Assembly: GCA_002050435.1 (NCBI GenBank)
Contig: MWYV01000034.1
Location: forward strand, 22,988-86,987
DNA: 64,000 nucleotides
Direction: 5' to 3'
Source: Chitinophagales bacterium 33-2
Lineage (GTDB): Bacteria > Bacteroidota > Bacteroidia > Chitinophagales > Chitinophagaceae
The stretch's first letter is position 1, and every line of letters begins with the position of its first letter. Below are positions 1-64,000 of the stretch, in pieces. The notes under the pieces were generated by a model. The model worked only from the letters and a program-made list of their open reading frames with translations, did no database searches and was not told the DNA's origin. The position numbers were made by a program, and so were the translations under genes.

Positions 1-2
1 CT

Positions 3-785
3 GAATTTTATTTCCATGAATTAAGAAGGGCAGGAGGTGTGGTGCATGCGCCTTGCGTGAATAACAGTGATGAACTCACCAATATTAGTGGCAGCGATGT
101 ACATATAGGTTTTATTCACGTGAAACAACTGGAAAAGAAGACCATTGAAAAAATACTCGATGAAAGAAATACAGGCGGCGCTTATATGCACCTCCAGGAT
201 TTTATTGAGCGAACATCAACAGGCATGGAACAACTGAATATGCTGATCAGGATCGGCGCGCTGCGGTTTACAGGAAGGAATAAAAAAGAACTGCTTTGGG
301 AAGCCAATTTTCTGCACAAACATGTAAAACAAAAAACGGCAGTGGGAAATGCTTTGTTTGCCTCAAAGCCATTGAACTTTAGTTTGCCGAAGCTTGAACA
401 AACCGCTCTGGAAGATGCAATGGATGAAATGGAGCTGCTGGGATTTCCGCTTTCCGATCCGTTTGGTCTTGTGGATGCAGAGCTGCATATTTTTATTCCC
501 GCACGCGAACTGAAAGATTACCTGGGAAAACAGGTGGAAGTAATTGGTTATTATGTTACCGAAAAACCTGTGGTTACCATTAAAAAACAGTTGATGCAGT
601 TTGGTACCTTTCTCGACCAGGAGGGCAACTGGCTGGATACCGTGCACTTTCCTGATGTAGCGAACAGATCGCCGCTCATCGGTAAAGGATTTTATCACAT
701 GAAAGGAAAAGTGGTAGAAGACTTCGGTGTATTTGTTGTTGAAGTGGCGTGGATGAAAAAGTTAGGAAGAAAAGTAGTTCAATAA
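3..785 (+). CDS. dnaE: DNA polymerase III alpha subunit (DnaE), C-terminal part, truncated by window start
   Basis: Frame open from window edge (EFYFHELRRAGGVVHAPCVNNSDELTNISG...), DnaE C-terminal HhH/OB-type sequence; supplied ORF starts at an internal GTG. Confidence 0.85.
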   Translation, partial: EFYFHELRRAGGVVHAPCVNNSDELTNISGSDVHIGFIHVKQLEKKTIEKILDERNTGGAYMHLQDFIERTSTGMEQLNMLIRIGALRFTGRNKKELLWEANFLHKHVKQKTAVGNALFASKPLNFSLPKLEQTALEDAMDEMELLGFPLSDPFGLVDAELHIFIPARELKDYLGKQVEVIGYYVTEKPVVTIKKQLMQFGTFLDQEGNWLDTVHFPDVANRSPLIGKGFYHMKGKVVEDFGVFVVEVAWMKKLGRKVVQ

Positions 786-859
786 TAAAACAACAGAAAA
801 CCTTCCGCTAGAAACAAATAGGATTTAAAAAATATAAAACCAACTCTTAAAAACAAGGT

Positions 860-1342
860 TTATGATTGCTTCAATTGCAGCACCCTGATCTTTTTAAAAG
901 CAGTTTGCCTTGCATTATAAAAACTGAAAAGTGTGCGGCCAAAAAATTTCACGGGCCAGTCTAGCAGCACATCTTTCTCATTCCGGGCAAATTTTGCTTT
1001 TTTGATATCTGCAAGATCAACTTCAACAGGAATCACCAGAACATTTTTCATGTTATTGGCAAAGCGCACATCAAGCGCTTCGTTCTCCAGCGTATCTGCA
1101 AAATCCACAAGGTCATCTTCAAAATCTTCCGCATCAATAAAAGCAAGCATAGCGGCGCCTCCCTGCATTAAAAGCATGTTTTGCTTCACCGTTTTTGTAG
1201 TATCGACAGAACAGGAAAAGAAAAAATCAAAAGGCGTTCCGGATCGTTCAGAAGAAAGGATTAAAAACCCTGTTTGTGTTTTGTCCTGGGCTAACAATCC
1301 ACAGGATAGCAAAAGAAAATGGAAGAATAGTATCGGTTTCAT
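860..1342 (-). CDS. Hypothetical secreted protein
   Basis: MKPILFFHFLLLSCGLLAQ signal peptide; the supplied ORF's N-terminal extension to 1507 is translated repeat DNA, so start trimmed to 1342. Confidence 0.6.
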   Translation of the reverse strand: MKPILFFHFLLLSCGLLAQDKTQTGFLILSSERSGTPFDFFFSCSVDTTKTVKQNMLLMQGGAAMLAFIDAEDFEDDLVDFADTLENEALDVRFANNMKNVLVIPVEVDLADIKKAKFARNEKDVLLDWPVKFFGRTLFSFYNARQTAFKKIRVLQLKQS

Positions 1343-1413
1343 ACCCGGATTTTTGGATGAACCGAAGATAGAATAAATTTTTTTAATCACTTTCCCAGGT
1401 AAATCATGTTTGC

Positions 1414-1505
1414 AGCGATCTGCGGGCAACAAAAAAGCCTCCCGCAGATTACGCAGATTTTCGCTGATGGATCTTCTGCGTTCATCCGCGATATCTGCGG
1501 GCAAC
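1414..1505. repeat. ~75-bp interspersed repeat, family A (CCTCCCGCAGATTACGCAGATT..ATCTGCGGGCAA)
   Basis: Near-identical to units at 33738, 35836-36250 and 50158. Confidence 0.9.
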
Positions 1506-1512
1506 AATAGGA

Positions 1513-1992
1513 AGGTACTGGTGTCAAATAGATCCAGGGTTTCTCACCAAAAGAAATTCCAGGCCTAATCTTATCACATTTGGGTGGCTGCCGCGCCTCA
1601 TTGCTCCTGTTTGTAACTTGAAGAATCATCATACCTAAGATGGAGCAATTCAGCGCCTCAGGACTTTTAAATAACCAGAGCGCGGGGTGTTGCACCTGTC
1701 TTATCATACGGAGGGCTCTCTTGCGCAATCACCCTAAGACAACTTGTAACCGATACTGCTCCGCATTGATTGCGCTTGAATTTTTGCCTGCCCACCGAAG
1801 CGAAGCGCAGGAGGGGCCACCTTTTTTTTCAAGAAAAAAGGTGGAAGATGCATTTATCATAGCGCTGCTGTCCGGCAAGAAACTCCATTAGGTTATTGCA
1901 ACTGCAAAATCTAAGGCCCGGTTTAAGTAATCATCAACAACGCCAGATCCATTGCGCGTTTCATCGAAATCAAATAATTTTCCCCGGACAGC
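1513..1992. repeat. Multi-stem interspersed repeat, family B, copy 1
   Basis: Shared with 33824-34303, 34494-34912 and partly 50324-50510; four inverted-repeat stems. Confidence 0.85.
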
Positions 1993-2178
1993 AATGATTG
2001 ACCATTGACCATTCACTGCTCTCCGGCATTGTGCATAAAGCAACGTGAGCAATAAAAACTGAGGATTTAATTGCTAATTTGCATATTTAATTTGAACTTT
2101 TTAACAGGTTAAACAAGGAGGTTGCCATTCACATAATTTTATCATTTGCGCCGCAGGAAATAATAGTAAATTCCTGCC

Positions 2179-2985
2179 TTGAAACGCTGGTTATCCTTAA
2201 TTTTCGCCCTCATTTTTTTCAGCACCATTTTGGAAGCCCAAAACCTGAACGGGTATTGGAAAGGTACGCTTACCATGACCGGTGGATGTTTTCCTGTAAA
2301 CCATATTGAACTTCAGATCAAAATAAAAGGCAATGAGGTCTGGGGTGATTCCTATCACTATCTTGATGTAAACAATTATGTGAAAAAAGATTTCAGAGGA
2401 AGTTACGATCCTGAAACAAAAAAGCTGATTGTGCAGGAAGGATTGGTCACCACTTTTAAAATAAGGCCCGACTGCCAGGTATGTATAAAAAGATACGAAC
2501 TTACTTACAGCACCAATGGTACACAGGAAATCCTTACTGGAGGATGGACCGGCCATATTATGAACTCCCGTATCCGTTGCCAGGATGGTTCTATTGTTCT
2601 TTCCCGGATTAAAGAATCCGTGTTTCGTGAAATTCCTGAAATTGCTGTGGATACCGGGCAACTGCGACTTGATTTTTATGATAATGCGGAAGTGGATGGT
2701 GATTCCATAACGGTGCGGGTAAACGGACAAACCATTCTCACCCACCAGCGGCTTTCAACCAAACCCATAACTGCTTTTGTGACCATTGACCAGAACAATC
2801 CATTCCAGGAAGTGGAGATGGTAGCAGAAAACCTGGGATCTATTCCTCCAAACACTGCCATTCTCATTGTTACCGCAGGAAAAGACCGTTACCAGTTATT
2901 TTTGTCATCTACGGAAGAAAAATCAGCCAGGGTAAGATTTGTTTATGATCCTGACCGGCGGGGTCGTATGAACAGCGAGCGGTAA
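2179..2985 (+). CDS. Hypothetical secreted protein
   Basis: Signal peptide MKRWLSLIFALIFFSTILEAQ; long ORF. Confidence 0.7.
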   Translation: MKRWLSLIFALIFFSTILEAQNLNGYWKGTLTMTGGCFPVNHIELQIKIKGNEVWGDSYHYLDVNNYVKKDFRGSYDPETKKLIVQEGLVTTFKIRPDCQVCIKRYELTYSTNGTQEILTGGWTGHIMNSRIRCQDGSIVLSRIKESVFREIPEIAVDTGQLRLDFYDNAEVDGDSITVRVNGQTILTHQRLSTKPITAFVTIDQNNPFQEVEMVAENLGSIPPNTAILIVTAGKDRYQLFLSSTEEKSARVRFVYDPDRRGRMNSER

Positions 2986-3015
2986 GGCTGGCATAAGAGT
3001 TTTATACTTTCCAGC

Positions 3016-3813
3016 ATGCGTAGCACTGCTCATATTAAATCACACCCGATTCACCCCATTCTGGTTCCCTTTCCTATTGCATTTCTTATCGGTAGTTTTC
3101 TTTTTGATCTGTATGGGTTTGTCTTTAAAGAACCGGCTTTATATCAAACTTCATTTTATATGCAGGTTGCGGGGATAGGCTTTGCAGTTCTTGCAGCCAT
3201 TCCCGGGTTGATTGACCTGAATAAAACTGTGCCTCCTGATAGTTCTGCAAGAAAGAGAGGCATCCGGCATGGCATCCTCAATACACTCATGCTCATTATT
3301 TTCACAATTGCCTGGTTCTACAGAAAAGGAGATAATGCAGATATGCGCATTTTGCTTCTGATGGAATTTACAGGATCCATTCTCTTATTTATTGCTGGAT
3401 GGATGGGAGGCACCCTTGTTTACCGTAACCAGATCGGTGTTGACCGCAGATATGCGCATTCAGGCAAATGGAAGGAAGTATTTATTCCCGATGATGCACC
3501 GGAAACTTTTGCTGTTGAAGGAGCAGAGGATCTTAAGTACAACCAAATGATCCTGGTACATAAAGGAGACAAAAGAATGGTGCTGGCACTTACAGAAAAT
3601 GGTTTTGTTGCGTTTGACGACCGTTGTCCCCATAAAGGAGCATCACTTGCAGCAGGAGCCATTATGTGTGGCACAGTTCAGTGTCCCTGGCACGGCAGTC
3701 AGTTTCATGTGCATTCAGGTGAAGTAACTGCAGGTCCTGCAGAAGAAGGAATCAGGATATATAAAGTGCTGAAGGATAGTGGTAAAATCTTTATCTCCAC
3801 AATCAATAAGTAG
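3016..3813 (+). CDS. DUF2231-like membrane domain fused to Rieske [2Fe-2S] domain
   Basis: CPHKGASL...CPWHGSQFHVHSG Rieske motifs; N-terminal TM helices with HPIHPILVPFPIA. Confidence 0.85.
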   Translation: MRSTAHIKSHPIHPILVPFPIAFLIGSFLFDLYGFVFKEPALYQTSFYMQVAGIGFAVLAAIPGLIDLNKTVPPDSSARKRGIRHGILNTLMLIIFTIAWFYRKGDNADMRILLLMEFTGSILLFIAGWMGGTLVYRNQIGVDRRYAHSGKWKEVFIPDDAPETFAVEGAEDLKYNQMILVHKGDKRMVLALTENGFVAFDDRCPHKGASLAAGAIMCGTVQCPWHGSQFHVHSGEVTAGPAEEGIRIYKVLKDSGKIFISTINK

Positions 3814-4217
3814 TTTTACCATTAAATCCGGGGAAACATCCGTTTGTATTCTCAACATTATCAGTAAATACATCATCCCGATAATAGGTCAAAACCACCA
3901 TTGTTTGGTGTGGTGTATCATCTTAGTTTTGTGTCAGAAGTTGTTTGATTCAAATCAAACATTCCAATATCCGGGAAACCAAAAAAACCAGTCCTTAAAA
4001 AAACCAAATGGCCCACGCCAAAATCCAATATCAGGCAACTTCTTTTTTTTACCAATAACGCTATGAAAATATTTATCCTTAGAAAAACCAAAACCAATTC
4101 CTAAAAAAACCGATCCAGATCCATTGAATTCCACAGGCGTCCAATAATGAATAACCCCCATTAAGACCACTCATCCGCCTGACAATATTCTCCCCCCGAA
4201 CCAGGGGGAGTTTTAGT

Positions 4218-7200
4218 TTAAGCACTGAATAAATTTTTTGATGCGGTTTCAAGCAACTTAATCGGGATCATAACATGATCCGGCCTTTTGCTGATCTCTC
4301 CGTTTAAGGCTAATAATGATTTTTCAATAATATAGGTTTCCAGCATCACCTCAATATCTTCATCTGCTTCAGGAATGAGGTCTGTTTCTCTGATCACTTC
4401 AAAATATGCTGCTGTAAAAAACCCACTCATGTAATGACCCCACAAAGGTGCAAAAGGCAGGAGATCAGGGATCTCTTCTTTTGGAACATGTGTGGTGGCA
4501 AGAATGGATTCGTAGGCAACATAGTAAAACGAGCGCACCATGGAAGCCACGTCTCTTAGTGGTGAACGTTTTAATCTTCTTTCACTGAAGTTGCGGTAAG
4601 GGTCCCCACCAAAATCATGTATGGCGATATCTTTTCCGGTGAACAGTACCTGGTCGAGGTGCAGGTTTCCATGGATCCTTATCTTTTTTGCATCCAGCTT
4701 TTTATTATAGATCCTTTTTAATATCGAAAGCAGCACTTCTTTTTTTGACGACCAGGACCTTAAATCTTCCTGTTCACCTGCTGGTAGCTGGTCAAGATTT
4801 TTATCAACATGATTAAAGGTTTCTCTTACCAGGGATTGCAGGGAAGAAAAAAGCGAGCGTTGGTAATGAAGCGAAAATGCTTCCGGTTGAAAACCAGCTT
4901 TACCAGATTTGTCTGCCAGTGCAAGGTGCATTTCTGCAATTCTTTTTCCAAGGAAACGAGCCTGTTCAGAAGCCGGGCCTCCAAGTAAGACCTGCATTTC
5001 ATTATCCAGTTGGTCATATAATACAGGATTAATCAGGCTCCCTTTCAGATCTGTTGGTATTTTCTTCCTGTTACCAGCCAGTATTCTTTCAATAAAATTC
5101 TGAAGGCGCTCGATCATAAAAGTCCTGCCGTCTCCGTGATTTTCTACCATGGCCTGCATCATGCCCATCGACCATGTTTCTTTTTCTCCCATCCAGCCAA
5201 TGCTTCCTATATATGCAGGAACCTTACTGTAATTGGTATCTTCTGTAATAAATGTAGTGAGTTCAACATCCGGATGAATACCTGCATCCAGCTTTCGGTA
5301 CATTTTAAGAAAATAGGCATTATCAAATGTGATTGAAGTGTTTTTGTAATCTGTTGCATGTACTTTAGAACGGATTTCTGGATGGTTGGCCAAATGATCT
5401 TTCAACGCATTGTTGGCAGTGAAATGCAATACAGAATGTTTAAGGTTTACAATGGAATTGCCCGCAAGTTTTTCAAACAGCCAGTGTTGCAATTCAGGCG
5501 TATAAAATGCATCTGTAAGCATGCCTTCTGCATCCGGAGTAATCAGGTGCGCAATAAATGCATGGGGGCAGCTTTCTCTTAATATATTTTTTAATGGATC
5601 TTTTGCAAAACTAAAAGGAAGATGGTAAAATTCAGGAAGTCCACTTTCAAATTGCACTTCAATAACTACAAGATATACCGCACCTGAAGGAAGTTCAATG
5701 GTTTCATGCAAAGACATGGAAACTGCAAATACCTTTTTTTGTTTTGATGCGAACCACTCTGCTCTTTGTATATAAGCCGGAAGGATCTCGGATTCAAGAA
5801 TGGACCTAAACGGATCTTCAAAAAGATCATTTATAAAATTCACCTGCAACTCGGGCAATTTATCCGGGTGCAAAGTTTCGCTTTCTCTTTTTCTTAATTC
5901 AAACCATTGAAATGAATGCGAACCAAGTGTAAAGAAATAAGGTGATTCTTTTACAACAGGAAATTGGTTTTTGCTGAAAACTTCTACAGGAGTGTAACCC
6001 GCAAATGAATGGAGATCCACTTCCGCGGCTTGCGAATATTTTGAAAGGTTGACGACCACCAGCAGGTCTTCATCTTGATAACTTCTTGTAAAAGCAAGGA
6101 TCTTTGGATTGTCAACATTGATGAATTTCATATCACCTCTTCCAAATGCCTTGTATTTTTTGCGCATGTTTATAATGCGCTTCATGTACCAGAAAAGTGA
6201 AGAAGTATTTCTTTTCTGCAATTCAACATTAACTGCTTCATAATTGTATTCCGGATCGATGATCACAGGCAGGTACAGACTTTGTGGATTGGCAGCAGAA
6301 AATCCTGCATTCCTGTCTGGCGACCATTGCATTGGTGTTCTGACTCCATCGCGATCACCGAGATAGAAATTATCACCCATACCAATTTCATCACCATAAT
6401 AAATCACCGGTGTTCCAGGCATGGAAAAGAGCAGGGAATTCATTAATTCAATTTTCCGCCTGTCATTATCCATCAATGGTGCCAGCCGGTGACGGATACC
6501 AAGGTTAATGCGTGCTTTTGGATCTTTTGCATACACCTTGTACATATAATCCCTTTCTTCATCCGTTACCATTTCAAGCGTAAGTTCATCGTGGTTGCGC
6601 AGGAACATCGCCCACTGGCAGGTATCCGGAATGGCAGGGGTTTGGTCAAAAATATCAGTAATAGGGTAACGGTCTTCGCGCTGCAGGGCCATGAACATCC
6701 TTGGCATTACCGGGAAATGATAATTCATGTGGCATTCGTCTCCGTTACCGAAATAAGAAGCGGAATCTTCAGGCCACATATTGGCTTCAGCAAGAAATAC
6801 TGTACCCGGGAAATGCTGGTCTATATGCGATCGCAGTGTTTTCAGGTATACATGGGTTTCAGGAAGGTTTTCTCCATTTGTACCTTCTCTTTCAAATAAA
6901 TAAGGAACCGCATCCAGGCGAAATCCGTCAACACCCATTTCACACCAGTAATCCAGCACCCTGATCACTTCTTCCTGCACCTTTTTATTATCAAAATTCA
7001 GGTCGGGCTGGTGATGAAAGAAACGGTGCCAGTAGTATTGCTGGGCAATCGGGTCCCATGTCCAGTTAGATGCTTCAAAATCCTGGAAAATAATCCGTAC
7101 GTCGCGGTACTGGTTCGGATCGTCTGTCCACACATAATAATCCCTTTCCGGTGAACCTTTTGGTGCACGCCTGGCTTTTTGAAACCAGGGATGCTGATCG

Positions 7201-7529
7201 GAAGTGTGGTTGATGACCAGTTCTGTGATCACTTTCAGGTTTCTTTTATGCGCTTCTTCCAGCAATATTTTGAAGTCGGCAATGGTTCCATAAGAAGGAT
7301 TGATATTGTAATAATCAGCAATATCGTAGCCATCATCTTTTAACGGAGAAGGATAAAAGGGCAGGAGCCAGATTGCTGTAACCCCGAGATCCTGCAAATA
7401 ATCCAGTTTTTGCATCAGGCCCTTAAAGTCCCCCATCCCATCGCCATTGCTGTCACTAAAAGCTTTTATGTGCAGTTCATATATAATCGCATCTTTATAC
7501 CAGTGTATCTTATCATCCAATTGAGTCAT
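4218..7529 (-). CDS. treS: Trehalose synthase (maltose alpha-D-glucosyltransferase) fused to maltokinase
   Basis: GH13 motifs (DGYDIADYY, GFRLDAVPYL, LRNHDELTLEMV) plus C-terminal maltokinase motif (RIHGNLHLDQVLFTGKDIAIHDFGGDPYR). Confidence 0.93.
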   Translation of the reverse strand: MTQLDDKIHWYKDAIIYELHIKAFSDSNGDGMGDFKGLMQKLDYLQDLGVTAIWLLPFYPSPLKDDGYDIADYYNINPSYGTIADFKILLEEAHKRNLKVITELVINHTSDQHPWFQKARRAPKGSPERDYYVWTDDPNQYRDVRIIFQDFEASNWTWDPIAQQYYWHRFFHHQPDLNFDNKKVQEEVIRVLDYWCEMGVDGFRLDAVPYLFEREGTNGENLPETHVYLKTLRSHIDQHFPGTVFLAEANMWPEDSASYFGNGDECHMNYHFPVMPRMFMALQREDRYPITDIFDQTPAIPDTCQWAMFLRNHDELTLEMVTDEERDYMYKVYAKDPKARINLGIRHRLAPLMDNDRRKIELMNSLLFSMPGTPVIYYGDEIGMGDNFYLGDRDGVRTPMQWSPDRNAGFSAANPQSLYLPVIIDPEYNYEAVNVELQKRNTSSLFWYMKRIINMRKKYKAFGRGDMKFINVDNPKILAFTRSYQDEDLLVVVNLSKYSQAAEVDLHSFAGYTPVEVFSKNQFPVVKESPYFFTLGSHSFQWFELRKRESETLHPDKLPELQVNFINDLFEDPFRSILESEILPAYIQRAEWFASKQKKVFAVSMSLHETIELPSGAVYLVVIEVQFESGLPEFYHLPFSFAKDPLKNILRESCPHAFIAHLITPDAEGMLTDAFYTPELQHWLFEKLAGNSIVNLKHSVLHFTANNALKDHLANHPEIRSKVHATDYKNTSITFDNAYFLKMYRKLDAGIHPDVELTTFITEDTNYSKVPAYIGSIGWMGEKETWSMGMMQAMVENHGDGRTFMIERLQNFIERILAGNRKKIPTDLKGSLINPVLYDQLDNEMQVLLGGPASEQARFLGKRIAEMHLALADKSGKAGFQPEAFSLHYQRSLFSSLQSLVRETFNHVDKNLDQLPAGEQEDLRSWSSKKEVLLSILKRIYNKKLDAKKIRIHGNLHLDQVLFTGKDIAIHDFGGDPYRNFSERRLKRSPLRDVASMVRSFYYVAYESILATTHVPKEEIPDLLPFAPLWGHYMSGFFTAAYFEVIRETDLIPEADEDIEVMLETYIIEKSLLALNGEISKRPDHVMIPIKLLETASKNLFSA

Positions 7530-7721
7530 AGGTCCCTTCTTTAAAGTTTTACTAAGGCATAATTAATGTGCCAGCCCGCCATCAAAAATAAAATCCTGTC
7601 TTCAATATTAGTTTATTAACGGTGTTTGGAAACTAGCAGGGTATTTATACCAAAAAAAAATATCTGAAAAAGCGCTGCAGGAACATTGGAAACTAACCAT
7701 CGGGGGTTTATCTTGCCAGCG

Positions 7722-7973
7722 ATGAAGGTGCAGGAATTTAATTTGATGAACGAAGTGGGTCAGGCAGATGTATTACTTGACCAGGGAGTTATGGTGGCTG
7801 AAAGGATTTATAAAGACTTCAAGATCATTCTTTACCAGGTACAGCATTTCTACGTGGAGGTTTATTTTAATAAAACTTATGAAATGATCCAGGGTTTCAG
7901 GGCATTTGAAAGTATGCAACACCTTGATCCTTATCTCGAATCAATCGATATAAGGGAACTCACCTATAGTTGA
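7722..7973 (+). CDS. Small hypothetical protein, paralog of 23968-24225
   Basis: Shares QVxxFYVExxxxxTxxxI..F.S...L.PYL..ID with the protein at 23968. Confidence 0.6.
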   Translation: MKVQEFNLMNEVGQADVLLDQGVMVAERIYKDFKIILYQVQHFYVEVYFNKTYEMIQGFRAFESMQHLDPYLESIDIRELTYS

Positions 7974-8080
7974 TTGGCCGCTTGGCCAGGCCAATAGGCA
8001 TATTTTAACTCCCGGCTCACCGATTTCCTTGAAATGGCGCTGCATCATTTCCTATATTTATCCCCTTATTTATTTGAAGT

Positions 8081-9100
8081 ATGCAGAAGAAAGATTTTAT
8101 CTATTCAGATAGCTCAGAGCCACATCGGTTAAGAACAAGGCAAATTCTTAAGCAGCATCCTGATGTAAGGAAGTTGATCGGTAAAAACCCAGGGACCTTC
8201 CTTTTTATTTTGTTCCTCGTGGGTTTTCAGGTAGCTGGTGCCTGGTTCCTGGCAGACAAACCCTGGTGGGCAATTTTTGTAGCTGCCTATTTTGTAGGGG
8301 CTTTCGTAGATCATGCTTTATTTGTAATGATCCATGAGTGTGCGCACAAGCTGATCTTTAAAAATCCCATTGCCAACAGGTATGCCGGTATTTTTGCCAA
8401 TATACCCCAGGTATTTCCAAGTTCAGTTTCTTTCGAACGTTACCATATTAAACACCATAGTTTTCAAGGTGTACATGAATTGGATGCCGACCTTCCCAAC
8501 AGGTGGGAAGCAAAACTGATCAACAATTATTTTATTGGAAAGGTGATCTGGTTTTTATTCTACCCTTTATTCCAGGCTTTCCGTGTGGCCCGTTTAAAAG
8601 AGATCAAACCGTTTGATAGCTGGATCGCTTTGAACTGGGGCGTACAAATCGTTTTTGTTGCTGCCATCTGGTATTTTCTTGGTCCAAAAGCCATTGTATT
8701 TTTAACCGCCAGTTTATTCTTTTCTGTAGGCTTGCATCCTTTGGGTGGCCGCTGGATTCAGGAACACTACCTAACCCAGGGGGAACAGGAAACCTACAGC
8801 TATTACGGACCGTTAAATACTGTGGCATTCAATGTGGGATACCATAATGAGCACCATGATTTTCCTTCCGTTCCGTGGAATAAGCTTCCTCTAATTAAAA
8901 ACACGGCTGCTGGTTATTACGATTCACTTGCTTCACATAATTCATGGACGAAATTATGGCTGCGTTTCATTTTCGACCGTGAACTTTCTTTGTGGAGCCG
9001 GGTGGTCAGAAAGAACCGTGGGAAGGTAGCGCTTGTAGACGAATCAAAACCAGACGTGGAAATGATCAAGTCCGAGCAGCTCGCAACCACCACAGTGTAA
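8081..9100 (+). CDS. Fatty acid desaturase, sphingolipid delta4-desaturase (DES1/DEGS)-like
   Basis: HECAHK, RYHIKHH, LHPLGGRWIQEHY, ETYSYYGPLNTVAFNVGYHNEHHDFPSVPW; DES1-like N-terminus (YSDSSEPHRLRTRQILKQHPDVRKLIG). Confidence 0.88.
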   Translation: MQKKDFIYSDSSEPHRLRTRQILKQHPDVRKLIGKNPGTFLFILFLVGFQVAGAWFLADKPWWAIFVAAYFVGAFVDHALFVMIHECAHKLIFKNPIANRYAGIFANIPQVFPSSVSFERYHIKHHSFQGVHELDADLPNRWEAKLINNYFIGKVIWFLFYPLFQAFRVARLKEIKPFDSWIALNWGVQIVFVAAIWYFLGPKAIVFLTASLFFSVGLHPLGGRWIQEHYLTQGEQETYSYYGPLNTVAFNVGYHNEHHDFPSVPWNKLPLIKNTAAGYYDSLASHNSWTKLWLRFIFDRELSLWSRVVRKNRGKVALVDESKPDVEMIKSEQLATTTV

Positions 9101-9327
9101 AGAGCGTTTGTAGCACGTCCCAGAACCCAATTTTTCTAATCAGGAAATAGCTGCCTTCTTAACGAAAAGGTTTTGCGGCTATGCCGAACTTCCTGGTCAT
9201 ACATTATTATTAAGAAAAAATTCGGGATCGTACTGGATTCATTCCTGCGTGAATGCATGAACCAATTCATCAAATGATCCATATTACTTCGGGTTCATGG
9301 CGATTTGAATGCCCATAGTTTTATTTG

Positions 9328-10200
9328 TTATGATTGTTCATGATGAGCATTTTTTATTCCTTTAAATTCCCTTGTTTTGATATCATATACATCCAAATTG
9401 CTCATAATGGTGACCTGAAGGCTTGCAACTGAAATGGGCATGCCGCTTTTGATGTCAGCTATGTTATTATGTTTGATACTGCTGCCATCTACAATCACCA
9501 CACTGCTCGAACCGATGGCTTTCAGGCGCGTTCCTTTTTCTATGATCACACCTGTATCTTCATCCAGCCCAATTCCAATGGCGCCAGGTTGTGATGCAAT
9601 AGCCTGCACCAGTCTGCCAAACCTGCCGCGCGCATCAAAATGGGTATCTATAATTACTTCCTGTAAAAAGCCAAGACCCATACTGAGTTCTACCCGGCCT
9701 TTCAGGTAAGCCTGGCTTTCATCACCTCCACAAATCATGGTATTGCTCATGGCTGCCGCACCTGCGCTGGTACCAGCAATCACAAAATGTTCTTTTTCGT
9801 AACGTTCCCGGGTAATGTTTAGAAATTCTGTCCCACCCAGTAAAGAACACAGGCGCACCTGGTCGCCGCCTGAAAAAAGAATGCAGTTGCATTTCTCCAG
9901 TCTTTCCAATACTTTCTTGCTGTCTGCCTCTTCGCGTGATGTGATTTTCAGATGCCCGATATCAATGTATCCTAATTTTTTAAAAGCTTTTTTGTAGATC
10001 TGCCCTACTTCATCAGGAATAGTGGAAGCAGCGGTTATGACCTCTATTTTGGGTTCTGTTTTTTTGCCAATCAGTTGAATGATCTGGTGAAGAATCCCTT
10101 CTTTAAAAAAATCAAGACTGTTCTGCCTTTCTTTTTCTTCTTCTTTGCCTTTGTCTTCTGCACCGCCAACCGCAATTAAAAATCCTTTAGGATGCTGCAT
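9328..10200 (-). CDS. cphB: Cyanophycinase
   Basis: GGAEDK, FSGGDQVRL, GTSAGAAAMS serine-peptidase motif; divergent to cphA. Confidence 0.93.
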   Translation of the reverse strand: MQHPKGFLIAVGGAEDKGKEEEKERQNSLDFFKEGILHQIIQLIGKKTEPKIEVITAASTIPDEVGQIYKKAFKKLGYIDIGHLKITSREEADSKKVLERLEKCNCILFSGGDQVRLCSLLGGTEFLNITRERYEKEHFVIAGTSAGAAAMSNTMICGGDESQAYLKGRVELSMGLGFLQEVIIDTHFDARGRFGRLVQAIASQPGAIGIGLDEDTGVIIEKGTRLKAIGSSSVVIVDGSSIKHNNIADIKSGMPISVASLQVTIMSNLDVYDIKTREFKGIKNAHHEQS

Positions 10201-10308
10201 ACTTTAATTTTCTAAAAAGCATGCCATCCAGGTTTTTTATTGATATGGAAGCTTTTGATGAATTCTGGTATAAAATTTTTTATAATACCATAAGATTCAA
10301 GCCTATTT

Positions 10309-12951
10309 ATGAAATTAATTGATGTAAAAATCCTGAGAGGACCCAATTTCTGGTCAGTTAAACGGCATCACCTCATTCAACTGACAATGGACCTGGAAGA
10401 AATGGAATTCCGGCCCACCAATACACATCCCGATTTTAAAGACCAACTTCAACTATTGTTGCCTTCTCTCTACGAACACAGGTGCAGTGAAGGTGTGGCG
10501 GGAGGATTTTTTGAAAGAGTGGATCAGGGAACCTGGATGGGACATGTAATTGAACACATTGCCATTGAACTGCAAAACCTGGCAGGAATGGACCTGGGTT
10601 TCGGACAAACAAGAGGAACAGGCAAAGAAGGTGTTTATCATATCGTATATGAATATGTAGGAGAGGACGCAGGTGTTTATGCCGGCAAGGCGGCCATTCG
10701 AATTGTAGAAGCCCTAATTGCAAATCGTTCATCAGAATTGATGATTTCATCCGAAGTGGAAGAAATAAAGCGGTTGTGGAATGCCAGTAAAATGGGCCCC
10801 AGTACTGCCTCCATTGTTAAGGAAGCAAAAAGCCGAAACATTCCCGTGATCAGTCTTGATGGTGATTCTCTTTTTCAACTCGGATATGGATGCAGGCAAA
10901 AACGGATAGAAGCTACGATCACCAGCAATACGGGGATAATTGCAACTGACCTTGCAGGTGATAAGGACCGTACCAAACAAATGTTGCTTGCAGCAAATAT
11001 ACCCGCACCCGCAGGTGGTGTAATTGCATCTGTTTCAGAACTTCAAGATTTGATAGAAGAGCTGGGTTACCCCATAGTGATCAAACCCCTCGACGGAAAT
11101 CATGGAAATGGTGCTACCATAAATATTGAATCTTATGATGAGGCGCTTACCGCTTTTAAAAGAGCCAGAAAAATCTCAGATAAGATCGTTGTTGAAAAAT
11201 ATATTGCAGGCAAAGATTTCAGGGTACTTCTTGTAAATAAAAAATTTATTGCTGCCGCACTCCGCACACCTGCAATGGTAATAGGTGATGGCCGGCATAC
11301 CCTGCGCGAATTGATTGATAAGATCAACCAGCATCCAGGGCGCGGATTCGGACATGATAATATGCTTACAAAGATCGATGTTGATGATGTTTGTATTGAG
11401 CTTTTACAAAAAAAAGGATATAACCTTGATTCCATCTTACCAATTGGTGAAGCGTGCACATTAAAACCTACAGCCAATTTAAGTACAGGAGGAACGGCAA
11501 TGGATGTAACTGAAAAAGTACATCCGAAAAATATCAAACTTTTTGAGCGCGCGGCAAGAACGATCGGTCTTGATATTTGTGGGATCGATGTGATGGCCGC
11601 TGATCTTTCATCTCCCATTACAGAAAATGGCGGTGCCATCATTGAAATCAATGCAGCACCAGGCTTCCGTATGCACCTGGAACCTACGGTGGGACAGCCA
11701 AAGAATGTGGCAGCTCCGGTTTTGGATATGCTTTTCCCGCTGAATGGAGATGGCAGGATTCCTTTGGTGGCGGTGACGGGAACAAACGGCAAAACCACCA
11801 CCACGCGGTTGATTGCGCATATAGCAGGGCAGGCAGGATTAACAACAGGTTTTACTACCACCGATGGCATTTATATCGATAATGATCTGATAGAAAAAGC
11901 CGATTGCTCAGGACCTGGTTCAGCACAAATGATATTAAAAGATTCCTCTGTAGAGTTTGCGGTTCTTGAAACCGCAAGAGGAGGCATCCTGCGTTCCGGA
12001 TTGGGGTTTGATGCCTGCGATACGGCCATAGTTACTAATGTGGCAGAAGACCATCTTGGATTAGGTGGTATTGATACCATTGAAAAACTGGCGCGCGTAA
12101 AATCAGTTGTCCCGGAAACTGTGCTTCCTCATGGTTATGCCATCCTGAACGCCGATGACGATCTGGTTTATGCAATGAAGGAAAACCTAAAATGCAATCT
12201 TGCATTGTTTTCATTGTATAGCGATAATTACCGCATTGAGGAGCATTGCAGTAGAGGGGGATTGGCAGCTTATCTGGAAAACGGTTACCTGATCCTGCGC
12301 CTGGGCAATCAAATCATGCCGGTGGAGGAAGTAAAGAATGTTCCTCTCACCTTTAATGGAAAAGCGGAATTCAATATTGCCAATGCGCTGGCAGCCATAC
12401 TTGCTGCTTACACGCATAATATCAGGATCAGCACCATCCGCAAAGCTTTGCAGAATTTTATTCCTTCTCAGGAAACCACCCCTGGAAGAATGAATATTTT
12501 TCACCTCAAAGATTTTTCGGTTTTACTTGATTATGCCCACAATCCTCATGGATTAAAAGCACTGGGAAAATTTATTAAAACCATGGAGGCAGCTTCCAGA
12601 ATAGGTGTGATCACAGGCGTAGGCGACAGAAGGGATGAAGATATTGTAGCACTGGCAGAAGAAGCTGCCCGCATTTTTGATGAGATCATTATCAGGCATG
12701 ATAATGACCTGAGGGGAAGAACCCACGAAGAAATTGACCGGCTGTTAACAGAAGGCATCCGAAAAATAAACATGGCCATTCCGGTTTCTTATGTCTGGTG
12801 TGAATGTGATGCAGTGGAAAAAGCCATTAAAATTAGAAAACCAAATGCATTGATCGTTGTACTGATCGAAAATATCACCTCAGTAACGGAATGTATAAAC
12901 AGGCACCAGCAGGAAATGGATAAAATAACTGCGCTTAGAACTGCAGTTTAA
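10309..12951 (+). CDS. cphA: Cyanophycin synthetase
   Basis: ATP-grasp domain followed by Mur-ligase-like domain (VTGTNGKTTTTRLIAHI); 880 aa. Confidence 0.95.
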   Translation: MKLIDVKILRGPNFWSVKRHHLIQLTMDLEEMEFRPTNTHPDFKDQLQLLLPSLYEHRCSEGVAGGFFERVDQGTWMGHVIEHIAIELQNLAGMDLGFGQTRGTGKEGVYHIVYEYVGEDAGVYAGKAAIRIVEALIANRSSELMISSEVEEIKRLWNASKMGPSTASIVKEAKSRNIPVISLDGDSLFQLGYGCRQKRIEATITSNTGIIATDLAGDKDRTKQMLLAANIPAPAGGVIASVSELQDLIEELGYPIVIKPLDGNHGNGATINIESYDEALTAFKRARKISDKIVVEKYIAGKDFRVLLVNKKFIAAALRTPAMVIGDGRHTLRELIDKINQHPGRGFGHDNMLTKIDVDDVCIELLQKKGYNLDSILPIGEACTLKPTANLSTGGTAMDVTEKVHPKNIKLFERAARTIGLDICGIDVMAADLSSPITENGGAIIEINAAPGFRMHLEPTVGQPKNVAAPVLDMLFPLNGDGRIPLVAVTGTNGKTTTTRLIAHIAGQAGLTTGFTTTDGIYIDNDLIEKADCSGPGSAQMILKDSSVEFAVLETARGGILRSGLGFDACDTAIVTNVAEDHLGLGGIDTIEKLARVKSVVPETVLPHGYAILNADDDLVYAMKENLKCNLALFSLYSDNYRIEEHCSRGGLAAYLENGYLILRLGNQIMPVEEVKNVPLTFNGKAEFNIANALAAILAAYTHNIRISTIRKALQNFIPSQETTPGRMNIFHLKDFSVLLDYAHNPHGLKALGKFIKTMEAASRIGVITGVGDRRDEDIVALAEEAARIFDEIIIRHDNDLRGRTHEEIDRLLTEGIRKINMAIPVSYVWCECDAVEKAIKIRKPNALIVVLIENITSVTECINRHQQEMDKITALRTAV

Positions 12952-12979
12952 AATAAGAATACATATAATCCGATTAAAT

Positions 12980-13015
12980 AATAAAGAGGCTGTCATGAAA
13001 AACAGCCTCTTTATT
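12980..13015. terminator. Bidirectional rho-independent terminator between cphA and KGG gene
   Basis: AATAAAGAGGCTGT-catgaaaa-ACAGCCTCTTTATT. Confidence 0.85.
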
Positions 13016-13027
13016 ATGATTTAACTT

Positions 13028-13267
13028 TTAAGCAGCTTCGCCGCTACGTGAATCGCGGTTACGGCTTCCCCTGGAATTTTGCCCGCCTTTTCTTCCTGCT
13101 TCTCTGGCTTCGTCTGCAGTCCACTCATGAGCAACGCCCTGGCGGTGTGCTGCCCTTCCACCTTCACTTGCTATTTGTCTTTGTCTTTCAGGATCCATTG
13201 CCGCAAATCCTCTGCGGCTTTTCTGGCGAACATCCTGTTGGTCGTTACGGTTGTTGTTACCTTCCAT
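13028..13267 (-). CDS. KGG-repeat stress-induced protein
   Basis: RGFAAMDPERQRQIASEGGRAAHRQGVAHEWTADEAREAGRKGG. Confidence 0.9.
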   Translation of the reverse strand: MEGNNNRNDQQDVRQKSRRGFAAMDPERQRQIASEGGRAAHRQGVAHEWTADEAREAGRKGGQNSRGSRNRDSRSGEAA

Positions 13268-13649
13268 AATAAAATAATTAAAAAGAATGATTAAATGAAA
13301 AAACTGGAATTTTAAAAGGGTAGGAACAAATTGTAGAGATGGATATAAAAAAAATGTGCCTGCAATAAACAGGGCAATAATTGGGAATTTTACAATTTAT
13401 TGAGGAGGTTTATCATTAAATTGCTCAGTTTGGAAATCACACAAGGGAAAGCGGTATATATCGGTTCCTACTTGTGTTGAACGATTAGAAACTAAAAATC
13501 AGGAAACTGCAACAATAATATTAACTCTTCCAATGGTGGGGCGGCTTTAAAAAACTACCTTTCATTCCGGTTCATTTCCTCTGTTAATTCAATAACACAC
13601 GATCTCCGTTTAGCAGCAAGAGCCTTTGTTCACTTTAATAATTGCTGTT

Positions 13650-13907
13650 ATGGCCAGAATCTTCACAACAAGTTTCGAATTTAATCATCAGATTTATGAT
13701 GCCATTGTTACTGTGGTAAACCAGAATAATAACCTCAATTTTACCATCAAGGTGATGGATATGGAATTACAGCAACTATTGCCCAAGGGCGGTATTCAAT
13801 ATAAAGGATTTGATGGGTTTGAAACAGTGAGTGTTTTAGACAATACCCTCTCCCAGTCGCTCATGCGGTCGATCTCACGTTCAATAGTCACTCATCTTTC
13901 AGATTGA
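13650..13907 (+). CDS. Small hypothetical protein
   Basis: ORF directly upstream of response regulator; internal ATG at 13650 preferred. Confidence 0.5.
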   Translation: MARIFTTSFEFNHQIYDAIVTVVNQNNNLNFTIKVMDMELQQLLPKGGIQYKGFDGFETVSVLDNTLSQSLMRSISRSIVTHLSD

Positions 13908-13909
13908 TC

Positions 13910-14308
13910 ATGGCAAACAATCCTTATTTCCTTTACGTGGAAGATGATGATGACGACATTGTTATCTTAAAGGAAATGATGACGAATTCCGGGCACCATC
14001 ACACATGTTGCTCAGTGAAGGATGGTTTTGAGGCTATAAAATTTTTGCAGTCCATAAAGCATGGAGAAGCCTATCCTAACCTGATCCTGCTGGATATTCA
14101 CATGCCAAGGCTGAATGGAAAAGAAACACTGCAATATCTGAAGTCAGATGACATGTATTGTCTGATTCCCGTACTGATGTTTTCCGCCTCGCGGGATTCC
14201 CGCAATGAAGAAGTTTATAAAAGCCTGGGAACAGAAGTTCTGTCCAAGCCTGACAACCTAAATGCGTGGGAGAAAACCATTCAGCAGATTACAGAATACT
14301 TTGGCTGA
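13910..14308 (+). CDS. REC-only response regulator
   Basis: YVEDDDDD, LLDIHMPRLNG, phospho-acceptor Asp, SKPD. Confidence 0.9.
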   Translation: MANNPYFLYVEDDDDDIVILKEMMTNSGHHHTCCSVKDGFEAIKFLQSIKHGEAYPNLILLDIHMPRLNGKETLQYLKSDDMYCLIPVLMFSASRDSRNEEVYKSLGTEVLSKPDNLNAWEKTIQQITEYFG

Positions 14309-14722
14309 TGCAACCAATAGACCCCTCCTGCGGTCATAGTAGCAGCCCGTTTTTATCCAATCCCTCATTTTTTAAAAGGCAGAACAATCTACCTCATCTT
14401 TCCCCCATAATACCTGGAAATTTTCTTAAATAGATTTGCCGGCAAGGGGATTTTGCCCCTATAAACTGCGCAATCTTTTGTCTGGAATCAAAAACTGATT
14501 TGGGAGCCGATGGCCATCCCGTCTGCCAAATTTCAATAGCTCGAAATTGGATCCAATTGTGAATGCATGAACCGGGAACAATGCTGGTCACCAAATTCTA
14601 CACCCTTCAGTTAATTTTTCATGAGAAAAATTTAAGGTGGATATCCAAAAATATTACTAGCAGCACTTAATTCATCTTAAGAAATGAATCGGCAATAGGA
14701 TGGTCTGGTAACCTGGGATGCA

Positions 14723-16984
14723 TCAGGCATTCTTTTCTTTCAGCCTTAATTCATTGCCGGCAACAGGAATCCTGCTTAACATTTCCAGCAGGCTTACCGT
14801 CATTTGAGGTGTATAGAGGTTAAATTGTGCATAAGATGCTTCATATCCAATTTTAATCGTAAAGGCTTCATCATATTTTGTGAGCACCCTGAACATATCT
14901 TCATCCGTATAATCATCGCCGCAGGCAAGAATAAAATCATAAGCCTTTTCTTTCAGGATCTGTTTAACCGCATAGCCTTTGTCCATTCCTTTTATACGCA
15001 CTTCAATAACTTTGTTGCCTTTAAATACCTGGATGTTCAGATCCTTGCTGTAATCATTTAATTCGGTGAACAATTCTGCAGACCGCACCTTTGCCTGTTC
15101 CGGCTCTGCGTTTCTGAAATGCCAGGCAACAGAATAATCCTTTTTTTCAATAAAAGTGTTGGCGCACCTGAGTTCATATTTTTGCATCACCTGCAAAATA
15201 TTCTGCTTCCAGTTTTCATCGCTCATGTAAACAATGGAGGTTTTCCATCCGCTGCCTTTTCTTTTGAACTTTGCACCATGTTCAGCAATAATATTAATAT
15301 TTAGATGCCCCAGCCACCTGTCCAGCGAACCACTGTCTCTTCCGCTTACAATAAAAATATCGTTACCCGGATCTTCAGAAAGATGATGTAAAAGTTTTAA
15401 TAAGTTACGATCCGGGGCCGCCTGCTCAGGTACAGCGGAAAAGGGCACCAAAGTGCCGTCATAATCCAGCAGCAGCAAACGATTTTTCCTGCTTTTGTAT
15501 TTACCGATCAATGCTTCAATTGCTTCAGGATTCAGGAATTTAAATTCAAATTCTTTTTGTTTGATTTTAATAAGCGAGAGTTCATTCATAAAATCTTCAC
15601 CCCATGCAATAATATCATACTGCCTTACCCGCTTTTGCATGTTCACCAGTTTTTTACTCTGCTGTTCTGCGGGCATACGCAATCCTGCCCTGATGCTGTC
15701 TGCTGTTCCTTCTATATCATTTGGATTTATGGTAAGCGCATCGGTCAATTCGCGCGCAGCACCAGCCATTTCACTTAACACAAGCACTCCCTGCAAATCC
15801 TGTCTGCTGCTGATGAATTCTTTTGCTACCAGGTTCATCCCATCTCTTAATGGTGTGATCAATGCAAGATCACAGGCGGTATAAAGGGCCATCAGGTCAT
15901 GAAAGTCCAGGTGCGTGTACTGGTAGTTTACCGGCTTCCAGGTAATATTCCCAATGCGGCTGTTAAAATCTCCAATAAAACCGTCGATCTCAGTTTTCCT
16001 TTCCGCATATTTTTTAATGGTATCACGGGAGGGAACAATTACCATTACAAACACTACCTTTTCTTTAAACTCGGGGTATTTTACCAGGAATCTTTCATAA
16101 GCTTTCAGCCTGCAGAAAACACCTTTGGTATAATCAAGCCTGTCAACAGAAAATATAATCTTCTGCTGATTAAATTGTTCCCTGTAAGTTTTTCTTTTCG
16201 AGGCTACTTCAGGAAGTTTATATGCCGAATTGTATTTTTCGTAATCAATGCTGATCGGGAAAACATCAATTTTAATAAGCCGGTTCTGGTATTTAACAAT
16301 ATGGTGTTCATTTTCGATATTCAAAACCATCTGTATGGTTTCAAGAAAATGCGAGGCATAATCAATCGTATGAAATCCTATGAGGTCCGCGCCCAGCATT
16401 CCTTTTAAAAATTCCTCCTGCCATCGGGAAGGCATGAGCCTGAAAATTTCAAATGAGGGGAAAGGAATATGCAGAAAAAAACCTATCGTGATCTTAGGAA
16501 AGTGGGCTCTTATTTTTCCTGCCAGCGGCAACAGATGGTAATCGTGTATCCACAGGATATCATCATCATTTAATTTTGAAAGCAAAGCAGCAACAAAGGC
16601 CTCGTTCGCTGCTATGTAATTGTCAAAATACTGGGCATTGTATTCAGCATAGGAAGGAAAATAATGAAACAGAGGCCATAATACGGAATTTGAAAGCCCA
16701 TTATAATACTGGTCGTAAGCTTTAGGAGGAACGAAAACCGGAAGATAACCGAACGCATCATCAGTAAGCTGTACAGTGGCGCTTTCCCATACTTTTTCGG
16801 AACAGCCAGGTATGCCTACCCAAAATTTTTCTGAGAATTTTTCTGTTCCGGTGTTTCCGGAGTGGTTGATGTAGCTGCTGATCGCTGATACCAATCCTCC
16901 TGAGGAATTGGAAACCTTTATCTGATCCTTTTCATGCCAGATGGTGACCGGCAACCGGTTGGACAGAATAAATAACCTTTTCAT
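14723..16984 (-). CDS. otsA-otsB: Bifunctional trehalose-6-phosphate synthase/phosphatase (OtsA-OtsB fusion)
   Basis: GT20 motifs (WIHDYHLLPLAGKIR, RLDYTKGV, LRDGMNLVAKEF) plus HAD motif LLLDYDGTLVPF. Confidence 0.93.
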   Translation of the reverse strand: MKRLFILSNRLPVTIWHEKDQIKVSNSSGGLVSAISSYINHSGNTGTEKFSEKFWVGIPGCSEKVWESATVQLTDDAFGYLPVFVPPKAYDQYYNGLSNSVLWPLFHYFPSYAEYNAQYFDNYIAANEAFVAALLSKLNDDDILWIHDYHLLPLAGKIRAHFPKITIGFFLHIPFPSFEIFRLMPSRWQEEFLKGMLGADLIGFHTIDYASHFLETIQMVLNIENEHHIVKYQNRLIKIDVFPISIDYEKYNSAYKLPEVASKRKTYREQFNQQKIIFSVDRLDYTKGVFCRLKAYERFLVKYPEFKEKVVFVMVIVPSRDTIKKYAERKTEIDGFIGDFNSRIGNITWKPVNYQYTHLDFHDLMALYTACDLALITPLRDGMNLVAKEFISSRQDLQGVLVLSEMAGAARELTDALTINPNDIEGTADSIRAGLRMPAEQQSKKLVNMQKRVRQYDIIAWGEDFMNELSLIKIKQKEFEFKFLNPEAIEALIGKYKSRKNRLLLLDYDGTLVPFSAVPEQAAPDRNLLKLLHHLSEDPGNDIFIVSGRDSGSLDRWLGHLNINIIAEHGAKFKRKGSGWKTSIVYMSDENWKQNILQVMQKYELRCANTFIEKKDYSVAWHFRNAEPEQAKVRSAELFTELNDYSKDLNIQVFKGNKVIEVRIKGMDKGYAVKQILKEKAYDFILACGDDYTDEDMFRVLTKYDEAFTIKIGYEASYAQFNLYTPQMTVSLLEMLSRIPVAGNELRLKEKNA

Positions 16985-17150
16985 TGGCAAAATCGTTAGG
17001 GTGAAAAAGAAGGCAATTTTCTGGTTTCGGTAAGTGAAGATAAGGAATCTCAAAAAATGATTCCGGGGAGTGGCCCAGTTTTTTGGATAAGCGAATAGCA
17101 GTAACTTGCTTATTCAGCCCCCTAATAAGTTTATACCACAACAAGAACTG

Positions 17151-17573
17151 ATGAAAATAAACAAAAACCCAATTATCGTTGTTGACGATGACAAAGACGA
17201 CCTGGAATTGTTGCAGCAGGCGTTTTTGGAATTGAACGTTGAAAATGAAATAATCGTTTTCGATGATGGTTTAAAATTTATCGAGTACATTAAGGCAACA
17301 GATAGCAAAACGTTTTTTATTCTGTGCGACATTAATATGTCTAGACTTCCTGGCATGGAATTGAAAAAAATCATCTATGATGATGAGACGTTAAGAATAA
17401 AATGCGTCCCATTTATATTTTTATCTACAAGCGGCGCATCAAGTTCGATTATGAAAGCTTATAGCTATGGTGTGCAAGGCTTCTTTATAAAACCGAATAC
17501 CTTGGAAAAATTGAAGAGTATGCTACATGCCATGATAACTTATTGGAGTGAATCGCAACATCCAAATAGATAA
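17151..17573 (+). CDS. REC-only response regulator
   Basis: VVDDDKDD, CDINMSRLPG, GFFIKP. Confidence 0.9.
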   Translation: MKINKNPIIVVDDDKDDLELLQQAFLELNVENEIIVFDDGLKFIEYIKATDSKTFFILCDINMSRLPGMELKKIIYDDETLRIKCVPFIFLSTSGASSSIMKAYSYGVQGFFIKPNTLEKLKSMLHAMITYWSESQHPNR

Positions 17574-17667
17574 TTGTCATTCAAACTGAAACACAACCTG
17601 GTTCCTGCCTCTGCATGATGGTTCGAAAAAATTTTCTATCATTGCAACGCTAAACCAAAAACTTTAC

Positions 17668-19155
17668 ATGAGGATATCACACCTTATCTTCCTGAGTTTT
17701 ACCCTGATCCTTCTGTTATTTACAGTAACTACCTATATCAATTACAGGCAATCAGAAAAAGTGCGCGAGAATACGGAATACATGACCATGTCTACCAACA
17801 TGATGAGGAGCGCCAACAGGGTTCAGCGTAACATTGTACACATGGTGAGCGGATTAAGAGGCTTTCTGCTTACGGGTGAAAATTATTTCCTGCAGGCTTA
17901 CGACTCTGCTTCCATAGAGAATGCAGCATTGATCAAGGAGATCGCGCTTATTCTTCCCGATACTTCTAACCAGGAAGCCTTGTTAGTTGAAATTGATTCA
18001 TTAAATAATCAATGGATCAATGAGTTCACCGGACCATTGCGCGATGCAAAACTCAATGCAGAAAAGTCTGTAAAGAATGAAGCATACTATGATCGCCTGT
18101 ATAAGGAAAAAATGTATGTCAGTGATGAAAGTCAGATCAACCTGGTGCTGAACCGAAAGATCAGGGAATTCATTAGCCTTGAATATGAGTCCAGGGAAAA
18201 ACGACAGCAATTATTATCTGCATCCATCCAGGAAACAAAAGCCATTTCATTTTCCCTTACTATTTTATCCATTATTGCTGGTTTTTCCGTGGTAAGTTTC
18301 CTTGCTTACCGGATCTCCAGAAGGATCGCTATAATGGTGCGCATGGCAGATGCAATCGCATCCGGAAATTTTGAGGTTCAGACAGAAGAACAAGGAACGG
18401 ATGAGTTAAGCGGTCTTGCGCGCTCATTGAATCACATGGCATCCATGTTGTCCGGATCTTTTAATGAGTTGAAAAGAAAAAACCGCGAGCTGGACCAGTT
18501 TGCGCATATTGTTTCTCATGATATGAAAACCCCATTAAGGGGAATTGGTAATGTGGTTACGTGGATAGAAGAAGATCATAATGAGGAGCTGACTCCTAAG
18601 GTAGAAGAATACCTGGGATTAATCAAAGGCAGGGTAGAAAGAGGTGAGCACCTGATCCAGGGTTTGCTGTCTTACTCCAGAATTGGTAAGGAGCAGCAGC
18701 AGTTGGAAGCAGTAAACATTAAAGAAATTGTTGATGAAGTATTGGAGAATTATAATCTGGAAACGAACATGAAGGTGCAGCTTTCACCTAAACTGCCGGT
18801 TATCTATACACATAAGGTTCCGCTCTTTCATGTGCTTTCAAACCTCATTACCAATGCGATTAAATATAACAATAAAGAGCAACCGGTTATTTCAGTTTAC
18901 CATAAGGAATTTCAAAACCACTATGAATTTTTTGTTAAAGACAATGGGCCCGGCATCAGCAAAAATTATCACGAAAAGATATTTGTTATTTTCCAAACTT
19001 TGCATGCAAAGGAGCAAGTGGAAAGTACAGGCGTTGGCCTGGCTATTGTAAAAAAGATACTTGATTCCCGAAACGAAACCATATCTGTTGAATCTGTTCC
19101 TGGTGTAGGATCTGTATTTTCCTTTACCTGGAAAAAATCTGTAAGTAATGAATAA
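17668..19155 (+). CDS. Sensor histidine kinase (CHASE3-HAMP-HisKA-HATPase)
   Basis: TM, CHASE3-like GLRGFLLTGE, FAHIVSHDMKTPLRGI H-box, DNGPGI/GVGLAIVKKI. Confidence 0.92.
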   Translation: MRISHLIFLSFTLILLLFTVTTYINYRQSEKVRENTEYMTMSTNMMRSANRVQRNIVHMVSGLRGFLLTGENYFLQAYDSASIENAALIKEIALILPDTSNQEALLVEIDSLNNQWINEFTGPLRDAKLNAEKSVKNEAYYDRLYKEKMYVSDESQINLVLNRKIREFISLEYESREKRQQLLSASIQETKAISFSLTILSIIAGFSVVSFLAYRISRRIAIMVRMADAIASGNFEVQTEEQGTDELSGLARSLNHMASMLSGSFNELKRKNRELDQFAHIVSHDMKTPLRGIGNVVTWIEEDHNEELTPKVEEYLGLIKGRVERGEHLIQGLLSYSRIGKEQQQLEAVNIKEIVDEVLENYNLETNMKVQLSPKLPVIYTHKVPLFHVLSNLITNAIKYNNKEQPVISVYHKEFQNHYEFFVKDNGPGISKNYHEKIFVIFQTLHAKEQVESTGVGLAIVKKILDSRNETISVESVPGVGSVFSFTWKKSVSNE

Positions 19156-19576
19156 GATTATTAGAATTCTGCTTGTTGAAGACGACCAGCTTGATGCCAT
19201 GGATATCAGACGTTCTCTTGATAAACTGAACATCCTTTATAAGATGATCGTTGCGAAAAACGGTGAAGAGGCCCTTGAAGTTTTAAATGGAAATCACGAG
19301 GAGCATTTCGATGAGTTACCCGATATGGTGCTGATCGACATTAATATGCCAAGAATGAATGGTATTGAGCTGTTGAACACCATTCGTAACACTGAAGAAT
19401 GGAAAGAACTTAAGTGCTTTATTATTACGACTTCCGATGAAAAGGTTGATAAGGAAAGGGCAAATGAACTGGGTGTTTCAGGATATATTATCAAACCATT
19501 TAAGGTAAATTCGTCTTCTCTTGATTCTTTCAACCTGATGATTGACCTGATGAATATGAAAGCAGGAAGTTTATAA
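19148..19576 (+). CDS. REC-only response regulator, overlapping the kinase gene
   Basis: LVEDDQLD, LIDINMPRMNG, GYIIKPF; 8-bp overlap with HK. Confidence 0.92.
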   Translation: MNKIIRILLVEDDQLDAMDIRRSLDKLNILYKMIVAKNGEEALEVLNGNHEEHFDELPDMVLIDINMPRMNGIELLNTIRNTEEWKELKCFIITTSDEKVDKERANELGVSGYIIKPFKVNSSSLDSFNLMIDLMNMKAGSL

Positions 19577-19595
19577 AATAAGATACAGGTTAATG

Positions 19596-21194
19596 TTAGT
19601 TGGTAAACAATCGTTCCGCCATTCTTTTATCATGTCCATAAATGTCATCCCTGAAATGCAGTACACCCTTACTGTCTACCCATGCCGTAAAATAGGAGAT
19701 GATCACAGGAACAGGCTCTTTCAGTGTCACCCATTTTTCACTCCCTGCATTCATCAGCGCATCGATCTTTGCATCGGTGAATGAAGGATCATTTCTTAAC
19801 AGGTAAGCCGCGAGTTTCGTGGGTGCTTCCAGCCTGATACACCCGTGACTATATGCACGTTGTTCCCTCGAAAAAAGCGATTTAGCAGGGGTATCATGAA
19901 AATATATGGCATAACTGTTAGGAAAAATAAACTTTACCTTCCCTAATGCATTGCCTGGTCCGGGTTTTTGCCTGATCTGAGGAATACCATTCGATGTACC
20001 AGTTTGTTCCATATTATTCTGGCTGAGGTATCCGGGATTTTTCTGCATGGCAGGCATGATCTCCTTCCTTATAATGCTGTTGGGTATATTCCAGTAAGGA
20101 CTGAATACGACATATTTTAATTCATCATTGAATACAACTGTCCGGTTTGCAGCAGTTCCCACTACCACATTCATATCGAACACCTTTTCCCCTTTTTCAA
20201 ATACATGGAGTTTGTAATCTGGAATATTTACAATCAGCCGGTCGCCTTCAGGTTCTTTTGGCATCCAGCGCATTCTTTCCAAATTGATCAGGATCTGTTC
20301 GATCCTGTTTTTCATAGGTACATTCAGCTCTTTTAAAGTGGCAGGACCAATTACGCCATCTGCCAGGAGGCCAAACCTGTTTTGCGCGTGTTTAACCGCA
20401 ATTTCCAGTTCAGCATCAAAAAAAGGATGCTGATCATTGGTTTTCAGATCACCAAATGAAAACAATATTTGTTTTACCTGGAGAATGGCTGCCGCACTAT
20501 CGCCTTTTCTTAAAACTTTTTTGTCGCCCGTATGAATGATCAGCGCTGCATGGTTTTTTTGGAGATCATAATAGACCAGAAGCTGTTCCTTCAGTCTGTG
20601 ATAATTTACATTCAATGGCACCCATGCATCCAGATTTCTGCCTTTTGTGGCGATTAAGGTATCCAGGAGCTTCAGGGCATCAACTTTTTTACGTGGGATA
20701 TGCCACTGCAATTCTTTTGGATCCACTTTTCCTTCAAATGCATGGGCGGCATATTCAAAAAAATGGCGGGTAAGCTGCAATTCGGTTTTCGTAAGGACTT
20801 CGGCACTCAGTTTTGCATCTGACTCATCCATCAATAACTGCATCTGCTGGTGCAATTGTTTGTCCACGAGTGAACTATCGCCGGAATACCGGGTAAAGCT
20901 GATGTGCAGGTTCCAGAAGGCAGCAGCCTGTTCTGCCAGTCCATCCTCGGTAAACCAGGCGAACTGGAAATTACGGTTATTATAAAATTCCCTCATGTTT
21001 GACGCTCCAGCTTCATCAAGGTTTGTCTCTTTAATAAAGACCTCCAGTTGAAGGCTATCAAGAAAAAGATCCGAAAAGGCATTGGAAATATTAATGGAAC
21101 GATCTCTGAACACGGGCAATACCGTTTCTGTTTTCTCACGGCAACTCGTCAGCCCAGCATGTAACAACATACAAATAATGATCAATATCCTCAT
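19596..21194 (-). CDS. L,D-transpeptidase (YcbB-like; PG-binding + YkuD), lipoprotein
   Basis: SHGCIRLE catalytic motif; lipobox LTSC; peptidoglycan-binding ADGVIGPATLKELN. Confidence 0.88.
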   Translation of the reverse strand: MRILIIICMLLHAGLTSCREKTETVLPVFRDRSINISNAFSDLFLDSLQLEVFIKETNLDEAGASNMREFYNNRNFQFAWFTEDGLAEQAAAFWNLHISFTRYSGDSSLVDKQLHQQMQLLMDESDAKLSAEVLTKTELQLTRHFFEYAAHAFEGKVDPKELQWHIPRKKVDALKLLDTLIATKGRNLDAWVPLNVNYHRLKEQLLVYYDLQKNHAALIIHTGDKKVLRKGDSAAAILQVKQILFSFGDLKTNDQHPFFDAELEIAVKHAQNRFGLLADGVIGPATLKELNVPMKNRIEQILINLERMRWMPKEPEGDRLIVNIPDYKLHVFEKGEKVFDMNVVVGTAANRTVVFNDELKYVVFSPYWNIPNSIIRKEIMPAMQKNPGYLSQNNMEQTGTSNGIPQIRQKPGPGNALGKVKFIFPNSYAIYFHDTPAKSLFSREQRAYSHGCIRLEAPTKLAAYLLRNDPSFTDAKIDALMNAGSEKWVTLKEPVPVIISYFTAWVDSKGVLHFRDDIYGHDKRMAERLFTN

Positions 21195-21404
21195 GAATTT
21201 ATTAGTGTAAATATCCTGCCAACAGATGAGGTGCAACAGCATCAAGGCCTGCACCTGCTCATTTTTAACCTTAATTAATCAAATGATTTTTTAACAGGTC
21301 ATTGGACCCCACGAAAGGGATTAGCCAAGGTTTTTCGCTGAATTAGCTGATTTTAAACGATTTTTGCAAGGTCACGGATTTCAAATTAAAAATTTCCTTT
21401 AGTT

Positions 21405-22142
21405 GTGGTATTGATTCTTTTATTTTTTATTGCTCACTGGTATTTATCACTATTTGCGCAATCTTTTTTCCATCACCGTTATGCAGCCCACTGCGCATTT
21501 ACGATGACCCGATTCTGGGAAAAATTCTTTTATGTGTATTCTTACATCACTCAGGGTTCCTCTTATATGAGTCCCAGGGTTTATGGCATTCTTCACCGGA
21601 TCCATCATGCATACACAGATACAGAAAATGATCCCCATTCTCCTTCGTACGATAAAAACCTGGTGGCCATGATGTGGAGAACCAGTATTACATATGTAAA
21701 TATATTAAAGAACCGTGTTCCTGTGGAAGAACGCTTTACCAGGAATGTACCTGAATGGCGCTGGCTCGACTGGTGGGGAAATACATGGTATTCGCGGATT
21801 TTGTGGAGTGGGGTTTATGTATGGTTTTATGTGGCTTTTGCACCTTCAGCGTGGTGGTATCTCCTGATTCCTTTTCACATTCTTATGGGGCCTTTGCACG
21901 GTATGATCATTAACTGGTTTGCTCATAAATATGGCTCCACCAATTTTGAAACCGGCAATACTTCTAAAAACCTTTTTAAAGTGGATCTGTTGATGTTGGG
22001 CGAAGGCTACCACAATAACCATCACAAGTTTCCATCCCGTACAAATTTTGCATATCAAAAAGGAGAATTCGATCCTGTTTATCCTGTTGTAAAATTATTC
22101 AGTAAACTCAGGATCATCAGAGTCATTAACACAAAGGCATAA
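21405..22142 (+). CDS. Acyl-CoA (delta9-type) fatty acid desaturase
   Basis: Histidine boxes FFHHRYAAH, HRIHHAYTD, GYHNNHH. Confidence 0.85.
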   Translation: MVLILLFFIAHWYLSLFAQSFFHHRYAAHCAFTMTRFWEKFFYVYSYITQGSSYMSPRVYGILHRIHHAYTDTENDPHSPSYDKNLVAMMWRTSITYVNILKNRVPVEERFTRNVPEWRWLDWWGNTWYSRILWSGVYVWFYVAFAPSAWWYLLIPFHILMGPLHGMIINWFAHKYGSTNFETGNTSKNLFKVDLLMLGEGYHNNHHKFPSRTNFAYQKGEFDPVYPVVKLFSKLRIIRVINTKA

Positions 22143-22172
22143 GTATTTAAAAGGATCGTATCCATCCATATT

Positions 22173-22439
22173 ATGGCAATATTTTTTTCAAAAGTGATCA
22201 AGGCAGGGGAGCGGCAACGGGAATTTAATTTCAGGAAGCTTTCACAATCTAACGACCTGAATTTCCAGGTTGACGTACCGGATGATAAAGGAAACAGGGT
22301 CAACTTCCAGATGTCAAGAAATGAAGAAGGGAAATGGATCACTTCAACACCTTCCTTACCTGTATGGATACAGCATGTTGAAGAAATACTCAATGAGGCC
22401 ATAATAGAGCAGACAAAAGAACCGGAACGAAGGAAATAA
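22173..22439 (+). CDS. Small hypothetical protein
   Basis: Compact ORF within gene-dense stretch. Confidence 0.55.
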   Translation: MAIFFSKVIKAGERQREFNFRKLSQSNDLNFQVDVPDDKGNRVNFQMSRNEEGKWITSTPSLPVWIQHVEEILNEAIIEQTKEPERRK

Positions 22440-22483
22440 CGCGGCAGCAACCAACCGGGCTGCTTATAAGATGAATCAATATT

Positions 22484-22918
22484 ATGTCTATAGCCATTCA
22501 CAATGAACAGGAAGCTGCGGTAGCGATATTATTTTCTGCGGCCATGCATCCTTCAAAAATAATTTCTGAGCAGCAGATCGAACACCTGTCGAGGGCCATT
22601 GTTTTATGTTCCAGATTTCGCGGTCATGAACTGAATGAACTTACAAAAAAAGCAATCAGTTTACAGGCAACAAATGAACCCAAAGACATCATTGAATTTG
22701 CTGCTGGTTTTATTGAAGAAGAATTCCGCGAAACACTGCTTGCAATGGTAAGCGAAGTTGTTTTGCTGGATGGACGAATTGATGATGACAGGTCCAATAT
22801 GTTTGCCATGCTGGCTTTATATCTTGATATATCGCTTGAGCGCATGAAAATGATACTGGCCACATACCTGATAAGGAATAAGTGGAATGTACAGATCGTG
22901 GATAAAATGGAATCCTGA
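22484..22918 (+). CDS. TerB-like small alpha-helical protein
   Basis: FRETLLAMVSEVVLLDGRIDDDRSNMFAMLA resembles TerB repeat; tentative. Confidence 0.45.
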   Translation: MSIAIHNEQEAAVAILFSAAMHPSKIISEQQIEHLSRAIVLCSRFRGHELNELTKKAISLQATNEPKDIIEFAAGFIEEEFRETLLAMVSEVVLLDGRIDDDRSNMFAMLALYLDISLERMKMILATYLIRNKWNVQIVDKMES

Positions 22919-23401
22919 TCAGAGGAAGGCAACAAAACGGCCGTTGATAAAATATTTCTCTTTTACAATAGAAGGTTTGGTCCAGTCAAGTTTTAAAATG
23001 GCGCTGATAGACGAAACCAGATCGCTGTAATTGGAAGGTTTGATAAAAAAAAGATCAGCGCCCATTTCATAGGCGGTATCAATATTGGCAGGTCTCGAAG
23101 TACTGGAAAAGATAACAATAGGTATATCTTTTAAAACAAGGTTATTCCTGATCTCGGTAAGGCATTCCAAACCATTTTTGCATGGCATATCCAGATCAAG
23201 AAAAATAAATTCAGGAATGAAGTGTTTCAGCAATGAAAGAAGTTCATCGCCATTTTCTACGATTGTAAGGTTAATGGTTGGCTTAACCTGGTTAAGTGCA
23301 TCTTTAAAGAAATCATGATCATCGCGATCATCATCGGCGAGGATAATAGATTTTATGTCTAAATCCCGGGCTGGTTTCGTATGGCTCATCTTATTTTGCA
23401 A
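22919..23401 (-). CDS. REC-only response regulator
   Basis: LADDDRDD, FLDLDMPCKNG, FFIKPSNY. Confidence 0.9.
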   Translation of the reverse strand: MQNKMSHTKPARDLDIKSIILADDDRDDHDFFKDALNQVKPTINLTIVENGDELLSLLKHFIPEFIFLDLDMPCKNGLECLTEIRNNLVLKDIPIVIFSSTSRPANIDTAYEMGADLFFIKPSNYSDLVSSISAILKLDWTKPSIVKEKYFINGRFVAFL

Positions 23402-23493
23402 GGGTCGTGGGGATAAAGTTATTAAAATAAAGTTTTTAGAAAAGCATTTTATTTGGGGTGCGTCCCCTGGTTGATAAATTATAAAAAAGAATT

Positions 23494-23808
23494 ATGGTAT
23501 TTGGAAATTGGGAAATAAGTGAAAAAAATATTGCGTTTAAAGGTGATGGATATAATAAGTTTGAAATCCCTCTTCAGGAATTAAATAGAGTGGTTGTTGA
23601 CCGGAATGGCGACATATTTTATGATTGGATCCTGCTCGCAACAGAAGAGGACTGGCTTACGCAGGATGATTTGTATGATCTTAATTTTGCTTTTGTGTAT
23701 GCAATCGGAAAATATACCATGGATTTTAATTATAATGTTTTTGATGCTACACTGGCTGAACAGTTTGAAAAATTTGATGAGGAAGAGGATGATGAAGATA
23801 ATTTCTAA
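23494..23808 (+). CDS. Hypothetical protein with acidic C-terminus
   Basis: ORF; FEKFDEEEDDEDNF tail. Confidence 0.6.
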   Translation: MVFGNWEISEKNIAFKGDGYNKFEIPLQELNRVVVDRNGDIFYDWILLATEEDWLTQDDLYDLNFAFVYAIGKYTMDFNYNVFDATLAEQFEKFDEEEDDEDNF

Positions 23809-23967
23809 CTGGTCTGCCCTGGAACTACAATAAAAATCAGGCCACCGCCTTTCGTGTTTTTAAACCTCTATCTGGCGGATTTTACCTGATAAAAATTCCA
23901 TCTGGCCGCATTATTTTTAAAAAACCGGTAATTTTTGAATAACTTGAATCTAAATCCAAAGCTCCAT

Positions 23968-24225
23968 ATGCAGATCAAAGAATTCAAATATCAGACGAAA
24001 CAAACCAAAACCTCCCTACTTGCCTGCCATGGTGTTTTTCTTGCCAGGCGATCCGAAGGTGCATTTGCTGTATTCCTTTTCCAGGTGGAAGGTTTTTATG
24101 TTGAAATGTTCTATGATGAAACAGAAGCTGAAATCGGTTACATCCGTTCGTTCAGTTCTGTTGAAGAACTTACTCCTTATTTAAATGCGATCGACCTTTC
24201 TGAAATTTTCGAAAAACGCAATTAA
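23968..24225 (+). CDS. Small hypothetical protein, paralog of 7722-7973
   Basis: FLFQVEGFYVEMFYDETEAEIGYIRSFSSVEELTPYLNAIDLSEI. Confidence 0.6.
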   Translation: MQIKEFKYQTKQTKTSLLACHGVFLARRSEGAFAVFLFQVEGFYVEMFYDETEAEIGYIRSFSSVEELTPYLNAIDLSEIFEKRN

Positions 24226-24275
24226 TTTCTATTTTCCTGCTGAGTCTGTGGCCTTGTTTTTGCATTTGGTAAAAC

Positions 24276-24623
24276 ATGCCAACCAAAAAACTCGCCATTG
24301 AGAAACAGCAAGGTCTTTGCGCTAATGATCCTTTCGGAAATTTCGTTTCCATTCCAAAATCAATTAAAAATTTTGACGGACAATCTTTTGGCTTCAATGA
24401 ATTATCAGAAGAGGCTATGGAAACCATAAGTGTACCGCTCATGATATTGGAAATGCCTGAACAGCATGAGATCAGTTTTTACTATTATAAATTATTTGGA
24501 AGTACAGGCCTGTTGATAGGTGTTGTGAGGCAGGGAAATGAATTTAAAGCTGTGTTCGGACAAAAGAACCCGCAGGGACCACAATTAAGCCAGTTATATA
24601 AGAAGGCCCGGTTTATCCATTAA
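24276..24623 (+). CDS. Hypothetical protein
   Basis: ORF with no recognised motif. Confidence 0.55.
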   Translation: MPTKKLAIEKQQGLCANDPFGNFVSIPKSIKNFDGQSFGFNELSEEAMETISVPLMILEMPEQHEISFYYYKLFGSTGLLIGVVRQGNEFKAVFGQKNPQGPQLSQLYKKARFIH

Positions 24624-24629
24624 TTAGCA

Positions 24630-24941
24630 TCAAATATTTTCATAACTGAATACTTTATCCGTGGTTTCAATTACCATTGCCTGGTATTCATTCATGGCTT
24701 GAGTTAATTCTTCATCCGAAAATTTACCCGTGAGTGTATAATTGTTTGTATTCATCAGGTAACCAGAGGAAACTTTTTGGGAATACTTTGCCATTTGAAT
24801 AAGACATTGGAATTTCAGGGTTCGTTTCTCCATCGGAGATAAGGGTTTTTGTAAAGCTATATAAAAATGACCCCGAACATAAATCATTTTTGGAAATAAA
24901 TTTAAAGTTCTCCACAGCATCTTTACCTTATCAGTCTGCAT
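24630..24941 (-). CDS. Hypothetical protein
   Basis: ORF with no recognised motif; start uncertain. Confidence 0.5.
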   Translation of the reverse strand: MQTDKVKMLWRTLNLFPKMIYVRGHFYIALQKPLSPMEKRTLKFQCLIQMAKYSQKVSSGYLMNTNNYTLTGKFSDEELTQAMNEYQAMVIETTDKVFSYENI

Positions 24942-24970
24942 GTCTCCAGGCTACCTGTTACTCATACGAA

Positions 24971-24996
24971 TAAAAGGCAGGAATTCCTGCCTTTTA
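24971..24996. terminator. Perfect palindromic terminator hairpin
   Basis: TAAAAGGCAGGAATTCCTGCCTTTTA. Confidence 0.65.
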
Positions 24997-25050
24997 TTCT
25001 GCTTATCCTGAAATTATAATTGGATTGCCGGAATGTTCCCGGCCGGAAAT

Positions 25051-25608
25051 TTAATTTACTACTGTATTAAAAGTTACTTCAATATCAGTTGAAGATTTAT
25101 TGCTGTTAACAGGGTCAGACACGGCTTTATTGGGTGGATTACCACTGTAATGCCTTAATACGATCTTCATGGTTCCATTGGCTGCATTTCCAGTTGACCA
25201 CACGCTGTTCAATCCAAGGGGAATGTTTGCTCCATCAAGGTCAAGTCCTGTTACCTGGATATTACCTGATGCGGAAGGTTCAAAATAAAACCGGTGTGCC
25301 TCGGCTTCTCCAGAAATTTCAGTTGTAAGATTAGCAGGTGGGTTCAATGTTTTATTGAATAATTCAAGGGAAACATTATACACTGTATTTGCAGCCAGTT
25401 GAATGGCGTCAACTGTTGGTGCAATTCCTCCCGGGCCATCCGGATCATCAAAACTAAACGTTGAAGTTGCACCACCGCCTACCGGGGTGAGTTTTACTGA
25501 AAGTGTGGTGATCACTTCTTCATCATTACCTTCTCCATCGTCTTTTTCACATGCGGAAAAAATAAAAGTCATGGAGAGCAATGCTAATAAGAAACGATTC
25601 TGCTTCAT
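25051..25608 (-). CDS. Hypothetical lipoprotein, downstream of TonB receptor
   Basis: Lipobox MTFIFSACEKDD; minus strand, 3' of the TBDT gene. Confidence 0.7.
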   Translation of the reverse strand: MKQNRFLLALLSMTFIFSACEKDDGEGNDEEVITTLSVKLTPVGGGATSTFSFDDPDGPGGIAPTVDAIQLAANTVYNVSLELFNKTLNPPANLTTEISGEAEAHRFYFEPSASGNIQVTGLDLDGANIPLGLNSVWSTGNAANGTMKIVLRHYSGNPPNKAVSDPVNSNKSSTDIEVTFNTVVN

Positions 25609-25625
25609 AGTCTGAAATTTAAAAA

Positions 25626-27953
25626 TTAAAAAGTTTGATTAATTGGGATCCGCAGTCTGAACTGGATGTTTCTTCCTGCTTCATCTGTGAAATAACGCAT
25701 CGCGTTGAGGTAGTCTCTGTAAGTTGTATTTAAAATATTCCTAAGTCCAATGCCAAAAATGAGGGGAAATTTGCCGGCGAGCACACTTAACGAAACATCT
25801 GCATTCCATAAGAAATAGCCGGAAGGGGGTAACTTATAATCCTGTTTCCCGTTGCTTTCATCTGGAACACGTGTCTGTTCCCATACATAGATTGCTTCGG
25901 TGGAAATGTATGCGTTTTTTATTTTTTTCCTGTCTGTCAAATTATAAATGAATTCAGATTGGAACCTGTCAGATGGCATACGTATCAGCCAGTCGTTTAT
26001 GTTATTGTTCTTTGCACGCAGGAGTGAATATTTGTTATTCCATTCAAAATTTTGAAAAGGCCTGAAGGAAGCCAGCAGGTCAAAACCACGCAAACGCACA
26101 TCGGCCTGTTCATACACATTTTTAGGGAAGGCACCTGCAATCGTTAACACAGGTTCATCAGGTTTAGGCTGCAGGTAAATAAAATTTTTGATATTATTAT
26201 TATAAAAACTGCCTTCAAGTATCACATTCCCTGATTCACTTGTAAATGTGTTGTTGAATGAAAAATTTAAAGACCTTTCCGGTTTCAGATCCCGGTTGCC
26301 TTGTTCATAGGTTGATGTGCCGTGATGAATACCATTACTCAATAATTCATTTACATGCGGCGCCCTGTTTGACAATGTAAGGGTTCCGTTAACGCGCCAA
26401 TGTTCGTCGATCCTGTTTCCGATATTTAAGGAAGATGCAAAAGTGGTGTATTGGAAATCGTTTTTTTCCTGCACGGCGCCACCTCCTGTGATCCTGCTTG
26501 TGCTGATATTTTTATGATCGATCCTGATCCCGGCCTGCGCATCCCATGCAAGATGATTCCACCGCTCTATATGATACAGCCCCCAGCTGTTGCTGTTGTA
26601 ATCAGGAATAAAATACCTGCCTGAATACCGGTTCTGCTGCTGCATGGCAGTAAGGCCAGTTATCCTGTTGAAATGTACAGGTCCTGCAGTCTCCCAGGTC
26701 AATTCTTCTGTAACAGTGAAAATGCCCAGGTCGAGTTGTGGTCTTGTAGTTGTTTGGGAACGGGTAACATCAAACTCTTGCCGGTCGTTGAATTGAGCAG
26801 CAAGTAAAAAACTAAACCGGTGATTTCCTGCGGTTTGAAAAACGGATCTTGATTTAACCAGGTGGTGTTGCACCCGCTGGTAAGGTCTCCCAATCCTGTA
26901 AGTATTTTCTCCTGTAAAAACCGGGTCAGGTTTATCCGAAGCAATAGCGGCTTCCAGGTCTGTCAGATTGCCTATATGAGAACCTTCAAACAATCCGATC
27001 CTGGTGTCAAAAAAACTATAATACAATTCGGATATAAACCTGTTCTTCCTGTACACACCCGACAGCGAAAAGTTTTTTTCTTCATTCCCGGTGTTGTTCA
27101 ATCGGTAATGCGGAGTGGTGGTATTGGCGCCTTTTTTTAAAGTTCCCTGTAAACGATAAGTAAATTCAGGACGTTTGGTCAGTTGTTGTTCGTATTGTGC
27201 TGATACAACGTATTGCCTGTTATTGGAAAAGTAAACCGTATTCAATTCGGCCTGGTAACCGGGAAGGTTTCTTAACGGCCTTGGATCAACAAGGATCACA
27301 CCACCAATGGCATCGGAACCATAACGTAATTCTTCAACACCTTTGATTACGGTGAGCCTGTTGGCAATAAAAGGATCGATCTCAGGTGCATGTTCATTTC
27401 CCCATTGTTGTCCTTCCTGGCGCACTCCATTGTTGATGGTGAGGATACGGCTTCCATGCAGGCCATGTATAACAGGTTTAGAAATGGTGGCACCGGTTTG
27501 AAGCATACTTACGCCATTGATCCGGCTTAATGCTTCACCTAGCGTTTGACCCCTGGTCTCCTCAAGTTCCCTTCCGCTTAATTCCTTTTTTATTCCGGTG
27601 ACCTGGTGTGTGCGTTGTGCGGAAACAGTGATGCCTGATAGCGTATTTTGCAACAAAGGAAGATCAATGTCCAGGTGACGGTTTCCATATACAGAGATAC
27701 TTTGAAAAATAGAGTCCTGCTGGTTATACACTACCCGAATGGTATAATTACCATTACATAGAGAATCAAAAACAAAGTCACCCCTGTTATTTGTGATTTT
27801 TACCCGATTCAATTCAACAATTGTAATCGTTGCCCTGTCCAGGTTCTCATGTGTAAATGAATTGTGCACATGACCTGATAACCTGGAAACACATTCCTGT
27901 GCATTCGAATAAAAAGAGAGGAATGCAAAAAGCAAACAAATAAAATATTTCAA
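25626..27953 (-). CDS. TonB-dependent receptor (CarboxypepD_reg-like N-domain; ZnuD-like plug suspected)
   Basis: LSGHVHNSFTHENLDRATITI, plug GATISKPVIHGLHGSRILTINNGVRQEGQQWGNEHAPEIDPF, C-terminal F. Confidence 0.9.
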   Translation of the reverse strand: MKYFICLLFAFLSFYSNAQECVSRLSGHVHNSFTHENLDRATITIVELNRVKITNNRGDFVFDSLCNGNYTIRVVYNQQDSIFQSISVYGNRHLDIDLPLLQNTLSGITVSAQRTHQVTGIKKELSGRELEETRGQTLGEALSRINGVSMLQTGATISKPVIHGLHGSRILTINNGVRQEGQQWGNEHAPEIDPFIANRLTVIKGVEELRYGSDAIGGVILVDPRPLRNLPGYQAELNTVYFSNNRQYVVSAQYEQQLTKRPEFTYRLQGTLKKGANTTTPHYRLNNTGNEEKNFSLSGVYRKNRFISELYYSFFDTRIGLFEGSHIGNLTDLEAAIASDKPDPVFTGENTYRIGRPYQRVQHHLVKSRSVFQTAGNHRFSFLLAAQFNDRQEFDVTRSQTTTRPQLDLGIFTVTEELTWETAGPVHFNRITGLTAMQQQNRYSGRYFIPDYNSNSWGLYHIERWNHLAWDAQAGIRIDHKNISTSRITGGGAVQEKNDFQYTTFASSLNIGNRIDEHWRVNGTLTLSNRAPHVNELLSNGIHHGTSTYEQGNRDLKPERSLNFSFNNTFTSESGNVILEGSFYNNNIKNFIYLQPKPDEPVLTIAGAFPKNVYEQADVRLRGFDLLASFRPFQNFEWNNKYSLLRAKNNNINDWLIRMPSDRFQSEFIYNLTDRKKIKNAYISTEAIYVWEQTRVPDESNGKQDYKLPPSGYFLWNADVSLSVLAGKFPLIFGIGLRNILNTTYRDYLNAMRYFTDEAGRNIQFRLRIPINQTF

Positions 27954-27985
27954 ATTCTGACATTTAGGATGATCAATAATGGTAG

Positions 27986-28324
27986 CTATGCAATAAGTGC
28001 AGGCGGACCTTTATTATCCCTTGAAAGAATATGTCTGAAGAGGTAAAACGGTAAGTCAACTGAAAATTCAATCGCATTTTCAGGTACAAAACCAAAATTT
28101 ATTAAACTGGGGTACCACGTAAAGGGTGATTCAACAACCAGGTTCTGGAAATGACAATTGATCCCTGCATTGTTTACTGATGTTGCGTGGTTGATGGTAG
28201 TTAAAGAATCGTCTGTATGATCTGCAATAAGATCATGAAAATATTTTTTAGGTGTGATGCTGATCAAAAATAAAAGCATCAGCACCAGTGAAAAGAGCGA
28301 TTTTATGTGATCTGTCTTCTTCAA
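27986..28324 (-). CDS. Small hypothetical membrane/secreted protein
   Basis: N-terminal hydrophobic segment; between TBDT and MerC in same operon. Confidence 0.6.
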   Translation of the reverse strand: MKKTDHIKSLFSLVLMLLFLISITPKKYFHDLIADHTDDSLTTINHATSVNNAGINCHFQNLVVESPFTWYPSLINFGFVPENAIEFSVDLPFYLFRHILSRDNKGPPALIA

Positions 28325-28326
28325 AT

Positions 28327-28710
28327 CTATAATTTAATGCCGCACCTTCCCAGCCGAAAATTAATGATATGTGCTGTAATTAATAGAAAAGCACCTGATC
28401 CTTTAAACATGGCTTCAGGCAAACCAGCCAGGTGAGTATTACCTGTAATAAGAAAAAGAATGCCAGAAACAAAAAGAAACAAAACTGTTTTTTGTTTATG
28501 AATTTTATAACCCTGGAAAATCGCATAACTACCAGCTGATGCAGCAATTACGATCATCATGATCTCGATCCATAGATTACTCATAATTTCCAGTCCGGCA
28601 AGCGACAATGAGGTAACAAACAACGGAAGCACCACACAATGCACCAGGCAGCCCAGTGAAACAGCCACACCTATTTTGTCCATCTTTTCTTTTAATGCCT
28701 GCGTTTCCAT
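28327..28710 (-). CDS. MerC-domain membrane protein
   Basis: GVAVSLGCLVHCVVLPL, four hydrophobic segments. Confidence 0.85.
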   Translation of the reverse strand: METQALKEKMDKIGVAVSLGCLVHCVVLPLFVTSLSLAGLEIMSNLWIEIMMIVIAASAGSYAIFQGYKIHKQKTVLFLFVSGILFLITGNTHLAGLPEAMFKGSGAFLLITAHIINFRLGRCGIKL

Positions 28711-28720
28711 AATTAGCTAA

Positions 28721-28735
28721 TGCAACAATGATGCA
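28721..28735. promoter_or_regulatory. Candidate Fur-family (Zur-like) 7-1-7 operator
   Basis: TGCAACA-A-TGATGCA: arms TGCAACA vs TGCATCA (rc), 6/7 match; 11 bp upstream of the MerC ATG. Confidence 0.5.
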
Positions 28736-28906
28736 AATATATGAATTCTGGGAGTTAATGCCAATTTTTTATGGATGTTGGCGATTTAATGTTTAGTTGA
28801 ACGGTTGTTGAACAGTTGTTGAAGCTGTTCCCCTTCATTTACAATTTTAAATCTTTACGCTTTCGCGCCTTAGCAGCAGGCAGTTTTTTTAAAGGGATCT
28901 GAATGA

Positions 28907-31099
28907 TTAAACAGAAACAGCAACGACTCCATCACTTGCTGCTTTTTCTTTTTTAAACCTTTCCAGTGCATCTTCCAGGGAGGGCAGCAATTGTCCTTTT
29001 TCACTTCCCAAAACGCTGTTAACCGGTCGTCGGGCAGCATAATTCATCAGTTCTGCAGGTACTGGATTTAATAAACTGCTGTCCAGCTCAAAACATGCAG
29101 CAATTTTCAGTGCGAATTCATACCAGCTTACCGCAGTTTTATTCGCAAGATGCCAGATGCCTTTTTCACTATCAATTAAAAGATCAAGAGAAGCATGTAC
29201 GAGATCCGGGACATAAGTAGGGGATATAAGTATATCGGAAACTACGGGGATAAAATTTTCCTGTTCCAAAGAAGTCTTTATATAGTGTGCAAAATTATAT
29301 TCATCCCATGGACCAAAGAACGCACTGGTCCTCACCATAAGTGCATTTGGGTTTAGAGTAAGCACACTTCTTTCAGCATCTGCTTTACTCATACCGTAAA
29401 CATTCAGTGGATGAACAGGATCCGACTCCAAATAAGGTTTCTTTTTTTTTCCGTTAAAAACAAGGTCAGAAGAAAAGCCAAGCAACCTGATGCCTTTTTT
29501 ATTTGTTGCTGCTGCCAGCAGTTCAGGTCCTCTGCAGTTGTCCCTGAAACAGGGTTCACATTCTTTCTCTGCATCATCCACACGTACAAAGCCTGCCGCA
29601 TTGATCACTGCCCACGGCTGATATTCATCAATAAGCGATTCCACTTCCCTGGCATTACTGATATCACATTCATTTCTGCTGATCAATTTATAGGGAAGAC
29701 AACGTATTTCGCAAATGCGCGCAAATGCTTTACCTAATGTTCCATTTTTACCGATAATAATAATGGGTTCCATCTTTTGCTTTTTCTTTGGAACAGGATT
29801 TATTGTGGGTCCATAAGCAATCCGGCAGCTTCTTTGCCACCAGCCATCACTTTTGGCGAGGGGATGATCGTTCGCGTTTTGTTTTGTTATATCCTTAATA
29901 TAAGAAGCAAGGGCAGTAGGCCTTAATTTCCCTCCACTCACATCAAAAGCCCCTGGTTCATAATCACCGCCATTCTGAGTAAGTAGTTTATTCCAGCCAA
30001 AAGAACCCAGCATAGCCCATGTGGTAATACCCTTGATATCTATGCCGGCTTCCATGGTACGTATTGCTGCTTCATTTACATGTTTAAACCATTTGATTTG
30101 TTCTTCGCGGTGACAATGTAAATGAACTTCGGTGATGGCCATAGGTGCTTTAAATCTTTGCCATGCTTCCCTGAGTAATACTTCAATGCCTGTTGCTTCC
30201 TCCAGCTGCACCCTTACTGCTTCCACATCTGCATATCTATGTTTTACATTCGATCCGTGTGTGTGCTCAGGATACAACGCCAGCCTTTCATCAATATACC
30301 TTTCAGACGTGAGGTAATGGTTGAAGCCAAAAATATCAGGAGGGCAGGGGTTGCTGAGAAAGAACTCGAGATCTTCATTTGGAATATCCAGATCCTGGAA
30401 ATGATTCCAAAGAAAATGATGATGGTCAAATTTTCCGCACAGCAAATCAAAAGTCAGCCAGCGTCTTTCATTTTCATAATGTGCCTGGTATTTCAGTAAA
30501 TCCGTACTGTATGTTTTTCCAAGATCTTCTGTTTGAATCAGTTTAGCTTCCGGATTAATTTTTCTGATCTCCTGCATGGATAACACGGTTCCTTTTAATT
30601 GCTGGAGCAGCATCATGAAAAATGAACGCGCACTTTTTTTATGTGGATACCAGATGCCATACAATCCGCTGAACCTGGCAGTTGTCAATGGTTCATTTAT
30701 GGGTGTATAATATTCCAGCCATGGAAATTTTTCAGCCACCGCACGCGCATAACCCGATAATTTTTTTCCAAATAATGGATCGGCCAAATTGGTGAATGAT
30801 GGACCGCTGCCATGGTGTACCAGTCCCGCAATCACATCTATGTTTTGGTCCCGAAGGGTTTTTAATTGGCCTTCGGTCCAGGTCCAGTCTATCGCTGTGG
30901 TTTCTTCCGGCTGATGCTTTTCCCACAAAACAGGATAGCGCATTTTTTTAATGCCCAGGTCAGACAGCTCTAAAATGTCACTACTCCGGTAATAATGGCC
31001 GGAGTAGTGAAGCTGATCGAAAAACCTGTTTTTTACCCTGTTAATGGTGCATTCAATGCCGCCCCATATTTCAGGTTGTTTGCAATACTGTTTTTCCAT
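28907..31099 (-). CDS. Glycoside hydrolase family 1-like domain fused to dTDP-4-dehydrorhamnose reductase-like SDR domain
   Basis: N-term: YYTPINEPLTTARFSGLYGIWYPH, MAITEVHLHCH; C-term: IIGKNGTLGKAF..., INAAGFVRVDDAE, FSSDLVFNG, YGMSKADAE. Confidence 0.88.
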   Translation of the reverse strand: MEKQYCKQPEIWGGIECTINRVKNRFFDQLHYSGHYYRSSDILELSDLGIKKMRYPVLWEKHQPEETTAIDWTWTEGQLKTLRDQNIDVIAGLVHHGSGPSFTNLADPLFGKKLSGYARAVAEKFPWLEYYTPINEPLTTARFSGLYGIWYPHKKSARSFFMMLLQQLKGTVLSMQEIRKINPEAKLIQTEDLGKTYSTDLLKYQAHYENERRWLTFDLLCGKFDHHHFLWNHFQDLDIPNEDLEFFLSNPCPPDIFGFNHYLTSERYIDERLALYPEHTHGSNVKHRYADVEAVRVQLEEATGIEVLLREAWQRFKAPMAITEVHLHCHREEQIKWFKHVNEAAIRTMEAGIDIKGITTWAMLGSFGWNKLLTQNGGDYEPGAFDVSGGKLRPTALASYIKDITKQNANDHPLAKSDGWWQRSCRIAYGPTINPVPKKKQKMEPIIIIGKNGTLGKAFARICEIRCLPYKLISRNECDISNAREVESLIDEYQPWAVINAAGFVRVDDAEKECEPCFRDNCRGPELLAAATNKKGIRLLGFSSDLVFNGKKKKPYLESDPVHPLNVYGMSKADAERSVLTLNPNALMVRTSAFFGPWDEYNFAHYIKTSLEQENFIPVVSDILISPTYVPDLVHASLDLLIDSEKGIWHLANKTAVSWYEFALKIAACFELDSSLLNPVPAELMNYAARRPVNSVLGSEKGQLLPSLEDALERFKKEKAASDGVVAVSV

Positions 31100-32207
31100 T
31101 CAATTGTGTTTCAGGTTCATGTTGCTTGATCTTTTTATACGTGGTAAGCGCCTGCGCAACTACCTGGTCCATGTTGTAATATTTATATGTAGCCAGTCTG
31201 CCAACAAAATATACATTGTCTTTTGAAGCAGCCAACTGCTGGTATTTCTTATACAGTTCTGCATTTTCAGGTCGGGGAACAGGATAATAAGGATCGCCTT
31301 CTGCTTTGGGATACTCGTAAACTATCGCTGTTTTAGGATGGATCTGTCCCGTGAGGTATTTAAAATCTGTGATCCTTGTGTACAATTGTTCGTTTGGATA
31401 ATTAACCGTTCCTGTTGGTTGAAAAACTTCTTTATCAATCGTTTCAAACTTGAATTCCAATGACCTGTAAGGAAGTTTGCCATAGCAGTAGTCAAAGTAT
31501 TCATCAACAGGTCCTGTGAAGATCATGTTTGCAAATGGAATGATATCAATGATGTCTTTATAATCCGTATTCAGCATGATCTTGATATTCGGATGTGTGA
31601 GCATTTTACGAAACATGTTGGTATATCCATGTAAAGGCATGGCCTGGTATGTATCTGTAAAATAACGGTCATCCCTGTTGGTCCTGGTAGGTACCCTTGC
31701 TGTTACGCTGGCATCCAGCTCTGATGGATCCAGGTCCCATTGCTTCTTTGTATAGCCTTTAAAAAACTTTTCATACAATTCCCTTCCCACTTTACTCACT
31801 ACTACATCTTCAGAAGTTTTTACACCCGCCACTTTTTCAGCTTTGGAAGCAAAAAAATCTTCTACTTCTGAGCTGTTAAGATTCAAACCATAAAGTTGGT
31901 TGATCGTATTAAGGTTAATAGGTATGGGCACAAGTTGTCCCTCAACACTTCCCAAAACACGGTGTTCGTAAGGACGCCATTCAGTGAATTGTCCCAGGTA
32001 TTCAAAAACTTCTTTTGAGTTGGTATGAAAAATATGAGGTCCGTATTTATGAATCAGTATGCCGTCGTTGTTATAATAATCATAAGCGTTTCCTGCGATA
32101 TGATCTCTTTTATCAATGATCAGCACTTTTTTATTGGCTTGAGTTGCCAGCCGCTCTGCCAGTACACTACCTGCGAAGCCGGCGCCTACAATCAAATAAT
32201 CAAACAT
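31071..32207 (-). CDS. glf: UDP-galactopyranose mutase
   Basis: FDYLIVGAGFAGSVLAERLA, GPHIFHTNSKEVFEYL, GYTKKQWDLDPSEL. Confidence 0.95.
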   Translation of the reverse strand: MFDYLIVGAGFAGSVLAERLATQANKKVLIIDKRDHIAGNAYDYYNNDGILIHKYGPHIFHTNSKEVFEYLGQFTEWRPYEHRVLGSVEGQLVPIPINLNTINQLYGLNLNSSEVEDFFASKAEKVAGVKTSEDVVVSKVGRELYEKFFKGYTKKQWDLDPSELDASVTARVPTRTNRDDRYFTDTYQAMPLHGYTNMFRKMLTHPNIKIMLNTDYKDIIDIIPFANMIFTGPVDEYFDYCYGKLPYRSLEFKFETIDKEVFQPTGTVNYPNEQLYTRITDFKYLTGQIHPKTAIVYEYPKAEGDPYYPVPRPENAELYKKYQQLAASKDNVYFVGRLATYKYYNMDQVVAQALTTYKKIKQHEPETQLNGKTVLQTT

Positions 32208-33375
32208 ATAATTTCTCCTTCACTTTAGTGCTAACTGATTTATTCATTGCTTCTTCAATATGTCTTACCATCTGGCTCCATGTTCTGTCCCATGAATTGC
32301 CTGATAAAAATTCATCAACTTTTTTTAGCCAGCGTTTCCTGCTTTTCTTTTTTAGCTCGATTTCAGCTGCTGCAATAAATTCTTCAGCATTGCTTACAAT
32401 ATGTACCAGCTTATGATCACCGTAAGGAGAAACAACATCTCTGATTGGAGTTGAAATCACAGGCTTTCCTGCTGCGAGGTATTCAGGCGTTTTTGTTGGA
32501 CTGATAAATTTTGTTGATTCATTCATTGCAAAGGGGATCGTGGCAATATCCCATCCGGCAATGTAGCCTGGCAATTCTTCATATTTTTTTCCACCCAGGT
32601 AATGAATGTTATCGTATTGCGGAAGGTCTGCAGGATCTATTTTAACGATAGGTCCAAGAATCACAAACTGCCATTCAGGCCTTGCACTGGCCACTTTTTC
32701 CAGCATTTCAATATCAAACCTTTCGTCAACTACTCCAAAAAATCCAAACCTTGGACCTGCAATGTTTTTTTGATCGGCAGGTTCATTTTTCAAAGTTCTT
32801 GCAGACCCGAAATGATTTTTATCGATACTGCTTGGAAATGCATAAATATTATGGTGCTGTGATTTTTTACTTTCATAAATACTATGTCCTCCGGTAAATA
32901 CAACATCTGATTTTTTGAAAAGTTCCTTTTCCCTGATGGTTAACTGGGGCGGAGCAAATTTAAATGCCGACAGTTCGTCCATGCAATCGTAAATTACCAA
33001 TTCAGGTGTCAGGTCTTCCGTAAATGGAAGTGCCATAGGGGTGTAGTACCAGCTGAAATAGCGGTTCACCTGCATTTTGGTAAATAAATTCTTTATAATT
33101 TTTTTAAGCTTGCTGATAACTTCTTCTTCACTCAATCCATGTTTTAAATGAGGGGTTACAATGTAAAGGTTTTCATTATAATTTTCAATGTGTACCTTTT
33201 CTTCATCATTGTGAAAAATGGGTTCTTCAATAAAGAAAACGCGCTGATGTTTTGAAAATCGGCTTAGCAAATGGTTAGGTCTTTGAAAAACAAATCCCCA
33301 TCTTAAATGGGAAAAGCATACCAGGTCAACCTTGTGCAGGAAGGCACAAGATGCATCTTCAATATTTTTAATCAT
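32200..33375 (-). CDS. Glycosyltransferase (TuaH/GT4-like)
   Basis: LVCFSHLRWGFVFQRPNHLLSRF...; FVILGP, PTKTPEYLAAGKPVISTPIRDV. Confidence 0.88.
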   Translation of the reverse strand: MIKNIEDASCAFLHKVDLVCFSHLRWGFVFQRPNHLLSRFSKHQRVFFIEEPIFHNDEEKVHIENYNENLYIVTPHLKHGLSEEEVISKLKKIIKNLFTKMQVNRYFSWYYTPMALPFTEDLTPELVIYDCMDELSAFKFAPPQLTIREKELFKKSDVVFTGGHSIYESKKSQHHNIYAFPSSIDKNHFGSARTLKNEPADQKNIAGPRFGFFGVVDERFDIEMLEKVASARPEWQFVILGPIVKIDPADLPQYDNIHYLGGKKYEELPGYIAGWDIATIPFAMNESTKFISPTKTPEYLAAGKPVISTPIRDVVSPYGDHKLVHIVSNAEEFIAAAEIELKKKSRKRWLKKVDEFLSGNSWDRTWSQMVRHIEEAMNKSVSTKVKEKLYV

Positions 33376-33585
33376 GTAGTTACTGATGCTATTTACATGC
33401 CAGCATTCTGTAATAAGTAATTCAAGAGATCACTGTAATCGGTTGAAATAGAATGTAGAATAACATCCTCATTAAGAATTCACTGTATACTACAGGTTGA
33501 GTTAAAATGGCGGATTAGCCAAAGTTTTTAAAAACTTTTTATGGGAATGAAAAGAAGCCGTTTCAAAATGACATGAATGGGCGAT

Positions 33586-33627
33586 GGTCAATGGTCAATG
33601 GTCAATAGTGAATGGTCAATAGTGAAT
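33586..33627. repeat. Heptamer tandem array (GGTCAAT/AGTGAAT)
   Basis: ggtcaat x3, agtgaat, ggtcaat, agtgaat = 6 x 7 bp. Confidence 0.9.
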
Positions 33628-33737
33628 CATTTGGTGTCCGGTAAAAATCAAACATCACTTTTAGTTAAGCTATTTTGCCTCAGGCTGGCGGGTCTCGTAC
33701 CTGCCCCGCTGCTAAATTCCCGTGGTGACTAAAGCCA

Positions 33738-33820
33738 GGCAACAAAAAGGCTTCCCGCAGATTACGCAGATTTTCGCTGATTGGTATTCTGCTTTCATCA
33801 GCGCGATCTGAGGGTAACAA
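33738..33820. repeat. Family A unit
   Basis: gcttcccgcagattacgcagattttcgctgattggtattctgctttcatcagcgcgatctgagggtaa. Confidence 0.9.
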
Positions 33821-33823
33821 GGC

Positions 33824-34303
33824 AGGTACTGGGGTCAAATAGATCCAGGGTTTCTCACCAAAAGAAATTCCAGGCACATCATCTTATCACATTTGGGTGG
33901 TTGTGTGCGCCTTATTGCTCCTGATTTTTCCTAAGAAATCTTTAACCCTAAGGTGGAGCAATACAGCGCGAAGAACGATTGCACAATCAGATCGCATGGA
34001 GTTGCACCTGTTTTCATTTTTCGGTGCGCTCCCTTGCGCAATCATCCGAAGGTATCTGGTAAAAACAGACTGTTACGCATTGATTGCGCTTGAATTTTTG
34101 CCTGCCCACCGAAGCGAAGCGCAGGAGGGGCCACCTTTTTTTTCAAGAAAAAAGGTGGAAGATGCATTTATCATAGCGCTGCTCTCCGGCAAAGAAACTC
34201 CATTAGGTTATTGCAATTGTAAAATATAAGGCCCGGTAGAAGTAATCATCAACAACGCCAGAACCATTGCGCGTTTCGAAATCAAATAAATTTCCCCGGA
34301 CAA
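33824..34303. repeat. Family B multi-stem repeat, copy 2
   Basis: Same flanks and stems as copy 1, different loops. Confidence 0.85.
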
Positions 34304-34493
34304 CTGTGTTTCTGGATCACTTTTTTCTGGGGAAAGTTTTATAGCCTCAAATCAGTCGCTGAAATTCAGTGTGGGCTTGAAGGATGTTGTTTTTTTAAAA
34401 CCTAAGCCCCCTTATTTGGTTTGGAGAGTGATTCAATCACTATAGCTTAATTGAATTCTTTTGATTTTTAAGAATGCTCAGAGATTTTCTCTT

Positions 34494-34912
34494 ACAACTT
34501 TTGGGTGGCTGCCGCGCCTCATTGCTCCTGTTTGTAACTTGAAGAATCATCATACCTAAGATGGAGCAATTCAGCGCATCCAGACTTTTAAATAATCAGG
34601 ACGCGGGGTGTTGCACCTGTCTTATCATACGGAGGGCTCTCTTGCGCAATCATCCTAAGACAACTTGTAACCGATACTGCTCCGCATTGATTGCGCTTGA
34701 ATTTTTGCCTGCCCCCGAAGCGAAGCGCAGGGGGGCTCCACCTTTTTTTTTCAAGAAAAAAGGTGGAAGATGTATTTAAAATAGGTCTGCTGTCCGACAA
34801 AGAAACTCCATTAGGTTATTGCAATTGCAAAATCTAAGGCCCGGTAGAAGTAATCATCAACAACGCCAGAACCATTGCGCGTTTCGAAATCAAATAAATT
34901 TCCCCGGACAGC
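34494..34912. repeat. Family B multi-stem repeat, copy 3
   Basis: Near-identical to copy 1 from GGGTGGCTGCCGCGCC to CCCCGGACAGC. Confidence 0.85.
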
Positions 34913-35259
34913 AGTGTTTCTGGAATCACGACAGTTATTCTTTATTTATACCATTTCGGTCACAATAGTCAAATTCAAATTCATTATACCCGATAGGGTA
35001 TAGTTTAAATAAACAAAATCCCTACGCTTTCTAAAAAGTATCATATCCCAAATGCAGGGTTACAAGATGTGCATTAGACAAGTATTCCACGCGGCTTTTT
35101 ATATTAAGGCGGCACGCGCCTGCCCGCAAGGCAGACAATTAGAAAACCAAAAACGCTACAAAACTGTATTCTTCCCCATCTGTCAATCTGATGCATTATC
35201 TATTTTTTATATTCTTCCCTTGCTATTTTTAATTCTTATATTTAGCAAAAAACAGGCTG

Positions 35260-35682
35260 ATGAATAAGAATGGACCAGTGATCGTGATTGAGGATGATGC
35301 AGACGATCAGGAAATGCTGAACAAAGTGTTCAAAAATTTAAATTACCAGAACGAGATTTTGTATTTCTTTGATGGACAGGAAGCGTTGGACTATCTCAAT
35401 ACAACCGACCGGTTGCCTTTCCTGATTCTCTCTGATATTAACATGCCCAAACTGAATGGGTTTGAATTAAGAAATAAATTGAAGACCGATGCGGATCTTC
35501 AGATCAAATGCATCCCATACCTTTTCTTCTCTACCGCCTTAAACCAAAAATCCGTTATTGAAGCTTATAGCATGTCCGCCCAGGGATTTTTTGTAAAACA
35601 AAATTCCATGGCCGAACTGGAAAAAACCATCAGCGTAATTATGCAGTACTGGAAAAAATGCGCCGCGCCAAATGATTTTTAA
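35260..35682 (+). CDS. REC-only response regulator inside repeat-rich region
   Basis: VIEDDADD, LSDINMPKLNG, GFFVKQ; paralog of 17151-17573. Confidence 0.9.
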   Translation: MNKNGPVIVIEDDADDQEMLNKVFKNLNYQNEILYFFDGQEALDYLNTTDRLPFLILSDINMPKLNGFELRNKLKTDADLQIKCIPYLFFSTALNQKSVIEAYSMSAQGFFVKQNSMAELEKTISVIMQYWKKCAAPNDF

Positions 35683-35835
35683 AGCTTAATGCTTCCTTTT
35701 CCTTCTACCCTATCCCCTCCTCACTGCTGTCTGGTAAAAAATCAAACATCAATTTTAAATAAGCTATTTTGCCTCAGGCCGCCGGGCCTCCTACCTGGCC
35801 AACAACCTTTTTGTTGCCTGTAGCCTTGAGAACAG

Positions 35836-36250
35836 GCAATAAAAAAGCCTCCCGCAGACTACACAGATTATCGCTAATTGGTCTTCTACGTTCATCAGCG
35901 CGATCTGCGGGCAATAAAAAAGCCTCCCGCAGACTACACAGATTATCGCTAATTGGTCTTCTACGTTCATCAGCGCGATCTGCGGGCAAAAAGAAAAGCC
36001 TCCCCCAGACTACGCAGATTATCGATGATTAGTCTTCTGCGTTCATCAGCGCGATCTGCGGGCAAAAAAAAGTTCTCCAGCAGATTACGCAGATTATCAC
36101 TGAATGGTCTTCTGCGTTCATCAGCGCGATCTGCGGGCAAAAAGAAAGGCCTCCCCCAGACTACGCAGATTATCGCTGATTGCTCTTCTACGTTCATCAG
36201 CGCGATCAGCGGGCAAAAAAAAGTCCTCCCGCAGATTACACAGATTTACA
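35836..36250. repeat. Tandem array of family A units (~75-bp period, five full + one partial)
   Basis: Unit starts at 35846, 35921, 35997, 36071, ~36147, 36222. Confidence 0.95.
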
Positions 36251-36385
36251 GCAAAGGAATAACAAAAACTGATGTTTACTGACGGGCTTTTATTTACCAC
36301 TCATGTAAATTTTCAAAAAGAAATCTACTCTTATAATTTATATCGACGAAAGCTGTCGTAATTTAAGGTTATAAACCAACTAGGC

Positions 36386-37855
36386 ATGAAACAAAAAATT
36401 CTACTCACCATTTTTTCCTCTGCAATTATCTTAACAGCAGAGGCACAGAAAAAACCGGAACGCATCACGGCTTATGCCATTACCGGACTTGAAAAAGGGC
36501 AACGCAATTGGACCGAGGTAAACCTGGTAGATGTAACTACGGGTGAGGTCATCAGCCCTGTATATCAAAGTACATCTGAAGTAAGAAGACTCAATGCGCG
36601 AACAGGAAAACCCATCACGCAAAACGAATCTTCTGAAGCTACACCGGTAGCGCAAAAAATCAGCACATCAAATAACAAACCGGTGGTCACGATACTGGGA
36701 AAGGATGAATTCACCACTGTGACTCCCCAGTCCGCACAGGGCGGCGCTTACACCACTACGGTGCATACTGTAAATGGCCGAACAACAAGACACGTAATCA
36801 TGCAAAGGAAGCCCGTAAACAAAATGCTTCCTTTTGCAACCACCTCCGCAGCTTGCGCTTTCGATAAAAAAAATCAGCGGCTCTATTATACACCCATGGG
36901 CATTAACCAGCTGCGGTATATAGATCTGAAATCAAAAAATCCTTCTGTATTTTATTTTGAAGATGAAGCCTTTGGAAAAGTTTCCGGAAATGGAGATGTC
37001 AACAACCAGATCACCCGTATGGTGATGGCGTCTGACGGTAAGGGATATGCGCTTACCAATAATGCAGAGCAACTGATACAGTTCACCACTAAAAAGAATC
37101 CTGTGATCACCAACCTCGGACCGGTAACGGATGATCCATCCAACGGAAAATTAACTGTTGGTGGTAGAAATGCTTATGGTGGTGACCTGGTAGCCGACGA
37201 TGCTGGAAATTTAATTCTCATTACCGCCAACCGCCGTGTGTACAGGATTTCGATTGAAACACGTGTTGCAGTATATCTTGGCAGTATTAAAGGATTACCT
37301 GAGGGATACACTACAAATGGAGCTGTAGTTGAAAAAGAGGACAGGATCATTGTTACTAGTTCTACTTCTACTAAAGGTTATTACAGATTTGATCTTGTAT
37401 CCTTGCAGGCTGAAAAAGTTTCTGCTGAAGGATCTGTTTTCAATGCTTCTGATCTTGCCAATGCCAACCTGATCTCAACCAAAAAGAAAAAAGAAGAAAA
37501 ACCAACAGAAACAGAAAAAGAAGAAGTGCTGGCCAGGGAAACTGTGCTGGGCAAAGCAGTGGAAAGATCGATCCGCAATGAAACAACCACTGAACCTTCT
37601 CTTTCATTGTATCCAAACCCAGTAACCAATTCAGTAACACGTTTGTCAATGTCTGATTACCCTGAAGGAAGGTATGAAGTGCAACTGCTTGACCTTTCCG
37701 GCAAACAGGTAAGTAAACAAATGATCCAGGTAAACAGTAAACAACAAACCCAGGAATACAGGTTGCCTTCGCAGGTAGCAAAAGGCACGTATCTTGTTCG
37801 AATTGTGAACAGTTCCAACCAGCTAATGAATGTTGAAAAGATTATTATTCAGTAA
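36386..37855 (+). CDS. Secreted protein with T9SS type A C-terminal sorting domain
   Basis: Signal peptide; C-term LSLYPNPVTNSVTRLSM...GTYLVRIVNSSNQLMNVEKIIIQ. Confidence 0.88.
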   Translation: MKQKILLTIFSSAIILTAEAQKKPERITAYAITGLEKGQRNWTEVNLVDVTTGEVISPVYQSTSEVRRLNARTGKPITQNESSEATPVAQKISTSNNKPVVTILGKDEFTTVTPQSAQGGAYTTTVHTVNGRTTRHVIMQRKPVNKMLPFATTSAACAFDKKNQRLYYTPMGINQLRYIDLKSKNPSVFYFEDEAFGKVSGNGDVNNQITRMVMASDGKGYALTNNAEQLIQFTTKKNPVITNLGPVTDDPSNGKLTVGGRNAYGGDLVADDAGNLILITANRRVYRISIETRVAVYLGSIKGLPEGYTTNGAVVEKEDRIIVTSSTSTKGYYRFDLVSLQAEKVSAEGSVFNASDLANANLISTKKKKEEKPTETEKEEVLARETVLGKAVERSIRNETTTEPSLSLYPNPVTNSVTRLSMSDYPEGRYEVQLLDLSGKQVSKQMIQVNSKQQTQEYRLPSQVAKGTYLVRIVNSSNQLMNVEKIIIQ

Positions 37856-37872
37856 CCATTTTCTTACTAATG

Positions 37873-37900
37873 AAAAAACCCCGCAGTCGCGGGGTTTTTT
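37873..37900 (+). terminator. Rho-independent terminator
   Basis: AAAAAACCCCGC-agtc-GCGGGGTTTTTT. Confidence 0.95.
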
Positions 37901-37937
37901 GTTTTAACAAATTACCGGGAATTTTTTAATCCCTGGT

Positions 37938-38786
37938 TTAAGATTTATGATTTTTCATTTTATTTTTCCTTTCGAGAACAGCACTAGTTGAACCATCTGT
38001 TCCTGTTGTCTGGTCATCATCCACAGGTGCTGGTTGATTGTTCACAGGAGGCTGATCATTCGTTAATGGAGTTTGTTCCCTGTTTACCGGAGACTTACTG
38101 TTATTTTTTGCTGAAGTATCCTGAACCTGGTTTAGGTTCTGGTTGTTCTGCTGATTATTTTGCTGGCTCTGCTGCTGATTGCTATTCATCTGATTTGTAT
38201 GCTCTGTAGAAGTATCTTCATTCCTGTATGGATCTGTTATTGTTGATCCATCATCACCAATCCACTGAGATCTTAACTGGCCATTTTCCAGTGTTCTTAC
38301 ATGATACAGATCCTTTCCTTGCGCACCTTTTATTGTAGCAATATCATATACAAGATCGCCATACATATTACTCACCCGCATTACTATATCATCCGGAACA
38401 TAGTTCTGTGTTACGGGTAAAGCAACAGTAAAAGATTTTCCTGCCTGGTTATAGTACACATGAGAATACCTGCCCTGGTTGTTATAGGTTGCATGATACC
38501 AGTCGCCTTTTGTTCTCCAGGTTACGGTTCCTGCTGTTGGATAATCACGGTCGAAATAGCCCTGAACAGACATGGGAACTGCGGCTGAGGTAGTACCATA
38601 AGCGCTGTAATCAGCCGTGGTGGTCATGGTATCCCGCAGAAACGTATGTTGGTTTTTTTGGTGATCCATGTTGTAATTGGTGGTATTATACACATTTGTT
38701 CTTGTTGTATCACCGGATTGAGTTACCTGTGCCAGAGCTGCACCGCAACTTCCTGCCAATAACAAAGAGAGCATCGTCTTTTTCAT
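37938..38786 (-). CDS. Hypothetical secreted protein with Q/N-rich low-complexity C-terminus
   Basis: Signal peptide MKKTMLSLLLAGSCGAALAQ; NSNQQQSQQNNQQNNQNLNQ. Confidence 0.75.
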   Translation of the reverse strand: MKKTMLSLLLAGSCGAALAQVTQSGDTTRTNVYNTTNYNMDHQKNQHTFLRDTMTTTADYSAYGTTSAAVPMSVQGYFDRDYPTAGTVTWRTKGDWYHATYNNQGRYSHVYYNQAGKSFTVALPVTQNYVPDDIVMRVSNMYGDLVYDIATIKGAQGKDLYHVRTLENGQLRSQWIGDDGSTITDPYRNEDTSTEHTNQMNSNQQQSQQNNQQNNQNLNQVQDTSAKNNSKSPVNREQTPLTNDQPPVNNQPAPVDDDQTTGTDGSTSAVLERKNKMKNHKS

Positions 38787-38918
38787 AGTTGTAATTTTTA
38801 TTGTTAGCTTAAACTTTTTTCTCTCTATACAAGTTTGGTGCCCCGAGATGCTATAAGCGCGACAGCAAGTGAAATTTTTTTTCTTTGTGGCTGAGATTGT
38901 TGCTTCTATATGAACCAG

Positions 38919-38957
38919 TTCAACAACTTTTCAACCATTGTTAAACAACTATTCAAC
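38919..38957. repeat. 11-bp-period tandem array (TTCAACNAYTR)
   Basis: ttcaacaactt ttcaaccattg ttaaacaacta ttcaac. Confidence 0.9.
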
Positions 38958-38967
38958 TGAATAAAAA

Positions 38968-39058
38968 GTTTTGCCGCAAAGGCGCGAAGGTGCAAAGAAT
39001 TAAACGCAAGTTTTGGAACCACGGAGGCACAAAGAACACAGATATCCACGGAGGGTAC
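38968..39058. repeat. Interspersed repeat (CCGCAAAGGCGCGAAGG ... CCACGGAGGCACAAAGAACACAGA)
   Basis: Duplicated at 39127-39199. Confidence 0.85.
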
Positions 39059-39063
39059 AACTA

Positions 39064-39113
39064 TTCAACCATTGTTCAACAACTGTTCAACCACTGTTCA
39101 ACAACTATTCAAC
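39064..39113. repeat. 11-bp-period tandem array
   Basis: ttcaaccattg ttcaacaactg ttcaaccactg ttcaacaacta ttcaac. Confidence 0.95.
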
Positions 39114-39126
39114 TGAATTTAGTTTT

Positions 39127-39199
39127 TTTGCCGCAAAGGCGGGAAGGCGCAAAGAAGGAACCACGGAGGCACAAAGACACAGAGATTTCACGGAGGGTA
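39127..39199. repeat. Second copy of the CCGCAAAGGCGGGAAGG / CACGGAGGCACAAAGACACAG repeat
   Basis: Direct duplicate of 38968-39058. Confidence 0.85.
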
Positions 39200-39287
39200 T
39201 TCGACAACTGTTCAACCTCTATTCAACCATTGTTCAACAACTGTTCTACAACTGTTCAACAACTGTTCAACAACTGTTCTACCATCT
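39200..39287. repeat. 11-bp-period tandem array, eight units
   Basis: ttcgacaactg ttcaacctcta ttcaaccattg ttcaacaactg ttctacaactg ttcaacaactg ttcaacaactg ttctaccatct. Confidence 0.95.
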
Positions 39288-39698
39288 ATCCATACACAAA
39301 TAAAAATCCCCTCTGAAGAGAAGGGATTATTATTTAAGGCGAGAATTTTTTAATTTTAAATTCTTTTCATAGTCGGACGCCTTTTGCTTTTCAAAGGATT
39401 GGATAGGATTGCGGTTTGACCCGCGGATTCTCTTAGGGTTTGGATAAAAACGGGCTCATTTCATGGATATTGGAGAAATTGATTTTTACCTGGTCTTTTC
39501 ATGGAATTTGGATAGTTGGTTTTGGTTTTCATTGGATTGGGTATCGATCAATTTCTAATACAAATCTAAGGTGGATAATCAGTCTGTGCAATTGGGCTCT
39601 TACCCTATTTTTCCAATATGGTATTTACTTAGTGCCTCGTAAGAAACCCAATAAGGCATTAGAAAAATTACAGAATAAACATGCGTAGATCTACGAAT

Positions 39699-40700
39699 TT
39701 AGCCTGCAACTAACAAACTGCAGCCCCTGATATCACTGTTATTCATCCTTCCCAGCACTTCCACCGAATTTCCTGAATGACGGCCAGCATCATCTGTGGC
39801 AATAAAACTGCAGGAATAAATATTGGCAAGGTCAATGATATTAATGCCTCCTGCCCTCCCTTCTTCCAGGTATTGTAAAGGATCGGTTGGATCCCGGATC
39901 AACAACTTCATCCATGGCGGTGCTACATAGCTGCCATCAACGGCGTATGCCTGGGAAAGCAATTCGGTCATTCCATATTCAGAATAAACCACTTTCAATC
40001 CAAAACCTTTTTTTAAAATTTCATATAATTCCGGTTTGGCCATTTCCTGCTTCCTTCCCTTCATCCCTCCAGTTTCAACAACCGTTGTGTATGCTAACTG
40101 CAAAGGGAATGCTTCCACAAAATCAAGTAATGCATAACTCACTCCAAAAAGGAGGGTCTTTTGCCTTTGGGCCTCCAGCTGTGTAAGTGTTTGATACAGC
40201 TTTTCATAGGCATCGAGGTAAAAGCCACTGTTTACATGGCCACTGGCCTCAACAAGGTCATTTACCATATAAACCAGGGAAGATCCTTTTCTTTCAAGAT
40301 AGGAAGGTAAAAGTCCAAGGATACAATAATCAGAAGGCCTTCCAAAAAACAGCTGAAAACACTGCCTGAAGCTTTTACTGTACAGGGATGTATCTTTTAA
40401 AAAATGTCTGCTGCGCTCCATACCTGTAGTGCCGCTGCTTTCAAAAACCAAAACCGGGTCAAAACGGGTGGTCATCACCTGGTGGGTTTTAAAAAAGGAT
40501 ATCGGAAGAAAGGGAATGGCGTCCAGGACATGCACATTTAATGGATTTCTGCGCAGCGCATCAGAAAACTGCCGGTACAATAAATTGTTATGGTATTGGA
40601 ATTGATATACTTCAAGGGCAATACGCAGGAAGTGTTCATCGTTGCTGATGGAAAATACCTTTTCAGCAAGAATCTGTGATTTAGGTATTTCCGGTGGCAT
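39699..40700 (-). CDS. LuxE/PaaK-family acyl-protein synthetase-like
   Basis: VFESSGTTGMERSRHFL, VVETGGMKGRKQEM, VVYSEYGMTELLSQAY. Confidence 0.85.
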   Translation of the reverse strand: MPPEIPKSQILAEKVFSISNDEHFLRIALEVYQFQYHNNLLYRQFSDALRRNPLNVHVLDAIPFLPISFFKTHQVMTTRFDPVLVFESSGTTGMERSRHFLKDTSLYSKSFRQCFQLFFGRPSDYCILGLLPSYLERKGSSLVYMVNDLVEASGHVNSGFYLDAYEKLYQTLTQLEAQRQKTLLFGVSYALLDFVEAFPLQLAYTTVVETGGMKGRKQEMAKPELYEILKKGFGLKVVYSEYGMTELLSQAYAVDGSYVAPPWMKLLIRDPTDPLQYLEEGRAGGINIIDLANIYSCSFIATDDAGRHSGNSVEVLGRMNNSDIRGCSLLVAG

Positions 40701-40722
40701 AGCTTAAATTTGAATACGATTT

Positions 40723-41178
40723 ATGAAAAAAACAATCTTTTACTTTTTCCTTGTAGCATTGATTATTTCCTGCAGCAAAGATAAATTTGAAACCGTACCC
40801 CAGTTGAGAGTTGTTTCAACCAATACCGACATTGTTCCGGTTAATGGTGTTTTAAGAGTGACGCTTGAATTTACTGATAAAGAAGGCGACGTATCCGATT
40901 CCATTTTTGTGATCAGGCAAAGGTTGAACAAGAAACTGCCCGTTACAAGGCCACCGGTTCCTTATAAAATTCCCCCATATCCTGTAACCACAAAAGGTGA
41001 GATACAAGTGGATCTTGAATACCAGAATGGACTGGTCTTTGGCATCAACGCCATCAATATCCCAGGTTCAAACCCCCAGCAATTTGAAAGAGATACCATG
41101 AACCTGAAGTTCTATGTTAAAGATGCCGCCGGAAATAAAAGCGATACCGCCTTTGTGAGCGTAATTGTGATCAGGTAG
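40723..41178 (+). CDS. Hypothetical lipoprotein
   Basis: Lipobox FFLVALIISCSKDK. Confidence 0.7.
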   Translation: MKKTIFYFFLVALIISCSKDKFETVPQLRVVSTNTDIVPVNGVLRVTLEFTDKEGDVSDSIFVIRQRLNKKLPVTRPPVPYKIPPYPVTTKGEIQVDLEYQNGLVFGINAINIPGSNPQQFERDTMNLKFYVKDAAGNKSDTAFVSVIVIR

Positions 41179-42023
41179 TGCGCTTGCTTAGAAACTGTTT
41201 TAATTTTTTCATTTACTCCAGTATTTTTATTTCCCTAGGTGCAACGCTCATGGCCTGGCAGACTTCCATTTTATTTTCATTTCATCCCCCACTTGCGCTG
41301 TTTGGTTTTATATTTTCCGGCACCATGGCTTCCTATAATTTTCATTGGTTACTTACTGCGGATCCCGTAGTGCCATCAGAAAGAATGAGCTGGAATGTTC
41401 ACAACAAAAAACTGCATGCTTCCCTTACCATTGCGGCGCTGCTTTTCGCCGCATTTTTTAGTTTTTTTCTGGTCCGGCATTTTTTGCTTCTTGCACTCAC
41501 CGGCTTTCTTACCTTTTTATATTCTGCACCCAAAATTCCTTTTCCTGCATTTCGCTTTTTAAAAACCATCGCTATTGGAAAAACATTTTTCCTGGCCTTA
41601 GCATGGACCCATGTCACTGTTTTGCTCCCCCTGCTTATCTCCGGTTATCATTTAGAAACGGTGTCTATGCTTTTTTTACTGAACCGCTTCCTGTTCATAT
41701 ATGCCATCTGCATCATTTTCGATTTCAGGGACAGGGAAGCAGACCGCAGGGAACAGATTCGGTCCCTGGTCACGGTTTTAAGTGAACAATCCATTAACAG
41801 GCTTTTTTGGAGCTGTATCATTGTTTTCTTCATCACTTCAACGATGCTTTTTCAATACCAGGAGCCCTGGGAAGTGGTCCTGCTTACTTTACCGGCAATA
41901 CCCCTCAGCCTGCTTTTTAATTATTTTAAAAGGCACCGTTCAGACTACCTCTACTATTTTGTTTTAGACGGGATCATGATCTTGTCGGCAGCAATGCTGG
42001 TTTTAGCTAAATTTGCCCGATAA
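41178..42023 (+). CDS. UbiA-like polytopic membrane protein (prenyltransferase-like)
   Basis: Multiple TM helices; YAICIIFDFRDREADRREQIRSLV resembles the second Asp motif of UbiA; GTG start overlapping upstream gene. Confidence 0.6.
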   Translation: MRLLRNCFNFFIYSSIFISLGATLMAWQTSILFSFHPPLALFGFIFSGTMASYNFHWLLTADPVVPSERMSWNVHNKKLHASLTIAALLFAAFFSFFLVRHFLLLALTGFLTFLYSAPKIPFPAFRFLKTIAIGKTFFLALAWTHVTVLLPLLISGYHLETVSMLFLLNRFLFIYAICIIFDFRDREADRREQIRSLVTVLSEQSINRLFWSCIIVFFITSTMLFQYQEPWEVVLLTLPAIPLSLLFNYFKRHRSDYLYYFVLDGIMILSAAMLVLAKFAR

Positions 42024-42031
42024 ATTGAAGC

Positions 42032-43141
42032 ATGGCAAAAGCGGGTAAAAAGAAACAGGGAACTGTTATCAATGATCAATCTCTTTCATTTTTCAGAAAT
42101 TATATTAATACACCTTCACCGGTAGGTTTTGAATTCAGGGGGCAAAAACTCTGGATGGAATACATAAAACCATATGTGGACGAAGTATTTACAGATCCTT
42201 ATGGTTCTGCTGTAGGCGTCATCAATCCAAAGCACCCTTTTAAAGTGGTGATTGAAGCGCATGTAGATGAGATCAGCTGGTTTGTAAATTATGTGACCAA
42301 TGAAGGCCTGATCTACCTTAAAAGAAATGGCGGCGTGGATCACCAGATCGCACCGGGACAGCGGGTGTGGATACATGGTAAAAAAGGGCAGGTGAAAGCC
42401 GTTTTTGGCTGGCCGGCCATTCACACAAGGATCGGTAATGCTGAAAAGGAACCCGTAGCTAAAGTTGAGAATCTTTTCCTGGATACCGGCGCAAGGAGTA
42501 AAAAAGAGCTGGAAGACCTGGGCGTACACATTGGTGCCGTGGTTACCTACCAGGATGGTTTTGACGAACTGGCATTTGATTATTATATAGGCAGGGCATT
42601 TGATAACCGCATCGGCGGATTTATGATCGCTGAAGTAGCAAGATTATTGAAGGAAAATAAAAAGAAACTTCCATTTGGTTTATACGTGGTGAATGCCGTT
42701 CAGGAAGAGATCGGGTTACGCGGAGCAGAAATGATTGCACGCAGGATCAAACCCAATGTAGCCATCATTACCGATGTAACACATGATACTACAACACCGA
42801 TGATCAATAAAGTTGTTGAAGGCGAAACCAGTTGTGGTAAAGGCCCTTCACTTTCTTATGGGCCGGCAGTGCACAATAAACTGTTGGAGCTGGTGGAAGC
42901 TGTTGCTAAAAAAAGCGGCATCCCGGTTCAATTAAGAGCAGTTTCCAGGAGTACGGGCACCGATACCGACTCATTTGCCTATGCAAATGATGGTTGTCCG
43001 TCGGTGCTGATCTCCATTCCACTCCGGTACATGCATACAACGGTTGAAATGTTACATAAAAGCGATATTGAGCAAACCATTCAATTGATGTATGAAACTC
43101 TATTAACTTTGACACCTGAAACCAATTTCAGCTATTTCTAA
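42032..43141 (+). CDS. M42-family metallopeptidase
   Basis: IEAHVDEISWFV, RAFDNRIGGF, NAVQEEIGLRGAEM, RSTGTDTDSFAYANDGCPSVLISIPLRYMHTTVE. Confidence 0.93.
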   Translation: MAKAGKKKQGTVINDQSLSFFRNYINTPSPVGFEFRGQKLWMEYIKPYVDEVFTDPYGSAVGVINPKHPFKVVIEAHVDEISWFVNYVTNEGLIYLKRNGGVDHQIAPGQRVWIHGKKGQVKAVFGWPAIHTRIGNAEKEPVAKVENLFLDTGARSKKELEDLGVHIGAVVTYQDGFDELAFDYYIGRAFDNRIGGFMIAEVARLLKENKKKLPFGLYVVNAVQEEIGLRGAEMIARRIKPNVAIITDVTHDTTTPMINKVVEGETSCGKGPSLSYGPAVHNKLLELVEAVAKKSGIPVQLRAVSRSTGTDTDSFAYANDGCPSVLISIPLRYMHTTVEMLHKSDIEQTIQLMYETLLTLTPETNFSYF

Positions 43142-43293
43142 TGCAGTTATTTTTATTATATATCGATCCGGGAAGTGGAAGTTATCTTTTGCAGGCCCTT
43201 GTTGCAGCAGCAATGGGACTTGGTTTTTTTCTGAAAACTTCCTGGTGGAGGATTAAGATGTTCTTCAACAAAAAGAAAGGTTCAGAATCTTAA
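43141..43293 (+). CDS. 50-aa membrane microprotein with YIDPGSGSYLLQ motif (absent from supplied ORF track)
   Basis: MQLFLLYIDPGSGSYLLQALVAAAMGLGFFLKTSWWRIKMFFNKKKGSES; ATG overlaps the stop of the upstream gene. Confidence 0.75.
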   Translation: MQLFLLYIDPGSGSYLLQALVAAAMGLGFFLKTSWWRIKMFFNKKKGSES

Positions 43294-44373
43294 ATGATCA
43301 TTGATATAATTAATTCCGTTTGAATGGTATTCTTTGTTGAATACCATTTTTGTTTCGGTATCTTTTATCGAAGACTCCATTTCATGCTGAAGTGTTTGTA
43401 ATTGGTTCATATAACCTGCCAGTTCATTCATTGCTCCTGGCAACACAGCTTTTCCAACCTGGTACCGGAAACGGTTTTCAAGTGGTTCAATATTTAATTT
43501 TTGCCAACTATGATTCTGTTGTTTGAGTGGGGTGTCGATAAAAATTACCGGTCTTCCTGTGCTGAATGCAAATTCAAATGCAATTCCGGATCTGTCTGTA
43601 ATGAGGATGGCCGATTCAGAAAAATGATTATAAACCGATGGCGAAAGATCAATGTGAATGCTTCCTTTTGCTGATTGTTCCTCTATTTTCTTCCATTGCT
43701 TTGGTTTTCGTTTGATGAATTCGGGGTGCGGTCTCAGCCAAATTTCCATGCGTATATTTTTAAAGATCTCCAACAAAGGAAATATATGTTGATTCAATAA
43801 ACCTTCCTCATACCAGCTCGGAGCCACCAGGATCTTTTTTAGTGGAACTTCACCTGGCTGGCTTTTCATTTGCTCCAGGAAAGGATAACCATAAGAAACC
43901 AATTCTTTAGGTGGTAATGAAAATAACAACTCCCTTTTGCTGATCTCTTCCACTTGTTGGGGACCGGTGCAAAAAACTGCATCATAATAATCAAATGCAT
44001 TTTCCCTGTATTGCTGGTGTGTGCTTACCAAAGCATGAAAAACATAAATGTATTTACCAACCCTTTCGGATCTTTTATAAAGAAAGTTTTGCAGATCAGG
44101 CATTGTCATGACCATTACGTCGGCTTGTAATTTTGGAAATGCACCTGCCAGTGTTGCATTCAAATAAAATCCTTCCACTCTTTTATCCTGCAAAACAGGA
44201 TCCTGTTTATCGGAACTTATATAGGCAATGCGTACTCCTTTTTGCCCCGCAAAAGCATTAAAAAGGTGTTCGATGTATTGAAAATAATAATGGGTTTCAA
44301 CAAAAAATATAATGTTGAACTTTTGATCCACCAGTTTTTGAACCCTTTTAAATTCACTGAAAATTGAAAACAT
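43282..44373 (-). CDS. CDP-glycerol glycerophosphotransferase-family protein
   Basis: ILVAPSWYEEGLL, IWLRPHPEF, ILITDRSGIAFEFAFSTGRPVIFID. Confidence 0.85.
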   Translation of the reverse strand: MFSIFSEFKRVQKLVDQKFNIIFFVETHYYFQYIEHLFNAFAGQKGVRIAYISSDKQDPVLQDKRVEGFYLNATLAGAFPKLQADVMVMTMPDLQNFLYKRSERVGKYIYVFHALVSTHQQYRENAFDYYDAVFCTGPQQVEEISKRELLFSLPPKELVSYGYPFLEQMKSQPGEVPLKKILVAPSWYEEGLLNQHIFPLLEIFKNIRMEIWLRPHPEFIKRKPKQWKKIEEQSAKGSIHIDLSPSVYNHFSESAILITDRSGIAFEFAFSTGRPVIFIDTPLKQQNHSWQKLNIEPLENRFRYQVGKAVLPGAMNELAGYMNQLQTLQHEMESSIKDTETKMVFNKEYHSNGINYINDHLRF

Positions 44374-44374
44374 A

Positions 44375-45400
44375 TCAGGTTAAATATTGCGCTAACAGTT
44401 CAATTATTTTTTGGCTGTCGTAAGGTTTTGGATTGTTTGCGAATCTTTCCAAATTTACTGAACCCACCAGCTTTTCAATGTCGATCCGCCCCACATTCAA
44501 ATCCGGTAAGGTTTGTATCAGTCCACAACTTTTAAAAAAACCGCTGCAAAATTCATAAGCTTCCAATGAAGAAGCAACACCCAAAGCATTGTAAATTTTT
44601 TTGAGTTGTGGTGGTGATGCCGATTCATTATACAAAAAGAAAACCGGAAGAAAGAGCGCAACAGCTTGTCCATGTGGCACCTGGTGTTGGGCCGTGAGAT
44701 AATAGGAAAGTGCATGCGGTCCGGTAGTGCGGGTAATGGCAATCGCCTTTCCAGATAAATAAGCGGCTTCCAGCATTTGCCTTCCTGCATCCGGGTCTGC
44801 CCCCTGCACATAAGCGAACATATTCTCCCTTGCTATTTGAATTCCGTCCAGTGCAAAACTTTCTGATTGCAGCGTAGATCGCTTATTCCAAATCGATTCT
44901 ATACACTGAGAAAAACAATCTGCGGCAGAAACAGCTTTTTGTTTCCCGGGCAGATCCAACAACAGCAATGGATCCAGCACCACAATACCTGGTAATAAAA
45001 AATCAGCTTCGAGAGAGCTCTTTTCCAATGAATGATAAAACACAGCAAATGGTGTGGCCTCACTTCCCGATCCTGCCGTTGTGGGAACTGCAATAAAACA
45101 TGTTTCTATTAAATGATTATGGTGAATAATCCCTTTGGCATAATCGATCACTCTTCCTCCGCCTATAGCAATGACCACATCAGGCGTATTTACTTTGGGA
45201 ATTGCATGCAGTTGCAAAATTCCAGCTGGTGTAAAAATAACCTCCACCGATTGATGCAATTGCTGCAATTGTAAAACGATGGAATTTCCCGGTGCGTGGT
45301 TTCCTTGTACAACCAGGATGTTTTGTGCCTGTTTTATTTGCGCAAGGTTCGCAATCAGCAAGCTGCCTGCTCCCCTATATACTTCCTGCGCCTTCATCAC
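44375..45400 (-). CDS. Iron-containing alcohol dehydrogenase, probable phosphonoacetaldehyde reductase
   Basis: GGGRVIDYAKGI, PTTAGSGSEATPFAVF, GPHALSYYLTAQHQVPHGQAVAL; overlaps ppd. Confidence 0.85.
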   Translation of the reverse strand: MMKAQEVYRGAGSLLIANLAQIKQAQNILVVQGNHAPGNSIVLQLQQLHQSVEVIFTPAGILQLHAIPKVNTPDVVIAIGGGRVIDYAKGIIHHNHLIETCFIAVPTTAGSGSEATPFAVFYHSLEKSSLEADFLLPGIVVLDPLLLLDLPGKQKAVSAADCFSQCIESIWNKRSTLQSESFALDGIQIARENMFAYVQGADPDAGRQMLEAAYLSGKAIAITRTTGPHALSYYLTAQHQVPHGQAVALFLPVFFLYNESASPPQLKKIYNALGVASSLEAYEFCSGFFKSCGLIQTLPDLNVGRIDIEKLVGSVNLERFANNPKPYDSQKIIELLAQYLT

Positions 45401-46496
45401 CTTTTGATTGTTTCATTTGCGCCATAAAATTACGCTTTGCTTCCGAAGGAGCTGCTGTGGGTCGTGGAAGTGATACGTCTGTTTTGGTATTGATCCTGAT
45501 TTCAATAAAACCCTGTCTGGACCCTCCAACATTTTTTAAATCTTCTGCTGTGCTGCAACTGATGGCATTCAAACCGCAACCTTTTGCGATGGTTACAAAG
45601 TCAATATCAAAACCCGCAGTGGGTTGTCCACCCACGGACTGATGTGCGCCATTATTCAACAGTATATATTGCAGATTTGAAATTCCGGCAGCCGTTGCCA
45701 GCGCGCCCATGTGCATCAGCAGACTTCCATCGCCATCCAGCACGATGACACGTTCATTTCTGTTTGTAGCCAATGTAGTTGCCAGGCTTAACACATGTCC
45801 CATGGCACCTACATTCAAAAAATAGCGGCCGATCTTTTTTCTTTCCTGGTTGATCTTATAAAATACTCTTCCGATCTTACCGGTAGTACAAAGCACGATG
45901 TCGGAAGGCTGCCAGTTTTCATATAACAGCGCTATAGCCTGGGCAGAACTTAATTCCAGCTGATTATCACCATAACCTTTCCCGCTTTCAAAAACTCCTG
46001 CTCCTACTAATATTGCAACCGGCTGCAAACCGGATTTCGCTTTTTGTATGATGGATCTCAATGCAGATTTCCAATCATCCTGCAGTTCTTTTTCCAGGAC
46101 AACAAATGGTATCTCAAGAACATTGAGGAGGTCTTTATTTATGCGCCCCATTTTTACATGTTGCGGCTCGTCTTTGGTTCCAGGTTTACCCCGCCAACCA
46201 ATCACCATCACTACAGGAATACCATAGACCTCCGCATCGCAAAGCGATGTAAGTGGATTGATCAGGTTGCCCAGGCCGGAATTCTGAAGATAAACAAGCG
46301 CTGTTTTTCCTGTAGCCAGATGATAACCCGAAGCACTGGCAAGGGCAGCACCTTCATTTACTGCAATTTTATGTGTGATCCTTTCGTCATGGTCAAACCC
46401 CTGAATGAATCCACTTAATAATGAATCCGGCACGCCGGTACAAAAATGAATTTCATTTTCTATCAATTCATTAATAAATGCTCCTGGATCGATCAT
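45375..46496 (-). CDS. ppd: Phosphonopyruvate decarboxylase
   Basis: TPP enzyme: CTGVPDSLL, NEGAALASASGYHLATGK, LDGDGSLLMHMGALATA. Confidence 0.92.
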   Translation of the reverse strand: MIDPGAFINELIENEIHFCTGVPDSLLSGFIQGFDHDERITHKIAVNEGAALASASGYHLATGKTALVYLQNSGLGNLINPLTSLCDAEVYGIPVVMVIGWRGKPGTKDEPQHVKMGRINKDLLNVLEIPFVVLEKELQDDWKSALRSIIQKAKSGLQPVAILVGAGVFESGKGYGDNQLELSSAQAIALLYENWQPSDIVLCTTGKIGRVFYKINQERKKIGRYFLNVGAMGHVLSLATTLATNRNERVIVLDGDGSLLMHMGALATAAGISNLQYILLNNGAHQSVGGQPTAGFDIDFVTIAKGCGLNAISCSTAEDLKNVGGSRQGFIEIRINTKTDVSLPRPTAAPSEAKRNFMAQMKQSKGDEGAGSI

Positions 46497-46498
46497 GG

Positions 46499-47794
46499 TC
46501 AGCGAATCAATTTAAAAAAATCAGGAATGGAGATCGTATTTTTTTCTGCAGGCAACGACATGCGGTTTTCCAAAATTGACAATGCCGTTTGTTTCATGGC
46601 CGGGTAAGCACTGCGCAGCAGGTGGTTGGCCTGAATCACGATATTAAAACCCGCGGTTTGAAGTTCATTCCAATCAATACCATTATAAATAGTAGGTACG
46701 GCCACCAATGGAACATGTGGCGCCCATTGCCTGAATGCTCTGGCAAATTCCAGTATTTCCTTTCCATCCTTTTGTTTACTATGAATCATGATGCCACTGC
46801 TGCCTGCTGCCACATAGGCTTTGGCTCTTGCCAGTGCATCATCCATTCCTTTTCCAAGTATGAGGCTTTCGATCCTTGAAATGATCATGAAGTCCTCTGT
46901 AACCCTTGCATCCAAACCGGTTTTTAACTTCTGGCAAAAATCTTCAATAAAATCCTGCTCATGAACGGAGGATTCATCAAGCAAAGAATTTTTTTTCTGC
47001 CCGATCTTGTCTTCAATAATCACAGCTGAAACGCCCAGTCGTTCAAGTGAACGGACCATAAAAGGAAACTGGTCGATGCGTCCACCAGTGTCACCATCAA
47101 AAATAATGGGCTTGGTGGTAACCTCCAGGATCGCATTTACGGTTTGAAGCCTGGAGGTAAAATCAATAGCTTCCGTATCTGGTTTGCCTTTTGAAAAACT
47201 ATCTGTCAGACTGCTTAACCAGATGGCGTCAAATTCTGAAGGCTTCCCGCTTTCATCAACAAAAACCGTTTCTTCCACGATCAATCCGCTCAATCCATTA
47301 TGCGCTTCAAGTGCAGTGGCCATAGGTTTTACAGACAGAATTCTTTTCAACCTTTTTAACCGGTTGTCTGGCGTTATGCCTGTTTCTTTAATGGATTGTT
47401 GTATTAGGGTAGAACTGATACCAGCTGAATAAGGAATTTCTACCAACTCACCATTCCATTCTTTTAAAACTTCCACCACTTTTTTGCGGGTGGATTGTTG
47501 TATGCTATTTTTCCAGTCGTCACCATGAACTACAAAATCGGGTTGATATTTCCTGAGATTGGATTCATAATCCAGGGTGGTCTGCACCACCACTTCGTCA
47601 ACATGTTTCAGGTTCTCAATGATCTCCTTTCTTTGTTCAAAACTGAGATAAGGTACCCGCTTATAGGTGGCAATGGCTTCATCGGTCAATAACCCGATCA
47701 TGACCTTTCCAAGTGATTTACCCTTTTTAATGATGTTCAGATGCCCCGTGTGTATCAGGTCGGCGCTCATTGCTATATAAACCAGTTTCTCCAT
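46499..47794 (-). CDS. pepM: Phosphoenolpyruvate mutase with N-terminal cytidylyltransferase domain
   Basis: N-term [21 protein letters not shown]-mutase signature [10 protein letters not shown] (EDKX5NS); start trimmed to [10 protein letters not shown]. Confidence 0.95.
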
Positions 47795-47873
47795 AATTCG
47801 GGCTAATAGCAGCAAAGAAAAACTTTATTCTTAATTTGTCGCTTTTTAAAACTTATTTCCTTTTTTGCCTTTC

Positions 47874-49355
47874 ATGAATCAATTGTTACGTCGATATCAA
47901 AGCTTTCCATTTTATATACTGCTCCTCCCCCTTTATTTTGTGTTTCATGGATTTGTAGTGAATCATCCCATCATCCCGGTGGGTGTAAGCCTGGTGTTGC
48001 TGATGGAATACCTGGGATATTCGGTGCTGCTTTCCCTGTTTTTTTTCCTTTTAATCCGATCCTGGCGACCCGCTTTCCTACTTGCTTTTATGGTGCTGGC
48101 CTTCCATATATTCTTTGGTCCTCTTCATGATTTTTTAAAATCTTTTGCTGATCAAACTTTTCTTGTAAAATACCTTTTCCTTTTGCCTCTGGCGCTCCTC
48201 GTTTTTTTATTTCTTTTGGTCAGGTTCAGAAAAAAGAAGTTTGCTTTCAAAACGCTGACCCTTTATTTAAATTTACTGTTGCTGGTTTTCATCCTGATAG
48301 ATGTTGTTACCCTTTCGTTTTCTACAGGAAGGGAGGATAAAGCGCACCATAAAATCAAATTGGTAGCCTGTGGGCGTTGTGATCAACCAGATATTTTTCT
48401 CATCATTGCTGATGGGTATTCAGGAAAAATTCCTCTGCAGGAACATTTTCGATTTGATAACAGCTTTTTTGAAAATCAAATGCGCCAACGCGGATTTCAT
48501 GTGGTGGACAGTACCATCAGCAATTACAATTACACGCCCTTTACTATGGCCTCTATTTTTTCGATGGATTATTTGCAAGGTTTAGAAAAAAGCAACCGGA
48601 GCCTTTCTGATCGCAGCATCTGTTTTAAATTGATCAACGACAACCCGGTGGTTGATTTTTTTAAACAACAGGGTTACCATACACTCAATTTCGGCATATT
48701 CCGTTTTGCTGATGATTTGCCTTACCGTTCCACTTCATTTTATAAATCAGGCACAGACCTGATCAGGGAACAAACTTTATTTACGCGAATGACAAGAGAT
48801 ATCCGGTTTAATCTGGTTACGAAGTTAAAGATCCGGTCAGAGATTGAAAGAATGGCTTATTATAATCTTGAAATAACACAGGACCTTTACAACCGGACAT
48901 GGAATGAAATTGCAAAACCTTCTGTTACAGCTCCTCGGTTTGTTTACACCCACCTTGAAATGCCACACTATCCTTATTATTTCGACAGCAAGGGAAAACC
49001 AAATGCCCTGGAAGATCTGGAAGAGTCCAGGCAGGTGGATGAGCGGCTTTATATTGAATTCCTTCAATATACCAATCAGAAAATTCTCAAACTTACAGAC
49101 CATATCATGAAGCATGCGCAAACCCCACCTTTGATCATGTTGATGAGTGATCATGCTTTCAGGGAATACGCGAATGATTCGGTTGATCATAAATACCATT
49201 TTATGAACCTGAACATGGTAAAACTTCCCAATAAAAACTATGAGGGATTTTACGCGGGCATGTCAACGGTGAATCAGTTTCGGGTGGTATTGAACACGCA
49301 ATTCAGACAACAACTACCTTTATTAAAAGATTCTACAATTTATTTGAACCGCTGA
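47874..49355 (+). CDS. Sulfatase/LTA-synthase-like membrane phosphotransferase/hydrolase
   Basis: N-terminal TM helices then DIFLIIADGYSGK..., NYNYTPFTMASIFSM, MLMSDHAFREY. Confidence 0.75.
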   Translation: MNQLLRRYQSFPFYILLLPLYFVFHGFVVNHPIIPVGVSLVLLMEYLGYSVLLSLFFFLLIRSWRPAFLLAFMVLAFHIFFGPLHDFLKSFADQTFLVKYLFLLPLALLVFLFLLVRFRKKKFAFKTLTLYLNLLLLVFILIDVVTLSFSTGREDKAHHKIKLVACGRCDQPDIFLIIADGYSGKIPLQEHFRFDNSFFENQMRQRGFHVVDSTISNYNYTPFTMASIFSMDYLQGLEKSNRSLSDRSICFKLINDNPVVDFFKQQGYHTLNFGIFRFADDLPYRSTSFYKSGTDLIREQTLFTRMTRDIRFNLVTKLKIRSEIERMAYYNLEITQDLYNRTWNEIAKPSVTAPRFVYTHLEMPHYPYYFDSKGKPNALEDLEESRQVDERLYIEFLQYTNQKILKLTDHIMKHAQTPPLIMLMSDHAFREYANDSVDHKYHFMNLNMVKLPNKNYEGFYAGMSTVNQFRVVLNTQFRQQLPLLKDSTIYLNR

Positions 49356-49978
49356 TGGATAAAAATCTTATTCTGATCCTTGCACCACACACCGATGACG
49401 GCGAACTTGGTTGTGGTGGCAGCATTGCAAAATTTGTAAGAGAAGGCAAAAAAGTCACTTATGTAGCCTTTTCAACCTGCGCACAGTCCCTGCCTAAGGA
49501 ACATCCTTCAAATGCACTTGAAGAAGAGTGCAGAAAGGCTACTTCCGCACTCGGTGTGCATGAAACCATTTTTTTTGATTTTGAAGTACGCAAACTTCTA
49601 GACAACAGGCAGGCAATTCTCGAGGAATTATTAAAGATCAACCATCATTTCCAACCTCACCTGGTTTTATTACCTGCCAGGCATGATGTTCACCAGGATC
49701 ACCAGTCCGTATATGCCGAAGGAATGCGTGCATTTAAAAATGCCAGTATCCTTGGCTATGAATTGCCATGGAACAACACCCGGTTCCAGCCCAATTATTT
49801 TGAACAGATTTCAGAAGAAGATCTTTCTAAAAAAATAAAGGCTTTAAAAGAATACAAAACCCAGGTTGGCCGTTCCTACATGAATCCTGAATTTATCCGC
49901 TCACTCGCTGTTGTAAGAGGCATTCAATGCAACACCATTCTTGCGGAGGCTTTTGAAGTTTATAAAATGGTCAAATAG
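49355..49978 (+). CDS. PIG-L/LmbE-family deacetylase
   Basis: LAPHTDDGELGCGGSIAKF, PARHDVHQDHQSVY. Confidence 0.9.
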   Translation: MDKNLILILAPHTDDGELGCGGSIAKFVREGKKVTYVAFSTCAQSLPKEHPSNALEEECRKATSALGVHETIFFDFEVRKLLDNRQAILEELLKINHHFQPHLVLLPARHDVHQDHQSVYAEGMRAFKNASILGYELPWNNTRFQPNYFEQISEEDLSKKIKALKEYKTQVGRSYMNPEFIRSLAVVRGIQCNTILAEAFEVYKMVK

Positions 49979-50012
49979 TCAATGGTCAATAGATCAATGG
50001 TCAATAGATCAA

Positions 50013-50150
50013 TGCTGTCCGGGGAAAAATCTAACATCAGTTTTAATTAAGATTTTGCCTCAGGCCGGCGGGCCTCGTACCTGCCCCGCTGCTGAATTCC
50101 CCGTGGTGATTGACTTTTGAACATTGACTATTGACTTGACTAAAGCCAGG
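50013..50150. repeat. CTGTCCGG-leader repeat (GCTGTCCGGGG..AAAATCTAACATCA..GCCTCAGGCCGGCGGGCCTCGTACCTGCCCCGCTGC)
   Basis: Also at ~33633-33735 and ~35725-35830. Confidence 0.85.
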
Positions 50151-50157
50151 CAACAAA

Positions 50158-50305
50158 AAGGCCTCCCGCAGATTACGCAGATTTTCGCTGATTGGTATTC
50201 TGCGTTCATCAGCGCGATCAGCGGGCAAAAAAAAGACCTCCTCATGATTACCCAGATTTTCGCTATTGTGGTCTTCTGCGTTCATTCGCACGATCTGCGG
50301 GCAAG
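50158..50305. repeat. Family A repeat, two tandem units
   Basis: cctcccgcagattacgcagattttcgctgattgg...ctgcgggcaagg. Confidence 0.9.
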
Positions 50306-50323
50306 GCACATCATCATAAAACA

Positions 50324-50510
50324 TTAGAATGGTTATTTGCGCCTTATTGCTCCTGATTTTTCCTAAGAAATCTTTAAACCTAAGGTGGAGCAATACAGCA
50401 CGGAGAACCCTTGCACAACCAGATCGCATAGAGTTGCATAGGCTTAATTCAATGCCTCCTCCACCCTTTCAGGAAAAAAGGAGGAAGATGTTAAGCAATG
50501 AAGAAATAAT
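50324..50510. repeat. Family B multi-stem repeat, truncated copy 4
   Basis: gcgccttattgctcctgatttttcctaagaaatcttt..aaggtggagcaatacag; shares loop subtype with copy 2. Confidence 0.8.
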
Positions 50511-50519
50511 TATTGTTGA

Positions 50520-51521
50520 TTATAAGGCTCCTGCACCAAAAAACTGGTTCAGTTGTACCGTAATTCCGATCTGGTTGAATGATATATTGCGCTGGTAATT
50601 CGATCGTGCATACAGGATCTGCAACTTCCGGAAATTTGCACGCAAACCCATAGAGAAACCATTCAACCCATTACCCGAGCTGCCGGCATTCAATTCCGAT
50701 CTTCTCAAATGATTATAACCTATAGTGGCTTCCAGTTGCTTTCCCAGGTAAATATGCGAGGCCACTACAAAATGTTGCGTGAGCTTATTTACAAATCCAT
50801 TACCTGGAGACAGTTCATTTTCATTATTAAAAACCGTGTCATTATAATTAAGATCAAACCGGTGTGCCTGTTGTGCGGTTACTGAAAATGCAAAGGGCGC
50901 ATTGGCTAACCTTTTGGTGATGCCCAACTGAAGATCAAAAGGAAGTTCTTCCTGCTCGCCAGTAAAAGTTTTTAACTGGAATCCCATATTCTTCGCAAGC
51001 AATGAAGCTGTAAAACCATTCGCAGAATCGCGATACAACACTGCAACATCAAAAGCCAGTGCACTTGATTTGAATTGCTGGTAACTGGATTGAATGAATT
51101 TAAAATTCATTCCGTAATGCCATCTTTCCAAATAGCGTCTTCCAGCGCCTACCTGGATTAGGAAATCAACCGGGCGGAATTCTCCGCTCACATTGCCAGC
51201 CGCATCAGCCTGTGGAATGGAACCATAATCAACAAAGTAAATATGACCGCCAAAGCTGGTATTACTTGCACTGTGGTGGGTTACAGCAGTTGTGCTGTAG
51301 GTTTTAATGCCGGCAAGAAAACGATTAAAGCTCACATTCACCTGGCTATGAAGCGCCTCGTTCAGCAAAGCAGGATTGTTACTACTCAATCCGGCTTCAT
51401 TGGTAAAATAGGAAGTATTAACACCTCCTGATGCTGTTAGCAGTGGACTGGAAGGAAGTTTTAAAAAATTATAAGCTGCACTTCCACCAAGCGTTTGGCT
51501 GCCTGCCGCGCAGGATAACAA
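50520..51521 (-). CDS. porQ: Type IX secretion system protein PorQ-like
   Basis: LGGSAAYNFLKLPSSPLLTASGGVNTS...NNPALL; outer-membrane beta-barrel; no in-frame ATG start seen. Confidence 0.8.
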   Translation of the reverse strand: MLSCAAGSQTLGGSAAYNFLKLPSSPLLTASGGVNTSYFTNEAGLSSNNPALLNEALHSQVNVSFNRFLAGIKTYSTTAVTHHSASNTSFGGHIYFVDYGSIPQADAAGNVSGEFRPVDFLIQVGAGRRYLERWHYGMNFKFIQSSYQQFKSSALAFDVAVLYRDSANGFTASLLAKNMGFQLKTFTGEQEELPFDLQLGITKRLANAPFAFSVTAQQAHRFDLNYNDTVFNNENELSPGNGFVNKLTQHFVVASHIYLGKQLEATIGYNHLRRSELNAGSSGNGLNGFSMGLRANFRKLQILYARSNYQRNISFNQIGITVQLNQFFGAGAL

Positions 51522-51585
51522 AAGAAAATATATGATGATTAGCCGGTGCAGATGAAAGTATTAAAGTCTAAATTAAGGTTTATCA

Positions 51586-53991
51586 TCAATCCATTAATGC
51601 AAATTCCAGTACCTGGCTCATGGTCTTTACATAATGAAAGCGTACGCCTTTGATAAAATCGGGGTTGATCTCCTGCACATCTTTTTCATTGATCCAGCAA
51701 AGGATCAGATCGCGCAGTCCTGCTCTTTTTGCAGCCAGCACTTTTTCCTTAATCCCCCCAACAGGTAAAACCTGTCCGCGCAAAGTGATCTCTCCTGTCA
51801 TCCCCAGATAAGGCCGGATCTTTTTCCCGGTAAATGCAGACGCCAGTGCAGTCAGCATGGTAACGCCGGCACTTGGTCCGTCTTTGGGAACCGCTCCTTC
51901 CGGAACATGTATGTGCACCGCCTTTTTCTCCAGTATTTCTGGATCAATGCCATGTTTTTTTGCATTGGCACTGAGGTAAGATAAAGCCGTGGAAGCACTT
52001 TCCTTCATAACATTTCCCAGGTTGCCGGTAAGCCTCAGTTCATGTTTTCCATCACTCAAGGAAGCTTCAATAAAAAGAATATCACCGCCGGCATAAGTAT
52101 AAGCCAGTCCTACGGCCACACCCGGAATGGTAGCCGATTTATACATTTCATTGTTATACCTCGATCTTCCTAAAATGGTTTCAACATCTTCTACGGTTAC
52201 CACCTGTTTAATGGTTCCCTTCGTAACAAACTGCATGGCGATGTTGCGCATCACAGCTGCAAGATGCCTGTCCAGTTCACGCACGCCGCTTTCTCTGGTA
52301 TAATCCTGGATAATTTTCTCAATGACCTTATCGGCCATTTTAAATTTTTTATCCTTCAGGCCATGTGCGTCTTTTTGCTTTGGAATTAAATGCCTTTTGG
52401 CGATCTCAATTTTTTCTTCCACCGCATATCCGCTCAGTTCAATGATCTCCAGCCGGTCGCGCAATGCAGGCTGAATGGTTTGAAGATTATTTGCAGTAGC
52501 AATAAATAAAACTTTGCTCAGGTCATATTCAAGTTCAAGATAATTGTCGTAAAAACTATTGTTCTGTTCAGGATCCAGAACTTCTAGTAAGGCGCTACTT
52601 GGATCACCTCTCAAATCACTTCCAACTTTGTCGATTTCATCCAGGATCATTACCGGGTTGGATGATTTAATTTTTCTGATGTTCTGCATGATCCTTCCCG
52701 GCATCGCACCGATATAGGTTTTCCTGTGTCCGCGGATCTCACTTTCATCATGAATGCCGCCTAAACTTAACCGCACATATTTCCTGCCGATGGCATTGGC
52801 AATGCTTCTTCCCAAAGATGTTTTACCAATTCCGGGAGGACCATAAAAACAAAGGATCGGACTTTTCATATCGCCTTTTAATTTCAGCACAGCGAGGTAT
52901 TCCAGGATCCTTTCTTTGATCTTGTCCATTCCATAATGATCATGGTCAAGAATTTCTCTTGCTTTTTCCAGGTCATACACATCATCTGTATATTCATTCC
53001 AGGGAAGATCCAGTAAGAGGTCAAGGTGATTATACACTACCGAATAATCGGGTGTACTCGGATGCATTCTTTCGAGTTTCTCAAGGCCCTTTTTAAAGGT
53101 TTCTTTAGCGGCATCGGGCCACTTCTTGGTCTCTGCCCTTTTCTGCAATTCTTTTATTTCTCTTTCATTAGGATCGCCACCTAATTCTTCCTTGATACTT
53201 TTTAATTGCTGCTGAAGAAAATATTCTCTTTGCTGCTTGTCGATCTCCGCCCTGGTTTTATTGGTAACCTTATTTTTTAATTCCGCAAACTGCAATTCTT
53301 TCTGAAGAAACTGCATCAGCAAATCCGCTCTTTCACGGATATTATTGAGCTCAAGCAATTTTTGCTTGTCGCGGATATCTATGGTAAGATTGCTTGAAAC
53401 GAAATGGATCAGGAAGGAAGGATTTTCTATATTTTTTAGAATCACCGAAGCTTCTGTTGGAATGTTCTGTGAAAGCTGGATGATTTCTGTTGCCAGGTCT
53501 TTTATGTTGGAAACATAAGCTTCGAAATCGGGATCCTTCGGTGCCTCTTCTTCTTCGATCACCTGGATCTTTGCTTTGAAATAAGGTTCCTCAGAAGTGA
53601 TCTCCTGAATGGAAAAACGACTTTTACCCTGGATGATGATCGTAGTACCACCATCAGGCATTTTGATCTGCTTTACAATTTTGGCAACGGTACCCACCTG
53701 CTCCAGGTCTTTTGCTGCTGGATCTTCAATACTGCTGTCTCTTTGCGCAACAACACCAATAAGCTTACTTAATGCGTATGCATCATTCACCGCTTTGATG
53801 CTCTTATCCCTTCCAACGGTAATGGGCAATACTACACCTGGGAAAAGCACCGTATTTCTTAAAGGAAGTAAACAAATTTCCTCAGGTATATTGATCTTCT
53901 CATTTGCTTCTGCATCAGATTCATTTAAAGGAATGATGGGAAGAAAATCCAATTCCTCTTCGGACTTCAGGTTAAAATTCACACGCAACAA
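51586..53991 (-). CDS. lon: ATP-dependent protease Lon
   Basis: GPPGIGKTSLGRSIA, KDGPSAGVTMLTALAS catalytic serine, GEITLRGQVLPVGGIKEK. Confidence 0.97.
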   Translation of the reverse strand: MLRVNFNLKSEEELDFLPIIPLNESDAEANEKINIPEEICLLPLRNTVLFPGVVLPITVGRDKSIKAVNDAYALSKLIGVVAQRDSSIEDPAAKDLEQVGTVAKIVKQIKMPDGGTTIIIQGKSRFSIQEITSEEPYFKAKIQVIEEEEAPKDPDFEAYVSNIKDLATEIIQLSQNIPTEASVILKNIENPSFLIHFVSSNLTIDIRDKQKLLELNNIRERADLLMQFLQKELQFAELKNKVTNKTRAEIDKQQREYFLQQQLKSIKEELGGDPNEREIKELQKRAETKKWPDAAKETFKKGLEKLERMHPSTPDYSVVYNHLDLLLDLPWNEYTDDVYDLEKAREILDHDHYGMDKIKERILEYLAVLKLKGDMKSPILCFYGPPGIGKTSLGRSIANAIGRKYVRLSLGGIHDESEIRGHRKTYIGAMPGRIMQNIRKIKSSNPVMILDEIDKVGSDLRGDPSSALLEVLDPEQNNSFYDNYLELEYDLSKVLFIATANNLQTIQPALRDRLEIIELSGYAVEEKIEIAKRHLIPKQKDAHGLKDKKFKMADKVIEKIIQDYTRESGVRELDRHLAAVMRNIAMQFVTKGTIKQVVTVEDVETILGRSRYNNEMYKSATIPGVAVGLAYTYAGGDILFIEASLSDGKHELRLTGNLGNVMKESASTALSYLSANAKKHGIDPEILEKKAVHIHVPEGAVPKDGPSAGVTMLTALASAFTGKKIRPYLGMTGEITLRGQVLPVGGIKEKVLAAKRAGLRDLILCWINEKDVQEINPDFIKGVRFHYVKTMSQVLEFALMD

Positions 53992-54099
53992 TTTTTTATG
54001 ATAACTGCCCCAGGCAGAACTGGCAAATGTAACCAGGAAAACCTGCGGTTCAACATTAGTGCCAGCAGAAAAAAAATGCCTATATGGCAGAAAAAAAAT

Positions 54100-54117
54100 C
54101 CCTCCGGAGGGAGGGAT
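54100..54117. terminator. Short GC hairpin next to poly-A, downstream of OM protein gene
   Basis: aaaaaaaaTCCCTCCGGAGGGAggga. Confidence 0.5.
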
Positions 54118-54135
54118 GCAATTCTTTTAAGTGAA

Positions 54136-54723
54136 TTAAAAGGCCAGTCCAAGGGACAACTGAAAACCCTGGTTCGTCCACTTTTCCTGGTTATCCAGGT
54201 CACTGATATCATTCAATCCTACAAAATACCTTCCTGTAAGGCGCAGCTTACTTAAATTAATCTGGGCACCACCTGCCATGGAAAATGCTCCTTTACTGAA
54301 GGCTTCCTTTCCGTTTTGAATCAGGTTTTTATCCTGTGCGATCAAAATACCAAACTGAGGTCCAGCCTGTAGTGTAAGCAAACTGCCCAGTTTGTAATTC
54401 ACCATAATAGGAATGGTCAGGTAATTCAGTTGCACATTTTGGTAACCTGAAAAATCAACTGCGTTCTGATATACGCTTTTAAAGCTGCTGTCGGCGCGCG
54501 TGTTGAACTGATTAAACAACACCTCAGGTTGGATAGCCAGTCTTTTTCCAAGTCCGATTTCTGCAAATCCTCCAAGATGATATCCATACCTGAATTCATC
54601 ACTGAAAGATTTTCCATCCACCTTTGTAATGTTGGCGCCGCCCTTAACGCCAATGTGAAATTGCGCCATGGCTGATTGAGAGAAAAAAACAAAGGCAAGG
54701 ATAAAAATGAGTTTTGTTTTCAT
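54136..54723 (-). CDS. Outer-membrane beta-barrel (porin/PorT-like) protein
   Basis: MKTKLIFILAFVFFSQSAMAQFHIGVKGGANITK; ends GLAF. Confidence 0.8.
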   Translation of the reverse strand: MKTKLIFILAFVFFSQSAMAQFHIGVKGGANITKVDGKSFSDEFRYGYHLGGFAEIGLGKRLAIQPEVLFNQFNTRADSSFKSVYQNAVDFSGYQNVQLNYLTIPIMVNYKLGSLLTLQAGPQFGILIAQDKNLIQNGKEAFSKGAFSMAGGAQINLSKLRLTGRYFVGLNDISDLDNQEKWTNQGFQLSLGLAF

Positions 54724-54823
54724 AAACATAGTTTTTGCAATTTTGTCAAGGATAATGCCATTAAAACTTATTTTATTCTTAAATAAGCCCTTCACTTAAC
54801 TAAACGTTTATGATTTGCTGATA

Positions 54824-56065
54824 TTATGTAAGTTCAATCAAAGTGATCTCCGGCAGAATCCCAACCCTTCCAGGGTAACCTATAAAACCATATCCGCGGT
54901 TGATGTATAAAGTTTGCGGGCCTTCATTATAAAGTCCCATCCATTGTTTGTAAACATATTGAACCGGGCTCCAACGGAACCAGGGAATTTCAACACCAAA
55001 CTGCATTCCATGTGTATGTCCGGCCAGCATCAGATCTATATCAGGATATTTTGGTCTGACCTCCGCATCCCAATGTGTTGGATCATGACTCAGCAAAATT
55101 TTAAATGGAAGATCTTCAGTTCCTGCATACGCCTTGGACAGGTTTCCATATTTAGGAAAATTGCTCAGCGCACTCCAGTTCTGAATTCCCAGCAGGGCGA
55201 TGCTTTCATCTCCTTTTTCAAGAACAACATGTTCATCCATCAACAACTTCCATCCCATCTGTTCCTGTAGGGCTTTCAATTTTTCAAGATTGCTGGCTTT
55301 TTCCGAGGGATGATTCCATTTCGCATAATCCCCATAATCATGGTTTCCTAAAATGGAATACACCCCCATCGGTGCCTTCAATTTTGCAAAAACCTCTTTG
55401 TAGGCATCCATTTCTTCCGCTTTGTTATTTACAAGGTCGCCGGTAAAAACGATCAGGTCGGGTTGAAGCGCATTTGCCATCTCCACTCCTTTTGCAACAG
55501 CCTGTGTATCTGTAAAACTTCCGCAGTGAATGTCGGAGATCTGCACAATTTTCATTCCTTTGAATGCCTGGGGAAGGTTGGGTGATTTTACTGACACCCG
55601 CTTCACCTTATAATTATACTTGTTGCCAAAACCGAGGAGCAGTGTAGAAAACAGGCTCCCCCCTACTGCGATTCCCAGCCATGACAAAAACACGGAACGA
55701 TTCATTTTTCCATCCTGCATGTCTTCTCCTTCTGTGCCCCTGAAAAATAGCTTTCCGGCCAGCCATTGTATGCCTCTTCTGATATCATCAATCAGGAAAA
55801 ATACGGAGGCGATCAGTTTAAAAAGAAAAAAACCAATCAACACAGCAAAGACCACACTTCTTGTGGTTTTTGGAAAGTTCTCGAACAAAGGGAGCAGGAA
55901 TAGCAGGGCAAGGGCCAGCAGGGACAAAGCCCAATAACTAACGTAAATAATGGTCTTGGTGCGGGAACCAGCCGTCTGGCTCAGCATTTTTACGATTTGG
56001 AAAACATAAAAATCCAGTAAAATCATAATTCCGGCCAAAAAGATCCAGGTAGGTGAACTTCTCAT
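54824..56065 (-). CDS. Membrane-anchored metallophosphoesterase
   Basis: QISDIHCGSF, FTGDLVNNKAEE, LGNHDYGDY, LAGHTHGMQFG. Confidence 0.9.
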   Translation of the reverse strand: MRSSPTWIFLAGIMILLDFYVFQIVKMLSQTAGSRTKTIIYVSYWALSLLALALLFLLPLFENFPKTTRSVVFAVLIGFFLFKLIASVFFLIDDIRRGIQWLAGKLFFRGTEGEDMQDGKMNRSVFLSWLGIAVGGSLFSTLLLGFGNKYNYKVKRVSVKSPNLPQAFKGMKIVQISDIHCGSFTDTQAVAKGVEMANALQPDLIVFTGDLVNNKAEEMDAYKEVFAKLKAPMGVYSILGNHDYGDYAKWNHPSEKASNLEKLKALQEQMGWKLLMDEHVVLEKGDESIALLGIQNWSALSNFPKYGNLSKAYAGTEDLPFKILLSHDPTHWDAEVRPKYPDIDLMLAGHTHGMQFGVEIPWFRWSPVQYVYKQWMGLYNEGPQTLYINRGYGFIGYPGRVGILPEITLIELT

Positions 56066-56171
56066 AAAAATGCAAATAACCGAAGATTTTCAAAGGCATG
56101 ATATAATTAAAACACAATCTTAGTTTTGGCGGCTGAAACCGTATTTTTGCCCGGACCCGAAAGTGTTGATT

Positions 56172-56852
56172 ATGAAGCTTACATATTATGGACACTCCTG
56201 CTTTTTAATTGAAGCCGGGGGAAAAAAGATCCTTTTTGATCCTTTTATTAAGCCCAATGAGCTTGCCAGGGATATTAAACTGGAATCCATTGAGGCTGAT
56301 TATATCCTGGTGTCCCACGGACATTCAGATCATATCGCCGATTGTGTGCAACTGGCAAGGCAAACAGATGCAACCGTTGTGGCATCTTATGAGGTGTCTG
56401 AATGGCTGAATAAAAGAGGTGTGGAGAAAACGCACCCGATGAATACAGGTGGCAAAAAGACTTTTGATTTTGGAACCGTGAAATGTACGGTGGCACAACA
56501 CTCTTCCGGACTGCCCGACGGCAGTTATGGTGGAAACCCGATGGGATTTATAGTAACTGTTGAAGGCAAAAGCTTTTATTATAGTGGCGATACCTCGCTT
56601 ACCTTGGATATGCAGCTGGTGCCCAGGTGGGGAAAGTCTGAGTTTGCCTTATTGCCTATCGGCGATAACTTCACTATGGGTTATGAAGATGCCATCATTG
56701 CGGCAGAAATGATCCAGTGCAAAAAGATTGTCGGTCTTCATTACGATACCTTCGGTTATATTAAAATTGATCACGAAAAAGTTAAGAAAGCATTTGCCGA
56801 TGCCGGGCTGATATTATTATTACCGGCTATTGGTGAAAGCATTGACATATAA
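56172..56852 (+). CDS. UPF0173-type metal-dependent (MBL-fold) hydrolase
   Basis: MKLTYYGHSCFLIEAGGKKILFDPFI, VSHGHSDHIADC, YYSGDTSLT. Confidence 0.9.
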   Translation: MKLTYYGHSCFLIEAGGKKILFDPFIKPNELARDIKLESIEADYILVSHGHSDHIADCVQLARQTDATVVASYEVSEWLNKRGVEKTHPMNTGGKKTFDFGTVKCTVAQHSSGLPDGSYGGNPMGFIVTVEGKSFYYSGDTSLTLDMQLVPRWGKSEFALLPIGDNFTMGYEDAIIAAEMIQCKKIVGLHYDTFGYIKIDHEKVKKAFADAGLILLLPAIGESIDI

Positions 56853-56867
56853 AATTTAAAGGGTTAA

Positions 56868-57671
56868 ATGTCCAAAATAATAGGTGTTGCAAATCAAAAA
56901 GGCGGAGTTGGAAAAACTACGACTGCCATTAACCTGGCAGCTTCTTTAGGGGTGCTGGAATACAAAACCTTGCTGGTGGATGCCGATCCGCAGGCCAACA
57001 GCACAACCGGTGTAGGCTTTGATCTTCAGAACATTACCTATAGCCTTTACGACTGCATGGTCAATCATGCCGGAGCCAAAGATGTAATTCTCCGAACGGA
57101 TATTCCAAACCTGGACCTCATCCCTTCTCATATTGATTTGGTTGGAGCTGAAATAGAAATGATCAACTACCCCAACAGGGAAATGGTTTTAAAACAACTG
57201 ATCGAATCGGTGAAGGAACGGTATGATTTCATTATTGTGGATTGCTCGCCTTCCCTGGGGCTGATCACTGTGAATGCCCTTACAGCAGCCGATTCGGTGA
57301 TCGTACCGGTGCAGTGCGAATTTTTTGCTTTGGAAGGACTTGGAAAATTATTGAATACCATTAAGATCGTTCAAAGCAGGCTCAATACCAGCCTGGTGAT
57401 TGAAGGCATACTGATGACGATGTACGATGGCAGGTTAAGACTTTGCAACCAGGTAGTGGCAGAAGTAAGAAGGCATTTTGAAGACCTGGTGTTCAGCACC
57501 ATCATCCACAGGAATGCACGCCTGAGTGAAGCACCGAGTTTTGGAAAGCCCGTGATCCTTTACGATGCCAACAGTAAAGGAGCCATGAATTATCTGAACC
57601 TTGCCAAGGAGATCCTGCAGAAAAACAATATGACAAAGATCCCTCAGGAAGAAAAGATCATCGAACTATAA
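56868..57671 (+). CDS. parA: Chromosome partitioning ATPase ParA
   Basis: ANQKGGVGKTTTAINLAASL, DADPQANST. Confidence 0.95.
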   Translation: MSKIIGVANQKGGVGKTTTAINLAASLGVLEYKTLLVDADPQANSTTGVGFDLQNITYSLYDCMVNHAGAKDVILRTDIPNLDLIPSHIDLVGAEIEMINYPNREMVLKQLIESVKERYDFIIVDCSPSLGLITVNALTAADSVIVPVQCEFFALEGLGKLLNTIKIVQSRLNTSLVIEGILMTMYDGRLRLCNQVVAEVRRHFEDLVFSTIIHRNARLSEAPSFGKPVILYDANSKGAMNYLNLAKEILQKNNMTKIPQEEKIIEL

Positions 57672-57752
57672 GTTGGGTTGCAGCATTGCCGTTTTCTTAA
57701 CACAGGCATCTGCTAAATTTGTCAACGGTTCATCACCATCCAATAAATAATA

Positions 57753-58667
57753 ATGAGTACGCCGAAACAAAATAAAGATGCATTGGGAAAAGGCATCCGC
57801 TCCCTTCTCCAAAGCATTGATACCGATTTAAAAAATACTACAGGACAATTACAACCACAGGCAATGGAAGCCGCTACAGGGATTTTGCGTTTGCCCATTG
57901 AAAACATTGAAACAAATCCAAAACAGCCACGCAGGGATTTTGATGAACAGGCACTCCAGGAACTTGCCAACTCCATTAAACTGCATGACATCATTCAGCC
58001 CATCACTGTTTCCAAACTGCATGGTAATAAATACAGGCTGATCTCTGGTGAAAGAAGGCTGCGGGCTTGCAAACTGGCAGGGTTGAAAGATATTCCTGCC
58101 TATATCAGGCAGGCCAATGACCAGGAATTGCTGGAACTGGCTTTATTGGAAAACCTGCAGCGGGAAGACCTGAATGCCATGGAAATTGCTTTGAGCTATA
58201 AGAGAATGATGGAAGAACTGGATCATACCCAGGAGCAGGTGGCAGAAAGAATGGGTAAGGACAGAAGCACGGTAACCAATTACCTGAGGCTTTTAAAATT
58301 GCCGCCCGACATACAGGTGGCTGTTAGAAACGGAGAGATCAGCATGGGTCATGCACGCGCGTTGGTGAATGTGGATACCATCGACAAACAACTGTATATT
58401 TTTGATGAGATCAAAACCAAGCAACTTTCAGTAAGACAAACCGAATTGCTGGTAAGAAATCTTTATAAAGAAAAAGAAGGCAAAAAACCGGCAGCAGCTG
58501 CCATGCCCGAATCTTATAAAAAAGTGGAAGACAAATTGTGTTCACACTTTAGTACAAGAGTGAAATTAAAACACAGCAAGAACGGAAGCGGCCAGATAAG
58601 TTTCGACTATTATTCATTGGAAGAACTGAACAAATTACTGGACCAAATGAATGTCACCATTGAATAA
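57753..58667 (+). CDS. parB: Chromosome partitioning protein ParB
   Basis: NPKQPRRDFDEQALQELA, GERRLRACKLAG, HTH. Confidence 0.95.
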   Translation: MSTPKQNKDALGKGIRSLLQSIDTDLKNTTGQLQPQAMEAATGILRLPIENIETNPKQPRRDFDEQALQELANSIKLHDIIQPITVSKLHGNKYRLISGERRLRACKLAGLKDIPAYIRQANDQELLELALLENLQREDLNAMEIALSYKRMMEELDHTQEQVAERMGKDRSTVTNYLRLLKLPPDIQVAVRNGEISMGHARALVNVDTIDKQLYIFDEIKTKQLSVRQTELLVRNLYKEKEGKKPAAAAMPESYKKVEDKLCSHFSTRVKLKHSKNGSGQISFDYYSLEELNKLLDQMNVTIE

Positions 58668-59304
58668 AAGCAAATATTACATACAGGTTTTTATTTGCTT
58701 CAGCTTTTTCCTTTTAAATGCACTGCACCTATCTGCGCAGTCCGACAGTCTGCGAAATTTAATCACCGTTGACTCCGCGATTCGCATTGAGAGCCCGGTT
58801 ATCACAAATAATTCAGCGGTGGATTCTGTATTACTGAATCACTCACCCAGGAAGGCCGCTATAAGATCTGCCATTTTACCAGGCTGGGGACAGGCCTACA
58901 ATAAAAGATACTGGAAGATTCCAATAATATATGGAGCACTTGGAACTACAGGTGCCATTTTTGTTTTTAATTTAAAAACTTACCGCGAATTAAGGTTTGC
59001 TTACAGGGCAAGAGTGGAAGCTTCACCACCCATACGCGATTCATCAAATTACAATACCCTGAGAGAATTTTACAGGGTGGTTGATATCAATGCTATCCGC
59101 ACCTTCAGGGATGAATACAGGAGGAACATTGATTTTTCCATTTTATTTTTCCTGCTTTTCTGGGGATTAAATGTAGTGGATGCAACGGTGGATGCACACT
59201 TACGCAGTTTTGATGTGAGTCCTGATCTGAGTTTTAAATTTAAACCCGGTTATAGTGAAATGGCCCGTACCACCGGAATTAGTTTCATCATAGGAATAAA
59301 ATAA
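58651..59304 (+). CDS. DUF5683-type membrane protein
   Basis: HSPRKAAIRSAILPGWGQAYNKRYWKIPIIYGALG. Confidence 0.85.
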   Translation: MSPLNKSKYYIQVFICFSFFLLNALHLSAQSDSLRNLITVDSAIRIESPVITNNSAVDSVLLNHSPRKAAIRSAILPGWGQAYNKRYWKIPIIYGALGTTGAIFVFNLKTYRELRFAYRARVEASPPIRDSSNYNTLREFYRVVDINAIRTFRDEYRRNIDFSILFFLLFWGLNVVDATVDAHLRSFDVSPDLSFKFKPGYSEMARTTGISFIIGIK

Positions 59305-59307
59305 TCT

Positions 59308-60027
59308 ATGCGCATTGCTTTGATCGGATATGGAAAGATGGGTAGGTTGATTGAAGAAATGGCCATTGCAAAAGGACATGAAATTGTTTTAAAGGTTTCA
59401 AGCAGCAACCTGGATGCTTTTACTGTTGAAAACTTTTCGATGGCTGATGTTGCCATAGAATTTACAAGCCCTGAAGCGGCATTTGAAAATGTAAGAAAAT
59501 GCATGGATGCAGGCATTGCGGTGGTTTCAGGATCTACAGGATGGAATGACCGCATGGAGGATGCAAGGAAATATTGTATTGAAAAAAACACGGCTTTTCT
59601 CCATTCCAGTAATTTCAGCATTGGGGTGAATATATTTTTTGAGATCAACAAACAGCTTGCAGAATTGATGTCGGACCAAACCGATTATGATGTGCAGATC
59701 AAAGAGATTCATCATACAGCCAAAAAAGACGCGCCCAGCGGAACGGCGGTTACCATAGCAGAACAGATCCTTTCAAAACTTGAATGGAAAAAACAATGGG
59801 TGAAAGCAAAAACACAATCGCCCGAAGATCTGTTTATTAAAAGTGAAAGAACCGATCCCGCACCCGGAACCCATTTGATAAAATACAGTTCCGATATTGA
59901 TGATATAGAGATCATACATACTGCGCACAACCGGAAAGGATTTGCTTCGGGTGCTATTGCCGCTGCTGAATTTATAGCCGGGAAGAAGGGAGTATTTACC
60001 ATGCGGGAGGTGTTGGGGGTTAGCTAA
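59308..60027 (+). CDS. dapB: 4-hydroxy-tetrahydrodipicolinate reductase
   Basis: ALIGYGKMGRLIE, EIHHTAKKDAPSGTA. Confidence 0.93.
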   Translation: MRIALIGYGKMGRLIEEMAIAKGHEIVLKVSSSNLDAFTVENFSMADVAIEFTSPEAAFENVRKCMDAGIAVVSGSTGWNDRMEDARKYCIEKNTAFLHSSNFSIGVNIFFEINKQLAELMSDQTDYDVQIKEIHHTAKKDAPSGTAVTIAEQILSKLEWKKQWVKAKTQSPEDLFIKSERTDPAPGTHLIKYSSDIDDIEIIHTAHNRKGFASGAIAAAEFIAGKKGVFTMREVLGVS

Positions 60028-60150
60028 ACAACTCAACGATTAAATGCCGCCCCTGTTTGCCGCGAAGACGGAAAGGCGCTAAGGCCGTCCTCGGGACGAG
60101 CGATGGAGGAGCGACGAAGCAATCCCCTGCCCTTCCCAAATCTTTTAGCT

Positions 60151-60194
60151 TATACACTAGCTATACACTAGCTATACCTAAGCTATACCTAAGC
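60151..60194. repeat. 11-bp tandem array (TATACACTAGC x2, TATACCTAAGC x2)
   Basis: Exact 11-bp spacing; preceded by GCCGCGAAGACGGAAAGGCGCTAAGG and GGAGCGACGAAGCAATCCCC repeats. Confidence 0.95.
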
Positions 60195-60508
60195 AATGCT
60201 ACCTGTCAGGACGATCCGGGTTCTTTCTTCTCACTTAACTTTCATTCATGAATAAAAAAATTACATCGTCACCCTATACATCCCCTTTGCTCAAAAGGTT
60301 AGGAAACCCTTCACAAGGTTTTGCAAGCCTTTCAAGCCCTTATGAAAGGCAGTGGGCTTCATTCCTGGAGTCGTCAGCAAAAACACCACTTTCTTTTTTG
60401 TATTTTACCGTCCTGATATAATCACCAGAACTTATATGGGAAAAGCAAAAATATAGGTCGACTCATTTAATTTACTTACCTTTGGCGTTACTATTGACGA
60501 CCGTTAGC

Positions 60509-60790
60509 ATGATCAAAAGCTTTGGAAATAGAGAGACTGAGAGCATTTGGATTGGTGAACGAGTAAAAAAGCTGCCATTACAAATTCAAGAAGTCGGAAG
60601 AAGAAAACTTAGAATGATAAATAATGCGGTAGACCTGAACGACCTCAAAATTCCTCCAGCTAATAGATTGGAGAAACTTGCGGGCGATCTGAAAAGCTTC
60701 TATAGCATTCGCATCAATAATCAGTGGAGAATCATTTTTAAATGGAACTCTGGCAATGCTTCAGAAGTTGAAATAATTGACTACCATTAA
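60509..60790 (+). CDS. higB: HigB/RelE-type toxin
   Basis: LEKLAGDLKSFYSIRINNQWRIIFKW. Confidence 0.92.
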   Translation: MIKSFGNRETESIWIGERVKKLPLQIQEVGRRKLRMINNAVDLNDLKIPPANRLEKLAGDLKSFYSIRINNQWRIIFKWNSGNASEVEIIDYH

Positions 60791-60801
60791 AAACTTAAAT
60801 A

Positions 60802-61101
60802 ATGGCAAACCTTAAGAACATTCATCCAGGTGAAATATTAATGGAAGAATTCTTGATTCCATTCGAGATTACAGCCTATAAGCTCTCAAAGGATATAGGC
60901 ATTCCACAAACCAGGATTTCAGAGATCTTAAAGGGAAACAGAAGGATTACCGCAGATACAGCTCTTAGACTAAGCCAATATTTTGGAAATTCTGCTAAGT
61001 TCTGGCTGGGGCTGCAAGATGATTTTGATTTGGAAGAAGTGAGTATAGCTAAAGAACCGGAGATTAAAGCAATCAAGCCGTTGTCAAAGAACGCCGCATA
61101 A
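60802..61101 (+). CDS. higA: HigA-type antitoxin
   Basis: IHPGEILMEEFLIPFEITAYKLSKDIGIPQTRISEILKGNRRIT. Confidence 0.93.
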   Translation: MANLKNIHPGEILMEEFLIPFEITAYKLSKDIGIPQTRISEILKGNRRITADTALRLSQYFGNSAKFWLGLQDDFDLEEVSIAKEPEIKAIKPLSKNAA

Positions 61102-61239
61102 CATGGGTTTTGCAAAAGTTGGGCTGAAGAATATGATTCCGCTATAGTAATTTGGCATTAATAAAAATGTCTCTTTAATGGGCCAAGCGGGCAGTTGGAA
61201 TTCTATTGCCCAACCTTCGCAAAGCCCCGAACGTTAGGC
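61096..61239. other. Candidate integron attC recombination site
   Basis: R''-like GCATAAC and R' GTTAGGC cores; inner arms GGGTTTTGCAAAAGTTGGGC vs rc-right GGGCTTTGCGAAGGTTGGGC (17/20); antitoxin stop codon lies inside the left core. Confidence 0.65.
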
Positions 61240-61504
61240 GCAATTCCCCCCTATTCCGGAACAGAATTAAATTCTTTGGCTAACGGATGAACAGTCCGAA
61301 CTTTATGGCGACTCTTTGCAAGGCCGAGTTAAACATTGGTGGTTTAAAACCCCGTGCGTCATTCTGGTTGAAATGCAATGTCAATTTAATTTGGCAGTTG
61401 ATGAATTCAGTGGTGGTGCCACGATTTATCGGAGCAACCCCGTTCAGAATAATTTATAATCTATACTGCATTTTCTTAGGGTCATTTTTTTTCATTTTAA
61501 AAAG

Positions 61505-62859
61505 ATGATTATGACAAAATTGGAAATGGATGTTATCAATCCTCGTTGCGCAGGTATTGACATCGGTAGTCGCTCTCACTTTGTGGCGGTAGGCCAGGGA
61601 CTGGAAGAAGTAAAAGAATTTGGTGTTTATGCAGAGGATTTAACTGCTATCTGCGACCATTTGAAAAGCCACAACATTAATGCTGTGGCCATGGAAAGCA
61701 CAGGCACATACTGGCAAAACCTGTATGTAGAACTTGTTAAACAAGGTTTCGATGTAACTCTTTGTAATGGCAAGTTTACCAAAAACATCAAAGGCAAAAA
61801 AACAGATGTAAAAGATGCAAGGTGGATTCAAAAATTGCACAGCATTGGATTGCTCAGCGGAAGTTTTTTACCCGACGACACTACAGAAACCCTGCGAACT
61901 TATTGCAGGCAAAGAACAAACTGGCTGCAATTATCTGTGGAAGCAACACACAAAATGCAGAAGTATCTAAAGTTGCTCAATTTCAGATTGGATGTAGTAG
62001 TAAAAGATGTTTGCGGACTTACCGGTCTTGCCATCATCGCAGACATTTGCAATGGCAATCTTGACCCTCAAAAGCTTGCCGAACACCGTCATGGCAACTG
62101 CAAAAAATCTTATGACGAAATTGCAAAAGCCTTAAAGGGGAACAACCGAAAAGATTACCTGTTTGGCTTAAAACAAGAATATGACAGTTATTTATTTTTT
62201 CAAAAAAAGATAGCAGACTGTGATAAGCAAATCAACAGTTTTTTAAAAGTGCAGATAAACACAGACCCGGTAAAAAAAAACTTCGTACCGATGACAAGGT
62301 ACATAAACGGGTAAACAAAAATGCATTAAAGGGCATTGACTTAAACCAGGCTGCTTTCCAATATTTTGGCGGAGTAGATTTAATGAAAATAGAAGGCCTC
62401 AGCCACGCCACTATTTTAACCATCATGAGCGAAGTTGGCCCGGAAGGTTTTAAAAAATTTGAAACCGCCAAGCAATTTGCAAGTTGGCTGCGGCTGGCAC
62501 CCAATAATAAAATAAGTGGGGGAAAAGTCTTAAGTAATAAAATACCCAAAGGCAGCAACCGGTTGAAAATTGCTTTACGAAATGCAGCCAATGCCATTGG
62601 AAATTTAAAAGACACTCACCTTTCTGATTTTTTTAAACGAGTGGCTTACCGCAGAGGCAGAACAGCGGCCGTAAGTGCCACTGCACGAAAGCTCGCTGTT
62701 ATCATCTGGAACATGATATCGAAAGGAATCGCCTACACAACTCCAACTGAATATCTGTTTCTTGACCAGAAAAGAAAAGCTAAAGTGATAGACAAAATCA
62801 GAAAAAACATTGCTAAATTGGATCTTAAACCTGACGACCTTGGCTTTGTAACCACTTGA
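61505..62859 (+). mobile_element. IS110-family transposase, split by -1 frameshift at A9 (62272-62280)
   Basis: ORF1 AGIDIGSRSHFVAV...DVKDARWIQKL; -1 frame continues KKKLRTDDKVHKRVNKNALKGID...IEGLSHATILTIMSEVG...LRLAPNNKISGGKVLSNKIPKGSNRLKIALRNAA. Confidence 0.9.
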
Positions 62860-62925
62860 TTAATAGCAGGTATAAAAAACGTTAGTCAGAATTTATTTCA
62901 ACCTTTCTCGTTAATTCAGACAGCA

Positions 62926-63516
62926 ATGAGACAATCTCTTTTTCTATCATTACTTTTCTGCTTTTTGACACTCTTTGCTTGCGGACAACGGGCAACCAGA
63001 AGACCGCAAACTGCTACCACTATCAGCCAGCCAGATACATTTTCAGGTCGGTACTTTGCCGTGACATTAGTTAACAATGATACGGTACCTGTTCTTTTGA
63101 AACTTGGACCAAGAAGTCAAATTGACAACAAAGACACAATGAACTTAGCCAGGACTTATCCTTGCAGCAATCCTTCTGTAGGTGAATACTATGACTTGCA
63201 TGACCTTTTAAGTTGGGAAGGCAGTTGTGTTACTTGGTACACGCTGCAGCTAATCAAGCCTGCAGACACGATCCGATTTGTAGTCAAACTCAAAGATTTT
63301 GACAAGTCAGACACATCACGACTTTACTATTGCTACACAAGAGAAATCACCACCACCGACAGACAGCTTAATATGTACGCTGACCGTACAAAAATCTACA
63401 TGCAAAAAGAAGAGCGAAACTTCCAGACAAGCTATGTAGTTCTAGACAAACATGCGCCTAACAGCGGTTTTGCAATAGGCTGGCAGACGGTAAGGAAATC
63501 GGCAACAAATCGCTAA
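62926..63516 (+). CDS. Hypothetical lipoprotein, possible cassette cargo
   Basis: Lipobox LTLFACGQ; flanked by IS110 and IS110 remnant. Confidence 0.7.
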   Translation: MRQSLFLSLLFCFLTLFACGQRATRRPQTATTISQPDTFSGRYFAVTLVNNDTVPVLLKLGPRSQIDNKDTMNLARTYPCSNPSVGEYYDLHDLLSWEGSCVTWYTLQLIKPADTIRFVVKLKDFDKSDTSRLYYCYTREITTTDRQLNMYADRTKIYMQKEERNFQTSYVVLDKHAPNSGFAIGWQTVRKSATNR

Positions 63517-63670
63517 CCAGCAACAGTTATAAACAGCAGGTTCAACATTGAGCTATATTTCTTATTTTCAACATCAATAATTCTAATCGGCTTTTGTTCT
63601 GGCAGACTTAACACAGAAATCCAGCCTTCGCAAAGTTTTCCATGATTAAAAAAAATAAGTTTTAATCTGT

Positions 63671-63787
63671 TTATTCCCGTTGATATTGATAGTTTTCCAC
63701 ATAGTTTCTCTCGTCTCGTACCACTGCAAATATTCGCTGCATCAATTTATTTCTTACCGCATTTATTACACTCATTTTGTTTTTACC
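63671..63787 (-). pseudogene. C-terminal remnant of an IS110-family transposase
   Basis: Minus-strand reading (ELFQQFFINNVHQ*)GKNKMSVINAVRNKLMQRIFAVVRDERNYVENYQYQRE*; in-frame stop just upstream. Confidence 0.65.
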
Positions 63788-64000
63788 TTACTGATGAACA
63801 TTATTGATAAAAAACTGTTGAAAAAGTTCTTAAAAGAGCTTGTCTTGACATTTTTTAATAAAAACCGCCATATTAAATCCATTTATAGCTACAGGCGTTC
63901 AATCCAATTTTTTATTAAACTTTTATCGCCCTACTAAAAAGCCTCTGTATAGGGCTTGTATTACCTTGTTACGGTGCTTTATTTCTGAACATCTATAATG

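Follow-up and report, generated by a model that had tools for sequence, protein, structure and literature searches.

MITEs are usually viewed as empty shells that are kept only by their ends, and here I will discuss a family of them from Flavisolibacter (Chitinophagaceae) with a conserved interior. Among the described systems, IS4-family MITEs likewise have the ends of an IS4 element, target duplications of the ~10 bp that are characteristic of IS4 elements (PMC2266710) and no transposase gene, but the Flavisolibacter elements differ by a large, independently conserved structured module which is absent from the autonomous IS and also occurs in elements with another terminal inverted repeat (TIR) or with none detected. 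A second comparison is with the ENE elements of transposon RNAs, such as that of Arabidopsis Evade, whose triple helices are described as increasing, in plants, the stability of retrotransposon RNA and its mobility (PMC12501189); the module would likewise have a U-rich strand occupying an A-U helix groove within mobile-element sequence, although its triple helix is only predicted, and it differs in being bacterial, in using an intramolecular A-tract instead of a poly(A) tail and in having no sequence relation. The REP/RAYT repeats (GTAG- and CGTC-tagged; PMC3733652) are also palindromic, multicopy and intergenic, but they are short tagged palindromes of 20-40 nt, against ~300-680 bp for the Flavisolibacter elements, and both architecture and mobiliser differ. 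A Porphyromonas gingivalis MITE with an internal minisatellite (PMC4596501) is also a Bacteroidota MITE with internal repeats, to which the satellite and heptamer arrays beside the present elements may be likened. Integron attC sites border cassettes in arrays, whereas the repeat copies are dispersed singly, though their palindromes too are hypervariable with conserved ends. In the order of its parts the module resembles the pseudoknot of telomerase RNA, in which stem 1 is followed by a U-rich loop and then by stem 2, and a similar X-L1-Y-X'-Y' repeat may occur in Proteobacteria. No description of the module was found in the open literature searched, most subscription papers being outside the reach of that search, and the comparison with Rfam gave no match in the analysed DNA and, across 31 loci with the module, nothing plausible at E<1.

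The DNA in question, which I will call the window, is a stretch of 64,000 nt from a Flavisolibacter draft genome (G000; 3.01 Mb in 76 contigs) in which a whole-genome search returned 51 BLAST matches to the first copy of the repeat; the genus was recognised by scanning named genomes with a pattern. Contigs end in or next to repeat copies in ten cases (C62, C54, C51, C39, C40, C41, C56, C27, C18 and C7), and since the repeat thus breaks the assembly, its copy number is probably underestimated. A first-pass annotation, made from the window alone, had reported copies at 1513, 33824, 34494 and, partially, 50324 (repeat families D4-D7), and their starts are real, but the true boundaries are wider and all lie on the plus strand. 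Copy 1 (1509-1996) retains its right TIR (1977-1996, minus strand), while no left TIR was found for this element; copy 2 (33629-34308) is complete from TIR to TIR at 680 bp (TIR pair at L004 640-1319); and copy 3 (34318-34916), complete at 599 bp (L004 1329-1927), is an insertion that sits only 9 bp beyond the end of copy 2, between target duplications at 34309-34317 (TTTCTGGAT) and 34917-34925 (TTTCTGGAA) that are identical at 8 of 9 positions. Copy 4 (50011-50490) keeps its left TIR and stem i, whereas its stem iii is decayed and its right end lost, and a fifth, truncated element (35722-36300, end approximate) consists of the left TIR and arm followed by a 75-bp satellite. An array of the heptamer TGGTCAA at 33585-33628 adjoins copy 2, with similar arrays at 49968-50010 and 1997-2013. 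What had been taken for a fourth structural stem (iv), with the right TIR as its 3' arm in copy 1, arises where the terminal inverted repeat pairs with a TIR-like sequence inside the element, and does not belong to the module. As had been stated, no convincing protein is encoded: there is no coding gene, no ORF of 120 aa inside copies 2 and 3 and no transposase gene in the elements. The aligned copies fall into two subfamilies, told apart by their 5' arms and by the loops of both stem i and stem ii, in agreement with the two loop versions of stem i that had been noted in copies 1/3 and 2/4 and with the difference in loop ii between copies 1 and 2; copy 1 is a mosaic of both, with a copy-2-type 5' arm and a copy-3-type module, and this recombination accounts for the loops that had seemed exchangeable.

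The outermost conserved sequence of the elements is the inverted repeat CACTGYTGTCCGGKRAAA, which occurs with at most one mismatch at 66 sites in G000 compared with 0 for a reversed-pattern control, and paired sites enclose elements of 198-740 bp, those of ~600-680 bp being complete window-type MITEs. The check for target-site duplications that had been proposed at the outset gave a sharp peak at 10 bp in the flanks of 24 elements (56% identity versus 46% permuted, 0/1000 permutations), and a perfect duplication, ATTAATTAAT, is present in L010. A potential partner comes from the sister species F. ginsengisoli, where an IS of 1,406 bp (L326) has ends (CACTACTGTCCGGTAAAAATCAA) that match those of the window MITEs almost base for base, a 9-bp duplication (CTCCCGACT) and a 417-residue frame matching DUF4372 (PF14294), DDE_Tnp_1 (PF01609) and NCBIfam IS4_1 (NF033592; 2.5e-64), with the YREK motif visible in YKKRWQIELLFKRIK; no copy of this IS with such ends turned up in the draft genome to which the window belongs. 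Given the shared ends, the ~10-bp duplications, the IS4 partner and the lack of a transposase gene inside, the window repeats are non-autonomous, IS4-type MITEs derived from an IS4-family element, and the near-identical ends of the F. ginsengisoli IS explain their mobility. The module is absent from this autonomous IS, whose frame spans nearly its whole length and so leaves no room for it; a match to an ordinary IS end, which was to have refuted the idea of a structured repeat, is thus found at the ends of the elements, yet not in the module. One could still argue that these are palindromes moved by REP-associated tyrosine transposases, as RAYT genes are present in 14 of the 19 genomes of the genus, but at the six RAYT loci examined the neighbouring palindromes are different ones, short and of the GTAG type, and not the module, and module copies also occur in genomes without RAYT matches (e.g. 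G008), so that this explanation is largely refuted and retains next to no credibility.

IS4-type MITEs with CACTGYTGTCCGGKRAAA ends are not the only carriers. In G145 the module lies inside MITEs with a different TIR, TGACTATCCGGATAWAGGAAAC, which occurs at 93 sites on each strand (0 in the control), and with duplications of 11 bp (72% versus 45% identity, 0/1000 permutations), and this TIR also bounds module-free MITEs of 129 bp in the same genome. That the module simply inserted into the 129-bp MITE was considered and rejected, as the two share essentially their TIRs only and no empty site was seen. The F. longurius copies, numbering 40 or more, have no detected TIR, nor do those of most other genera, and at most loci outside G000 and G145 the TIR was no commoner than in the control. 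At least two types of TIR have therefore borne the module, although these account only for the copies in G000 and G145. A 360-bp MITE subfamily in G145 (L311, L315) has a shared insertion of ~49 nt that interrupts the 3' arm of stem iii and occurs more than once.

The module itself is ordered as stem-loop i, the motif GTGCGCTGGCC, stem-loop ii and a predicted H-type pseudoknot. A search of 60 relatives with copy 1 gave no full-length match; what did match, in four genomes of the same genus, was confined to 30 bp at and about stem iii, and these matches lie within a diverged yet colinear repeat. Covariance models were built from relatives only, with no G000 sequence: R1 covers stem i and R2 runs from stem ii to stem iii, both with a short calibration, so that their E-values are rough. 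R1 recovers all four window copies (E 1.6e-7 to 2.4e-4) and R2 recovers copies 1-3, so that, with the 51 matches in G000, the family is more than a chance resemblance. On the plus strand, stem-loop i is at 1593-1656 in copy 1 (arms starting at 1593/1642; R1 match 1588-1666, E 2e-7), 33907-33969 in copy 2 (33907/33955; E 4.5e-6), 34514-34577 in copy 3 (34514/34563; R1 match 34509-34587, E 1.6e-7; folding z -3.3) and 50339-50399 in copy 4 (50339/50387; R1 match 50341-50399, E 2.4e-4). Stem-loop ii follows at 1723-1775 (arms GCGCAATCA/TGATTGCGC, starting at 1723/1767), 34036-34089 (34036/34081; R2 match 34024-34126) and 34644-34696 (34644/34688; the R2 match, 34691-34770, spans the 3' part) in copies 1, 2 and 3, also on the plus strand; the fragment 34647-34709 of copy 3 folded with a z of +0.95 because this range omitted the start of the stem ii 5' arm.

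R2 reaches well beyond the genus of origin, with matches in 87 of 249 Chitinophagaceae genomes and 54 of 104 genera (E<=1e-4), and in 12 of 398 genomes at the level of the phylum (E<=1e-5). Stem i is present in only 8 of 30 loci, in Flavisolibacter and a few relatives, and the core is consequently stem ii with the 3' module. In genera such as those represented by G106, G254 and G122, copies share ~100-150 nt while their flanks are mostly unrelated; the module is separate from, and much older than, its MITE carrier. Neither this spread, nor the TIR and duplication anatomy, nor the pseudoknot had been noticed in the first-pass annotation. Within the genus, matches number 41 (G015) and 17 (G006) in F. 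longurius, with others in G014, G018, G001, G008, G009 and G016. Copy number differs strongly between sister species, and this speaks against a cis-regulatory element, a terminator or a stabiliser of mRNA 3' ends, dispersed to the benefit of host genes. Most copies are intergenic, only 2 of 55 lying within a long frame, and there is a slight excess downstream of same-strand genes (33 versus 21), as such an element would have it, but this excess is not significant (p 0.13), the other side is even (27 versus 27) and stem iii is followed by A and not T; as the elements show no significant preference of orientation relative to the genes beside them, a role as terminator or 3'-UTR is disfavoured, and I regard it as very improbable. 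Two pattern scans of viral contigs, which might have pointed to viral spread, found no module. In G237 (L262, L264, L266) direct repeats offset by ~240 bp precede the module and the shared stretch is up to ~950 bp, and in other Bacteroidota families (L294-L301) there is often a longer stem ii whose apical part is rich in G (GCGGGGTGG..GGAAGC), which may be a fuller form of the module.

The constant stems and variable loops that had first suggested selection on structure were those of one genome and as such are not covariation, but the covariation is there once other species are considered. In 82 distinct sequences, 91.8% of the positions of stems ii and iii are paired and double changes are seen at 19 of the 20 pairs, with a covariation score of 0.618 compared with 0.173 when shuffled (0/500) and at most 0.114 when slid; stem iii alone is 98.5% paired with double changes in 9 of 10 pairs, and stem i scores 0.209 against 0.058 (0/500). 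Selection on structure is thereby supported, and the absence of significant covariation that was to have refuted it does not apply, while models from other species recover the window copies. Moreover, the linker X, immediately downstream of stem ii, and the stem iii loop X' are complementary, CTTGAA/TTCAAG in the window and CTTGAC/GTCAAG, CTTGAT/ATCAAG, CTTGG/CCAAG, TCGCC/GGCGA or TGCCC/GGGCA elsewhere, a complementarity reached by 0 of 2000 permutations, and when a pattern with one X/X' pair left free was matched in 68 of 398 Bacteroidota genomes, the free pair was Watson-Crick in 91 of the 102 distinct matches listed versus 44 expected. The X/X' helix crosses stem iii and hence makes an H-type pseudoknot, so that the 3' module is, as read from covariation, a predicted pseudoknot with both crossing helices conserved across Bacteroidota. 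It should be kept in mind that the R2 structure guided the fitting of the alignment (A6), with X/X', loop 1 and the free pair lying outside that model, and that the permutation tests ignore the relatedness of the sequences. In the window the putative pseudoknot occupies, on the plus strand, 1775-1844 in copy 1 (X CTTGAA 1775-1780; stem iii 1817-1844; X' TTCAAG 1828-1833; with an insert hairpin at about 1787-1815), 34089-34158 in copy 2 (34089-34094; 34131-34158; 34142-34147) and 34696-34766 in copy 3 (34696-34701; 34738-34766; 34750-34755). The CCTCC..GGAGG of copy 4, once offered as a possible compensatory change, does pair (50458-50484, plus strand), but this copy is decayed, its stem ii, pseudoknot loop and X' being lost. 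A class with a CTAGAC (or similar) linker and a GGGGCAATGCC loop has no clear X/X' pairing (L176, L223, L233, L238, L240, L242); it forms a second class of 3' module and may use another tertiary contact.

Between the two pseudoknot helices lies the T-rich loop 1, and the length of its T-run follows that of the A-run in stem iii (Spearman rho 0.74, n=75; 0.71 on 43 distinct combinations), the two being within 1 nt of each other in 93% of cases (0/5000 permutations). Where the A-tract has an internal G, loop 1 has a C in parallel register in several modules (TTTTCTTT facing AAAAGAAA; TTTTCCTTT facing AAAAGGAAA), and of the asymmetric cases that are informative about register, 7 of 8 favour parallel and one (L249) is against. 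Parallel C/G matches together with run-length tracking are the pattern that U.A-U and C+.G-C triples would require, and loop 1 probably runs along the stem-iii A-tract in U.A-U (and C+.G-C) triples, though the evidence is correlative and a triple helix in solution is inferred. The whole structure could be considered a mere by-product, with hairpins arising from nested insertions and gene conversion in neutral MITEs; mosaic copies exist, a nested insertion was seen and conversion could homogenise arms within one genome, but compensatory changes in 19 of 20 pairs, a crossing X/X' helix and the matching of loop 1 are not expected from conversion or nesting, and this possibility is therefore improbable.

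A selected fold raises the question of which nucleic acid does the folding. G.U pairs outnumber A.C mismatches by 37 to 7 (23 to 7 without the loop-closing pair), whereas a double-stranded cruciform would give about equal numbers, and so the strand as written is the folding one, whether as RNA or as ssDNA, and a cruciform is disfavoured by these pair counts. The initial suggestion of RNA or folded ssDNA thus gains a strand, with both forms compatible with the counts. If the module worked as ssDNA, one strand would fold in replication or transposition and be bound by a transposase or host protein, like the ends of IS200/IS605; G.T is tolerated there too and would fit the strand bias, the carriers are mobile DNA, and same-strand ssDNA could satisfy the structural tests that RNA does. 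DDE/IS4 transposition, however, uses double-stranded ends, the Y1 transposases examined in Flavisolibacter carry other REPs, and the module is internal and not at the element ends, which leaves ssDNA unlikely but the rival most deserving of attention.

With the transposition anatomy, strand-specific structural conservation, pseudoknot covariation and family-wide spread observed, I consider it probable, if by no great measure, that these are MITEs of ~600-680 bp, with CACTGYTGTCCGGKRAAA ends and moved by IS4, that carry an older module, most likely a transcribed RNA with a pseudoknot and probable triples and with a protective or factor-binding role; transcription, the triple helix in solution and the function are all inferred. 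An IS4-family transposase acting in trans would recognise the ends, move the MITEs and leave 10-bp duplications, the module would be transcribed as RNA, its knotted 3' end would protect or identify the RNA of the element, or bind a factor in trans, and the module would have spread by riding on mobile elements. The protective role is proposed because of the analogy with the ENE triple helices of plant retrotransposon RNA. More tentatively, and with my doubts outweighing my confidence, this may be an unrecognised, Bacteroidota-wide class of structured RNA, a hairpin with a triple-helix pseudoknot riding different transposons, and the bacterial counterpart of eukaryotic transposon-RNA triple-helix stability elements. 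The secondary structure and crossing helix of an internal module of ~100 nt have been kept in at least 54 genera despite turnover of the primary sequence, and this implies selection on something beyond what MITEs are expected to possess. Should the module be RNA, it would provide a tractable bacterial system for the way in which transposon RNA escapes decay, and models R1/R2 would define a new RNA family with which many Chitinophagaceae copies would be annotated.

Several further features were observed in and around the elements. The Flavisolibacter RAYT (Y1) genes (L215-L220) have short palindromes of their own, e.g. TGTCCCATAGGGACAT..GGTAG, and elsewhere in G000 (C20; L089 1586-2885) another IS4-type element, with ends CACTAGCGTCCCGTTTAAA, a 9-bp TSD (GTGATTGAC) and a reading frame broken by TAG, is inserted in a MITE copy. 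In the right arm of copy 1 (1870-1984, minus strand) a short open frame (FDFDETRNGSGVVDDY..RALDFAVAIT-like) reads from the right TIR towards the interior; copies differ in it by an indel of 3 nt, and it may be a gene remnant. A satellite of 75-76 bp (CTCCCGCAGATTACGCAGATTTTCGCTGATTGGTCTTCTGCG...) is arranged in tandem at 35823-36219 and occurs as single units beside MITE left arms at 1413-1507, 33726-33820 and 50137-50231, and 11-bp tandem repeats resembling CAACTATTCAAC form about three blocks at 38905-39304.
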